From NCBI GenBank assembly GCA_002840675.1, contig PHBR01000003.1, positions 1-45,222 on the forward strand: a DNA stretch of 45,222 bases, given 5' to 3'. The translations under genes were made by a program, and so were the position numbers. This DNA is from Chloroflexi bacterium HGW-Chloroflexi-9. Lineage in GTDB: Bacteria; Chloroflexota; Dehalococcoidia; UBA2979. This document shows, one piece after another, positions 1 through 45,222 of the stretch (position 1 is the stretch's first letter; each line of letters begins with the position of its first letter). The notes under the pieces are model-generated. The model ran no database searches and had not been told where the DNA came from. It was given only the letters and a program-made list of their open reading frames with translations.

Positions 1-474
1 CCGCAAGCCCCCTTCATTTTCCACCGCGACCACCACGGCTTTCGGCGCCTTCCTGACAACTTTTCCGCTGAAGTAGCCGTCCATCAAAATAACTTTCTGG
101 CCTATTGCACAGATGCGATCGATATCCGGCAGATTGGTGTAGACATGCAGAGGCTTGGAAGAAACCAGTTTTTCGATTCCGGCAGGGTCTGCGCTCTCAA
201 TGGTGAGCTCTGTCCCCGGTTTCAGGGCAATTTCTTCCGCATAGCCATACAGCCGCACGGCTGGACCTTTAATATCCGCCATAATGGCTACTGGTCTATC
301 GAGCGCTTTGCGCGCTTCGTGAATCATAGTTACATCGCGAGTGGCTTCTTCATATGTCTTGTGGGAAAAATTGAGCCTGAAGACATCGACGCCTTCGCGG
401 ATCAGGTCTTTAATTGTCGCAACGCTTTCGCATGCCGGACCAATGGTCGCAACGATCTTTGTTCTCTTTTCCAT
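1..474 (-). CDS. pyk: Pyruvate kinase, N-terminal part (cut by window edge)
   Basis: The minus strand reads from an ATG at 474 off the left end, giving about 158 residues of a protein that is normally 470-590 long. The N-terminus has the family opening TKIVATIGPA, then FRLNFSH and MADIKGPAVR, which belong to the first half of the TIM barrel, followed by the start of the B domain. Pyruvate kinase converts phosphoenolpyruvate and ADP to pyruvate and ATP in the cytoplasm at the end of glycolysis. An AGGAG box lies 7 bases before the ATG (482-486). Codon use and GC are unlike the rest of the window, so the gene may be foreign or from another organism joined by assembly. Family assignment is firm; origin is open. 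Confidence 0.9.
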   Translation of the reverse strand, partial: MEKRTKIVATIGPACESVATIKDLIREGVDVFRLNFSHKTYEEATRDVTMIHEARKALDRPVAIMADIKGPAVRLYGYAEEIALKPGTELTIESADPAGIEKLVSSKPLHVYTNLPDIDRICAIGQKVILMDGYFSGKVVRKAPKAVVVAVENEGGLR

Positions 475-574
475 ACAGATGCTCCTTGAGGCACTCTGAG
501 AATAGGCCTCAGACGACACCATCATACTTCAAAAAGGAACATCGTTTCGAGACCCGGCCAGAACCTCTTGCTTG

Positions 575-826
575 TCAGAACAGCAGCTGCTTCAGCAACG
601 TCGGCTCAAGCCTGAATGGTGAGCCCCGCCCCTGACAAAAGTGGTGCGCCCTCAGCATATGAATCGATAGTTCGGAGTAGATGAGCATGTCTTCGCCCTC
701 GACGCACGCCTCGAGCGGAGTATCCGCAGGGCTTACCGACACTGCATTTTTATGGAAAAATCCATCTTCCCACGGGCAAGGGAGCATACCGCGCGCATCG
801 CCTGATTGCACAAGGAGTTCCCCCAC
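575..826 (-). CDS. Small hypothetical protein, possibly truncated
   Basis: An 83-residue frame opens with GTG at 826 and ends 100 bases before the pyruvate kinase start, on the same strand. I do not recognise it. It has mixed, protein-like composition (PCPWEDGFFHKN near residue 16, HHFCQGRGSPFRLEP near residue 61) and no signal peptide or membrane segment. There is no Shine-Dalgarno box before the GTG. The frame stays open upstream across the composition break at 841, where it would overlap the lipoprotein gene. This could mean the true 5' end was lost at the junction. A chance frame remains possible. Confidence 0.4.
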   Translation of the reverse strand: MGELLVQSGDARGMLPCPWEDGFFHKNAVSVSPADTPLEACVEGEDMLIYSELSIHMLRAHHFCQGRGSPFRLEPTLLKQLLF

Positions 827-840
827 AGTGATGGGCTCGC

Positions 841-1437
841 CTAGGCGCAGGTCGCTTCCAGGACGGAACGGGCGGTCGAACCATCCGCGAACTTGATGTT
901 TACGGTGGCGCTGAGCGCCTCACCGGTGAACACGAAATCGGTCAGCGTGACCTCTGAGCCCGCTCCCAGCGCGGTCGGCGATGCGAGGATGGCCTGCTCC
1001 GCCTCCGCGCCGTTGAACCGGAACATTGCCTGGCCCAGGAACCCCAGGTCCACGTCGAATACCGTGGAGTCGCCGTCGCGGGTGAACGGCGCGTCCACGG
1101 TGCCGCCCGTGCCGCCGAACACGTTTCCACCCACCTCCAGGGCGACGCGCCCGCCGCCGTCCTCGACGTGGAACGTCGCGGCGAAGGAGCCCGTGGAGCC
1201 GAAGGTCTCGTTGCGCCAGCCACCGGTGCAGGCGAGGCCATTTAGTGCCGCGAGCGCGTCGGGCGTCGCGGTCGCCGTCTCAGCCGGGGTCGCGGCAGTC
1301 GCCGTCGCGGTAGCCGCCGGGCTGACCTCGGTCGGGGTCGCGTCGCTCTTCTCGTCAGCCCCGCCGCACGCGGCCGAGAGCACGAGGGCTGCGGCCGAGA
1401 GGGCCACGAGTGCTCCACTCCAACGAATTCGATTCAT
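841..1437 (-). CDS. Exported lipoprotein with Ala/Thr linker, unknown function
   Basis: A 198-residue protein starts at ATG 1437 behind an AGAGGATG ribosome site. It has a signal peptide with lipobox LSAAC (Cys24), then a low-complexity Ala/Thr/Pro linker to about residue 70, then a globular domain of about 130 residues rich in beta-type sequence. The domain opens with LACTGGWRNETFGSTG and closes with LEATC, so the two cysteines probably form a disulfide bridging the domain ends. It should sit anchored on the outer face of the membrane. No known family was recognised. It is transcribed away from the BTAD regulator. The stop codon marks the edge of the low-GC segment, but the terminal cysteine suggests the protein is complete. 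Confidence 0.8.
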   Translation of the reverse strand: MNRIRWSGALVALSAAALVLSAACGGADEKSDATPTEVSPAATATATAATPAETATATPDALAALNGLACTGGWRNETFGSTGSFAATFHVEDGGGRVALEVGGNVFGGTGGTVDAPFTRDGDSTVFDVDLGFLGQAMFRFNGAEAEQAILASPTALGAGSEVTLTDFVFTGEALSATVNIKFADGSTARSVLEATCA

Positions 1438-1480
1438 GCCGCCACATCCTCTCTGCTCGGCACGCCTGCCTGTCGGCGCG

Positions 1481-1486
1481 ATGGTA
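1481..1486 (-). promoter_or_regulatory. Putative -10 box of the lipoprotein gene
   Basis: On the minus strand the sequence reads TACCAT, 44 bases before the start at 1437. It fits the TAnnnT pattern seen before many genes in this window. No clear -35 is visible. Confidence 0.4.
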
Positions 1487-1533
1487 GCAGCGGGAGGGAG
1501 CGCGGAACCCTTCCGAGGGGTGCCCTCCCGGTG

Positions 1534-1539
1534 TAGGCT
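1534..1539 (+). promoter_or_regulatory. Putative -10 box of the BTAD-S24 regulator gene
   Basis: TAGGCT lies 58 bases before the ATG at 1592. The same hexamer stands about 63 bases before the alpha/beta hydrolase gene at 19988. The -35 region is not recognisable. Confidence 0.4.
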
Positions 1540-1591
1540 GGGGGTGGTTTCCACGATCTTCCGCCTCGGCTGCTGACGAAACGAGGGATCG

Positions 1592-2686
1592 ATGGCTTCT
1601 CCAGACTCTCTCGGGCCGCGCCCGGTGCGGTCCGTGCATATCCCACGGAATCCCTCCCAGGACGCGGATGAGTTCCGCCTGTCGCTGCTCGGCGCCTTCG
1701 AACTGACCCAGGGGGCGGTGCCGCTCGCCCTGCCGGGGAGTTCGAAGCGGCTCCTCGCCTTCCTCGGCGTCCGCGATCGCACGGTGACGCGCTCATCTGT
1801 CGCTGGAACGCTGTGGCCGGACTCGTCAGACGCTCATGCGCAGGCGAGCCTTCGGACCCTGCTGTCACGGCTGGATCAGGCGACCCGCGATGCGCTGCGG
1901 ATCAGCGTGCTGGACCTGTCCCTCGCTGAGGGCGTAGACGTCGACCTTCGGGACTCCCAGGCGTTGGCTCACCGGTTGCTGATCGTCGATCTCGACTCGC
2001 CGGACGCCGACCTCACCCGTGAGGCCATTGAGGCACTCTCCTCCGACCTCCTGCCCGAGTGGTACGAGGAATGGACGGCGCAGGAGTCAGCCCGGTGGCA
2101 CGCCCTGCGCGTGCGTGCGCTGGAAGCGCTGGCACAGAAGTTGGCCGCAGCCGGTCGCTGGGGTGACGCAGCGGAGGCGGCGCAGCATGTGATCGCGGCG
2201 GAGCCGCTCCGCGAGTCCGCATATGCGGTCATGATCCAGATTCAGCAGGCTCAGGGCGACCCGGCGGGGGCGCGCATCACGTTTGACCGGTATCGTCAGT
2301 TAGTACGGTCTGAACTAAATATCGAACCGTCACCCGCCCTGGAGGCCCTGATCGCCAGTCCTGTACCCGTCACACCACATGGCTCCGTGATCCGCGAGGT
2401 CCAGACCGCGCTCGCTGGCGAAAACACCCGCGACTTTGAGGTGGTGGCGTCCGGCATCAGCATGGAGCCCTCCATCCGCCACGGCGACAAGCTGTCCGTC
2501 AGCCCGGACATCGACCTGGAGGCGGGCCGTATCGTCATCGCAACGCACGGGGGCGCGTGGATCGTGAAGCGCCTCGCGCTGCGGGACGGCAAACTCGTCC
2601 TGCGCAGCGACAACGTGGATGAGGAAGTGCCTCTCGCCGACGTGGACGTCAAGGGCGTCGTCGTCGAGTTGCGACGGACGATCTAG
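1592..2686 (+). CDS. SARP/BTAD-type regulator fused to a LexA-like S24 domain
   Basis: This 364-residue protein joins three parts. Residues about 28-110 form an OmpR-type winged helix (LSLLGAFELTQG, LWPDSSDAHAQASLR). Residues about 120-255 form the BTAD helical domain (RESAYAVMIQIQQAQGDPA). Residues about 283-364 form an S24 peptidase fold with the Ser of GISMEP at residue 290 and the Lys of IVKRL at residue 326. That is the Ser-Lys pair of LexA/UmuD, 36 residues apart as in LexA. SARP proteins usually activate transcription, and S24 domains usually mediate self-cleavage or intramembrane-type processing. An Ala-Gly pair lies only about 14 residues before Ser290, too close for a LexA-style cleavage site. 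It is probably a DNA-binding regulator with a built-in protease or sensor module. Its stop overlaps that of the convergent amidotransferase. Confidence 0.85.
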   Translation: MASPDSLGPRPVRSVHIPRNPSQDADEFRLSLLGAFELTQGAVPLALPGSSKRLLAFLGVRDRTVTRSSVAGTLWPDSSDAHAQASLRTLLSRLDQATRDALRISVLDLSLAEGVDVDLRDSQALAHRLLIVDLDSPDADLTREAIEALSSDLLPEWYEEWTAQESARWHALRVRALEALAQKLAAAGRWGDAAEAAQHVIAAEPLRESAYAVMIQIQQAQGDPAGARITFDRYRQLVRSELNIEPSPALEALIASPVPVTPHGSVIREVQTALAGENTRDFEVVASGISMEPSIRHGDKLSVSPDIDLEAGRIVIATHGGAWIVKRLALRDGKLVLRSDNVDEEVPLADVDVKGVVVELRRTI

Positions 2687-3468
2687 GCTTCCGCCCCGGC
2701 CTGCCGAGACGCCTGCGCCTCCCGGCACGCCGCCACGAACGCCTCGAACAGTCGTGTCGAGGCCTCCCCGAGTGCCGGGTTGTCCAGCATCTCCGGCCGC
2801 TCCGGGTGCCACTGCACGCCGAGCACGAACGGGTGGTCGGGCGCCTCGAACGCCTCGATGACCACGATCCCGCCCTCGTCCGTGCGACCCGATTCCACCA
2901 GGCCCGGCGCCAGGCGCTCCGGTGTCACCGCCTGGTGATGGCGGGAGTTCACGCGCAGGCTGGCGCGCCCCGCGATCCGCGCGAGGAGTGAGCCGGGCGC
3001 GACCGAGACGCCGTGCCAGCCCGACTCATCGCTCCCGGCGGGGCCACGGTGCGGTAGCCGTTCCTCGAGGTGCTGCAGGAGCGAGCCCCCGCATGCCACG
3101 TTCAGCGCCTGTGCGCCGCGGCAGATCGCCAGCAGCGGCCGGCGCTCCTCGAGCGCGAGGCGGGCGAGCGCGAGGTCAAGGGAATCGCGGGCCGGCGGTA
3201 CGGGGTCGACGCGCTCATGTGGCGCCTCGCCGTAGCGCGCGGGGTCAATGTCGTCGCCGCCGATCAGGACCACGCCGTCGAACGCAGAGAAGTCCTCGGT
3301 GGACGGGCGGCCGAAGTAGGCCGGGATCGCCTCGCCGCCGGCCGCCTCGATCGCCCGCGCATACGCCGCCGAGTAGTCGTCCCAGCGACCATCGACCACG
3401 TCCTCTTCGACGGTGACGAGGATGCGGGGACGCGAGCGTTGTGAGTCCTGCGGGGTCGCGGTGGTCAT
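2683..3468 (-). CDS. Class I glutamine amidotransferase-like hydrolase (peptidase C26, PuuD-like)
   Basis: The 261-residue protein belongs to the gamma-glutamyl-gamma-aminobutyrate hydrolase family, which cleaves gamma-glutamyl amides in polyamine breakdown. The nucleophile is Cys116 in AICRGAQ, the base His220 and Glu222 are in GVQWHPE, and the oxyanion-loop motif is VLIGGDDIDPARY. I chose ATG 3468 because a TACGAT box lies exactly 7 bases before it, giving a leaderless start; an in-frame ATG at 3477 lies inside that promoter. No puuA, puuB or puuC gene is nearby, so the real substrate is uncertain. The stop codon overlaps that of the convergent regulator in the four bases CTAG at 2683-2686. 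Confidence 0.85.
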   Translation of the reverse strand: MTTATPQDSQRSRPRILVTVEEDVVDGRWDDYSAAYARAIEAAGGEAIPAYFGRPSTEDFSAFDGVVLIGGDDIDPARYGEAPHERVDPVPPARDSLDLALARLALEERRPLLAICRGAQALNVACGGSLLQHLEERLPHRGPAGSDESGWHGVSVAPGSLLARIAGRASLRVNSRHHQAVTPERLAPGLVESGRTDEGGIVVIEAFEAPDHPFVLGVQWHPERPEMLDNPALGEASTRLFEAFVAACREAQASRQAGAEA

Positions 3469-3475
3469 GCGCACC

Positions 3476-3481
3476 ATCGTA
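3476..3481 (-). promoter_or_regulatory. Putative -10 box, leaderless start of the C26 hydrolase
   Basis: TACGAT on the minus strand is followed by 7 bases and then ATG 3468. Transcription would begin at or next to the start codon. Confidence 0.4.
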
Positions 3482-3507
3482 CGGGCGTCAGCGAGTGGGA
3501 CGTGCCG

Positions 3508-4413
3508 TTAGTCGTACTCGATACCGACGAGGCGGACCTCTTTGAACCCGGTCAGCGTGCCGCCGTGCCCGGCCCGGTAACTGCCGGAGGTCGGCGCGAC
3601 GTCGCCATACTCGCGTCCCACGGCCACCGTCAGGTACGTCAGGTCGACGCGCCGGCCGTGGGTGGGGTCGAGCGCCCACGCGTGGGCGGCGTCCTCGTCT
3701 CCGGGGGACGGGAGGATGACCTCCACCCAGGAGTGGGTCCCGCCTTCGCCCAGCAGGTGCCCGGACACGTACAGCGCCGGCAGGCCGAGCAGTCGACAGA
3801 TCGCGATCATCAGGTGGGAGTAGTCCTGGCAGACGCCATGACCGGCCGCAAACGCGTGGGCGGCGGTGGTACGGATGCCCGTGACGTCCGGGACGTACTT
3901 CATGGTTTGGTGCACCCAGGTGTTGATCCGCTCCGCCAGTTCGAGGCCGACCAGCCCCTCGGCGGCCAGTATGGCCGCGGCCTCTTCGATCGCCGCATCC
4001 GGTGCGGTGCGGTCGGTCGGCTGGAGGAAGCGAGCGTCCGTGAGCCACTCCACCGGCACCTCGCGCGGCTGGGGCGGCCCGGCGCGGCGCAGGCTCACCC
4101 ACGCCTCGAACTCGATCCCGCGTTCCACGGAGGGGATGCGGACGTCGATGACGGTGTTGGCGAGCAGGTCCTGGGTAGTGGTGACCTCTCCCGCCTCGGA
4201 GACCCGCAGGCTGTACACGGTGCGGCGCTGGTCGCCGAAGACCGTCGGTGGGATCACCATCAACTGGTGCTGCAGGTCCAGGATCTGGGCGGGGTATTCG
4301 TACTGGAACCGCTGGTGTACCAGGTACTCGCTCTCGCGGACCCGGGCCCAGTCCACGCCGGACGGATCGATCGGCGCGGGGTGGGTCTCATCGTGTATTG
4401 CGTGAGGAGTCAT
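3508..4413 (-). CDS. Transglutaminase-like protein (cysteine peptidase fold), first type
   Basis: The 301-residue protein has an N-terminal beta domain of the bacterial transglutaminase-associated type (FQYEYPAQILDLQHQLMVIPP, residues about 36-56). A transglutaminase core follows, with the full triad Cys194 in GVCQDYSH, His227 in GTHSWVEV and Asp249 in ALDPTHG. Such proteins are thought to act as cysteine peptidases or amidases on isopeptide or peptide bonds. There is no signal peptide, so it is probably cytoplasmic. The start ATG overlaps the stop of the upstream transglutaminase-like gene (ATGA at 4410-4413), so the two are probably made together. The ATP-grasp and alpha-E genes that often accompany this family are absent from the window. 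Confidence 0.88.
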   Translation of the reverse strand: MTPHAIHDETHPAPIDPSGVDWARVRESEYLVHQRFQYEYPAQILDLQHQLMVIPPTVFGDQRRTVYSLRVSEAGEVTTTQDLLANTVIDVRIPSVERGIEFEAWVSLRRAGPPQPREVPVEWLTDARFLQPTDRTAPDAAIEEAAAILAAEGLVGLELAERINTWVHQTMKYVPDVTGIRTTAAHAFAAGHGVCQDYSHLMIAICRLLGLPALYVSGHLLGEGGTHSWVEVILPSPGDEDAAHAWALDPTHGRRVDLTYLTVAVGREYGDVAPTSGSYRAGHGGTLTGFKEVRLVGIEYD

Positions 4414-5273
4414 GACCGTCGCAGCCGTTCAACTTCGGATTCGTCGATCTCATCCGTCCAGACCAGGAAGTTGGTCAGGGTGGTTGAACCGAACGTGTGG
4501 CTGAGCGGGACATCCGCCGCGTCCAGCCCGCGCGCGATCAGCACCCGGCCGATGCGCGGGATGTTGTTGCGCGGGTCGAACGTGTACCAGCGGCCGTCCA
4601 GGTACGCCTCGAACCACGCCGAGAAGTCGCCGGCCGAGTACGGCGGTTCCGTCCCGATGTCGCCCAGGTAGCCGGTGCAGTAGCGCGCCGGGATGTTCAT
4701 GGCCCGACAGAGCGCAATGCCCAGGTGGGTGAAGTCCCGGCAGACCCCGGCGCGCTCGTTGAAGGTCTCCAGCGCGGTCTTGGTGGACCGGGCGTGCTCG
4801 TGGCCGAACGTGACGCGGTCGTGCACGAAGTCGCAGATCGCCTGCACCCGAGGCCACCCCTCCGGCGTGCTGGCGAAGAGATCCCAGGCCACCTGTGACA
4901 GGAGGTCGCTCTCGCAGTACCGGCTGGGCAGCAGGAACTGGAGCGTCTCGGACGGCAGGTCTTCCACAGCGTGCTGGCGCGCGGTCGGGACGATGACGTC
5001 CGGCTGGCCGGAGTCACGCACGATGGCGTTCGCCGTGAGGCGGACCGTCCCCGCGGGCGCCACCAGCCTCGAACACCAGTTGCCATAGGCGTCGCGGTAC
5101 GTCTCGACCGGGACGGACGGGCTCACCGTCAGGTGATCCGGCACGATGATGTCGGACGCCCGGCTGTGATGGATGTTCAGCAGGAGCACCATGGGCGTGC
5201 GCGCCGGGCACTCGTACGTGAAATCGTAGCCAACCTTGAGGAACACGGTCCCGCCTTCGACCCGTACATACAC
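4410..5273 (-). CDS. Transglutaminase-like protein, second type
   Basis: The 287-residue protein has an N-terminal beta domain (KVGYDFTYECPARTPM, DIIVPDHL) and a transglutaminase core with nucleophile Cys178 in AGVCRDFTH and Asp233 in YTFDPRNN. At the position where a catalytic His is expected, the sequence is GDFSAWFEAYL, with Ser218. The start is unsure. GTG 5273 is the longest form. GTG 5246 follows a GGCGGG box and begins close to where the family's conserved sequence starts. It is the first gene of a two-gene operon with the other transglutaminase. The pair likely acts on related substrates, or the two enzymes work as partners. Confidence 0.85.
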   Translation of the reverse strand: MYVRVEGGTVFLKVGYDFTYECPARTPMVLLLNIHHSRASDIIVPDHLTVSPSVPVETYRDAYGNWCSRLVAPAGTVRLTANAIVRDSGQPDVIVPTARQHAVEDLPSETLQFLLPSRYCESDLLSQVAWDLFASTPEGWPRVQAICDFVHDRVTFGHEHARSTKTALETFNERAGVCRDFTHLGIALCRAMNIPARYCTGYLGDIGTEPPYSAGDFSAWFEAYLDGRWYTFDPRNNIPRIGRVLIARGLDAADVPLSHTFGSTTLTNFLVWTDEIDESEVERLRRS

Positions 5274-5290
5274 CGCGGTGCCGCGATCCC

Positions 5291-5296
5291 AGTGTA
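5291..5296 (-). promoter_or_regulatory. Putative -10 box of the transglutaminase pair
   Basis: TACACT on the minus strand lies 17 bases before GTG 5273 and 44 bases before GTG 5246. The distance slightly favours the second start. Confidence 0.35.
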
Positions 5297-5433
5297 AGGC
5301 GCTGCTGCGCCATACTCCTGTTCGCTCGAATCTCTCACTAAACGCGCAGGGGCGTCACGGCGGCGTGAGCAGCCCTCGCGCGAGGCTCGCTGGGGCCCCA
5401 TCAGGCTGCCACGCCGCTTCGGACGGGCGGCGA

Positions 5434-5439
5434 TACCAT
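5434..5439 (+). promoter_or_regulatory. Putative -10 box of mobA
   Basis: TACCAT lies 36 bases before the GTG start at 5476. The rest of the divergent region 5274-5475 shows no other feature I can name. Confidence 0.4.
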
Positions 5440-5475
5440 CCCGGGGACGGTCCGAACCACATCGAGAGGCGCCCC

Positions 5476-6129
5476 GTGGACCCGACGCCCGAGCCCCCGG
5501 TGCCCATCGCTGTGGTCGTCCTGGCCGGTGGGCGGTCGTCCCGGATGGGGCGTGACAAGGCCGCCGTGATGCTGCACGGCCGGCGGCTCCTCGACCGCAC
5601 CCTCGCGGCAGCCGTTGCCGTCCCCGGGGTGGTCGAGGTCGTCGTCGTGCTCGCGCCGGCGCAGGTGATCCCCCCCGTGCGCTGCGCCGCACCGGTCACG
5701 CTGGTGCGTGACACCACCGCTTACCAGGGTCCGCTGGCCGGGATCGCGGCCGGGCTGGCTGGCACGAGCCGCGCCGAGGTAGCACTCGTGCTCGGATGTG
5801 ACACGCCGTTCGTGCAGCCGGGACTCCTCGCGCTCCTCGCGGCGCGCGCGACGGCTGGCGCGATTGTCGTGCCGGTGCACGAGGGCCGCCCGCAGCCGTT
5901 GTGCAGCGCGATCCACTTCGAGGCGTTCGAGGCGGTCCGGGCGCTCGCCGCCGGCGGGGCACGCGCCGCCAGTGCGATTGCCGACGATCCCCGGGCGCTG
6001 CTCGTGCAGCCGGGCGAGTGGGCGGCGGCCGACCCCGAAGGGCTGTCGTTCCTGGGTGTGAACACGCCCGAAGAACTCGCACGGGCCGAGGCACTGGCGG
6101 CGCGCCTGGACGGGGTGGCCGGGCGCTAG
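5476..6129 (+). CDS. mobA: Molybdenum cofactor guanylyltransferase (MobA-like nucleotidyltransferase)
   Basis: The 217-residue protein has the nucleotide-binding signature LAGGRSSRMGRDKA at residues 16-29, then GPLAGIAAGL and the metal-binding VLGCDTPF. MobA transfers GMP from GTP to molybdopterin to make the bis-MGD form used by DMSO reductase-family enzymes. The start GTG 5476 follows a GAGAGGC box; the open frame reaches further upstream, but without family similarity. It is convergent with the molybdopterin oxidoreductase gene, whose stop overlaps its own (CTAG at 6126-6129). That gene is the obvious user of the cofactor. Related nucleotidyltransferases act on other substrates, but the neighbour supports MobA. 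Confidence 0.85.
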   Translation: MDPTPEPPVPIAVVVLAGGRSSRMGRDKAAVMLHGRRLLDRTLAAAVAVPGVVEVVVVLAPAQVIPPVRCAAPVTLVRDTTAYQGPLAGIAAGLAGTSRAEVALVLGCDTPFVQPGLLALLAARATAGAIVVPVHEGRPQPLCSAIHFEAFEAVRALAAGGARAASAIADDPRALLVQPGEWAAADPEGLSFLGVNTPEELARAEALAARLDGVAGR

Positions 6130-8321
6130 ACGCGCACCGGCAGGTCGGCGGTCACCTTCGCGCTGATCGACTTGAAGGCGGGCGTCTTGGAGCGCGGGTC
6201 CAGGCGGCGCGGCACCAGCACGTTCGCCTCCGGGTAGTACATCGCGAGGTTGCCCGGGCGGATCTCCACGATCGCAGCGACCACGCGCATCCGGCCGGCC
6301 TCGGTGGTGACGGTGACCCAGTCGCCCTCGCCAGCACCGAGGGCCGCGGCGTCCTCGGCGGACATCATCACCACGTCGCGGCGGCGGTTGCCGCGGTAGA
6401 GGTCCGTCTCCTCGTACACCACGGTGTTGAACTGGCCTTCGGAGCGCAAGGTCATCAGGCGGAACTCACCCGGCCCCGGCCGGAACTCGCCGAGGGGCGT
6501 CACGGCGAAGCGCGCCCGGCCGTCCGGCGTGTTGAAGGCGGGGTCGTGGAAGATGCGCCCGGGGATCTCGAACTCGCGCTTCGTGCCATCGATGTCGCCG
6601 ATCGCGCCGTAGCCGGGCACGACGCGCGCGATCTCCTTCCGCAGCGCGCGATGCGAACGGAGCGAGGCCCAGTCGAAGCGCCCCTCCGGCAGCACGCGCG
6701 CGGCGATCGTCGCGAGGATGTCGACCTCAGAGCGCAGGTTGCCCTTGATCGCCGGCGTGCCGCCATCCGACAGCCGGACGAAGTTGAACATCGACTCCTG
6801 CGTGGTCGGCTGCGACTCCTCGTCGCGCGCGAACACCGGGAGGATGATCGAGGTCTGACCGCGGCCGTGGACGTGGCCCTCGTTCAGTTTCGTGGTGAGC
6901 GACACCGTGAAGGGGATGCGGCGCATCGCTGCACCCGCCCAGGTGCGGTCCGGGTTGCTGCCGAACAGGTTGCCGCCCAGCAGCAGCGCCGCCTGCACCT
7001 CGCCGCGTTCTGCCGCGAGCATGGACGCGTACGTGTCCTGGCCGGACTCGCGCGGGACGCGGATGTCGAAGGCGGCCTCGAGCGCGCTCGCGAACGCCTC
7101 CTTCAGTTCGGGACTCATGCCGACGGAGCCGACGCCCTGCACGTTGGAGTGCCCGCGGACCGGCAGCAGCCCGCACCCCGGCCGCCCGAGCCAGCCGCGC
7201 GCCAGCGCGAGGTTCGCGAAGGCGGTGACGTTGTCGACGCCGTTGACGTGGTGCGTGAGCCCCATCGCCCAGAGGAAGATGCCGCGCTTCGCCGTGACCA
7301 GCATGCGGACGGCCTTGTCGATCTCGGAGCGCGGGACGCCGCACGCCGCCACCAGGTCGTCCCACGACGCCGCCTCGGCGTCGGCGCGCACCGCCTCGAA
7401 CCCGCTCGTGTGGTCGGCGATGAACACGCGGTCGAGGGCGTCCGCCTCGATCACACCCTTCAGCATCGCCTTCGCCAGCGCGACGTCCGAGCCGATGTGC
7501 GGCTGGAGGTAGAGGTCGGAGACCTGGGAGCCGAAGAGCAGGCTGCGCCAGTCGGAGGGGACGCGGAAGCGCGTCAGGCCCAGTTCGCGGAGCGGGTTCA
7601 CCACGATCACCTTGCCGCCGCGCCTGCGGAGCGCGATCAGCTGCGTGATGAGGCGAGGGTGGTTGCTCGCCGGGTTCGCGCCCGCCACCACCGCCAGGTC
7701 CGCCTTCGAGATGTCCTCCAGGGTGAGCGAGGAGGTGGAGGAGCCGAACACGCTTCCGAGCGCCACGCCCGACGCGGAGTGGCAGTAGAAGGAGCAGTTG
7801 TGGATATTCGGGCTCCCGTAGGCGCGGGCGAGCAACTGCAGCAGGAACGCCGCCTCGTTGCTGGAACGGCCGGAGGAGTAGAAGAACGTCTGGTCGGGAG
7901 GCGCCGTGCGGAACGCCTCGATGGTGCGGTCGAGCGCCTCCGCCCACGAGATCGGGCGGTAGTGGTCGTCGCCGGGCTCCGCGATCACCGGGAAGGCGAG
8001 CCGTCCGAGGCGCTCGAACGCCGCCGAGGTGAGGAACTGCATCTCGTGGAGCGGGGTGCGGGCGAGGTAGTCCGCGGTGATGACGTCGCCCATGTCGCCG
8101 GACTGGGCCTGCACCGACTTCTTGCAGAACTCCGGGAAGTGCCCTGCCTCGTTCACCATCCCGCCCAGTTGGCCGCCCATGCCCAGCGCGCACGTCTTGC
8201 ACGCATTCCTCGAACGCATGCGACGCACGAAGTCGATGGGGCTGCCGGACTGGAGCCCCTTGCGGACGGTGTAGACGATGGCGGGGAACCCGCCGCCGGC
8301 GGTGACGATCGGCTTGGCCAT
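6126..8321 (-). CDS. Molybdopterin oxidoreductase, FdhF/YdeP family
   Basis: The 731-residue protein is like the alpha subunit of formate dehydrogenase H and closest in style to YdeP. The N-terminus carries cysteines 41, 44 and 66 (ACKTCALGMGG, PEFCKKS), which could hold an iron-sulfur cluster. Molybdopterin-binding segments follow (YSSGRSSNEA, AGANPASNHPRL, LLPVRGHSNVQG, FGSNPDRTW), and the C-terminal molydopterin dinucleotide-binding domain begins near residue 620 (FNTVVYEETDLYRGNRRRD). The substrate is unknown; YdeP has been linked to acid resistance in E. coli. There is no twin-arginine signal, so it is cytoplasmic. A TACGCT box 6 bases before the ATG suggests a leaderless transcript. No electron-transfer subunit lies next to it. 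Confidence 0.88.
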   Translation of the reverse strand: MAKPIVTAGGGFPAIVYTVRKGLQSGSPIDFVRRMRSRNACKTCALGMGGQLGGMVNEAGHFPEFCKKSVQAQSGDMGDVITADYLARTPLHEMQFLTSAAFERLGRLAFPVIAEPGDDHYRPISWAEALDRTIEAFRTAPPDQTFFYSSGRSSNEAAFLLQLLARAYGSPNIHNCSFYCHSASGVALGSVFGSSTSSLTLEDISKADLAVVAGANPASNHPRLITQLIALRRRGGKVIVVNPLRELGLTRFRVPSDWRSLLFGSQVSDLYLQPHIGSDVALAKAMLKGVIEADALDRVFIADHTSGFEAVRADAEAASWDDLVAACGVPRSEIDKAVRMLVTAKRGIFLWAMGLTHHVNGVDNVTAFANLALARGWLGRPGCGLLPVRGHSNVQGVGSVGMSPELKEAFASALEAAFDIRVPRESGQDTYASMLAAERGEVQAALLLGGNLFGSNPDRTWAGAAMRRIPFTVSLTTKLNEGHVHGRGQTSIILPVFARDEESQPTTQESMFNFVRLSDGGTPAIKGNLRSEVDILATIAARVLPEGRFDWASLRSHRALRKEIARVVPGYGAIGDIDGTKREFEIPGRIFHDPAFNTPDGRARFAVTPLGEFRPGPGEFRLMTLRSEGQFNTVVYEETDLYRGNRRRDVVMMSAEDAAALGAGEGDWVTVTTEAGRMRVVAAIVEIRPGNLAMYYPEANVLVPRRLDPRSKTPAFKSISAKVTADLPVRV

Positions 8322-8327
8322 GCGTGC

Positions 8328-8333
8328 AGCGTA
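8328..8333 (-). promoter_or_regulatory. Putative -10 box, leaderless start of the YdeP-like gene
   Basis: TACGCT on the minus strand is followed by six bases and ATG 8321. Confidence 0.4.
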
Positions 8334-8387
8334 CGAGCGCCGCGCAGGCCGGACAACGCCGTCGCCGGGGCACGGTGGCGGGCGCGG

Positions 8388-9023
8388 CTACGCCTCCTCG
8401 ATGACGACCTTCGACCGTGAGCGCCAGAACAGCACGGCTCCGACGAGCGTCACGAGGGCGAGGCCGGCAAGCGTCACGTACTTATAGGTGTCCGCGGCCG
8501 CCAGCACCCGCTCCCACTGTTCGCCCAGCAGGTAGCCCGCGCTGACAAAGATCGCGTTCCACACGAGGCTGCCGAGCGTGGTGTAGAGGGTGAAGGGCAC
8601 GAACGGCATGCGGCGGAAGCCGGCCGGCACGGAGATGAGCGAGCGCACCAGCGGCACGCAACGACACACGAGGACGGCCACGGTCGACCAGCGGTCGAAC
8701 CACTCCTCCGCCCGGGTCACATCCCGACTGGTGATCCGGACCCACCGGCCGTAGCGGATCACGAGGCGATGCACGCGCTCCGGCCCGATCGCCGCGGCGA
8801 CGCCGTAGAGCAGCCACGCGCCCGCAAGGGAGCCGGCGGTGGAGGCGGCGAGCATCCCCAGCAGCGTCGCCTCGCCACGGCTTGCGGTGAACCCGGCGAG
8901 GCCCAGGACGACTTCCGAGGGGATCGGCGGAAACACGTTTTCCAGGAACACGAGGAACGCGACGCCGGCATAGCCGAAGCCATCGACGATCTCGCTCACC
9001 CAGTTGGTGAGGTCACCCAGCAT
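8388..9023 (-). CDS. DedA family membrane protein (VTT/SNARE-associated domain)
   Basis: The 211-residue integral membrane protein has the DedA pattern: FLENVFPPIPSEVVLGLAG near residue 25, then AGSLAGAWLLYG, then the arginine-bearing CRCVPLVRSLISVPAGFRRM near residue 120, with a final hydrophobic helix and a short basic tail. DedA proteins are needed for membrane homeostasis, and several act as lipid carrier flippases. Start ATG 9023 is chosen because AGGTGA lies 7 bases before it; an in-frame ATG at 9080 adds an unconserved leader. It stands alone, divergent from the GGDEF gene. Confidence 0.88.
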   Translation of the reverse strand: MLGDLTNWVSEIVDGFGYAGVAFLVFLENVFPPIPSEVVLGLAGFTASRGEATLLGMLAASTAGSLAGAWLLYGVAAAIGPERVHRLVIRYGRWVRITSRDVTRAEEWFDRWSTVAVLVCRCVPLVRSLISVPAGFRRMPFVPFTLYTTLGSLVWNAIFVSAGYLLGEQWERVLAAADTYKYVTLAGLALVTLVGAVLFWRSRSKVVIEEA

Positions 9024-9147
9024 GCGCAGATCACCTGTCGGAGCGCTTGGTGCCGCCTGCGGCGGCAACCCGCTCATCATCCCTCGGCTCCCGACGGGAG
9101 GCGAGCGGGGCGGAGGTCCCTGTAAGGCACCGTCCCGGGTGCGGCGG

Positions 9148-9153
9148 TAGAAT
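9148..9153 (+). promoter_or_regulatory. Putative -10 box, leaderless start of the GGDEF gene
   Basis: TAGAAT is followed by 7 bases and ATG 9161. It overlaps the other possible start, ATG 9152, which argues for the later one. Confidence 0.35.
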
Positions 9154-9160
9154 GAACGTA

Positions 9161-10411
9161 ATGCCCGATCACCAGACCAGCCCGGGAGACCTCCTCCAGG
9201 CCCTCCTTGCCGTCATGCCGTCTCCGATCGCGACGTGGGCGCCAGATGGTCGTCTGCTCGGCTGCTCCGCTGCGTTCGCCGCGCTCCTCGGCCATTCGGA
9301 GGAGGAGATCGCCGCGATCGGCCGCGTGTCGCTGCTGGAGGAGTCGGACCGCGAGGCGGCTCGCGAGCGGATCACCACGCGCGGGTCCGGCTCTCGCATT
9401 TCCTGGTCGTTCCGGGCGCGCCTCCGGCGCGCTGATGGCGAACCCATCGCCGCGCATTGCCGTGTGGTGCCGCTGGTGGTCGGTGGCGATCTGCTCGGCG
9501 ACCTGTTCGAGGTCGTCGAACTCGTCGACGCCACCTCCAAGGGGGAGGCGCTTGCTGTCCAGGCGGAGACGTACGCCGAGTTGTTCGAGCACATCTCTGA
9601 AGCCGTCTGGCAGATGGACGACCGCCGGCGAATGATCTGGGCCAACCCGGCCGCCGAGCGCCTCTTCGGCCGCACCCTGGTGGAACTCCAGCGCACACCG
9701 ATGCAAGAGGTCCTCTTCGACGAGGGCTTGCGCGGTGTCGCTGATATCCGTGAGCGGTTCGATACCGGACAGCGCGTCCCCCGGCGCATCGAGGCCCGGA
9801 TCAAGCGCCCCGATGGGGAGGTGCGCTGGCTCGGGGGGTCGCTGTTCTTGAAGCCGGCGCCGGACGGCCGCTTCGGCACCTCATGGATCGTGGCGCGCGA
9901 TATCACCGCGGTGAAGGAGCGCGAGCGGGCCCTTACCGAGATGGCGACCGAGGCCCGTCAGCAGGCGTTGCTGGATCCCCTGACTGGCCTTGGTAACCGT
10001 CGAGCGTTCGACGAGGCTCTCCTGGCGTGCCGCGAACAAGAGTCCCCCGGCCGTCACGCGATCATCGTGGTGGTGGACCTGGACCGGCTGAAGGCCGTGA
10101 ACGACGAGGCGGGCCATGCTGCTGGGGACGAGGCGCTCCGTGCGACCGCAATCGCGGTACAGGAGCGCATCCGCGCGGGCGACCAGGCGTTCCGCATCGG
10201 CGGAGACGAGTTCGCGATCATCGCGTACGGCACCGAGCCGGGGCCGCTTGAGGCGCGACTGGCGCGAGCCATCACCTTCCGCGACTCGATGCCCGCGCTC
10301 TTTGCCTCGGTCGGTTCCGCGACGGTCGGCGTCGACAGCGACGATCCCGTGGAGGCCTACCGCATCGCGGACCTGCGGATGTATGAGATGAAGCGGAACG
10401 ACCGCCCCTGA
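9161..10411 (+). CDS. Diguanylate cyclase with two PAS domains
   Basis: The 416-residue protein carries two PAS domains (residues about 10-125 with LLAVMPSPIATWAPDGRL, and about 140-260 with ISEAVWQMDDRRRMIWANPAAERLFGR split by the PAS core), a short helical linker and a GGDEF domain. The active-site motif GGDEF is at residues 347-351. The inhibitory site RAGD is at residues 338-341, the expected five residues upstream. It should make cyclic di-GMP from GTP and respond to its own product. No membrane segment or EAL domain is seen. The stop codon sits in the sequence CCC-TGA-C, a known +1 frameshift-prone context, and the next open frame is in exactly that +1 frame. Confidence 0.92.
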   Translation: MPDHQTSPGDLLQALLAVMPSPIATWAPDGRLLGCSAAFAALLGHSEEEIAAIGRVSLLEESDREAARERITTRGSGSRISWSFRARLRRADGEPIAAHCRVVPLVVGGDLLGDLFEVVELVDATSKGEALAVQAETYAELFEHISEAVWQMDDRRRMIWANPAAERLFGRTLVELQRTPMQEVLFDEGLRGVADIRERFDTGQRVPRRIEARIKRPDGEVRWLGGSLFLKPAPDGRFGTSWIVARDITAVKERERALTEMATEARQQALLDPLTGLGNRRAFDEALLACREQESPGRHAIIVVVDLDRLKAVNDEAGHAAGDEALRATAIAVQERIRAGDQAFRIGGDEFAIIAYGTEPGPLEARLARAITFRDSMPALFASVGSATVGVDSDDPVEAYRIADLRMYEMKRNDRP

Positions 10412-10682
10412 CCGACGTCCGCCAGACGATCCGGTCGAGCGCACCCCGGAGCCACCGATTCGCACCGACCCCGCCCCCACCAGTGAACTCGACGCGCTCC
10501 TCGCGCGGTATCGCGGCGCCCTGCAGGAGGTTGCGCGGCTCTCCATTGCGGACGACCACGGCTCCGGCGAGCGGACGGCGCGTCTCGCGGGCCTCGCGGC
10601 GTGGGAGGCTGAGGCGGAGCGGCTGCGCGGGCTGATCGAGGCGGCCGGCGGGCAGGTCGAGGGCGGGTCGGTTGCGGGCTGA
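10392..10682 (+). other. Open frame without a start codon; possible +1 extension of the GGDEF protein
   Basis: Between the GGDEF stop and the SUI1 gene one frame stays open for 97 codons. From about 10485 it looks truly coding: strong G/C third positions and an amphipathic helical protein (ELDALLARYRGALQEVARL, WEAEAERLRGLIEAAGG). It has no in-frame ATG, GTG or TTG, so normal initiation is hard to explain; ATT 10458 or an internal CTG would be needed. It lies in the +1 frame of the cyclase, entered exactly at the shifty stop CCC-TGA (10406-10411). It is either a frameshift-made coiled extension, a gene with a rare start, or a remnant. Confidence 0.4.
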
Positions 10683-10723
10683 GCCTGCGCAGTGGGATCG
10701 TGCAGGCGAGCGGAGGCGAGCGC

Positions 10724-11101
10724 ATGCCCGGCGAGCAGTCACGACTGGTCTACTCCACGGACGGCGAGCACGTCGTCCAGGCGAAATCCGAGCGCCCCTC
10801 GAAGCCTGCGCCGGCGCGGAACGCTCGCGCCTCGGGTCGCCCGGCCCCGTCGGTGCCCGATGACGGCTACGTCCGCATCCGTCGAGAGAAGTCAGGACGA
10901 GGCGGGAAGACGGTCACCACCATCACCGGCGTCCGCGCCGGCGAGCGCGAACTGGACGACCTCCTCAAGACCCTGAAGCAACTCTGCGGCGCCGGCGGCA
11001 CCCGCGAGGGCGCCACGCTGGAGATCCAGGGCGACCACCGCGACCGCATCCACGAGAAGATGGTCGCCCTCGGCCACCGCGTGAAACTCGCCGGCGGGTA
11101 G
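10724..11101 (+). CDS. SUI1/YciH-like translation initiation factor
   Basis: The 125-residue protein has a basic, variable N-terminal half and the SUI1 (eIF1) domain in the C-terminal half: RIRREKSGRGGKTVTTITG near residues 55-73, then LDDLLKTLKQLCGAGGT and a final LEIQGDHRD segment. The bacterial homologue YciH influences start-site choice and recognition of leaderless or unusual initiation complexes. ATG 10724 follows a perfect GGAGG 7 bases upstream; an ATG at 10700 overlaps that box and is unlikely. A link to the many leaderless-looking starts in this window is tempting, but it is only an inference. Confidence 0.88.
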   Translation: MPGEQSRLVYSTDGEHVVQAKSERPSKPAPARNARASGRPAPSVPDDGYVRIRREKSGRGGKTVTTITGVRAGERELDDLLKTLKQLCGAGGTREGATLEIQGDHRDRIHEKMVALGHRVKLAGG

Positions 11102-11109
11102 CCAGGCGC

Positions 11110-11115
11110 TACCAT
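11110..11115 (+). promoter_or_regulatory. Putative -10 box, leaderless start of the ABC operon
   Basis: TACCAT is followed by 7 bases and ATG 11123. No Shine-Dalgarno box precedes this ATG, which fits a leaderless message. Confidence 0.4.
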
Positions 11116-11122
11116 CGTCGCC

Positions 11123-12037
11123 ATGTCCGTCGTCCAGTCCACCGGCCTCAGCAAGCACTACCCCGGCGTGCGCGCGCTCGACGATCTGACGATCGAGGTG
11201 CAGCCGGGGATCGTGGGGCTGGTCGGCGCGAACGGCGCCGGTAAGAGCACGCTCATCAAGTTGCTGCTCGGCCTGATCCCGCCGACCGCGGGCGAGGCGA
11301 CCGTCCTGGGCTACGACATCGCCACGCAGGGGCCGCTCCTCCGCCAGCACGTCGGCTACATGCCGGAGCACGACTGCCTGCCGCTGGAGATGAATGCGAC
11401 CGAGTTCGTGGCGCACATGGCGCAGATCAGCGGGCTGCCTCGGACGGCGGCGCGCGAGCGGGCGGCGGAGACGCTGCGCCACGCCGGCCTGTTCGAGGAG
11501 CGCTACCGCTCGATGGCCGGCTACTCCACGGGCATGCGCCAGCGCGCCAAGCTGGCACAAGCGCTCGTCCACGACCCCGAACTCGTGTTCCTCGATGAGC
11601 CCACGAACGGCCTGGACCCCGCCGGGCGCGACGAGATGCTGGACCTCGTGGCCCGCACCGGTCGAGGGCTGGGGATCAGCCTGATCATGGCGACGCACCT
11701 GCTCGGCGAGATCGAGCGCGTCTGCGACCAGTTGATCGTGATCGATGGCGGTCGCCTGCTCCACTACGGCCCCCTGTCGGAGTTCACGGAGCGCACCCAG
11801 ACCCTGGACGTGGAGGTGACCGCGGACGCGGAGCGCCTCGGCGAGCGGCTGCGGGCGCACGGCCTAGACGTCACGGTGGAGGGCCACCATGTGCTGGTGA
11901 GCCTGGACGGAGCGCCGCCGTTCGACCTGATCCGCGACACCGTCGTCGAACTCGGCCTCGGGCTGGTGCGGATCCAGCAGCGCCGGCGCACGCTCGAAGA
12001 CCTGTTCCGCCTCGCTCCCGAGGCGGCCATCGCATGA
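11123..12037 (+). CDS. ABC-2 transporter ATP-binding protein (first pair)
   Basis: The 304-residue ATPase shows Walker A GANGAGKST near residue 36, signature YSTGMRQR near residue 134, Walker B LVFLDEPTNGLDP and the switch histidine in ATHLL. The C-terminal ~80 residues form the small extra domain usual for ABC-2 exporters. Its 3' end overlaps the start of the permease gene by four bases (ATGA), so the two are translationally coupled. It opens a four-gene operon of two complete ATPase-permease pairs. The substrate cannot be read from the sequence; lipid, drug or bacteriocin-like export are all possible. Confidence 0.92.
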   Translation: MSVVQSTGLSKHYPGVRALDDLTIEVQPGIVGLVGANGAGKSTLIKLLLGLIPPTAGEATVLGYDIATQGPLLRQHVGYMPEHDCLPLEMNATEFVAHMAQISGLPRTAARERAAETLRHAGLFEERYRSMAGYSTGMRQRAKLAQALVHDPELVFLDEPTNGLDPAGRDEMLDLVARTGRGLGISLIMATHLLGEIERVCDQLIVIDGGRLLHYGPLSEFTERTQTLDVEVTADAERLGERLRAHGLDVTVEGHHVLVSLDGAPPFDLIRDTVVELGLGLVRIQQRRRTLEDLFRLAPEAAIA

Positions 12038-12936
12038 CGATGCCCTCGACCCCACCCGCCGAGGCGAGTGCGAGCAACATCTACGACCTGGGCTACCGGC
12101 GCTACGAGGGCGAGCGGCTCGGACGCCGTCACGCGGTGCTGGCGCTGTACCGGGAGAGCCTGCGCGGCGCGTTCGGCCTCGGGCGGAGCGCGGCGTCGAA
12201 GGTCGCGCCGGCGATCCTGATCGCCATCGCGCTGGTGCCGGCGCTGGTGCAGCTGATCATCGCCGCGGTCATCCCAATCGAAGCCGAACTGATCCGCGCG
12301 GAGGACTACTACGGACTGATCACGCTGGTGCTGGCGCTCTTCTGCGGAGTGGTGGCGCCGGACATCGTGGGCCGCGACCAGCGCAACCGCTCGCTCACGC
12401 TCTACTTCTCGCGCGCGATCAGCCGCACGGACTACGCGCTCGGCAAACTGGCGGCGATGACCACCGCGATGCTGGCGATCACGCTCGCGCCTCAGGTCCT
12501 GCTGTTCGTGGGGAACGCGCTCGGGACGCAGGACTTTGGCCGGTTTGTCGCGGACGAGTGGACGCAGGTCTTCCCGATCGTGTTCACGGCCGCCATCGGC
12601 TCCACGCTGATCGCCTCGATCGGCGCTGTGGTCGCGGCACAGACGCCGCAGCGCGCGTTCGCGACCGTCGGGATCATCGTCGCGTTTGTGCTGCCGCTGT
12701 TCATCGCCAGCATCCTCGTGCAGGAGATCGGCACCGAGGTGCTGCGCCCGGCCGTGTTCATCAGCCCGCTCGACCTGCTGGACGGCACGACCGTGTGGCT
12801 CTTCGGCGGGACGCTGGAGGAAAGCGTGGCCGCCGAGGCCGGCTTCCATCCGGCTGCGTACCTGGCCGGATGCCTCGTGATCACGGCGATCGCGGTCGGG
12901 CTGCTGCTGCGGCGCTACGCGAAGGTGCAGGCATGA
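12034..12936 (+). CDS. ABC-2 transporter permease (first pair)
   Basis: The 300-residue membrane protein opens with a soluble segment YDLGYRRYEGERLGR, a motif typical of one ABC-2 permease group. About six hydrophobic helices follow (for example AILIAIALVPALVQLIIAAV, LITLVLALFCGVVAPDIVG split by its charged loop), with a conserved loop GRDQRNRSLTLYFSRAISR between them. It forms the membrane channel for the ATPase encoded just upstream. It overlaps both neighbours by four bases. Confidence 0.9.
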   Translation: MTMPSTPPAEASASNIYDLGYRRYEGERLGRRHAVLALYRESLRGAFGLGRSAASKVAPAILIAIALVPALVQLIIAAVIPIEAELIRAEDYYGLITLVLALFCGVVAPDIVGRDQRNRSLTLYFSRAISRTDYALGKLAAMTTAMLAITLAPQVLLFVGNALGTQDFGRFVADEWTQVFPIVFTAAIGSTLIASIGAVVAAQTPQRAFATVGIIVAFVLPLFIASILVQEIGTEVLRPAVFISPLDLLDGTTVWLFGGTLEESVAAEAGFHPAAYLAGCLVITAIAVGLLLRRYAKVQA

Positions 12937-13859
12937 CCGCGACCAGTCAGCCCGCGATCGAGGTCGCCGGCGTCTCGCGCTGGTACGGCAACGTGGTCGC
13001 CGTGAACGACGTGACGTTCTCCGTGCAGCCCGGCGTCACCGGCCTCCTCGGGCCGAACGGTGCGGGGAAGTCCACGCTGCTGCACATGATGGCGGGCTTC
13101 CTCCGCCCGTCCTCGGGCGAGGTCCGCATCCTCGGTGAGTCGACGTGGGGACGGCCCGACCTGTACCGGCGCGTGGGCATCGTGCTGGAACGCGAGGCTG
13201 TCTACGGCGGGCTGACCGGGTACGAGTCTGTCCGCGTCAACGCCCGTCTCCACGGCCTGGACAACCCGCACGAGGCGGCGATGCGCGCGATCGAACTCGT
13301 CGACCTCGGCGCGGCAAAGGATCGCCGCACGGGGACGTACTCGAAAGGCATGAAGCAGCGCATCAAGATCGCGGCCGCGCTGGTGCACGACCCGGCGGTG
13401 CTGCTGCTCGACGAGCCGTTTAACGGCGCCGACCCGCGCCAGCGGCTGCACCTGATGGACCTGCTCCGGCAGATGGCGCGCGAGGGCCGCGCGGTGATGT
13501 TCTCCTCCCACATCCTGGAGGAGATGGAGCGCCTGGGTGACGGCGTGCTCGTGATCGTCGCGGGCCGCCTCGCCGCGTCGGGGGACTTCCGCGCCATCCG
13601 CCGGCTGATGACGGACCGGCCGCACGAGTTCCTGGTGGAGTCCAGCGACAATCGGGTGCTGGCGCAGGCACTCCTCGGCGACACCGCCGTGAGCGGCGCC
13701 TCGATCGAGGGCGACCGGCTGACGGTGCGCACGGACGACTTCACGCGCTTCACGGAGCAGTTGCCGCGCATCGCGCAGGCGGCGCGCGTGACCGTGATCG
13801 GCCTGTCGCCGCTCGACGAGTCACTGGAGAGCGTCTTCGAATACCTGGTGTCGCGATGA
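12933..13859 (+). CDS. ABC-2 transporter ATP-binding protein (second pair)
   Basis: The 308-residue ATPase has Walker A GPNGAGKST near residue 43, signature YSKGMKQR, Walker B LLLDEPFNGADP with Ala where most homologues have Leu, and the switch histidine in SSHILEE. ATG 12933 sits in the ATGA overlap with the preceding permease; longer frames upstream are only shadows of that permease. It is different enough from the first ATPase in the operon that the pair looks old rather than recently duplicated. The two cassettes may form one heteromeric transporter or two separate ones. Confidence 0.92.
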   Translation: MTATSQPAIEVAGVSRWYGNVVAVNDVTFSVQPGVTGLLGPNGAGKSTLLHMMAGFLRPSSGEVRILGESTWGRPDLYRRVGIVLEREAVYGGLTGYESVRVNARLHGLDNPHEAAMRAIELVDLGAAKDRRTGTYSKGMKQRIKIAAALVHDPAVLLLDEPFNGADPRQRLHLMDLLRQMAREGRAVMFSSHILEEMERLGDGVLVIVAGRLAASGDFRAIRRLMTDRPHEFLVESSDNRVLAQALLGDTAVSGASIEGDRLTVRTDDFTRFTEQLPRIAQAARVTVIGLSPLDESLESVFEYLVSR

Positions 13860-14593
13860 TCCCCGTGATCTTCGTGCTCACGCTCCGCCAGTTGCTGCGC
13901 CAGCGACGCACGCTGCTCCTCGTGCTGCTGGCGGTGCTCCCCGTGCTGCTGGCGACGCTCTTCCGGCTGACCGCGGAGGAGGTCACCCCGGCCCGTTTCG
14001 CCGCCAATGGGCTCTTCGCCGGGTTCATCGTGAACCTGGTGCTTCCCCTGACGGCGCTGGTGGTGGGGACCGCCGCGCTCGGGCAGGAGATCGAGGATGG
14101 GACCGTCGTCTATCTCCTCGGCAAGCCGCTGCCGCGCTGGACGATCGTCATCGCGAAGGTCGCCGCGGCGTGGATGGTCACGGCCGCCGTGGTCGTCGCC
14201 TGCGTCGTCGCCAGCGGCCTCATCGTCCTCACCGGGGAGGAGGGCTACGGCCTCACCCTGGCGTTCGTCGTGGCGGTGCTCGCCGGCTCCCTCACCTACT
14301 CGGCGCTGTTCGTCGGGCTGAGCATCCGCTTCGGCCGCGCGCTGATCATCGGGCTGGCGTACGTGTTCGTGTGGGAGGCGCTGGTCTCCCGCTTCATCCC
14401 GGGCGTCCGCTTCCTGAGCGTGCGGGCGTACACCCTGGGCGTGGCGGACGGCGTGACCGATGTTCCGGCACGGATCTTCGAGGCCTCCCTCTCGCCGAGG
14501 CCCGCAGTGCTGCTGATCACGATCCTCACGGTGCTCACCACGGCGTACGCGATCCGCCGCCTGAACGCGTACGAGGTCTCCGAGCGCGTCTAG
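13856..14593 (+). CDS. ABC-2 transporter permease (second pair)
   Basis: The 245-residue membrane protein has about six hydrophobic segments (LLLVLLAVLPVLLATLF near residue 20, LVLPLTALVVGTAALG near residue 61) and the ABC-2 loop EIEDGTVVYLLGKPLPRW after the second helix. It overlaps the second ATPase gene by the four bases ATGA and closes the operon. No terminator hairpin is obvious after it; a promoter for the next gene follows within 50 bases. Confidence 0.9.
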   Translation: MIPVIFVLTLRQLLRQRRTLLLVLLAVLPVLLATLFRLTAEEVTPARFAANGLFAGFIVNLVLPLTALVVGTAALGQEIEDGTVVYLLGKPLPRWTIVIAKVAAAWMVTAAVVVACVVASGLIVLTGEEGYGLTLAFVVAVLAGSLTYSALFVGLSIRFGRALIIGLAYVFVWEALVSRFIPGVRFLSVRAYTLGVADGVTDVPARIFEASLSPRPAVLLITILTVLTTAYAIRRLNAYEVSERV

Positions 14594-14638
14594 CGCCGTT
14601 GCGAGAGACCCCGGTCACCGGTCCGAAACCGCGCATGG

Positions 14639-14661
14639 CGTAGACTGCCGCGATTCCCCGG
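14639..14661 (+). promoter_or_regulatory. Shared promoter element before MFS transporter 1
   Basis: The element reads CGTAGACT, two bases GC, then CGCGATTCCCCGG. It matches 18590-18612 at 21 of 23 positions. TAGACT is a plausible -10 box 62 bases before GTG 14703. The conserved part after it would lie around or just past the transcription start. Confidence 0.5.
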
Positions 14662-14702
14662 GCGTACCTCGACCTCGGGTTCACCGACGAAGGCAGGGCG
14701 CC

Positions 14703-15977
14703 GTGCAGCGCTGGCTCTCCGACCGCATCTACTACGGCTGGGTGATGGTGGCGTGCGCGCTCGCCATCAATGCGGTCTCCTCCACGGTGAACCCCGTCAT
14801 CTTCTCCTTCATGATCGGGCCGATGGCGGAAGATCTGGGGATCCCGCGGAGCGAACTCGCCTGGTCGTTCACGCTCCGCCTCGTCGCCGCCGGCCTTGTC
14901 GGGCCGCTGCTGGGCGTGATGATCGACCGCCACGGCACCCGGTGGATCGGTGCGGGCAGCGGCCTGCTGGTGGGCGTGATGCTGATCCTGCTCGCCCGCT
15001 CGCACGACCTCTGGATCATCTACCTGGTCTTCGCCGTCTCCGGGCTCGCGGGCCTTGGCGGGCCGTCCGGGCAACTGCTGACGCAGGTGCCGCTCGCCAA
15101 GTGGTTCGTCGCGAAGCGCGGCCGCGCGCTCGCGATCGGCACCATGGGCATGGCCGCGGGTACGACCTGCGCGATCCCGATCACCCAGTGGCTGGTGGAA
15201 CACCACGGCTGGAGGACGACCAACGTCCTCTTCGGCATCGTCGTGATGGCGGTCGTCGTCCCGGTCTGCGCGATCTTCGTGCGCCGCAACCCGGAAGACA
15301 TCGGCCTGTTCCCGGACGGCGCGGACGGGCCCCCGTCCGAGGCGGTCGACCAGTCGCCGCGCCTCCGTGCCCTGACCACCACTGAGGACTGGACGGTGCG
15401 CGAGGCGATGCGCACGCGCTCCATGTGGCTGCTACTCACGGCGCTGGGGCTCTCCGGCGTCGTGCTCACCGGCACGCTGGTCTACCGCGTCGACTTCTGG
15501 CGCGACACCGGCATGTCGTCCGGCCTCGTCGCGTTCGGCACCACGCTGGACCCGCTCACCGTGGTGTTCTCCGTGTTCGCGTTCGGGATGGTGGCTGACC
15601 GCCTGCCGGTCAGATACCTGGGCTTCGTGGGCCTCGCCGGGCTCGCGCTCTCCGTCCTGCCAATGGTGCTCACCGGCGGGCAGGGGTACACCATCGTCCT
15701 GCACAACGTGATCTGGGGCGCGTCTGCTGGAGGGTTCATCACGCTGAACAACCTGGTCTGGCCCAACTACTTCGGGCGCCAGTTCCTCGGTGCGATCCGG
15801 GGCGTGGTGTTGCCGGTCTCGATCGCCGCCTCCGGCATCGGCGCGCCGCTCTACGGTTACATCCTGGATGCGGGCGTTGACCCGAGGCAGTTGTGGGTCG
15901 GTTCGACAGCCGGCTTCGCGCTATCCGCGGTGCTCGTACTGCTGGCGCGCCCGCCGGCGCGGCCGGTGCGAGCCTAG
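14703..15977 (+). CDS. MFS transporter (monocarboxylate/oxalate-formate antiporter-like)
   Basis: The 424-residue protein has twelve predicted membrane segments. The opening IYYGWVMVACALAINAVSS is the hallmark of the monocarboxylate-porter-like MFS group, followed by the MFS loop motif GVMIDRHGTRWIG near residue 75 and a central cytoplasmic loop near residues 205-235. It probably moves a small organic anion or related solute. The GTG start follows an AGGCAGGG box. The gene is single, convergent with the secreted propeller protein and separated from it by a strong palindrome at 16004-16035. Confidence 0.85.
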   Translation: MQRWLSDRIYYGWVMVACALAINAVSSTVNPVIFSFMIGPMAEDLGIPRSELAWSFTLRLVAAGLVGPLLGVMIDRHGTRWIGAGSGLLVGVMLILLARSHDLWIIYLVFAVSGLAGLGGPSGQLLTQVPLAKWFVAKRGRALAIGTMGMAAGTTCAIPITQWLVEHHGWRTTNVLFGIVVMAVVVPVCAIFVRRNPEDIGLFPDGADGPPSEAVDQSPRLRALTTTEDWTVREAMRTRSMWLLLTALGLSGVVLTGTLVYRVDFWRDTGMSSGLVAFGTTLDPLTVVFSVFAFGMVADRLPVRYLGFVGLAGLALSVLPMVLTGGQGYTIVLHNVIWGASAGGFITLNNLVWPNYFGRQFLGAIRGVVLPVSIAASGIGAPLYGYILDAGVDPRQLWVGSTAGFALSAVLVLLARPPARPVRA

Positions 15978-16003
15978 TTCCCTCGGCAGGGGCGGTGGAA
16001 CGC

Positions 16004-16035
16004 AGAGGGGGGAGGGCGTACGCCCTCCCCCCTCT
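16004..16035. terminator. Perfect 32-base palindrome between convergent genes
   Basis: AGAGGGGGGAGGGCGT is followed immediately by its reverse complement. It lies between two convergent genes and could end both transcripts. There is no T-run, as for all hairpins in this window. Confidence 0.7.
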
Positions 16036-16049
16036 GGACTAGTCAGCCG

Positions 16050-18353
16050 CTAGTTCGAGCAGAGCACTCGGACCACGGTGCCCGTGCCCGCGTGTCCGGG
16101 GTTGCCCGAGTAGCCCGGGTTCGTCTTCACGACGACGATCTTCACGATGTCGCCGGAAAGTGTGGAACCGGACTTCGTCACCGCGCTGGAGATGACCACG
16201 GCCATGTAGTCCGGGATCAGCGCCGGCGGGTTAGACGAGTTACCGGGCTGCGAGGTCCACGTGCCGCCGCATGCCAGGGCCGGCGCGGCACCATTCTCGA
16301 AGCCCTTGAATTGCGCCACCGCGCCACCGCTCAGCGTGTTGTTCTTGTGCCACTGGGCACCCCAGAAGTTCACCACGCTGCCGATGCCGTTCGGCGTCAG
16401 GTTGCCCACCACGAAGGCACCGTCGGACGGGAAGGAGAACTCCTCGCAGAGGTCGCCCTCGCCATCGTTGTCGATGTCCGCCTGGTCGGCGTTCGGGGTC
16501 GTGAGGCAGTTGTCGGTGTCGTTCTCGACGCCGTCACCGTCCACGTCCGAGTCGCATGCGTCACCGATGCCGTCGCCGTCCAGGTCGGCCTGGTCGGGGT
16601 TGACCGTCGTCATGCAGTTGTCGACCTCGTTGTCCACGCCATCGCCATCGATGTCGGGGTCACAGAGGTCGCCGATGCCGTCGCCGTCCAGGTCAGCCTG
16701 GTCGGCATTCGGGACGTTGACACAGTTGTCGATGGTGTCCGGGACGCCATCGCCATCCGAGTCGCCCACCGAGATGCGGATGTCGGAGAGCACCGGGCTC
16801 TCGCCATCCTCGTTCGCGATGAGGGTGACCCGCACCTGGATGAAACGACCGGAGAGGTTGAAGGTCGTGCCGTTGGAGACGGCGACGTAGGACTGGCTGC
16901 CCAGGCCCGCTTCGCTCTCCGCGGTGCGCACCTCAACGGTGAGCGTCGTGCCCGCCGGGACGCTGCCCTGCGGCTCGTTGTTCCACGAGACGTTGCCCCA
17001 GTTGGTGCCCGCCGCGCCGCCGTCCTGGACGACCGTCCACGAGCCCTGCGGCGACGTGCTGCTCAGGAGCTGCGCCCCGGTCATGTCGCTGTAGTTGTAG
17101 GGATACGGGACCGGCCGGCCCGGCGTCGCCGTGAAGGAGACGGTCAGGTCAACCGCACCGACGTTGGTACCCCCGACGACCGGCCCGGCGTTCGGGTCGA
17201 TCCGGTTTGCGTTGTTGGCCGTGCGGTTGACGGACCAGATCTTGCCGTTCGCATCGACCGAGATGCCGGTGCTGCCCGAACCCACGCCCGACACGAGGCC
17301 CACGAAGGAGCCGTCCGGCCGCAGGTGCGAGATCACCGGGCTGTTCACGAGGAACGAGGCGGAGATCCAGACGTGGCCGTTGCCGTCCACGGCCAGGCCC
17401 TGCGCGTAGGCGAAGCCCTGTGAGTACGTTCCGACCAGGGTTCCGTTCGGCGCGAATCGCCGGACGACGCCCTCACCGAGCGTGGAGACCCAGACATGGC
17501 CATCCGGTCCGATGGCCATGCCGTAGTTGTTGTACGGGAGGCACTGTGCTGTGGCCGGCGGGGTGTTGGTGTCCCATCGCAGGATTCCGGTGCCGGACGT
17601 GGCGGACCAGATCACGCCGTTGGCGTCGATCAGGCCACCGTAGCCTCCACACGCGAAGTCATGCGGGCCCGCCAGCAGAGCACCCGTGTTCCCGCTGTAC
17701 TTGCGGAAGATCGAGCCGTTGGCGCGGTCGCCGACCCACAGGTCGCCGTTGGCATCCACGCTCATGTGGCGGGAGTCACCGGCGGTTGTGTTGATGCTGT
17801 GCAGGATGCATTCGTCCTGCGCGGCGGACACCGGGGCGTTCGCCCCGGGCCACGGCAGCACATTGCCGTAGCCGGTGGACGTCTCGATCGTGCCGTTGTT
17901 GTTGCGGTCCAGGCATTGGTTCAGTTCTGCCAGGCCGATGTGCGCGACATAGCCCGGGGCGCCACGGTGGCCGACCCAGACGCTGCCGTCGACCGACACG
18001 GTCGTGCGGGAGGACTCGGCACACCCCGTGTTGTCGGAGATAGTCCGGTACTCGCCGAGGATCGCGCCGGTGTCGGTGTTGATCTTGGCGATGGTGCAGC
18101 GCTGTGAGAGCGCCACCCAGATGAACGGGAAGGTCCCGCTGACCTCGTTCAACTGAATCTGATCGCTGTTCGGCGCGTCGTGGTTGACGTTGACCAGGGT
18201 GCCCTGGTCGAAGTCCGCGTCCGTGGTGTACGTGTAGTCAGTCTGGGCGACCGCCGCCTCGGCGGTGGTGTCGCCCGGGGTCACGATGATCATGATGGCG
18301 GCGACGAAGGCCACCAGCACGGTCAGCGGGTACATCAGAAGTCGGGCTTTCAA
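16050..18353 (-). CDS. Secreted beta-propeller protein with TSP3 repeats
   Basis: The 767-residue protein starts at TTG 18353, six bases after AAGGGG. It has a signal peptide ([20 protein letters not shown], cleaved near AEA). Residues about 50-350 form a Vgb/NHL-like propeller with repeated GxVW modules ([45 protein letters not shown]). A beta domain follows. Three calcium-binding thrombospondin type 3 repeats ([36 protein letters not shown]) occupy about 525-640, and a final domain ends [14 protein letters not shown]. That last domain recurs at the C-termini of secreted proteins in several high-GC phyla, but I know no assigned function. It is probably an outer-surface or extracellular binding protein. 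No enzyme site is visible. Confidence 0.85.
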
Positions 18354-18473
18354 GTGAGTCCCCTTCCGGGGCCGATCCAGCCAGTCACGTGGTGGGTGCG
18401 AGGCGGGCGGAGGCTCCACCCTCCCGCGCGCGCGATCAGGGCCGCCCTCCTTTCGGTCGCGCGCAGCGGCGGA

Positions 18474-18479
18474 AGTATA
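18474..18479 (-). promoter_or_regulatory. Putative -10 box of the secreted propeller gene
   Basis: TATACT on the minus strand lies 120 bases before the TTG start. The leader between them is GC-rich with a short GCGCGCGA/TCGCGCGC stem. No known riboswitch was recognised. Confidence 0.45.
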
Positions 18480-18589
18480 CGAGAAATGTCAGAGTCTTTT
18501 TAGGGAGACTTCAGACGTCCTTTACGTGGCCTCTCGGATAGTCCCGAGGCGGGGTGGCACGGCCGGCGGGCCCCTGGTGGACGGGGTGA

Positions 18590-18612
18590 CGTAGACTCTC
18601 GCGATTCCCCGG
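18590..18612 (+). promoter_or_regulatory. Shared promoter element before MFS transporter 2
   Basis: The element reads CGTAGACT, two bases CT, then CGCGATTCCCCGG. It matches the element at 14639-14661 except for the two middle bases. TAGACT lies 56 bases before ATG 18648, much as in the other copy. Confidence 0.5.
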
Positions 18613-18647
18613 TCAGTCCGGGCGCACGGGACGGACGAGCACGCAGG

Positions 18648-19904
18648 ATGAGCCAGCGCCCGGGGCTTCGCCAGGCCGTCGCCGCGCTCGCTTACCCGGA
18701 TTACCGGCGCTTCGCGGCCTCCCTGCTCCTCACCTCTATCGGCGCGCAACTGGTCCAGACCGCCACGCTCTGGCAGGTCTACGAGCTCACCGGGAGCGCG
18801 CTCCTGCTTGGCCTCACCGGGATCGCGAGGGCGGTGCCGCACATGGTGCTGTCGCTGGTGGGCGGCGTGATCGCGGACCGGGTGAACCGGGTACGGCTGA
18901 TCCAGGTGGGGCAGGTGCTGAACGGCCTGCTCGTGCTCGCCCTCGCGCTGCTCACGGTCACCGGGGCCGTGGAGGTCTGGCACCTGTATGTGATCACGTT
19001 CCTGAACAGTTCGTTCACGGCGGCGACGCAGCCAGCCCGCGCGGCGCTCATCCCTTCCCTGATCGGGCAGGGGAACCTGGTGAACGCCATCGCTCTCAAC
19101 GCGACGATCGGCCAGACCTCGCAGATCGTCGGGCCGGCGCTCGGCGGCATCGCCCTCGGCTGGATCGACCTCGGGCCGACCTACCTGGTGAACGCGGCTC
19201 TCTATCTCGGGGGCATGCTCGCGATCATCGGCATCCGCGCTCCGGTGACCCCACCGAGGGCTGTCGATAGCCCGTGGCGGTCGTTCATGGAGGGGCTGGC
19301 GTTCGTCCGCCAGCGGAAGGTGATCGTCTCGCTGCTGCTGCTGGATCTCGCCGAGACGGTGTTCGGCAGTTACCGCGCACTGCTCCCGATCATTGCGGAC
19401 GGCCTCGGGACCGGCTCGACCGGGTACGGGTTGCTGAGCGCCGCGCCCGGCGTGGGGGCGCTCGTCGGGGCAACGTTCATCCTGTCGCTGGGGGACATGC
19501 GCTACAAGGGCCTCTACACGATCTTCGGGGTGCTCGGGTACTGCGTGGCGCTGGCCGTGATGGGGCTCACCTCCTGGTTCTGGCTGGCGCTGATCGCTGC
19601 CGCGTTCCTCGGGACGACCAACTCCGTGCAGATGATCCCGAGGAACACCGTGATCCTCGCGATCTCGCCGGACGCGCTCCGCGGCCGGGTGGAGGCGTTC
19701 CGCAGCATGATGGCCGGCGGCGGCCCGCCGCTCGGCTTCGCGTTCAGCGGCGGCGTGGCGGCGGTGGTCGGCGCGCCGGTCGCGCTGGTCATCGGTGCGG
19801 TTGCCTGCGCGGTGTTCGTCGGTGGGGTCGGGGTCGCCGACCGCGAACTCCGCGACCCGGACCTGGGCGCACCGCCTCGCACGCCCGTCCCGTGGGAAGC
19901 CTGA
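18648..19904 (+). CDS. MFS transporter (EntS/MFS_3-like exporter)
   Basis: The 418-residue protein begins YPDYRRFAASLLLTSIGAQ, the usual start of the EntS/MFS_3 drug or siderophore exporter group. It has about 11-12 membrane segments, the loop GGVIADRVNRVRLIQ near residue 70, and the helix QPARAALIPSLIG that this group shares. It is probably an exporter of small hydrophobic compounds. Start ATG 18648 follows a weak GCAGG. It shares its promoter element with the first MFS gene, although the proteins belong to different MFS groups. Confidence 0.87.
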   Translation: MSQRPGLRQAVAALAYPDYRRFAASLLLTSIGAQLVQTATLWQVYELTGSALLLGLTGIARAVPHMVLSLVGGVIADRVNRVRLIQVGQVLNGLLVLALALLTVTGAVEVWHLYVITFLNSSFTAATQPARAALIPSLIGQGNLVNAIALNATIGQTSQIVGPALGGIALGWIDLGPTYLVNAALYLGGMLAIIGIRAPVTPPRAVDSPWRSFMEGLAFVRQRKVIVSLLLLDLAETVFGSYRALLPIIADGLGTGSTGYGLLSAAPGVGALVGATFILSLGDMRYKGLYTIFGVLGYCVALAVMGLTSWFWLALIAAAFLGTTNSVQMIPRNTVILAISPDALRGRVEAFRSMMAGGGPPLGFAFSGGVAAVVGAPVALVIGAVACAVFVGGVGVADRELRDPDLGAPPRTPVPWEA

Positions 19905-19924
19905 CGGGCCGCGGTCGCCCGGCG

Positions 19925-19930
19925 TAGGCT
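19925..19930 (+). promoter_or_regulatory. Putative -10 box of the alpha/beta hydrolase gene
   Basis: TAGGCT lies 63 bases before ATG 19988 and is the same hexamer as before the BTAD regulator. Confidence 0.35.
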
Positions 19931-19987
19931 CGAAGCGAGGTTCGCGCGTCACCTGTTGGCGCGCGGCCCGGTTCGAAAGGAACCTCC

Positions 19988-20731
19988 ATGCCAGTTGGAT
20001 TACTCCTGATTCACGCCTTCCCCCTGGACGCCACCATGTGGCAGCCGCAGACGGCCTCGCTGAACGACATGATCACCACCGTCGCTCCGAACTTCCCCGG
20101 CTTCGGGGGCACGCCCGGCGTCGGCTCGGTGACCTCCATGGAGTCGATGGCAGACGTCTGTATCCGCGCGCTGGATGAGGCGCACCTGGACAGTGCCGTC
20201 GTCTGTGGGCTCTCGATGGGCGGCTACGCCGCGCTCGCGTTCTGGCGGAAGTACCCGGGGCGCGTCGCCGGACTGGTGCTGGCGAACACCCGCGCCGGCG
20301 CGGACGACGAGGCGGGGAAGGGCCGCCGCGCCGACCTCGCGACCCGGCTCCGCGCCGAGGGCAACGACTTCCTGGTGCAGAACCCGCCCCCGCTGCTCTC
20401 CGCGAACAGCCCCCAGGTCCTCGTCAACCTCGTGAAGCAGACGATCGCGTCCCAGCCCGCCGAGGCGATCGCCGCGGCCTCGCTGGGCATGGCGGAGCGC
20501 CCGGACGCGATGCCGTGGCTGAAGGAGATCGCGGTGCCGACGCTGGTGATCACCTCCGGCGGCGACGCGCTGATCCCGCCGCACGTGACGAAGGAGACCG
20601 CGGACGCGATCCCGGACGCGGTGTTCCGCGAGATCCCGGGGGTCGGGCACTTGTCTAACCTCGAGGCGCCCGAGGCGTTCAATGACCTGATCCGTGAGCA
20701 CCTTGCTCGGTGCGGGGTGATCGCCGGCTGA
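19988..20731 (+). CDS. Alpha/beta hydrolase
   Basis: The 247-residue protein has the complete triad: Ser76 in the elbow GLSMGGY, Asp193 in SGGDALIP and His221 in GVGHLSNLE, plus the oxyanion HAFPLD at residues 11-16. There is no signal peptide. The family includes esterases, lactonases and C-C hydrolases such as 3-oxoadipate enol-lactonase, and the substrate cannot be fixed here. The start follows an AAAGGAACC box. It is convergent with the cyclodeaminase-like gene 23 bases downstream. Confidence 0.87.
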   Translation: MPVGLLLIHAFPLDATMWQPQTASLNDMITTVAPNFPGFGGTPGVGSVTSMESMADVCIRALDEAHLDSAVVCGLSMGGYAALAFWRKYPGRVAGLVLANTRAGADDEAGKGRRADLATRLRAEGNDFLVQNPPPLLSANSPQVLVNLVKQTIASQPAEAIAAASLGMAERPDAMPWLKEIAVPTLVITSGGDALIPPHVTKETADAIPDAVFREIPGVGHLSNLEAPEAFNDLIREHLARCGVIAG

Positions 20732-20748
20732 GGTCCGCAGGCGGAGGG

Positions 20749-20767
20749 GCTGCCCTAGAAGGGCAGC
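20749..20767. terminator. Small hairpin between convergent genes
   Basis: GCTGCCC and GGGCAGC pair around a TAGAA loop. The hairpin covers the last codons of the minus-strand gene. It is a weak candidate for a two-way terminator. Confidence 0.35.
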
Positions 20768-21684
20768 TCCACGCCGATGCCGGCGGCACGCGCCTGTTGT
20801 AGGACATAAGCGCTCGCGGCGACATCCTCGATGCCGATGCCCTGGCTTTCGAACAGCGTGATCGCGTCGTCCGAGGAGCGCCCGGCGACGCGGCCGCTCA
20901 CGACCTCGTGCAGCTCGACCGCCTGGCCCCAGCGGAACACGCCGCGGTCGGCGGCCGAGATCAACTCGCCGCATTCGATCTTCGCCTGCTCCAGGTTGTC
21001 GACGGCGATGAGGGCGGCGCGCTCGATCGTGGTGTCGTCCACCTCGCGCTTCGCGTAGGAGTTGGAGCCGGCGGCCACCACGCAGGTGCCGGGCTCCAGC
21101 AGGGAGCCATCGAACACCGGCTCCCGGGCGCTGGTGATCGCGACGACGATGTCCGAGCCGCGCACCGCCGCCTCCGAGGAGTCCACCGGCACCACGTCCA
21201 GGCCCAGGCGGTCGCGCATCTGGGCGGCGAACTGGCGGCGGGTCTCCTCGGTGCGGGCGTACACCTTCGCCTGGCGGATCGTGCGGACGGTCGCGATCGC
21301 CTCCAGTTGCGTCACGGCCTGCCGCCCGGTGCCGATGATGCCGACGACGCCGGCGTCCGGCTTCGACATGTATTTCACGGCCACGCCGGACGCTGCGCCG
21401 GTGCGGATCCACGCCAGCGTACCCGGCTCCAGGATTGCCTCCAGCTTCCCGGTGTCGGTGCTGTAGAGCACGGTCACGTTGGAGTGGCGTACCCCGTACG
21501 CGCCTGAGCCCAGCACCGCGCCGCCCATGAGGGTGGAGCCGGCCCGCCCGTAGCGGCGCCGCTGACGCGCGATGTTCTCCACCAGCCCCCGTGACTCCTG
21601 CTGGAACAGGTCTTCGAGGACGCTGACGCACGCCTCCATCGGCAGCAGCCGCTGGACATCGGCGTTGGTGAGGTAGAGGGCCAT
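20755..21684 (-). CDS. Ornithine cyclodeaminase / mu-crystallin family protein
   Basis: The 309-residue protein has the family N-terminal substrate region (LTNADVQRLLPMEACVSVLEDLF, starting at residue 4 and split here by its charged residues) and a Rossmann NAD(P) domain with VVGIIGTGRQAVTQLEAI near residue 130. Members convert ornithine to proline, act as ketimine reductases, or make or reduce other amino acids. Start ATG 21684 is chosen because GGAG lies about 10 bases upstream, although ATG 21699 is also possible. Longer forms lack family similarity. It is divergent from the next MFS gene, with both promoters inside 21685-21861. Confidence 0.88.
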   Translation of the reverse strand: MALYLTNADVQRLLPMEACVSVLEDLFQQESRGLVENIARQRRRYGRAGSTLMGGAVLGSGAYGVRHSNVTVLYSTDTGKLEAILEPGTLAWIRTGAASGVAVKYMSKPDAGVVGIIGTGRQAVTQLEAIATVRTIRQAKVYARTEETRRQFAAQMRDRLGLDVVPVDSSEAAVRGSDIVVAITSAREPVFDGSLLEPGTCVVAAGSNSYAKREVDDTTIERAALIAVDNLEQAKIECGELISAADRGVFRWGQAVELHEVVSGRVAGRSSDDAITLFESQGIGIEDVAASAYVLQQARAAGIGVELPF

Positions 21685-21729
21685 GGGCGGGTGCTCCATC
21701 GTCCGGGTGGGCGTGCGGCTGGTCGGGAG

Positions 21730-21735
21730 AGTGTA
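21730..21735 (-). promoter_or_regulatory. Putative -10 box of the cyclodeaminase-like gene
   Basis: TACACT on the minus strand lies 45 bases before ATG 21684. The same hexamer precedes the transglutaminase pair. Confidence 0.35.
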
Positions 21736-21788
21736 GGCCGGGCGTTCCGGCCACTGGGCGGTGGCCTCAGTGCCGCGGGGATTCGTGA

Positions 21789-21794
21789 TAATCT
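21789..21794 (+). promoter_or_regulatory. Putative extended -10 box of MFS transporter 3
   Basis: TGATAATCT includes the -10 TAATCT with an upstream TG-type extension, 67 bases before ATG 21862. Confidence 0.4.
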
Positions 21795-21861
21795 CCCCAC
21801 TTCCCGTGCACGTAAGGTGCAGGGTTGCCTCGGAGTCGCCGGGGCGGAAGAGGGGCACTGG

Positions 21862-23214
21862 ATGGCACGTCTGACGGATCGTCCGCGCACCGATCGCGCG
21901 CCTGCCGCTGCCCCTGTGGCGGTGCTTGATCGAGCCGAGTCCGAGGCGCCGCCTGCTAGCAAGGGTGGAGGCGGATCGCGCTGGGGCCTCCCCCGGACCT
22001 TCGATTCGTTCCGGGACCGCGAGTTCCGCTGGTTCTACCTCTCCATGCTGGGCCAGATGGCCTCAATGAACATGCAGCTGGTCGTGCGGGGCTACCTCGC
22101 CTACGTGCTGACCGGCTCGTACGCGGCGCTGGGCCTCGTCGGACTCATGGGCGGGCTCCCCATGTTGCTGCTGGCGCCGTTCGGCGGCGTCCTCGCTGAC
22201 CGCATCCCGAAGAAGACCGTGCTACAGGTCGGCCAGTTCGCCAGCATGGCCAACGCGGGCGTGCTCGCCACGATCTCGTTCGCTGGCGTGATGCGTATGG
22301 AGTGGTTGCTGATCTCGGCGCTGGCCCAGGGCGTCGTCATGGCCCTCACGATGCCGACGCGCCAGGCGATGATCCCTGACATCGTCGGCATGGGCCGGAT
22401 GATGAATGCGGTGTCGCTGAACATGGCCGGCATGAACACCATGCGCCTGTTCGCCCCCGCCGCCGGTGGCTTCATCGTGGAGTTCTTCGGCTTCGGCTGG
22501 GCCTTCACCGCGATGGCGTCGATGTTCCTCATCGCCATCCTCGCGCTCATGCAGGTGACGAAGCAGGTGGCAACAGCGCCAGGCAAGGTCGGCGACGGCC
22601 CCATGGCGATTGCGCTGAGCAGCTTCAAGGATATCGGCGAGGGGATGCGTTACATCACCCGCGAGCGCCTGATGCTCTCGATCCTCGGCATCTCCTTTAT
22701 GTCCTCGATCTTCGGCATGCCGTACCAGTTCCTGATGCCCGGCTATGTCGCCGACATCTTCGACGGCGGCGGCGCCGAGGTGGGCCAGTTGCTCGCGATC
22801 AGCGCCGTTGGTGCGCTGGCCGGTGCCCTGATTCTCGCCACGCTGCCCTCGAAGCAGCGTGGCCGGATGCTCCTCGGCGGCAGCCTGGTGCTCGGCATCG
22901 GCCTGATCGCGTTCGTCCAGACGCAGAACTTCTGGCTGGCCGGCGCGTTCCTCATGATCGTCGGGATCGGCTCGTCGTTCCGGCAGGCGCTCAGCCAGGG
23001 GCTCCTCCACTCCAACGTAGAGAATGCCTACCGAGGCCGCGTGATGGCCGTCTTCATGATGCAGATGAGCATGATGCAGCTGAGCACGTTCCTCGTCGGT
23101 ATCATCGGTGACCGTGTCGGCATCCAGAACGCCATCGGTGGTCTGGGCGTCGGCCTGGTCATCACCGCGATCGTCTTCACCGTCTTCGTGCCCTCGATCC
23201 GCCGGCTGCAGTAG
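21862..23214 (+). CDS. MFS transporter (EntS/MFS_3-like), third of four
   Basis: The 450-residue protein has an unusually long polar N-terminal tail of about 50 residues (TDRPRTDRAPAAAPVAVL). The EntS-like core follows: FRDREFRWFYLSMLGQMASM, then loop GGVLADRIPKKTVLQVGQF, and about twelve membrane segments very rich in methionine. The substrate is unknown. ATG 21862 follows an AGAGGGG box; the frame open to 21691 is not supported by similarity. It is convergent with the fourth MFS gene. Confidence 0.87.
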   Translation: MARLTDRPRTDRAPAAAPVAVLDRAESEAPPASKGGGGSRWGLPRTFDSFRDREFRWFYLSMLGQMASMNMQLVVRGYLAYVLTGSYAALGLVGLMGGLPMLLLAPFGGVLADRIPKKTVLQVGQFASMANAGVLATISFAGVMRMEWLLISALAQGVVMALTMPTRQAMIPDIVGMGRMMNAVSLNMAGMNTMRLFAPAAGGFIVEFFGFGWAFTAMASMFLIAILALMQVTKQVATAPGKVGDGPMAIALSSFKDIGEGMRYITRERLMLSILGISFMSSIFGMPYQFLMPGYVADIFDGGGAEVGQLLAISAVGALAGALILATLPSKQRGRMLLGGSLVLGIGLIAFVQTQNFWLAGAFLMIVGIGSSFRQALSQGLLHSNVENAYRGRVMAVFMMQMSMMQLSTFLVGIIGDRVGIQNAIGGLGVGLVITAIVFTVFVPSIRRLQ

Positions 23215-23241
23215 CGCCGGTCGAAGGGCCTTGGGGCGCTA
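23212..23241. terminator. Short inverted repeat joining two convergent stop codons
   Basis: TAGCGCC and GGCGCTA form a 7-base stem with a 16-base loop. Each arm contains the stop codon of one of the two convergent MFS genes. It is a weak terminator candidate. Confidence 0.3.
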
Positions 23242-24471
23242 GGCCGTCCGCAGGCTCCGCGCCCGCGCGCCGATGACCGCGGCGGCGCTCACCAGGATCG
23301 CGCCCGCGCCCACCAGGGCGACCTGCGTCCCGGCACGGTCCGCGACCGCGCCGAGGATGAGCGGGCCCACCCAGCCGAAGCCGATCGCCACGCCCCACGC
23401 GCCCAGCACGCGCCCGCGGAGGTGGTCCGGCACATGCTTCTGGAGCAGGATCCACTCCAGCGCGTCCACTATCGCCGCCGCCGCGCCGACCCCGCACGCC
23501 GCGAGCAGCGACACCGCGTAGATGTTGGACACGCCCAGGGCGGCGAGCATCACGCCGAACACGGCGAACACGCCCACCAGTAGCAGCCCCTGCCGCCCTC
23601 GGTCGCTCACGACCGCCAGCACGATCGTGCCGAGCATCGACCCGACCGAGGTCGCGCCGACGAGCCCGCCAAGCCCGGCCGCGCCGACGTTCAGCACCTG
23701 CTCGGCGACCACCGGCATCAGCGACTGGAAGGAGAACCCCACGATCTCCACCAGCACCATCATCGCCAGCAGCAGCGCGACGATCGGGATGCGCAGGACC
23801 GCCTGCAGGCCTCCGACGACATCCGCGAGGAACGAGGTGGATGAGCGTGCAGCCGTGCGCAGGCCGGAGGGGATGCCGGCGTAGGTCAGCGCCGCGCCCG
23901 CCAGCGGCACCGCGGCGAGGAGGAAGGTGAGCCCCGGCCCGATCGTCGCGATCAACACGCCGCCGCCGAGGGCACCCGCCGCCCCGACCGCGCGCTGGCC
24001 GACCGACATGAGGCTGATCGCGTTCGGCCGACGCTCCGGCCCCACAACGTCGCCGGCGAACGCGGTCAGGCTGGCGAGGCTGAACGTCATCGCGCACCCG
24101 CTGAGGGCGACCAGCACCAGGATTGCGCCGATAGAGACGCGGTCGGCGAACACCAGCGCGGCGACCGTGAGCATGATCAGGGCGTTGCAGGTGGCCGTGA
24201 TCGCCAGCACCCGGCCTCGCGGGTAGCGGTCGGAGACGGCGCCCGCGACCGGGCCGAGCAGGATGCCGGGCGCGGAGCGCGCGGAGACGGAGGCGGCGGT
24301 GAGGAACACCGACCCCGTCACGTCCAGCACAAACCAGCCGATGGCGACGCGTTCCATCCACTGGCCCAGGGCGAACAGCACCGCTGCCGTCCACAGCCGC
24401 CGGAACCCCGGGACGGAGAATGACCCCAGGACGCGGCTGAGACCTCCAGGGGCAACAGGTGCTGCGGTCAG
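23239..24471 (-). CDS. MFS transporter (EntS/MFS_3-like), fourth of four
   Basis: The 410-residue protein starts SFSVPGFRRLWTAAVLFALG and has the MFS loop GAVSDRYPRGRVLAIT near residue 75 and about twelve membrane segments. It probably exports a small compound. Start choice is unusual. The first in-frame ATG, at 24576, lies upstream of a -10 box (24508-24513) and would add an unconserved leader. CTG 24471 is preceded by a perfect GGAGG with 7 bases of spacing and gives the normal family N-terminus. It is divergent from the secreted-protein gene at 24601. Confidence 0.85.
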   Translation of the reverse strand: MTAAPVAPGGLSRVLGSFSVPGFRRLWTAAVLFALGQWMERVAIGWFVLDVTGSVFLTAASVSARSAPGILLGPVAGAVSDRYPRGRVLAITATCNALIMLTVAALVFADRVSIGAILVLVALSGCAMTFSLASLTAFAGDVVGPERRPNAISLMSVGQRAVGAAGALGGGVLIATIGPGLTFLLAAVPLAGAALTYAGIPSGLRTAARSSTSFLADVVGGLQAVLRIPIVALLLAMMVLVEIVGFSFQSLMPVVAEQVLNVGAAGLGGLVGATSVGSMLGTIVLAVVSDRGRQGLLLVGVFAVFGVMLAALGVSNIYAVSLLAACGVGAAAAIVDALEWILLQKHVPDHLRGRVLGAWGVAIGFGWVGPLILGAVADRAGTQVALVGAGAILVSAAAVIGARARSLRTA

Positions 24472-24507
24472 TGGAGCGCCTCCGGCTCTGTTGCGTGTGA
24501 AGCATCG

Positions 24508-24513
24508 AGCGTA
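24508..24513 (-). promoter_or_regulatory. Putative -10 box of MFS transporter 4
   Basis: TACGCT on the minus strand is 36 bases before CTG 24471, leaving room for the GGAGG box on the message. Confidence 0.35.
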
Positions 24514-24545
24514 GCGGCACACACCCGGTCGTGGCGGGGGGGTGG

Positions 24546-24551
24546 TACCGT
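24546..24551 (+). promoter_or_regulatory. Putative -10 box of the secreted protein gene
   Basis: TACCGT lies 49 bases before ATG 24601. It is about 40 bases from the divergent MFS promoter. Confidence 0.35.
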
Positions 24552-24600
24552 CCACCGTACGGCGGCAACCGACCATCCCTACCTACTGAAGGATCATCAC

Positions 24601-25464
24601 ATGATGAAACGAATCCTGCTGGTTGCAGCGCTGGCGTTGGGCTTCGCGGTCGCGGCACCCGTGTCCGCTGCCGACCCTTCCACGGTGGTCGTGACCCCCG
24701 GGGACATGGCGACGAGCGTCGCGGACGTGCTTGCGGCGCCCGAGTCGTGGTTCTTCTTCAATGACGAGAACGACACGATCGACGCCTCGCTTGGCTCGTT
24801 CGTCACGGGGCCGGGCACGCCGCCCGCCGGCACGGACAGCGTGCAGGTCAGCGTCACCGGGACCGAGCGCCGCAACCTCGCGACCTACCGGTTCGCCGGG
24901 ACGCCCCTCGCAGACATCACCGACCTACGCTTCAGCACCTACAACCCGTCTGCCGGGAACGGCGGCGCGGCGAACCGGTCGGCGTACCTCAACTTCAACG
25001 TGGACTTTGATGGCTCCGACACCTGGCAGCGCCGGCTCATTTTCGTGCCGAGCCAGAACGGCGCCGTGGTGCAGGACCAGTGGCAGCAGTGGGACGCCAT
25101 CGCCGGCGGTGCGGCGCTGTGGCGGTACTCGGGCGCGACCTGGCCGGTCACCGGCCAGCCCGGCACCACGGCGAAGACGTGGGCGCAGATCCTGTCCGAC
25201 TACCCGGGCGTCCGCATCCGCGTGACCGACTCATGGCTCGGCCTCCGCGTCGGGGAGCCGTACGCCAGCGGGTACACCGAGAACCTGGACGCTTTCGTGT
25301 TCGGCACGGCGGCCGGCGCGACCACGTTCGACTTCGAGATCACCGCGCCGGTACTGGTGCCGACCTCGATGGACGACTGCAAGAACGGCGGCTGGGCCAC
25401 GTTCACCGCGCCGTCGTTCAAGAACCAGGGCCTCTGTATCCGGTACGTCCAGACCGGCAAGTAG
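24601..25464 (+). CDS. Secreted protein with C-terminal CKNGGW motif
   Basis: The 287-residue protein has a clean signal peptide (MMKRILLVAALALGFAVA, cleaved after VSA) and a beta-rich body of about 230 residues with an FFFNDENDTIDASLGSF segment near residue 50. The last 30 residues carry DDCKNGGWATF and FKNQGLCIRY. That tail recurs at the C-termini of exported proteins in several high-GC phyla, and its two cysteines probably bridge. No enzyme motif is visible, and I do not recognise the body, which could be a carbohydrate- or surface-binding fold. A GAAGGA box precedes the ATG and a strong hairpin follows the gene. Confidence 0.8.
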   Translation: MMKRILLVAALALGFAVAAPVSAADPSTVVVTPGDMATSVADVLAAPESWFFFNDENDTIDASLGSFVTGPGTPPAGTDSVQVSVTGTERRNLATYRFAGTPLADITDLRFSTYNPSAGNGGAANRSAYLNFNVDFDGSDTWQRRLIFVPSQNGAVVQDQWQQWDAIAGGAALWRYSGATWPVTGQPGTTAKTWAQILSDYPGVRIRVTDSWLGLRVGEPYASGYTENLDAFVFGTAAGATTFDFEITAPVLVPTSMDDCKNGGWATFTAPSFKNQGLCIRYVQTGK

Positions 25465-25486
25465 CCCTCACAGGCTGCCATGATCG

Positions 25487-25514
25487 AGGAGCCCCGGTGC
25501 GAACCGGGGCTCCT
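25487..25514 (+). terminator. Terminator hairpin after the secreted protein gene
   Basis: AGGAGCCCCGGT pairs perfectly with ACCGGGGCTCCT around a GCGA tetraloop. It is convergent with the hydrolase gene at 25540 and may serve both strands. Confidence 0.75.
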
Positions 25515-25539
25515 TCGCGTCACGGGCGCGGGCGGCGAC

Positions 25540-26418
25540 CTACCAGGCGAGCGCGTCCTCGATCAGGCCGCGCACCACGCCCGTCATCTCCAGCGGGAAG
25601 AAGTGCGAGGCCTCCGACAACTGCCGGTCGCGCACCTGCGGGAACAGGCGCACCGCCTCCGGCCGTGTGGCGGACGGCCCGAGGCCCGGCGGGTCGTCCG
25701 GCTGGCGGTCGCGGGCGCGCACCACGCTCACCCGTGCCCGGACGTTCGGGAGATCGTCGTCCAGCGACGCGGTGTCGCGCCCCGCGTAGACCGACGCCTC
25801 GAACAGGGGCGGGCACGCGAGTCGGTAGCCCTCGATGCTGGGGTCGGGCACGAGGCCGGACGCGGCATAGGCGCGTAGCGCGGCCTCATCCCAGGCCGAG
25901 AACGGGCGCTGGGTCCGCAGGCGGTCGAAGAAGTCCTCAGGTGACGCCCAGGTGCTACGGCGTCGCGCCGCCGGTTGCTCGGCGGCCTCGGCCGGCGGCG
26001 GCGTGCCCTCTGGCGGCCGTGCCGACAGGGTGGGGTCGAGGAGCAACAACCGGCTGATCCGCTCCGGCGCCTCCAACGCCGCCGCCACGGCGGAGTGACC
26101 ACCCATCGAGTGCCCCACGACCAGCACGTCCTCCAGCCCGAGCGCCTCGATCGCGGCGGCGATGTCCTCGCCGAACTGCCGCCAGCGGAAGCGCGGCGCC
26201 ACCGGGTCGGGTGCGGGTGACAGGCCGTGCCCGCGCAGGTCGATCGCCATCACATGCCAGTCCTCCGGCAGCGTGGCGACCACCGGATCCCAGGTGCGCG
26301 CGCTGAGGCCGGTCGCGTGCACTAGCATCACGTTCGGGCCGTCGCCACCCCAGTCGTGGACGGCGAGGTCGGTGTCGTTCGCGTGGATCAGGGTGACGCG
26401 CGGCTCGTCCTGCATCAC
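25540..26418 (-). CDS. Alpha/beta hydrolase, operon partner of the S9 peptidase
   Basis: The 292-residue protein has Ser104 in the elbow GHSMGGHS, the oxyanion HATGLSART near residue 34, the family segment AIDLRGHGLS and a C-terminal His in SEASHFFPLEM. A cap region of about 70 residues, Pro- and Arg-rich (ARPPEGTPPPAEAAEQPA), sits between the strands. There is no signal peptide. The start overlaps the S9 peptidase stop by four bases (26415-26418), so they are co-translated. It could release products made by the peptidase, or be an unrelated esterase. Confidence 0.85.
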   Translation of the reverse strand: MMQDEPRVTLIHANDTDLAVHDWGGDGPNVMLVHATGLSARTWDPVVATLPEDWHVMAIDLRGHGLSPAPDPVAPRFRWRQFGEDIAAAIEALGLEDVLVVGHSMGGHSAVAAALEAPERISRLLLLDPTLSARPPEGTPPPAEAAEQPAARRRSTWASPEDFFDRLRTQRPFSAWDEAALRAYAASGLVPDPSIEGYRLACPPLFEASVYAGRDTASLDDDLPNVRARVSVVRARDRQPDDPPGLGPSATRPEAVRLFPQVRDRQLSEASHFFPLEMTGVVRGLIEDALAW

Positions 26419-28244
26419 TCCTGGCCCTTCGGCCCGCGCAGGTGCGCGTCGACGAAGTCCACGACGCGACGCGATAGGTCGAGGCGGTGCGCGAGCTTAT
26501 GGAAGCCGTGCCCTTCCTCCGGGTAGACCACGTACTCCACGATGCCCTCGTTCCGGCGCACGGTTTCCACGATCTGCTCGGACTCCTCGGGCGGGACGCG
26601 GACGTCGTGGTCGCCCTGGAATACGAGCATCGGCGTGCGGATCAGGTGAGCTTTGTGAATGGGCGAGATCGAGCGCAGGAACGCCGGGTCCTCGCCGTAC
26701 TCGCGTGACCGGTGCTTCCGGCGCCACGCGCCCGTGAACTTCAGGAACGTCTCGAAGTTGGCGATGCCGTAGAGGTTCACCGCGGCCGACCAGCGCTCCG
26801 GCGCCTCCGTGATCGCGGCGAGCACCATGAACCCACCGTAGGAGCCGCCCATCACGCCGATGCGGTCCGGGTCCACCTCGCCCGTGGCGGCGAGCCAGTC
26901 GGCGGCGGCGATCAGGTCGCGCACGGAGTCCATGCGCTTCTCCACGTCGTCCGCGTGGCCCCACTCCTTGCCATAGCCGGAGGAGCCGCGCACGTTCGGC
27001 ACCAGCAGCGCTACGTCCCCCCTCGCGAGGAGGTAGTGCGGGGCGGAGTACCGCCCCCACAACGCGGGGCGGCTCTGCATCTCCGGGCCGCCGTGCACCA
27101 GCACCAGGCACGCCAGCGACCCGTCGCGAGGCGCATCGTCCGGCACGTAGTAGAAGGCCGGGATCTCGCGCCCGTCGAAACTCGTGTAACGGATCAGGCG
27201 CGGCTCCGGCAGCGACTCCAGCGGTAGGCCGCGCGTCTGGCTGGACGTGAGCCGTCCGAGGCGCCCCGTCGCGACCTCCGCGACCCACACGTCCGGCACA
27301 TGCCGTGGCCCCTCGAACGTGAATGCGAACGCGCTCCCGTCCGGCCGCCACGCCGGCGTGCTCGCCACGCCCGCCGGCATCGCGTCCAGCGCGATCCGCG
27401 CGCCGAGGCGTGCGTCCGCGGTGACCTCGTACGCCTCCAGGCGGCCATAGCCGTCCTCGTTCACCACGATCGCGAGGCGCGTGCCGTCCGGCGTCAGCGC
27501 CAGCGCCTCCACGTCCCAGTCGTGCGCCAGCAGCACCTCGCGCTCCAGCGTCGCGAGGTCGATGCGTTCGAGGCCGAAGAACTCGCGCCCGTCGTTCGCC
27601 AGCGTCAGCACTGCGCCCGCAGGGTGGATGTGGGAGTGCGTCCACTCGGAAAGGTCGTCGTGCTCGGTGAGCAGTCGAGGTTCGCCGCTCTCCAGGTCGA
27701 GCAGCCAGAGGTTGCAGTCGCCGGGCTGCTCCTGGTTGAGGGTGCGGAACAGCACCGCGCGCCCATCTGGCGAGAAGCGGCTCGCCTCCAGGTTGCCGTC
27801 GTGCTCGAAGACCATCCGCTCCTCGCTGCTGTCGACGTCGAGGACGTAGAGGTCGAAGAACGAGGGGTTGCGACGGTTGGAGGCGTAGGAGAGCAACCGC
27901 CCATCCTCCGACCAGCCGCCGAAGGCGTGGATCACGCGCGGCATCGAGGCGAGCGGTCGGCTGGCTCCGCTCGTGAGGTCCAGCAGGTGCAACTGGTACT
28001 GCTCATCGCCGCCGTCATCCGCGATGTAGAGCAGTTCGTCGCGCCCGGGCCGGAACGCCACCTGGTAGATGACGCCGCCCGTGTCCGTCAGTTGCCGCGC
28101 CTCGCCGCCCGCTGCCGGGATGAGCCACGCCTGCGAGACGCCGGATCGGTTGGAGCGAAAGGCGAGGCGCGTGCCGGTCGAGTCGTACGAGGGCTGTTCG
28201 GACACCTCGATGCTGACGAAGTCGTCCAGTGTGAACGCGGTCAT
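26415..28244 (-). CDS. S9 family prolyl oligopeptidase-type peptidase
   Basis: The 609-residue protein has an N-terminal seven-bladed propeller of WD40/DPP-like repeats (LAFRSNRSGVSQAWLIP, SRFSPDGRAVLFRT) to about residue 345, then an alpha/beta hydrolase domain with Ser468 in GGSYGGFM, Asp547 in GDHDVRVP and His579 in EEGHGFHK. This matches acylaminoacyl-peptidase or DPP-like S9C enzymes that trim short peptides. No signal peptide is present, so it is cytoplasmic. ATG 28244 follows a GGGGGAG box; a longer frame has no similarity. It is divergent from the M20 peptidase, so this is a small peptide-degrading cluster. Confidence 0.92.
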   Translation of the reverse strand: MTAFTLDDFVSIEVSEQPSYDSTGTRLAFRSNRSGVSQAWLIPAAGGEARQLTDTGGVIYQVAFRPGRDELLYIADDGGDEQYQLHLLDLTSGASRPLASMPRVIHAFGGWSEDGRLLSYASNRRNPSFFDLYVLDVDSSEERMVFEHDGNLEASRFSPDGRAVLFRTLNQEQPGDCNLWLLDLESGEPRLLTEHDDLSEWTHSHIHPAGAVLTLANDGREFFGLERIDLATLEREVLLAHDWDVEALALTPDGTRLAIVVNEDGYGRLEAYEVTADARLGARIALDAMPAGVASTPAWRPDGSAFAFTFEGPRHVPDVWVAEVATGRLGRLTSSQTRGLPLESLPEPRLIRYTSFDGREIPAFYYVPDDAPRDGSLACLVLVHGGPEMQSRPALWGRYSAPHYLLARGDVALLVPNVRGSSGYGKEWGHADDVEKRMDSVRDLIAAADWLAATGEVDPDRIGVMGGSYGGFMVLAAITEAPERWSAAVNLYGIANFETFLKFTGAWRRKHRSREYGEDPAFLRSISPIHKAHLIRTPMLVFQGDHDVRVPPEESEQIVETVRRNEGIVEYVVYPEEGHGFHKLAHRLDLSRRVVDFVDAHLRGPKGQE

Positions 28245-28301
28245 CGTCGCTCCCCCGCCGCTTCGAGGCGGCGCGCACGCACCGCCGGGTTGCCGTGCCG
28301 A

Positions 28302-28307
28302 TAGTAT
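28302..28307 (+). promoter_or_regulatory. Putative -10 box of the M20 peptidase gene
   Basis: TAGTAT lies 44 bases before ATG 28352, with a clear GAGGAGGAG ribosome site between. Confidence 0.4.
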
Positions 28308-28351
28308 GCGCATGCATCGCAATCGTGATGCGCACCGAGGAGGAGCCCGCC

Positions 28352-29518
28352 ATGCCCACCGCCTTCGAACGCGCGCTGGAGCGCGCCGTCCCCGGGGTGA
28401 TCGAGGAGACCGTGCGCGTATGCGAGATCCCCGCGCCCACGTTCCGGGAGCGCACGCGCGGCCGCTACGTCTACGAGCGGCTGGAGGCGATCGGCGGGTG
28501 GTCGCACCTCGAGATGGACGGCCTGTCGAACGTGGTTGCTGTCCGCAAGGGCGAGGCGGGACATGCGCGGCTGCTACTGTGCGCGCACCTGGACACGGTC
28601 TTCCCGGACGAGGCGACCCCGGTCGTGCGGAGCCGCGACAAACTCACCGGCCGGGGAGTCGGTGACAACAGCCTGGGCGTGGCGGCCATGCTCGGCGTCG
28701 CGGAGGCGATGCAGGCGACCGCGGTCCGGGGCGTGGGCGACATCATCTTCGCGGCGAACGTGGGCGAGGAAGGCCGCGGCGACCTGCGCGGGGCGCGTCG
28801 CCTGGTCAAGGACTACGCGCGCGACTTCGACGCGATGATCGCCATCGAGGGGCACGCGCTGAACCGCATCCAGACGCAGGCCGTCGCCTCGCTCCGCTAC
28901 GAGGTGAGCGTGGAGACGGAGGGCGGGCACTCCTGGGGTGCGTACGGGCGCAAGAACGCCATCGCGCTGCTCGCGCGCGCGATCGTGGCCCTCGAGCCGC
29001 TGATGCCAGACCCGAAGGCGACGCCGAAGACCACGATGAACGTGGGCGTCATCCGTGGCGGGCGTAGCGTGAACACGATCGCGCCGGACGCGGTGTTTGA
29101 ACTGGACATCCGTTCCGTGGAGCCCGCGAACGTGGACGTGCTGCTGCGCGAGGTCCGGTTGGCGATGCGGCGCGCCGTGGGCGACGAGGCGGAGGTGCGC
29201 ATGAAGCGCATCGGCGCGCGTCCCGGCGGCAGCGTGTCGGTCGAGTCGCCGCTGGTGCAGGCGATGATCGGCGCGCGCAAAGCTCTCGGGCTGCCCGCGC
29301 CTGAGTTCTACGCCGGCTCCACGGATGCGAATGCCGCCCTCGGCGCCGGCTTCGCGACGACGTGTATCGGCGTGACCACGGGTGGTGAGGCGCACACGCC
29401 CCGCGAGTGGATCAGCACCGCGCCGATCAGGCAGGGCGTGCCGTTCCTCGGCCGCGCCATCGTCGCGGCGGCGCGGTTGCCTCGTGCGTCCTTCCGCCGC
29501 GGCAAGCGGCGAGAGTAG
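28352..29518 (+). CDS. M20 family metallopeptidase (dizinc)
   Basis: The 388-residue protein has the dizinc ligands of the M20 family: His79 and catalytic Asp81 in CAHLDTVFP, bridging Asp105 in GVGDNSLG, general base Glu139 with Glu140 in VGEEGRGD, and a late His in GEAHTPREW. A dimerisation domain covers about residues 180-290 (VETEGGHSWGAYG). Such enzymes are amino- or dipeptidases, or carboxypeptidases of the PepT/CPG2 type. There is no signal peptide. ATG 28352 follows GAGGAGGAG. With the S9 peptidase on the other strand it suggests peptide recycling. Confidence 0.9.
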   Translation: MPTAFERALERAVPGVIEETVRVCEIPAPTFRERTRGRYVYERLEAIGGWSHLEMDGLSNVVAVRKGEAGHARLLLCAHLDTVFPDEATPVVRSRDKLTGRGVGDNSLGVAAMLGVAEAMQATAVRGVGDIIFAANVGEEGRGDLRGARRLVKDYARDFDAMIAIEGHALNRIQTQAVASLRYEVSVETEGGHSWGAYGRKNAIALLARAIVALEPLMPDPKATPKTTMNVGVIRGGRSVNTIAPDAVFELDIRSVEPANVDVLLREVRLAMRRAVGDEAEVRMKRIGARPGGSVSVESPLVQAMIGARKALGLPAPEFYAGSTDANAALGAGFATTCIGVTTGGEAHTPREWISTAPIRQGVPFLGRAIVAAARLPRASFRRGKRRE

Positions 29519-29571
29519 CGCGCGCGGCGGAAGTCCCGGGCCCACGGTGCCCTTCGTCGCTTGCCACTGCC

Positions 29572-29973
29572 ATGGGGTGGTCTGACGATGGATTCGTGGA
29601 ACTCTCACCGAACTTCCTGCGCCGCAGCGCGCACCGTCGACTGACGATCGTGCTGGTCTTCGCCCTCCTCGCCCCTTCCCTCGGTGCGGCGATGGGCTAC
29701 GACACCTGGGGCTGGGTGCCGGAGCACGGCCACGTGGCGCTCGGCGCGGTGGCCCCTGACCACCGCCACCCGTGGGATGCCGCCCCCGCCCGTACGGCCG
29801 ATGGTGAGCGGCTGGGCTTCGCGCCTGGCGGACTGCTCGGCGCGCCCGCGCTCCCGATCCTGCTCGTGGCCGGCCTCGTGCTGCCCGTCCTGTTGACCCG
29901 CCTGGTCGCACCCCGCGTCGAGGTGTTCAGGCTCGCTCCGCTGCCGCTTCCGGAACCGCCCCCTCCGCGCTGA
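29572..29973 (+). CDS. Small membrane protein with His-bearing outer loop, copper-operon leader
   Basis: The 133-residue protein has two membrane segments (LTIVLVFALLAPSLGAAMG near residue 24 and LPILLVAGLVLPVLLTRL near residue 95) joined by a polar loop with EHGHVALG and PDHRHPWD, and a Pro-rich tail ending EPPPPR. I do not recognise a named family. The loop histidines and its place directly before SCO1 and a PCuAC chaperone point to metal binding outside the membrane. A protein of the same plan (37108-37476) starts the second copper block. The start is unsure: ATG 29572 or GTG 29596, neither with a strong ribosome site. Confidence 0.65.
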   Translation: MGWSDDGFVELSPNFLRRSAHRRLTIVLVFALLAPSLGAAMGYDTWGWVPEHGHVALGAVAPDHRHPWDAAPARTADGERLGFAPGGLLGAPALPILLVAGLVLPVLLTRLVAPRVEVFRLAPLPLPEPPPPR

Positions 29974-30012
29974 TCTCCGTCCGTCACGCCTGACCGACAG
30001 AGGAGAGATGCG

Positions 30013-30633
30013 ATGCAGCGCATACTGCGCAGGGTCCGGATCCCGGCACTGGTGGGGATCGCCGTCATCGTCGTGGCGCTCGCCCTCGGCTGCCGCGAGG
30101 ACGCACCCGCGTTCGCCTCGGCGGTCGTGGAGCCGCCGTCGCGCATGCCGGAGGTCAACCTGGTCGCGGGCGATGGGCAGCCATTCCGGTTGTCGGACCA
30201 GCAGGGCAAGGTGGTGGTGGTCTACGTGGGCTACACGTTCTGCCCTGACCTCTGCCCGCTCGCCATGTCCACGCTCGGGAACGCGTACGACCGCCTTCCT
30301 GCCGAGGTCCGGGACGGTGTTCAGGTGGTGATGATCACCGCCGACCCCGCCCGGGACACACCGGAGGTGATGGCGAAGTACGTCAACTACTTCGACCCGT
30401 CCTTCACTGGGGTGTCGGGTGATCCGGCAACGGTGCTGGAAACCCTCGCCTCATGGGGGATTCACCCGGAGCGGAGCGCGACGGGGGCGAATGGCTCGTA
30501 CTTCGTCTCACACCCGACCCGTATGTACGTATTCAACCGTGACGGTCTGCTGAGACTGCAGATCGCTCACGACCTCGAACCAGAGTCTGTCGCCAGCGAC
30601 CTTGAGCTCGTCTGGCGCGAAGGGAACGACTGA
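30013..30633 (+). CDS. SCO1/SenC family copper-binding lipoprotein
   Basis: The 206-residue protein has a signal peptide with lipobox LALGC (Cys27) and a thioredoxin-fold SCO domain. The copper ligands are Cys77 and Cys81 in TFCPDLCP and His167 in VSHPTRMY. SCO proteins deliver copper or reduce cysteines for assembly of the CuA site of cytochrome oxidase. It should be anchored outside the cytoplasmic membrane. An AGAGGAGAG box precedes the start. It lies 39 bases after the small membrane protein and two bases before the PCuAC gene, so they form one operon. Confidence 0.93.
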   Translation: MQRILRRVRIPALVGIAVIVVALALGCREDAPAFASAVVEPPSRMPEVNLVAGDGQPFRLSDQQGKVVVVYVGYTFCPDLCPLAMSTLGNAYDRLPAEVRDGVQVVMITADPARDTPEVMAKYVNYFDPSFTGVSGDPATVLETLASWGIHPERSATGANGSYFVSHPTRMYVFNRDGLLRLQIAHDLEPESVASDLELVWREGND

Positions 30634-30635
30634 CC

Positions 30636-31202
30636 ATGATGCACACCCCGAAGGCGGCCCGCCGCCTGATCCTGATCGCGGCGATCGCCGCTGCCGGCAT
30701 CTTCGCCACCGCCTGCTCGTCCGACTCGGACGAGGACGCCGAGGCGACGGCCGCGCCAGTCGAGGCGACGGCGACCCTCGCCGCGCCCGCGGCCCCGGCG
30801 ATCGAGATCGCGGACATTCGCGCCCGAGCGACCCCGGGCCTTGAGAATGAGAACAGTGCCGCGTACGCGGTGATCACCAACCGCGGCACCGAGAAGGACC
30901 GGCTCGTGAGCGGGTCAGTCGACGCTTCCGTGGCCGGCCGCGTCGAACTTCACACCACCGTGAAGGAAGGCGAGATGATGCGGATGGTGCAGGTGGACGG
31001 CTGGGACATTGAGCCCGGTGCGTCGCTGGAACTGATGCCCGGCGGCAACCACGTCATGATCCTCGAACTCGCGGAGCAGTTCGTGGTCGGTGACACCTTC
31101 ACCCTGACGCTGGTCTTCGAGCAGGCCGGCGAGATCGAGGTCGAAGTCCCGGTCATGGAGATCGCCACGAGTGGCATGGCGACGCCCGGCGCGATGAACT
31201 AA
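30636..31202 (+). CDS. PCuAC-type periplasmic copper chaperone (DUF461)
   Basis: The 188-residue lipoprotein has its lipobox at TAC (Cys27), an acidic/Ala linker, and a cupredoxin-like domain. The copper motif is complete: His106, ten residues, Met117, 21 residues, His139, one residue, Met141, exactly the H-x10-M-x21-H-x-M pattern of PCuAC proteins. PCuAC hands Cu(I) to the CuA site or to SCO1 during oxidase assembly. It starts two bases after the SCO1 stop, and the message ends at the hairpin 31233-31263. ATG 30636 or 30639 are both possible. Confidence 0.93.
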   Translation: MMHTPKAARRLILIAAIAAAGIFATACSSDSDEDAEATAAPVEATATLAAPAAPAIEIADIRARATPGLENENSAAYAVITNRGTEKDRLVSGSVDASVAGRVELHTTVKEGEMMRMVQVDGWDIEPGASLELMPGGNHVMILELAEQFVVGDTFTLTLVFEQAGEIEVEVPVMEIATSGMATPGAMN

Positions 31203-31232
31203 CGCCCGGAGCGGGCTGACAGAGTCCAACGA

Positions 31233-31263
31233 AGAGCGGGGCGGCCATCGGCCGCCCCGCTCT
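31233..31263 (+). terminator. Terminator hairpin of the SCO1-PCuAC operon
   Basis: AGAGCGGGGCGGCC pairs perfectly with its complement around a three-base loop ATC. It starts 30 bases after the PCuAC stop. Confidence 0.75.
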
Positions 31264-31284
31264 CCGTCTCTGCGCCACCCGTTG

Positions 31285-31440
31285 CTACCAGGTGTGCTCC
31301 GCCTGTACGGCAGATGCGCGAGCCGCAGCGCCGCGTCCCACCGCGCGAGCACCGCACGGTACGCCTCGGACGGGGTGTACCGGCCGAAGACCAGCGGCGC
31401 CAGCGTGTCCGGCGTCAGCGCCAGGCCCACGCCTGCCCGT
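31285..31440 (-). pseudogene. Possible decayed 3' end of a protein gene
   Basis: In the 300-base gap before the acyl-CoA dehydrogenase, the minus strand holds a coding-like stretch (LALTPDTLAPLVFGRYTPSE, then AYRAVLARWDAALRLAHL). It runs on without a good start and loses its frame near 31315. In another frame it ends AVQAEHTW and a TAG at 31285. The pattern resembles the C-terminus of GNAT acetyltransferases with a sterol-carrier-type tail, but this is a weak guess. I see no other feature in 31264-31562 apart from the GGAGGAG ribosome site of the next gene. Confidence 0.3.
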
Positions 31441-31562
31441 CGACCATGCCGCACCCTGACCTTGACGCGCGCGTACACGTTCGTGATAGTGCGCCTAGCC
31501 GCGCGCCTCCCTCGAGGCGTCGTGCGTCGTCGCCGGCGGTCGCCGGGGTGGAGGAGACACAC

Positions 31563-32774
31563 ATGGACTGGAACGACACCGCGGAACAGGCCACGTTCCG
31601 TAACGAGGTCCGCACGCTGATCAAGAGCCGTCTGCCCGAGCGCTACCGCGGTAACACCGAGGAAGAAGGCAGCTGGGGCGCCGACCGGAAGTCGGACAAC
31701 CCGACCGTCCGCCAGGCCGCGATCGACTGGGCGAACGCCCTCGCGGAAAAGGGCTGGGTCGCCCCGCACTGGCCGAAGGAATACGGCGGAGCCGGCCTGA
31801 GCCCGATGGAGCAGTTCATCTTCAAGCAGGAGATGGCGGACGCCGGCGCCCCTGCCGTGGGTGGCATGGGCGTGCAGATGCTGGGCCCGACCCTGATCGT
31901 GCACGGCTCGCCGGAACAGAAGGCGGAGCACCTCCCGAAGATCCTCTCGGGTGAGGTGGCGTGGTGCCAGGGCTACTCGGAGCCGGGCTCCGGGTCCGAC
32001 CTCGCCTCGCTCCAGACGCGCGCCGTCCGCGATGGCGACGACTACGTCATCAACGGCCAGAAGATCTGGACGTCCGGCGCGCACAACGCCGACTGGATGT
32101 TCGCCCTCGTGCGCACCGACCCGGAGGCGCCGAAGCACCGAGGCATCTCGTTCCTGATCATGAACCGGCACACGCCGGGCATCAGCCTCCGCCCGCTCAT
32201 CAACATGGGTTGGCGTCACGGCTTCAACGAGACGTTCTTCGAGGACGTGCGCGTCCCGGCCAAGAACGTGGTCGGGGAGACCAACCGCGGCTGGTACGTG
32301 GGCGCGTCGCTGCTCGACTTCGAGCGCTCCAACATCCAGGGCGCTATCACGACGCGACGGTCGATCAGCGACCTGGTCGAGTACCTGAAGACGCCGGACG
32401 GCAAGCTGAAGTCCAAGATCGACCGCGGCGGCTCCCTCCGCCACGAACTGGCCGAGGAGTTCGTCCAGACCGAGGTCCTGTTCAACTTCTCGTTCCGCAT
32501 CATCTCGATGCAGAACCGGGGGATGATCCCGAACTACGAGGCCTCCACGGCGAAGTTGTTCGCCTCCGAGCTCGTGCAGCGGCTGGCGAACACCGGCACG
32601 AAGATCTTCGGGCTGTACGCCAACCTCTGGGACGACAACGACCCGAGGGCGCCGATGAAGGCGCGCTACACGCACTCCTACGTGCTGGACGTCCCGCGCA
32701 CCATCGCGGGCGGCACCTCCGAGGTGCAGCGCAACATCATCGCCACCCGCGGGTTGGGCCTCCCGCGCGGCTAG
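31563..32774 (+). CDS. Acyl-CoA dehydrogenase family protein
   Basis: The 403-residue protein has the three-domain flavoenzyme layout: N-terminal helices (WNDTAEQATFRNEVRTLIK), the middle beta domain with GYSEPGSGSDLASLQT and GQKIWTSGA, and a C-terminal helical domain ending RTIAGGTSEVQRNIIATR. It oxidises an acyl-CoA thioester at the alpha-beta bond, passing electrons to ETF. The exact chain length or substrate cannot be read. ATG 31563 follows GGAGGAG. It is a single gene, ended by the hairpin 32797-32826. Thiolase and DUF35 genes 10 kb away could share a lipid or sterol-like pathway. Confidence 0.92.
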   Translation: MDWNDTAEQATFRNEVRTLIKSRLPERYRGNTEEEGSWGADRKSDNPTVRQAAIDWANALAEKGWVAPHWPKEYGGAGLSPMEQFIFKQEMADAGAPAVGGMGVQMLGPTLIVHGSPEQKAEHLPKILSGEVAWCQGYSEPGSGSDLASLQTRAVRDGDDYVINGQKIWTSGAHNADWMFALVRTDPEAPKHRGISFLIMNRHTPGISLRPLINMGWRHGFNETFFEDVRVPAKNVVGETNRGWYVGASLLDFERSNIQGAITTRRSISDLVEYLKTPDGKLKSKIDRGGSLRHELAEEFVQTEVLFNFSFRIISMQNRGMIPNYEASTAKLFASELVQRLANTGTKIFGLYANLWDDNDPRAPMKARYTHSYVLDVPRTIAGGTSEVQRNIIATRGLGLPRG

Positions 32775-32796
32775 CGTCCGGACTCCGACCACACAC

Positions 32797-32826
32797 CAGG
32801 AGGCCCGCCGTTCGGCGGGCCTCCTG
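32797..32826. terminator. Bidirectional terminator hairpin
   Basis: CAGGAGGCCCGCCG pairs perfectly with its complement around TT. It lies between the convergent acyl-CoA dehydrogenase and CoaE genes. Confidence 0.75.
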
Positions 32827-32850
32827 CGTTGGGTGCGAGATCTCCGGGGA

Positions 32851-33540
32851 CTAGGAGGCGGCGGCCGGCCGCGGCGGGAGCGGGTTTGCCTCGCGCCACG
32901 CGAACCAGCGGGACTTCGGCAGGGTGCCGGCCTTGAACTGGGCCAGCGTGTCGTCGAAGACGCGGTCGATCTCGGCGCGGAACTCCTCCAGCGTGCCGTC
33001 GTTGTGGAAGACGTGGTCGGCGGCGGGCTCGCGCACCGTCCACTTCCGCTGCGCGTCCAGGCGCTGCTGCGCCTCCTCCGAGGAGAAGTTGTTGCGCGCG
33101 ATGAGCCGCGGCTTCGCGATCTCGTCCTCGGCGGCGACGAGCCAGGTGGCGTCGCACCACTGGGAGTAGTTCGCCTCGATCAGGTTCACCGCCTCGAGGA
33201 TCGCGACATCGTTCGGGCCGAGGGTGGCGCGCCACCGCTCGATGGTGTCGCGCATCTCGTTCTCGATGTTGCCGATGGCGCGCATCCAGCGGCTCATGTT
33301 CTCCGGGTTGCCGAAGACCAGGTTGCCGATCTTCTTCCGGTCGATGAAGCCGTCCTCCCCGATGATCTCGGGGCCGAATTCCTTCACCGCGTTGTCGAAG
33401 CCCGCTTTTCCGGGGTCGAACATGCGGTGGACGATCTTGTCCGCATCGCCGTGGGTGACGCCGCGCGTCTCCACGAGGTAGGTGCAGAGGCCGCTCTTGC
33501 CGGTGGCAATGGAGCCGGTCACTCCGAGGATCATGGGCAT
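32851..33540 (-). CDS. coaE: Dephospho-CoA kinase-like protein
   Basis: The 229-residue protein has a P-loop GSIATGKS at residues 9-16, then HGDADKIVHRMF, AILEAVNLIEANY and a late ARNNFSSEEAQQRLDAQ, the CoaE order of motifs. CoaE phosphorylates dephospho-CoA in the last step of CoA synthesis. The sequence diverges in places (long insertion NPENMSRWMRAIGNIENEM), so a related kinase is possible. ATG 33540 follows an AAGGA box 7 bases upstream. No other CoA gene is near. It is divergent from the Gfo/Idh gene. Confidence 0.75.
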   Translation of the reverse strand: MPMILGVTGSIATGKSGLCTYLVETRGVTHGDADKIVHRMFDPGKAGFDNAVKEFGPEIIGEDGFIDRKKIGNLVFGNPENMSRWMRAIGNIENEMRDTIERWRATLGPNDVAILEAVNLIEANYSQWCDATWLVAAEDEIAKPRLIARNNFSSEEAQQRLDAQRKWTVREPAADHVFHNDGTLEEFRAEIDRVFDDTLAQFKAGTLPKSRWFAWREANPLPPRPAAAS

Positions 33541-33635
33541 GGTGAGGTCCTTCCCGGTCGCGGCCCGCAGACTACCCCGCTCCGGCCTCGCCTGCACGTC
33601 GCTCGCCACGCCCGGCGGGGGCTGCCCTGGCGGGG

Positions 33636-33641
33636 TATCCT
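33636..33641 (+). promoter_or_regulatory. Putative -10 box of the Gfo/Idh oxidoreductase gene
   Basis: TATCCT lies 48 bases before ATG 33690. The leader contains a GCGGGCCTCCGAGGCCCGC hairpin (33651-33669) before the GGAGGG ribosome site. Confidence 0.4.
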
Positions 33642-33689
33642 CCCGCGGCGCGGGCCTCCGAGGCCCGCCGAGGAGCCTCGGAGGGTGTC

Positions 33690-34775
33690 ATGGCGAATCA
33701 GCCGCTGCGGGTCGGGGTCGTGGGCGTGGGGTTCGGGGCGACGGTGCATGTGCCGGCGTTCCAGTCAGAGGGCTGGGAGGTGCGCGCCATCTCCAGCCGC
33801 CGCGAGGACCGCGTGAAGAAGGCCGCCGCCGACCTCGGCGTGGCGGATGCCATGACCGATTGGCGCGCGCTGGTCGCCCGGGACGACCTGGACGCCGTGG
33901 CCGTCTCCACACCGCCGGCCGCGCACCTGGAGATCGTGAGCACGGCCCTGAACGCCGGGAAGCACGTCCTCTGCGAGAAGCCGTTCGCCCTCAGCGCGGC
34001 CGAGGCCGCCTCGATGGCCGCGCTGGCGAAGGAGCGCGGGCTCACCGCGATGGTGGCGCACGAGTTCCGCCACGCCCCGCAGCGTGCGCAGGTGCGCGAG
34101 TTGCTGGATCAGGGCGCCATCGGCACGCCGCAGGTGGTTTCGGCGGAGTTGCTGCTCGGCCGCGCCGCGCCGGACGCCCCGCCCCCGGTGACCTGGGGCA
34201 GCCGTGCCGCCGAGGGCGGCGGGTTCCTGGGCGCGCTCGGCTCGCACTACATCGACGGGCTGCGCCACTGGTTCGGCGACGTGGCGACGGTGTCCGGGAC
34301 GCTGAAGACGTTGCGCCCGGAGCGGCTCGCCCGTGAGTCCGGCCAGGTGGTCCTCGCCGATACGGACGACACCTTCTCCTTCACCCTGACCTTCAAGAAC
34401 GGCGTGGTCGCCACCATGGTCGCCTCCTCCGCCGTCGCCCCATCGCAGGGGGTGAGGATCACCGTCGCCGGCTCGGACGGGATGCTCGTCGCCACGCAGC
34501 GCGGCGCGAACCCGGAGCCGGACGGCGTGGTGCTCCTCGGGAAGTCGACCGACCGTGCGCTCGCGCCGGTCGAGATGCCCGCGCGCTTCCGCCCGTTCGA
34601 GGATGACCGCGATCCGCGCCTCGTCTCCTTCCGGCTGCTCGTGCGGGACTTCGAGGCGGGGATCCGCGGGGGGCGGTCACCGTCCCCGAACTTCGAGGAC
34701 GGCCTGAAGTGCCAGCAGGTGCTGGACGCCGTGCGGGAGTCCTCCGGCACCGGTCGGACGGTGACGATCGCCTAA
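33690..34775 (+). CDS. Gfo/Idh/MocA family oxidoreductase
   Basis: The 361-residue protein has an N-terminal Rossmann NAD(P) domain (VGVVGVGFGATVH near residue 8), the catalytic-lysine motif CEKPFAL near residue 95, and a C-terminal alpha/beta domain with GSHYIDGLRHWFG near residue 188. Members oxidise or reduce sugars, inositols and related compounds, and the substrate is not evident. The start follows CGGAGGG. Its stop overlaps the stop of the convergent DUF2520 gene (34772-34775). Confidence 0.9.
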   Translation: MANQPLRVGVVGVGFGATVHVPAFQSEGWEVRAISSRREDRVKKAAADLGVADAMTDWRALVARDDLDAVAVSTPPAAHLEIVSTALNAGKHVLCEKPFALSAAEAASMAALAKERGLTAMVAHEFRHAPQRAQVRELLDQGAIGTPQVVSAELLLGRAAPDAPPPVTWGSRAAEGGGFLGALGSHYIDGLRHWFGDVATVSGTLKTLRPERLARESGQVVLADTDDTFSFTLTFKNGVVATMVASSAVAPSQGVRITVAGSDGMLVATQRGANPEPDGVVLLGKSTDRALAPVEMPARFRPFEDDRDPRLVSFRLLVRDFEAGIRGGRSPSPNFEDGLKCQQVLDAVRESSGTGRTVTIA

Positions 34776-35632
34776 CGCGCCTGGGCGTCCTCACCAAGCG
34801 CGCGGCTGAGTGCCTCAGTCACCTCGGCGGGGTGGCCGAGGTCGAGCGTGAGCAGTTCGCCGGCCAGCGCCCGGTAGAGCACGGCGAGGTCGGGCGCAGT
34901 CGCGAGCGCGTGCAGGTGCCGTTCTACGGTCGCCACGTCGCCACGGGCGATCGGCCCGGTGAGCGCGCGCTCCAGCGGTAGCGCGGTGACGTTGTGGGCG
35001 GAGGCCAGGAGCAGCGGCGCGAGTGCCTCGCGGGCCGCCTCGGGTGGGAGCCCGGCGAGCGCCCACGTCCGCGCGGCCGCCGCCATCAGCGCCACGACAT
35101 CGTTCGAGGCGAGGACGGCGGCTGCGTGGTAGAGCGCGCGGTCGACGCCCTCCAACCGCACCGTCTGAGCGCCCAGACGGGCCGCCAGCGCCTCCAGGCG
35201 GCTCCCCAGCGGTTCCGGGGCCTCCACGCCGCACACGATGCCCCGGAAGAGGGCGAGGGCCTCCTGTGGGCGCACGCCGGTCGGGAACGTCTGCAGCGGG
35301 TGCAGGCAGCCCGCCACCGCGCCTCGGGCCGCCGCACCGGCAAGAGCGTCGAGGTCGAGCGCGCCACTGTGGTGGACGACCGCCTGTCCGGAACGCCACG
35401 GCAGCGCCGCAGCCACCTCCGCGATAGCCCGGTCGGGGACGGTGAGGAACACCGTCTCGCATCGGGCCAGAAGCGCCTCGGCGGTGACGACCTCGATGCC
35501 GGAGACCTCCCGCCATGCGTCCGCGATCGGGCGTCGGGAGGCGACGAGCACCGGCGTGCCGGAGGTCGCGAGTGCCGCGGCGAAAGCGCTCCCGAGCCGC
35601 CCGAGGCCGATGATCCCGACGGGTGCGTCCAT
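34772..35632 (-). CDS. Rossmann-fold and DUF2520 domain protein
   Basis: The 286-residue protein has an N-terminal NADP-type Rossmann fold (VGIIGLGRLGSAFAAAL, residues 5-21), then VVHHSGALDLDAL, LHPLQTFPTG, and the C-terminal all-helical DUF2520 domain with ALYHAAAVLASN. It resembles pyrroline-5-carboxylate reductase or 6-phosphogluconate dehydrogenase in layout; a dehydrogenase activity is likely but unproven. ATG 35632 follows AAGGAAA. Its promoter lies back to back with that of the repeat lipoprotein gene. Confidence 0.87.
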   Translation of the reverse strand: MDAPVGIIGLGRLGSAFAAALATSGTPVLVASRRPIADAWREVSGIEVVTAEALLARCETVFLTVPDRAIAEVAAALPWRSGQAVVHHSGALDLDALAGAAARGAVAGCLHPLQTFPTGVRPQEALALFRGIVCGVEAPEPLGSRLEALAARLGAQTVRLEGVDRALYHAAAVLASNDVVALMAAAARTWALAGLPPEAAREALAPLLLASAHNVTALPLERALTGPIARGDVATVERHLHALATAPDLAVLYRALAGELLTLDLGHPAEVTEALSRALGEDAQAR

Positions 35633-35653
35633 GCTTGTTTCCTTAACGGAATC

Positions 35654-35659
35654 ATCATA
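35654..35659 (-). promoter_or_regulatory. Putative -10 box of the DUF2520 gene
   Basis: TATGAT on the minus strand lies 21 bases before ATG 35632 and directly abuts the -35 of the opposite promoter. Confidence 0.4.
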
Positions 35660-35687
35660 TTGCGCTCTCCGCAGGCACGAGTACGCT
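35660..35687 (+). promoter_or_regulatory. Putative promoter of repeat lipoprotein A
   Basis: TTGCGC (35660-35665), a 16-base spacer and TACGCT (35682-35687) form a plausible promoter. The leader of about 45 bases carries GGAGG before the TTG start. Confidence 0.45.
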
Positions 35688-35737
35688 GAGCCATCATTTG
35701 TCCGCATCACAGATGCGATTGCACTGGAGGCTCATCC

Positions 35738-36907
35738 TTGCGCCGTTCTCTCATGGCTGGGGTGGGGGGGCTCGCTCTGCTCGCCCTCACCGTCACTGGC
35801 TGTTCCTCGGATGAGGACACAGCTACGCCAACCGCTGAGGCGACCGCTGCCGCTGCGGCGACCGAGGCTCCGACTGCTACGCCCGAGCCGGCCCCGACGC
35901 CGGAGGCCGGGGACATGCTCGGTGCTCTGACTCAGATCGACAGTGCCGGATTCGCGGCGATTGACGCTAACCTCAACGGCGACGCGCCGGAGATTGCTGC
36001 CGCATGGCTCGGCAAGGTCGAGCGCGCCGGCCTGGCCGCGCAGGCCGTGATGTGGCCCGACTCGATGAAGGCTGCCGTGGACGGGTTCGTGAAGGCCGCT
36101 GGTGACCTCGCCGCGGCGCTGGGCGCGGACGACGCCGCGAAGGCGGCCCCGCTGGCCAAGGCTGCGGCTGAGGCGCAGGCTGCGCTCAGCCAGGCCACGT
36201 ACGCGGCCGTCGCGGGCATGGCCGGTTCCAGCGAGGGCGCTGGCGCCACGCTGGGTGCGCTGGGCGTGATCAACCTCGCCGGCATCGGCTCGATGGAGAC
36301 CGCGCTGGCGGCCGACGGTGCCGAGATCAACCCTGCGTGGGAAAGCCGCGTCGCGAACGCCCGTGTGGCTGCGCTCGCACTGGTCTGGCCGGGTGAGTCG
36401 CAGGCTGCTGCGGATGCCTTCGTCACGGCAGCGACCGCGCTCGAGGCGGCCGTGAAGGCGAACGACGTGGCTGCCGCCAAGGAAGCAGCGGTTGCTGCCA
36501 ACAAGGCTCGCGGCACGCTGGCCACGCGCGGGTACGGTGCGCTGTCCGGCATGCGCCAGACGGCGGATTCGAATGGTGCCGCGCTGGCCGCGCTGGCGGC
36601 GGTGGACACCGCTGCGTTCCACGGCATCGACGAGGGGTTGAACGGCGACAAGCCAGAGATCCAGGCCGCCTGGGCTGGCCGCGTGACGACGGCGAAGCGT
36701 GCGATCCAGACGATCCGCTGGTCCGCGGAAGTCCAGACCGCTGCTGACGCCTTCTCGAAGACGATCTCCGCGCTGGAGGCCCAGCTCACCGCGAAGGAGC
36801 CGGACCTGGCGAAGGCCGGCGAAGCGGCTGCTGCGGCCCACGAGGCCCAGCACACGTTCAGTGAGATCGCCTACGCCGCCATCGGCGGCAAGGTGGCCGC
36901 TCACTAA
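35738..36907 (+). CDS. Triple-repeat lipoprotein A, unknown family in copper region
   Basis: The 389-residue protein starts at TTG 35738, with GGAGG 7 bases upstream. The lipobox is TVTGC (Cys22), followed by an Ala/Thr/Pro/Glu linker to about 57. Three helical repeats of about 110 residues follow (about 60-160, 171-272, 281-384). Each opens like LGALTQIDSAGF, has a conserved W near position 50, and ends with an Ala-rich amphipathic helix. Only the third repeat carries histidines: His295 in FHGID and His368/His372 in HEAQH. The second paralog has the same residues in repeats one and three. I know no named family. Copper genes on both sides suggest surface metal binding. The hairpin 36922-36959 ends it. 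Confidence 0.8.
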   Translation: MRRSLMAGVGGLALLALTVTGCSSDEDTATPTAEATAAAAATEAPTATPEPAPTPEAGDMLGALTQIDSAGFAAIDANLNGDAPEIAAAWLGKVERAGLAAQAVMWPDSMKAAVDGFVKAAGDLAAALGADDAAKAAPLAKAAAEAQAALSQATYAAVAGMAGSSEGAGATLGALGVINLAGIGSMETALAADGAEINPAWESRVANARVAALALVWPGESQAAADAFVTAATALEAAVKANDVAAAKEAAVAANKARGTLATRGYGALSGMRQTADSNGAALAALAAVDTAAFHGIDEGLNGDKPEIQAAWAGRVTTAKRAIQTIRWSAEVQTAADAFSKTISALEAQLTAKEPDLAKAGEAAAAAHEAQHTFSEIAYAAIGGKVAAH

Positions 36908-36921
36908 GCGTCTCGGGAATG

Positions 36922-36959
36922 ACGGGATTGGTGGCGGCAACCGCCGCCACCAGTCCCGT
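36922..36959 (+). terminator. Terminator hairpin after lipoprotein A
   Basis: A 17-base stem (one G-T pair) with an AACC loop begins 15 bases after the stop codon. It separates lipoprotein A from the downstream copper genes, which have their own promoter. Confidence 0.75.
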
Positions 36960-37053
36960 TCCCCGGGGTGTGGGTGCTATCACGCGGCCGACCTGTCCAG
37001 GGTGTGACACCGTCCGGCTCTCCAGCCGGGAGTTCACCAGGTTCCCCTTTCCG

Positions 37054-37082
37054 TTGTCCTTGTACGTGCACATACCTATGCT
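37054..37082 (+). promoter_or_regulatory. Promoter of the second copper block
   Basis: TTGTCC (37054-37059), a 17-base spacer and TATGCT (37077-37082) form the best -35/-10 pair in the window. The spacer contains TGTACGTGCACA, an imperfect inverted repeat that could bind a regulator. Transcription from about 37089 supports the GTG 37108 start. Confidence 0.55.
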
Positions 37083-37107
37083 CAGCGGCGAACCCCTGGG
37101 GCGCCCT

Positions 37108-37476
37108 GTGACGTTTGTGCGTAACACCGGCATCGTGGGACCGCGCCACCTTCAACAGTGGGCGCTCGTGCTCGTCATCGCCTGGATGCCGGGGCTCACC
37201 TTCTTCGGGCACTGGACTGCCCTCGCCGCCCCGCTGGGGCTGACGCCGGCCGCCACGCACACGCACTCCGCCTCGTCGGACCACGCGGCGCACTGCCACA
37301 CGGACGTGTCGAACTGTTCTGACCAGGCCGCTGGCGGCGCGGTGAGCGTGGTCCCCCCGGCCCTCGCCTCGGTGCTAATTGCCGCCGCGTTGGCGTTGAT
37401 GCTGGTCGCCCTGGTCGAACGGATCCCGGTCGGGCTCGCGCCCGTCCCCGCCGCGCCGCCCCCGCGCGCGGCCTGA
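37108..37476 (+). CDS. Small His-rich membrane protein heading copper block 2
   Basis: The 122-residue protein has two membrane segments (WALVLVIAWMPGLTFFG near residue 18 and ASVLIAAALALMLVALV near residue 88) joined by an exterior-type loop rich in metal ligands: THTHSASSDHAAHCHTD and NCSDQ. The tail is Pro/Ala-rich (VPAAPPPRAA). Loop His and Cys residues strongly suggest metal binding, and the plan matches 29572-29973 before SCO1. GTG 37108 is chosen because the promoter's -10 box covers the upstream ATG 37078. No named family was recognised. It is followed 53 bases later by lipoprotein B. Confidence 0.7.
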   Translation: MTFVRNTGIVGPRHLQQWALVLVIAWMPGLTFFGHWTALAAPLGLTPAATHTHSASSDHAAHCHTDVSNCSDQAAGGAVSVVPPALASVLIAAALALMLVALVERIPVGLAPVPAAPPPRAA

Positions 37477-37529
37477 GGCGTTCCGACCCGCTGCCGTTCA
37501 TCTCTGATGCCAGTTCTGGAGGCGCATCC

Positions 37530-38699
37530 GTGCGACGTACCCTTGTGACCGCTGCAGGCGGTCTGCTGCTGGTGGCCCTCACCGCCACCGCCTGTACCGC
37601 TGACCCTGAAGCCGACGCCACCGCTACCTCGGCGGCAACGGTCCCGACCATTGCCGCCGAGGTCACGCCGACCGAGGCGGTGCACGAAGCCGCCGCCCCC
37701 GACACGGGCGACATGCTCGCCGCGCTGTTGCTGATCGACTCCGCCGGGTTCCACAGCATGGACGAAGCGCTCAATGGCGGGGCGCCCGCGGTCGACGCCG
37801 CATGGTTGGGCCGCGCGCAGCAGGCGCGCATCGCCGCTCAGGCGGTCGTCTGGGCACCTGGAGCCGCTGAGGCCGCGCACGCCTTCATCGAGGCGACGAC
37901 CGCGCTGGAGGCCGCCCTGGAGGCTGATGACGCCGCCGGTGCCGCCCCGCTGGCCGTCGCGGCCCACGAGACCCAGCACGAGCTGAGCCACGAGGCCTAT
38001 CACCTGATCGCCGACGCGCCGGGCTCCACGTCTGGCGGCGGGGCGACCCTGGCGGCGCTCGCGCTGATCGGCCGCGCCGGGTTCCCGGCGATGGAAGCGG
38101 CGCTGACGGGCACGGCGCCCGAGGTCAACGTGGGCTGGGTGGGCGCTACCGCCAACGCGCGCGTGGCGGCGCAGGCCGTGGTGTGGCCGGGTGAGTCCCA
38201 GGCTGCCGCGAATGCGTTTGTTACGGCAGCGACGGCCCTTGAAGCCGCGCTTGAGGCGGACGACGCGACGGCCGCTGCCGAGGCGGCAGTCGCGGCAAAC
38301 AAGGCGCAGGCGACGCTGGCCACGCGCGGCTTCGGCGCGCTCAGCGGCATGCGCGGTTCCGCGCACTCAAACGGCTCGGTCCTGGCCGCGATCGCGATCA
38401 TCGACGCCGTGGGATTCCACGGCATCGACGACGCGCTCAACGGCGCGGATCCCGCGATCGACAAGGCGTGGGCCGCGAAGGTCACGCAGGCGAAGCGTGC
38501 GGCGCAGACCATCGGCTGGCCGGAAGGTGCGCAGGCCGCGGCGGAGGCGTTCGCGAAGGCGGCAGCGGCGCTGGAGCCGGCGCTGGCCGCGGATGACGTG
38601 GAGGCTGCGGCGAAGGCCGCGGGCGACGCTCACGGGACGCAGCACGCACTCAGCCACAACGTGTGGGCTGCCCTCGGCGGTGGCACGAGTGGGCACTAG
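37530..38699 (+). CDS. Triple-repeat lipoprotein B, His-rich paralog of lipoprotein A
   Basis: The 389-residue protein starts at GTG 37530. Its ribosome-site region (CTGGAGGC..CATCC) is nearly identical to that of lipoprotein A. The lipobox is TATAC (Cys22), then a short linker and three repeats of about 110 residues (62-162, 173-273, 284-384). Repeat 1 has His75 (FHSMD) and His146, 150, 154, 158, spaced by four along one helix face. Repeat 3 has His297 (FHGID) and His368, 372, 376. Repeat 2 lacks them (FPAME, ANKAQA). Regular i, i+4, i+8 histidines suggest a metal site on a helix. It overlaps the CopC gene by 11 bases, which ties it to copper handling. Confidence 0.82.
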   Translation: MRRTLVTAAGGLLLVALTATACTADPEADATATSAATVPTIAAEVTPTEAVHEAAAPDTGDMLAALLLIDSAGFHSMDEALNGGAPAVDAAWLGRAQQARIAAQAVVWAPGAAEAAHAFIEATTALEAALEADDAAGAAPLAVAAHETQHELSHEAYHLIADAPGSTSGGGATLAALALIGRAGFPAMEAALTGTAPEVNVGWVGATANARVAAQAVVWPGESQAAANAFVTAATALEAALEADDATAAAEAAVAANKAQATLATRGFGALSGMRGSAHSNGSVLAAIAIIDAVGFHGIDDALNGADPAIDKAWAAKVTQAKRAAQTIGWPEGAQAAAEAFAKAAAALEPALAADDVEAAAKAAGDAHGTQHALSHNVWAALGGGTSGH

Positions 38700-39303
38700 G
38701 GCCATCTGGCCGGTGCTCGGCCGGGTGATGGGGCTGGTGGCGGCATGCGCCGCCATCAGCCTCGCCGTCCCGATGGTCGCCGAGGCGCATTCGGAGTTCG
38801 TGCGCGCCAACATCCCCGCCGGCGAGGCCGTCCGCAGCGCCCCCGAGCGGCTAGAGGCCTGGTTCTCGCAGGAGGTGTTCCGGCGTGAGGGCGCCAACGC
38901 CCTTGAGGTTGTCGGCGCCGGCGGTGAGCGGTTCGACGATGGCGTCCTCGTCATCGACGACGCCGACCGCCACCATCTCTCCGTCGGACTGCGCGCCGAC
39001 ATGCCCCCGGGTTTCTACACCGTGACCTGGCGCACGCTCTCCGCCGTTGACGGCGACTCCGCCGAGGGCACCTTTGTGTTCACGATCGACCCAAACGCGC
39101 CGGAGGCGACGCCCGAGCCGACCCCTGCGCTCGAAGCAACGCCCGCGCCGGTTGCGACCGGCACGCCCGAGGCGGCGCCCTCAGCCACGGTCTCCGAACC
39201 GGAGACCGACTTCCCGTGGTGGGCCGTGATCGCCGGTGCCGGCATCCTGGCAGCCGGGCTCGCCGGTGTGTGGGCGGTCCGCCTGGACGGTGCCTCCCGG
39301 TGA
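38689..39303 (+). CDS. copC: CopC-domain copper-binding protein with C-terminal anchor
   Basis: The 204-residue protein has a signal peptide cleaved before the mature His34 (AEAHSEFVRA), a CopC beta-sandwich (LEAWFSQEVFRREG, YTVTWRTLSAVDG), a Thr/Pro/Ala linker and a single membrane helix at the C-terminus (WWAVIAGAGILAAGLAGVW). In CopC the Cu(II) site uses the N-terminal His and the Asp-Gly-His motif; here the second part is DGD (121-123), so the site is changed. GTG 38689 is chosen because it supplies arginines to the signal peptide; ATG 38728 is possible. It overlaps lipoprotein B upstream and the CopC-CopD fusion downstream. Confidence 0.85.
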   Translation: MGTRAIWPVLGRVMGLVAACAAISLAVPMVAEAHSEFVRANIPAGEAVRSAPERLEAWFSQEVFRREGANALEVVGAGGERFDDGVLVIDDADRHHLSVGLRADMPPGFYTVTWRTLSAVDGDSAEGTFVFTIDPNAPEATPEPTPALEATPAPVATGTPEAAPSATVSEPETDFPWWAVIAGAGILAAGLAGVWAVRLDGASR

Positions 39304-41534
39304 GGCGGGCCGGCGCGTGGGTGGCGCTGGTTGTGCTCGGCCTCGCGTTCTGGGCCGCTGGCCGAGGTGTCGCAGAGGCGCACGCCGTGCTCGTGCGGTC
39401 GTCACCGGCCGCCGGTGCAGAACTTGTGGCGCCGCCCGCCGCGATCGACCTGTGGTTCTCGGAGCCGCTGGAGGCGCGGTTCAGCACATTCGAGTTGCTA
39501 TCGAGCGAGGGTGAGTCGCTTCCCCTCGACGGGGTCGTGGCGGACCCCACAGACGAGTACCACCTGAGCGGTCTGCCCCGCGGACTCGGCCCCGGGCTCT
39601 ACACAGTCTCCTACCGGAATGTTTCACAGAGCGACGGGCACGAGTGGAGTGGCTCGTTCGCGTTCACCGTGCTGAACCCGGACGGCTCCGTCCCGTCCGG
39701 GCAGGCGTACCAGCCCGAACTCGGCGCCAGGAACTCGCCTGCGAACATCCTTGGCCGCTGGTTCACCTTCCTCGGCTTCGCGCTGGTGGCTGGCGGGGTG
39801 GCGCTGCTGCTCCCGCTGCATCGAGGCCGGCGCGCCATCGTGCTCGCGGTGCTGCACGCGGAAGCGTCCCGCCGCGTCGCGCTCGTCGGGCTCGCGCTGC
39901 TGATCACCGGCGGGGTGCTCGTAATTGTCGCGCAGGCGCAGGCTGTGCCCGGCGCCAGCGTGCTGGACATCGCCGGCGGGACGCGTGGCGGCAGGCTCTG
40001 GCTCTGGCGCATGCTCGCCGTCGAGGCCGTCGCGGTGATCCTCGGTCTGTCCTTCCTCGCCCGGTGCTGGCGTGCACCGCGCGCGGAGGTGGCCACGCTG
40101 GCGCTGCTCCCGGTGGCTGCGACCGCCGGCCTGCTCACCGTCTCGCTCCTGAGCCATGCCGCCGCCGCGCCCGGCTCTACCTGGGCGATCGCGTCCGACC
40201 TTATCCACCTCGTGCTCGCGGCGCTGTGGGTCGGCGGGCTGGCGACGCTCGGCGTGCTCCTGTGGGCGACGAGGCGACAGCCGCCGGTGCAGCGGGGCAG
40301 CGCCATGGTGTACGCGGTGGCCCCCTTCGCGACCTTCGCGGCTGCCGCCGTCTACGGCCTGGGTGTGACCGGCGTGGTGCGTTCGCTCGGTGAGCTGCCC
40401 GCGCTGCCGGCGCTCTGGGAGACCGAGTACGGGCGCTGGCTCCTGATCAAGTTCGCGCTGATCACGCCAATGCTGGGCGTCGCGTTCCTGAACCGCCGCG
40501 CGGTGGTCGCCCTGGGGAAGTCACCGTCCCGGGGAGCGCTGGACACGGCGGCGGCGCGCGTCCGGCGCCTCGTGCCGTTCGAGGTGCTGCTGGGGGCGGT
40601 GGTGCTGTTCAGCGTGGGCGTGCTCGGCCAGGTGCCGACGCCGCGTGGCGCCGTGGCGGTGGAGGCGGACGCCGGCGCGGTGTCGGTGTTCAACCGCGTG
40701 CAGCAGGCGGGCGACCTGAACGTGCACCTGCAGGTGACACCCGCGGTGGTGGGGCAGAACGCGCTACGCATCCACGTCTATGGCGCGGCCGGCGCCACCA
40801 TCGGCGGGATCGACCGCGTGGAGGTCACCTTCTCTCGCGCCGGGGCGCTGGGTGGTGAGCAGGTGCAGGCGGCGTCGCTGGGACAGGGGATATACACCGC
40901 AGAGGGCAGCTTCCTGAGCCTGGCGCTGACCTGGCAGGTCACCGTCGACGTGATCCGCCCGGGCCACGATGACGCACGCCTCGCGTTCTCCGTGCCGATC
41001 GGCAGCGGCACGACAACGGACGAGGCCCGCGCGGTGCTCGGCTCGCCCGCCCCGCAACTGACCACACGCTTGCTCGGCGCGCTGCTCGCCCTCATGGCGG
41101 GCGCCGGCCTCGCGCTCGGCTGGCGCCACCACCCGAGGTACTCGGCGGCCACGCAGACCGCCGGCTGGGTGCTCATCCTGGGCGCGTTGTGGGTTGGGAC
41201 GACCGGCGGTGGCGGTGCGACGCTGTCGAACCCGATGCCGGGCGATGAGGCATCGATCGCCCGAGGCGAGTCGTTGTTCCTGCAGCAGTGCGTGTCCTGT
41301 CACGGCCTGGGCGGCCGCGGCGACGGCCCGGAGGCCGCCCGTCTGGTGCCGCCCCCCGCGGACCTGCGGCTGCACGTGCCGCTGCACCCGGACACGGAGA
41401 CGTACCTGTTCATCACGGGCGGTGTCCCCGGCACGGCGATGCAGGCCTGGGACGAGATCCTCACCGAGGCGGAGCGGTGGGACCTGGTGAACTACCTGAT
41501 CGCGGAGTTCGGCGCGCCGGCCAGCACGCCCTGA
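39300..41534 (+). CDS. CopC-CopD-cytochrome c fusion protein
   Basis: The 744-residue protein starts at GTG 39300, overlapping the copC stop (GTGA). Its parts in order are: a signal peptide; a CopC domain with the full Cu(II) ligand set (mature N-terminal His28, DGH at 112-114); an eight-helix CopD membrane region (about 145-445) with conserved HAAAAPGS and LIHLVLAALWVGG; an exterior beta domain (about 460-590); two more helices; and a C-terminal class I cytochrome c with haem motif CVSCH (664-668) and probable Met714 axial ligand in GTAMQAW. CopC-CopD imports copper. The haem domain implies redox handling of copper or a link to the respiratory chain. The last 43 bases overlap the convergent Dus gene. 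Confidence 0.9.
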   Translation: MRRAGAWVALVVLGLAFWAAGRGVAEAHAVLVRSSPAAGAELVAPPAAIDLWFSEPLEARFSTFELLSSEGESLPLDGVVADPTDEYHLSGLPRGLGPGLYTVSYRNVSQSDGHEWSGSFAFTVLNPDGSVPSGQAYQPELGARNSPANILGRWFTFLGFALVAGGVALLLPLHRGRRAIVLAVLHAEASRRVALVGLALLITGGVLVIVAQAQAVPGASVLDIAGGTRGGRLWLWRMLAVEAVAVILGLSFLARCWRAPRAEVATLALLPVAATAGLLTVSLLSHAAAAPGSTWAIASDLIHLVLAALWVGGLATLGVLLWATRRQPPVQRGSAMVYAVAPFATFAAAAVYGLGVTGVVRSLGELPALPALWETEYGRWLLIKFALITPMLGVAFLNRRAVVALGKSPSRGALDTAAARVRRLVPFEVLLGAVVLFSVGVLGQVPTPRGAVAVEADAGAVSVFNRVQQAGDLNVHLQVTPAVVGQNALRIHVYGAAGATIGGIDRVEVTFSRAGALGGEQVQAASLGQGIYTAEGSFLSLALTWQVTVDVIRPGHDDARLAFSVPIGSGTTTDEARAVLGSPAPQLTTRLLGALLALMAGAGLALGWRHHPRYSAATQTAGWVLILGALWVGTTGGGGATLSNPMPGDEASIARGESLFLQQCVSCHGLGGRGDGPEAARLVPPPADLRLHVPLHPDTETYLFITGGVPGTAMQAWDEILTEAERWDLVNYLIAEFGAPASTP

Positions 41535-42511
41535 CGCCCCACGACGCCGGGGTCCAGGCCCGCCTCCACGGCCGCCTCGAAGAGGCTCCGCACGGTGGCA
41601 ACGTCGCGGGCCTGGAAGATCGCCGCGCGCCGCGGTCGCACGTCCGTCCGCCCGGCGATGTACATGCTGGCCTGCTTCTTGACCTGCATCAGCGCCTCGC
41701 GCGGGGGCATGGACGCCTCGATCAGATCGAGGTGTGCGCGCCCGATCGCGGCCTCGCGCTGGGCACGCGTCTCCAGGTCGAGCGTTTCGTGCGTCGCGTC
41801 GAACACCCACGGCCGGCCGAGGGCGCCCCGTCCGATCATCACGCCCGCGCAGCCGGTCGCCGACATCATCTCGCGCGCCTCCGCGAGCGAGATGATGTCG
41901 CCGTTGCCGGTCACGGGGATGCGGACCGCCTGCACCACGTCCGCGATCACCTCCCACGGCGCACGGCCGGTGTAGCGCTGGGAGCGCGTGCGTGGGTGCA
42001 CGGTGATCGCGTCCACGCCCTCGCCCTCCGCCATCTGCGCGATCTCCACGGCGTTCAGGTGCTCTTCGCTCCAGCCGCCGCGGATCTTGATCGTCAGCGG
42101 TACGTCCAGGGCGGCACGGAGCGCGCGGAGGATCCCGGCGGTGGCGCGCGCATCGCGCATCAGCGCGGCGCCCTTCCCCTTCTTCGTCACCTTCGGGGCA
42201 GGGCAGCCCATGTTGATGTCGATGATGCTCGCGCCCGCCTCCACCAGCCGGAGCGCCGCCGGGACGAGCGTCTCCACGTTCCCGCCGAGGAGTTGCATGG
42301 CGACGACGCCGTCCTCCGGATCGAGCCGCGACATCGCGACGGTGCGGGTGTTGTCGTGGACGATCCCGTCGGCGTCGATCTCCTCGTTGGTAGTGAAGCC
42401 ACTCCCGCACTGCACGGCGATCCGGCGGAAGGGCGTATTCGTATAACTGGCCATCGGGGCCAGACGCACGGGTGCCTCGTGGATCAGGGTCGCCATGTCG
42501 AGCCGGGTCAT
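41492..42511 (-). CDS. dus: tRNA-dihydrouridine synthase (Dus family)
   Basis: The 339-residue protein has the FMN TIM-barrel signatures of Dus: VRLAPMASYTNTPFRR at residues 15-30, catalytic Cys103 in NMGCPAPKV, KIRGGW, VHPRTRSQRYTG and GNGDI, then GVMIGRGALGRPW near the end. It reduces uridines in the D-loop of tRNA using NADPH. ATG 42511 is the first likely start; ATG 42496 is also possible, and a longer frame to 42553 has no support. Its final 43 bases overlap the 3' end of the CopC-CopD-cytochrome c gene on the other strand. Confidence 0.9.
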   Translation of the reverse strand: MTRLDMATLIHEAPVRLAPMASYTNTPFRRIAVQCGSGFTTNEEIDADGIVHDNTRTVAMSRLDPEDGVVAMQLLGGNVETLVPAALRLVEAGASIIDINMGCPAPKVTKKGKGAALMRDARATAGILRALRAALDVPLTIKIRGGWSEEHLNAVEIAQMAEGEGVDAITVHPRTRSQRYTGRAPWEVIADVVQAVRIPVTGNGDIISLAEAREMMSATGCAGVMIGRGALGRPWVFDATHETLDLETRAQREAAIGRAHLDLIEASMPPREALMQVKKQASMYIAGRTDVRPRRAAIFQARDVATVRSLFEAAVEAGLDPGVVGRQGVLAGAPNSAIR

Positions 42512-42559
42512 GCCTCGGAGTATGGCAGGACGGGCAGTGCTGGCGGAAGCCACAAACGA

Positions 42560-42591
42560 GGGAGGCCCCGCCGTTGCCGGCGAGGCCTCCC
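42560..42591 (-). terminator. Terminator hairpin after the thiolase gene
   Basis: GGGAGGCC..CGCCG pairs with CGGCG..GGCCTCCC around TTGC with one C-A mismatch. It lies 26 bases past the thiolase stop in the minus direction. Confidence 0.65.
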
Positions 42592-42617
42592 GTGAGTCCG
42601 TGCGTGCGGATCGAGGG

Positions 42618-43823
42618 TTAGTCGACCGTCAGGACCAGCGTGCCGGTCGCGGACAGGCTGCCGCCCGTGCCGTTCACGATGCACGTCTCCGCGTCCACCT
42701 GCTTGCCCGGGAGGCCGTTGATGCCGTCCTCCGCGGTGCGAGAGAGCTGGCGGTACGCCTCCACCAGCAACTGCATGCCGTACATACCGGAGTGGTTGAA
42801 CGACAGGCCGCCGCCGTTGGTGTTGATCGGGATGCCGGAGCCGCCCGGGCCCGCGGCCCCACCGGCGAACAGGCTGGGGCCCTCACCGCGCTTGGTGAGG
42901 CCGAGCATCTCGGCGGTGATGCCCACGGTGACGGTGAAGGAGTCGTAGATCATGGCCATTTCCATGTCTTCCGGCCCCAGGCCCGCCATCTTGTAGGCAC
43001 GCCCACCGGACGCCGCGGCCGAGGTGGCCGTGTAGTCCTTCATCTCCAGCATCGTCGCGTGCCCGATCGCCTCGCCGGCGCCGGCGATCCACACCGGCGG
43101 GGTGCGGAACGACTTGGCCGCCGCGGCCGAGGCCACGATCACGGCGCCGCCGTGGTCGGTGACCAGGCAGCAGTCCAGGATGTTCAACGGCCAGGAGATG
43201 ATGCGCGAGTTCAGCACGTCATCCACGCTGATCGGGCCACCGTTGGGGTTCGTCTCCTTGGAGTGCATCACGGCGCGCGGGTTGAGCATGGCCCACTTGC
43301 GCGTGCTTACCGCGATCTCCGCGAAGTCTTCCTTGGTGGAGCCCCACTGGTGCATGTGCCGCGTCAGCGCGTGCGAGTACTGCGAGGGTGCGCCCATCAC
43401 GCCGTATGGCGTCATGAACTGCGCGTCCGGGCCCAGCGCGTCGCCGCCGGGGCCGCCGGCGGCACCGCGCGGGAACGAGCGGCGGCTGTAGCCGGCTTGG
43501 CCGTTCACGACCACGCCGATGTCCAGCATGCCCGCGTTCACGGCGGCCAGCATGTGGGCGACGTGGATCTGGAAGGAGCAGCCGCCCACCGCGGTCGTGT
43601 CCACCCACTTCGGCACGATGCCGAGGTACTCCGCGTAGGAGTTGGCGCCGCCCGGGTTGGCGATGCCTTCGATGTCCTTCGTGGTGATGCCCGCTTCGCG
43701 GCAGACGTTATGAATCGCCTCGATGCCGAGCATCATGTCGGTCTTCGGGTTCGAGAGGTACCCGATCTCGTCTGCTTCCGCCGCGGCGACGATGGCCGCG
43801 GCCTTCGAGGGGTTACTGGGCAA
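42618..43823 (-). CDS. Thiolase-like protein (SCP-x/lipid-transfer type)
   Basis: The 401-residue protein starts at TTG 43823, six bases after a perfect GGAGG. It has the thiolase nucleophile Cys82 in VGGCSFQ, the active-site His in GGGLSFNHSG and a C-terminal SATGTLVLT. The second catalytic Cys-x-Gly of classical thiolases is Ala-Thr-Gly here, as in many SCP-x/DUF35-paired proteins. Such proteins form complexes with DUF35 partners and act in beta-oxidation-like cleavage, for example of sterol side chains. The DUF35 gene lies 16 bases upstream in the same operon. Confidence 0.88.
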   Translation of the reverse strand: MPSNPSKAAAIVAAAEADEIGYLSNPKTDMMLGIEAIHNVCREAGITTKDIEGIANPGGANSYAEYLGIVPKWVDTTAVGGCSFQIHVAHMLAAVNAGMLDIGVVVNGQAGYSRRSFPRGAAGGPGGDALGPDAQFMTPYGVMGAPSQYSHALTRHMHQWGSTKEDFAEIAVSTRKWAMLNPRAVMHSKETNPNGGPISVDDVLNSRIISWPLNILDCCLVTDHGGAVIVASAAAAKSFRTPPVWIAGAGEAIGHATMLEMKDYTATSAAASGGRAYKMAGLGPEDMEMAMIYDSFTVTVGITAEMLGLTKRGEGPSLFAGGAAGPGGSGIPINTNGGGLSFNHSGMYGMQLLVEAYRQLSRTAEDGINGLPGKQVDAETCIVNGTGGSLSATGTLVLTVD

Positions 43824-43839
43824 TGAAGTCCTCCTCTGC

Positions 43840-44265
43840 CTAGCCGACCACGCGCCAGTACGGCACGGAGACGTCGTCGCTCGCCTTGTCCCACTCGATG
43901 CGGCACAGGGCGCCGATCTTCTTCATGATCTCTTCCGGCTGCGCGGGATCCACGCCCCGGAGGACCGTGAAGACGCGGTCGCCTTCGCGCAGGTCGATGT
44001 AGGCCGTCACGAACGGCGCTTCCTCGGCCCAGCCGCCGCTCGCGCGGTGCTGCACGGCGAAGGTGTGCAGGTAGCCCTCCCCCGTGGCCTCGATCCACTC
44101 GATGGAGCGGGAGCCACAGTTCGGGCACACGATGCGCGGGTAGAAGTGCACGCGGCTACATGCCGTGCAGCGGGGGAGCTTGAGCTTCCCCTCCTTGGCG
44201 CCGTCCCAGTACGGCTTGCTGACGAACGGGTCAGGGATCGGGATGGGCTTGTTGTAGTCGGGCAA
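43840..44265 (-). CDS. Zn-ribbon OB-fold protein (DUF35), thiolase partner
   Basis: The 141-residue protein has a rubredoxin-like zinc ribbon with Cys33, Cys36, Cys47 and Cys50 (RCTACSRVHFYPRIVCPNC), then a DUF35 OB-fold (GEGYLHTFAVQHR, PFVTAYIDLREGDRVFT). DUF35 proteins pair with thiolase-like or enoyl-CoA hydratase-like proteins and often stabilise or gate them. The start is TTG 44265, after GGAGGGGG; the message begins at the promoter 44354-44383. The thiolase follows directly. Confidence 0.9.
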   Translation of the reverse strand: MPDYNKPIPIPDPFVSKPYWDGAKEGKLKLPRCTACSRVHFYPRIVCPNCGSRSIEWIEATGEGYLHTFAVQHRASGGWAEEAPFVTAYIDLREGDRVFTVLRGVDPAQPEEIMKKIGALCRIEWDKASDDVSVPYWRVVG

Positions 44266-44353
44266 ATCGACACCCCCTCCTCGCGTCGCCGTGAGTCAGT
44301 TCGGCGACCGGTGCTGGCTGGCTGCACGGGGGCGCGTGCCCGCGGGCGCGCGG

Positions 44354-44383
44354 AAGGTACGCCTGCGCCGCGCGAGGCGTCAA
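44354..44383 (-). promoter_or_regulatory. Promoter of the DUF35-thiolase operon
   Basis: On the minus strand TTGACG (44378-44383), an 18-base spacer and TACCTT (44354-44359) form a good -35/-10 pair. The leader to the TTG start is about 80 bases, and I see no riboswitch in it. Confidence 0.55.
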
Positions 44384-44436
44384 CGAATGTTGTGGAACTC
44401 ATCCACGATCTCGGAAGGGACGGGAGCGGGCGACGC

Positions 44437-44709
44437 TCAGGACGCGGCGCGCGCAGCGGCGGGGGAGTCGTACTCCGTGCTGCGGGCGACATAACCCGGA
44501 TGGCGGGCGGTGCGCAGGTGCTCGATGGCGCTGCTCAGGAAGTCGCCACATGGGCGACAGACGAGTCCCATCCGGAGGCCGGCGGCCCGCGGTTCGATCG
44601 ACCAGCGCTGGTGTGCCAGGAAGACCACGCTGCCCTCGACGCGCTCGAACTGGGCCACCTCCGTGGTGAGGGGCTGTTGGCAGCAGTCGCAGGCGCGGGT
44701 GGTGATCAC
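44437..44709 (-). CDS. Small CxxC zinc-ribbon-like protein, second of a pair
   Basis: The 90-residue protein starts at GTG 44709 inside the stop of the upstream gene (GTGA). It carries two CxxC pairs, Cys7/Cys10 (CDCCQQPL) and Cys51/Cys54 (VCRPCGDF), enough for one zinc site. It resembles the preceding gene in plan: CxxC, about 40 residues, CRPC. I know no assigned function. It may be a small zinc-binding adaptor. There is no signal peptide. Confidence 0.7.
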   Translation of the reverse strand: MITTRACDCCQQPLTTEVAQFERVEGSVVFLAHQRWSIEPRAAGLRMGLVCRPCGDFLSSAIEHLRTARHPGYVARSTEYDSPAAARAAS

Positions 44710-44927
44710 GGCCGGTCTCCACGGGCAGCACGGGCGAGTTCTCCGGCCGCGGCGTCCACGTATTCCGCGCACGGGCGGCAGAGCACCAGCTCGGACGGGT
44801 GCTCGTCCGGGACGAAGCGCGGATCCGACTGGGCGCCTGCGACCAGGCTGCCGGGCGTCAACGTGACGCCGAAGACCTCGCGGCCCAGCTGCCCATCACA
44901 CGCATCGCACCTGATCACGACTGCCAT
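44706..44927 (-). CDS. Small CxxC zinc-ribbon-like protein, first of a pair
   Basis: The 73-residue protein has Cys7/Cys10 (RCDACDGQ) and Cys50/Cys53 (LCRPCAEY) with about 40 residues between, as in its downstream neighbour. The two are probably ancient duplicates. The ATG follows GAAGATGAAG. The next gene overlaps it by four bases, so the two are co-translated. Function is unknown. The first CxxC region has the look of a treble-clef or zinc-ribbon knuckle. Confidence 0.7.
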   Translation of the reverse strand: MAVVIRCDACDGQLGREVFGVTLTPGSLVAGAQSDPRFVPDEHPSELVLCRPCAEYVDAAAGELARAARGDRP

Positions 44928-44988
44928 GCTTCATCTTCGGCAGGATCGCGGCACTCCCGAAGGGGGCTGCGATGAGAAGGCGACATAA

Positions 44989-45020
44989 CAGGACGGGCCG
45001 CCCTCGGGCGGCCCGTCCTG
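44989..45020 (-). terminator. Terminator hairpin after the RG-rich protein gene
   Basis: CAGGACGGGCCGCCC pairs perfectly with its complement around TC, 19 bases past the stop at 45039 in the minus direction. Confidence 0.75.
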
Positions 45021-45038
45021 GCTGGTCAGATTGACCGA

Positions 45039-45222
45039 CTACCGGCGGTAGTTGTTGGACGGCCGGCCGCCACCGTTACCACCGCCGCGGGGACCCGGGC
45101 GGTAGCCGCGGGGTGCGGGGCGGGAGCCGCCGTTCGGGCGACCGCGGAAGGTGTCCGGCAGGCGGGCGCCCGCGGGGGCCTCCCACGCGCCGAGGTCGTC
45201 CAGGCGCTCGTCGTCCGGGCGC
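45039..45222 (-). CDS. C-terminal Arg/Gly-rich tail of a protein (cut by window edge)
   Basis: The last 60 codons of a minus-strand gene enter from the right edge. The sequence ends in a disordered basic tail (RGRPNGGSRPAPRGYRPGP, then RGGGNGGGRPSNNYRR). Such RG-rich tails are common on RNA helicases and other RNA-binding proteins, but no domain is visible in this part, so the protein is not named. Confidence 0.65.
   Translation of the reverse strand, partial: RPDDERLDDLGAWEAPAGARLPDTFRGRPNGGSRPAPRGYRPGPRGGGNGGGRPSNNYRR

Follow-up and report, generated by a model that had tools for sequence, protein, structure and literature searches.

A predicted four-helix domain with three invariant histidines, encoded in Chloroflexota copper loci, is a probable copper carrier

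The window, that is, the whole 45,222-nucleotide stretch of DNA analysed here, carries genes for several recognised copper-handling proteins and for two further proteins, A and B, which are separated by a small membrane-protein ORF. The features referred to below are as follows.

30013..30633, + strand: SCO1/SenC (PF02630, 3e-33)
30636..31202, + strand: PCuAC copper chaperone (PF04314, 8.8e-32)
35738..36907, + strand: putative lipoprotein A of 389 residues with three domains; start codon TTG, preceded by GGAGG
35906..36226, + strand: A domain 1, His site lost (GFAAID)
36242..36556, + strand: A domain 2, His site lost (GIGSME)
36572..36895, + strand: A domain 3, FHxxD and HxxxH intact
36919..37476, + strand: small membrane-protein ORF; start uncertain, conserved part from about 37113
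37530..38699, + strand: putative lipoprotein B of 389 residues with three domains; start codon GTG, preceded by GGAGG
37701..38021, + strand: B domain 1, His site intact; modelled, pLDDT 95
38040..38357, + strand: B domain 2, His site lost (GFPAME)
38370..38687, + strand: B domain 3, His site intact
38728..39303, + strand: CopC (PF04234, 3.4e-14); possible alternative starts at 38686 or 38695 would overlap B
39216..41534, + strand: triple fusion of CopC, CopD and cytochrome c; the start is that of the listed ORF and may not be the true one

In the preliminary description A and B were presented as two proteins of 389 residues that share Cys22 and consist of three repeats, and this is borne out by the ORFs and by the family HMM, which finds three domains in each of them. 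The TTG start of A and the GTG start of B are supported by the likeness of their upstream sequences (GGAGGCTCATCC-TTG and GGAGGCGCATCC-GTG, respectively). Both proteins have a signal peptide and a lipobox, better in A (VTGC) than in B (ATAC, weak), and on this basis they are putative lipoproteins; the lipid-carrying Cys22 is the sole cysteine of A and likewise of B. The overlap between B and copC claimed in the same description holds for a GTG start of copC at 38686 or 38695, but not for the ATG at 38728. The complete set of histidines in A is 295, 368, 372 and 389 (the last residue), and its His site is kept only in domain 3 (His295, 368 and 372). B has His75, 146, 150, 154, 158, 297, 368, 372 and 376 plus four others, and keeps the site in domains 1 (His75/146/150) and 3 (His297/368/372). 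In the first two repeats of A and the second repeat of B all three histidines are gone and the conserved tryptophan is retained; each repeat of the two proteins has either both FHxxD and HxxxH or neither.

In the tree of the domains, A domain 2 groups with B domain 2, and domain 3 of one protein with domain 3 of the other (supports 100/95 and 99/88), which indicates that triplication of the domain preceded duplication of the gene. The same tree requires at least two losses of the His site, one in the domain 2 ancestor and the other in A domain 1. Since each of these separate losses removed all three histidines and spared the tryptophan, the three histidines appear to form one functional unit.

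The small membrane-protein ORF between A and B did not match any Pfam family. It carries an FxGHW motif and an HxxHCHxxxxxC loop, and in about 20 loci a relative of it immediately precedes the domain gene; it is possibly a second copper protein. In the CopC-CopD fusion (39216-41534) the C-terminal part is a cytochrome c, with CxxCH located 81 residues before the ORF end. Such a cytochrome c is fused in 34 of 40 CopCD ORFs from the window and related loci, several of the others being cut by contig ends. The fusion suggests that copper reduction may be coupled to import.

Sequence searches with the domain repeat against Pfam, NCBIfam and PDB yielded no match above the cut-off, and a search of the open-access literature found no paper on the domain family. 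This agrees with the initial impression that no described family has such a layout; on sequence criteria, the repeat is an undescribed domain, i.e. one not found in Pfam, NCBIfam, PDB sequences or the literature searched. Several families gave sub-threshold matches that we rejected. Metal_resist (PF13801) was hit by 3 of 55 members (best E-value 0.0018). MPH2 (PF20675) gave 23.6 and 17.4 bits against a cut-off of 29 bits and was hit weakly by 2 of 55 members; EfeO, WXG100 and Caa3_CtaG also remained below threshold, and profile matches in PDB (CD81, designed proteins) were judged to reflect chance helical resemblance. Profile-profile alignment of the domain with two plasmid-encoded DUF305 (CopM-like) proteins using hhalign gave a probability of 0.3%.

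Relatives were collected by protein and profile searches; an initial scan of the genome collection with a narrow alignment had retrieved three loci only. They are present in 15 of 196 kin genomes (that of the window included), in 16 of 400 genomes at phylum level and in 59 of 393 at class level, or 56 of 393 once three genomes with distant multi-domain proteins (G057, G060 and G128), which were also left out of the conservation counts, are removed. Most relatives consist of a single domain in 150-220 residues, and B is the positional equivalent of their single-domain gene. A lipobox was recognised by a simple rule in 52 of 61 relatives, and at least two histidines follow the domain in 49 of 61. 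Tandem triplets like those of A and B were found, among the genomes searched, only in the genus of the window (two genomes). Plasmid records are the source of all known cases beyond Chloroflexota: a first query gave one weak match, and a closer query recovered the same sequence among five members on plasmids of the Arthrobacter group (E-values 1e-11 to 1e-19). Phage records were also searched and contained no members.

Conservation was assessed on 61 domains from outside the genus of the window, representing 11 Chloroflexota families. His18 (60/60), Trp50 (61/61), His88 (61/61) and His92 (61/61) are the sole invariant columns of the aligned relatives, whose identity to B domain 1 is 17-51%; Asp21 is present in 48 of 60 relatives and Asp76 in 55 of 61. 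Judged by the three histidine columns, the FHxxD and HxxxH signature first noticed in A and B is far above chance. All five plasmid members keep the three histidines as well; one lacks the tryptophan and most lack the aspartate. The regular spacing of four by which the histidines of B continue beyond HxxxH had also been taken as meaningful, but it did not prove to be a family trait: the next step is His in 9 of 61 relatives, and two steps past HxxxH histidine is not among the common residues. Both this longer ladder and the three-repeat build are local additions.

AlphaFold2 predicts B domain 1 as a four-helix domain (pLDDT 95.1, pTM 0.88; helices at 7-18, 22-29, 38-52, 60-79 and 83-109 of the model) and finds four-helix folds in all three domains of whole B, the empty domain 2 included. 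As this His-less domain is still predicted to fold in the same way, the histidines seem separable from folding. In the model FHxxD and HxxxH fall on two helices, 1 and 4, as the preliminary description envisaged: helix 1 carries His23 (of FHxxD) in its second half, helix 4 carries His94 and His98, and in an up-and-down bundle His23 would be at a height similar to that of His94/His98. Distances between the histidines in idealised bundles depend on topology, being 8.5-17 Å in one topology and 14-20 Å in the other. Helix-face analysis puts the three histidines on the helix flank, outside the hydrophobic core, a position that would suit an exchangeable site. The closest solved folds are cytochromes c' (TM about 0.6, E = 0.046); no match has E < 0.001, and generic four-helix bundles score similarly. 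Comparison with models of viral proteins gave nothing significant.

A copC/copD, SCO1, PCuAC or YcnI gene lies within 300 bp of the domain, or is fused to it, in 56 of 61 loci, which are skewed to few genera (16 come from one close group within a single family) and are therefore not independent counts. Of the remaining five, two (L119 and L123) are near contig ends, two others (L107 and L132) lack a recognised copper gene in their vicinity although no contig end is close, and in L104 copC/copD is about 4.6 kb distant. The genome harbouring L104, where the domain gene stands alone, has a second member, L103, a PCuAC fusion located beside SCO1. Two kinds of operon are found repeatedly: in one, which is that of the window, the small membrane protein and the domain are followed by CopC and CopCD-cytochrome c, and in the other by SCO1 and PCuAC. 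In addition, the domain is fused C-terminally to YcnI/DUF1775 (PF07987, E-value down to 4.7e-20) in four genomes (L133, L134, L135 and L138), and N-terminally to PCuAC (PF04314, 1.2e-34) in two (L101 and L103). Nearly all homologs keep the histidines and adjoin copper genes, the opposite of what the preliminary description named as grounds for refuting it. CopC is encoded in 53 of 56 domain-bearing genomes vs 80 of 337 genomes without the domain, an association weaker than the linkage because genomes were counted irrespective of their relatedness. The plasmid genes, from Arthrobacter, Paenarthrobacter and Pseudarthrobacter, adjoin a copB copper-translocating ATPase, CsoR, a multicopper oxidase or DUF305, and their products have no obvious signal peptide, which implies that the domain may serve on either side of the membrane. 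Three of these five plasmids were typed as conjugative, and four of the members lie within annotated copper or metal islands.

Retention of the histidines and linkage to copper genes both support the early suggestion that A and B may bind copper at the cell surface. The best reading is a copper carrier or relay, because a lipid-anchored His domain is found in operons of, or fused to, partners with known copper roles. Specifically, we consider it probable that the domain is anchored at the membrane, binds copper through a tri-histidine site and relays it, once received, to CopC/CopD or Sco/PCuAC; that the metal is copper is highly probable, and more so than the carrier role. A and B would be lipid-anchored on the outer face of the cytoplasmic membrane, each intact domain binding one copper ion through the FHxxD histidine of helix 1 and both HxxxH histidines of helix 4, perhaps with assistance from the aspartate. 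Copper would be picked up outside the membrane, in many relatives with the help of the His-rich tail, and then handed on. At loci of the CopC/CopD type, including the window, copper would go to CopC and to the CopC-CopD-cytochrome c importer. At loci of the SCO1/PCuAC type the partners would be the CuA-assembly chaperones, Sco and PCuAC being the proteins that build CuA, and in the fusion proteins the partner is covalently attached. In the genus of the window, the domain was triplicated before the gene was duplicated; three of the resulting six domains have an intact site, and the empty ones may serve as spacers.

The main competing explanation is that the domain chiefly buffers or sequesters copper for resistance, without handing it over to import or CuA assembly. 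The plasmid members of the Arthrobacter group, which lie by copB, CsoR, a multicopper oxidase and DUF305 and have no obvious signal peptide, would fit such a role, as would the common His-rich tails. However, the literature connects the Chloroflexota partners SCO1, PCuAC, YcnI and CopC/CopD with copper supply (PMC8424229, PMC12362106, PMC9145763), and a covalent link to PCuAC or YcnI suits hand-over more than storage; we therefore regard sequestration as rather unlikely. The site could also hold another metal, such as zinc, nickel, cobalt or iron, with the copper genes nearby only by virtue of shared respiration operons. A set of three histidines, with or without Asp, is common for zinc, three histidines without Cys or Met would suit zinc or another metal, and 3 of 55 domains show the weak resemblance to Metal_resist. 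Nevertheless, it is specifically copper genes that adjoin the domain in two phyla and that are joined to it in two kinds of fusion, which makes this explanation distinctly improbable.

Even less probable is a b-type haem site in a bundle resembling cytochrome c' or b562, with the histidines of helices 1 and 4 binding haem and cytochrome c and CopD completing an electron chain. It could draw on the cytochromes c' as top fold matches (TM 0.6, E 0.046) and on the cytochrome c fused to the neighbouring CopCD, yet generic four-helix bundles match the fold equally well and there is no CxxCH on helix 4 as in cytochromes c', A and B having a single Cys each. In c' and b562 proteins haem sits at the end of the bundle, whereas the histidines of the domain are in the middle of helix 4 and late in helix 1, at another level; moreover, two histidines one turn apart on one helix favour a metal ion, and the PCuAC and YcnI fusions indicate copper. 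The least probable alternative is a structural adaptor for copper proteins, in which the histidines would hold the fold and bind no metal. Such an adaptor would agree with the equal invariance of the tryptophan and with the persistence of empty domains in A and B, but domains without the three histidines keep the tryptophan and the predicted four-helix fold, so the histidines are apparently not needed for folding.

Among known copper proteins, PCuAC (PF04314) is likewise an extracytoplasmic copper carrier encoded beside SCO1, often with a His-rich tail, but it has a beta fold, a Met/His site and no sequence relation to the domain; its profile does not match the domain and, in the fusions, covers the C-terminal part only. 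YcnI/DUF1775 (PF07987), a copper-binding partner of CopC/CopD, also has a beta fold, and passages of the study devoted to it describe an N-terminal monohistidine brace (PMC8424229), Cu(II) binding and, with a second report, exchange of copper with YcnJ (PMC8424229, PMC12362106). The same passages report DUF1775-PCuAC fusions in Proteobacteria and do not mention a helical partner. The PF07987 profile matches only the N-terminal part of the fusions and not the domain, and the CopC profile PF04234 does not match the domain either. CtaK (YtkA) of Bacillus subtilis, a small lipoprotein that has conserved His residues as well as a His-rich tail, replaces PCuAC in Bacillus and is required for the oxidase at low copper (PMC9145763); it is of the YtkA type and has a conserved Met too, whereas the domain has no YtkA match in Pfam. 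The Csp copper storage proteins are four-helix bundles as well, but their core is lined with Cys and binds many Cu(I) ions (PMC5171941), whereas A and B have no Cys beyond the lipid Cys22. The order of motifs in CnrX/Metal_resist (PF13801) differs from that in the domain. CnrX itself is an example of an all-helical extracytoplasmic metal site with HxxxH.

The domain thus represents a new protein family in a known kind of system, extracytoplasmic copper handling. It is fairly likely, with less assurance than for the carrier role itself, that it is an all-helical tri-His copper carrier unrelated to the beta-fold proteins CopC, YcnI, PCuAC and CtaK, and that it serves as a plug-in module occurring as a lone lipoprotein, fused to YcnI or PCuAC, in tandem, and in a plasmid form without signal peptide. 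If so, bacterial copper supply, in which unidentified parts are suspected, would gain an undescribed family and a further unrelated solution for copper carriage outside the membrane. The domain would also account for 'hypothetical' genes in Chloroflexota copper loci and in the mobile copper-resistance islands of soil Actinomycetota.

The distant multi-domain relatives (L128, 8414-10267; L129, 8379-9641; L130, 7184-8224) retain the tryptophan and HxxxH and seemingly lack the histidine of helix 1. One of them, L128, has a cytochrome c at its C-terminus.
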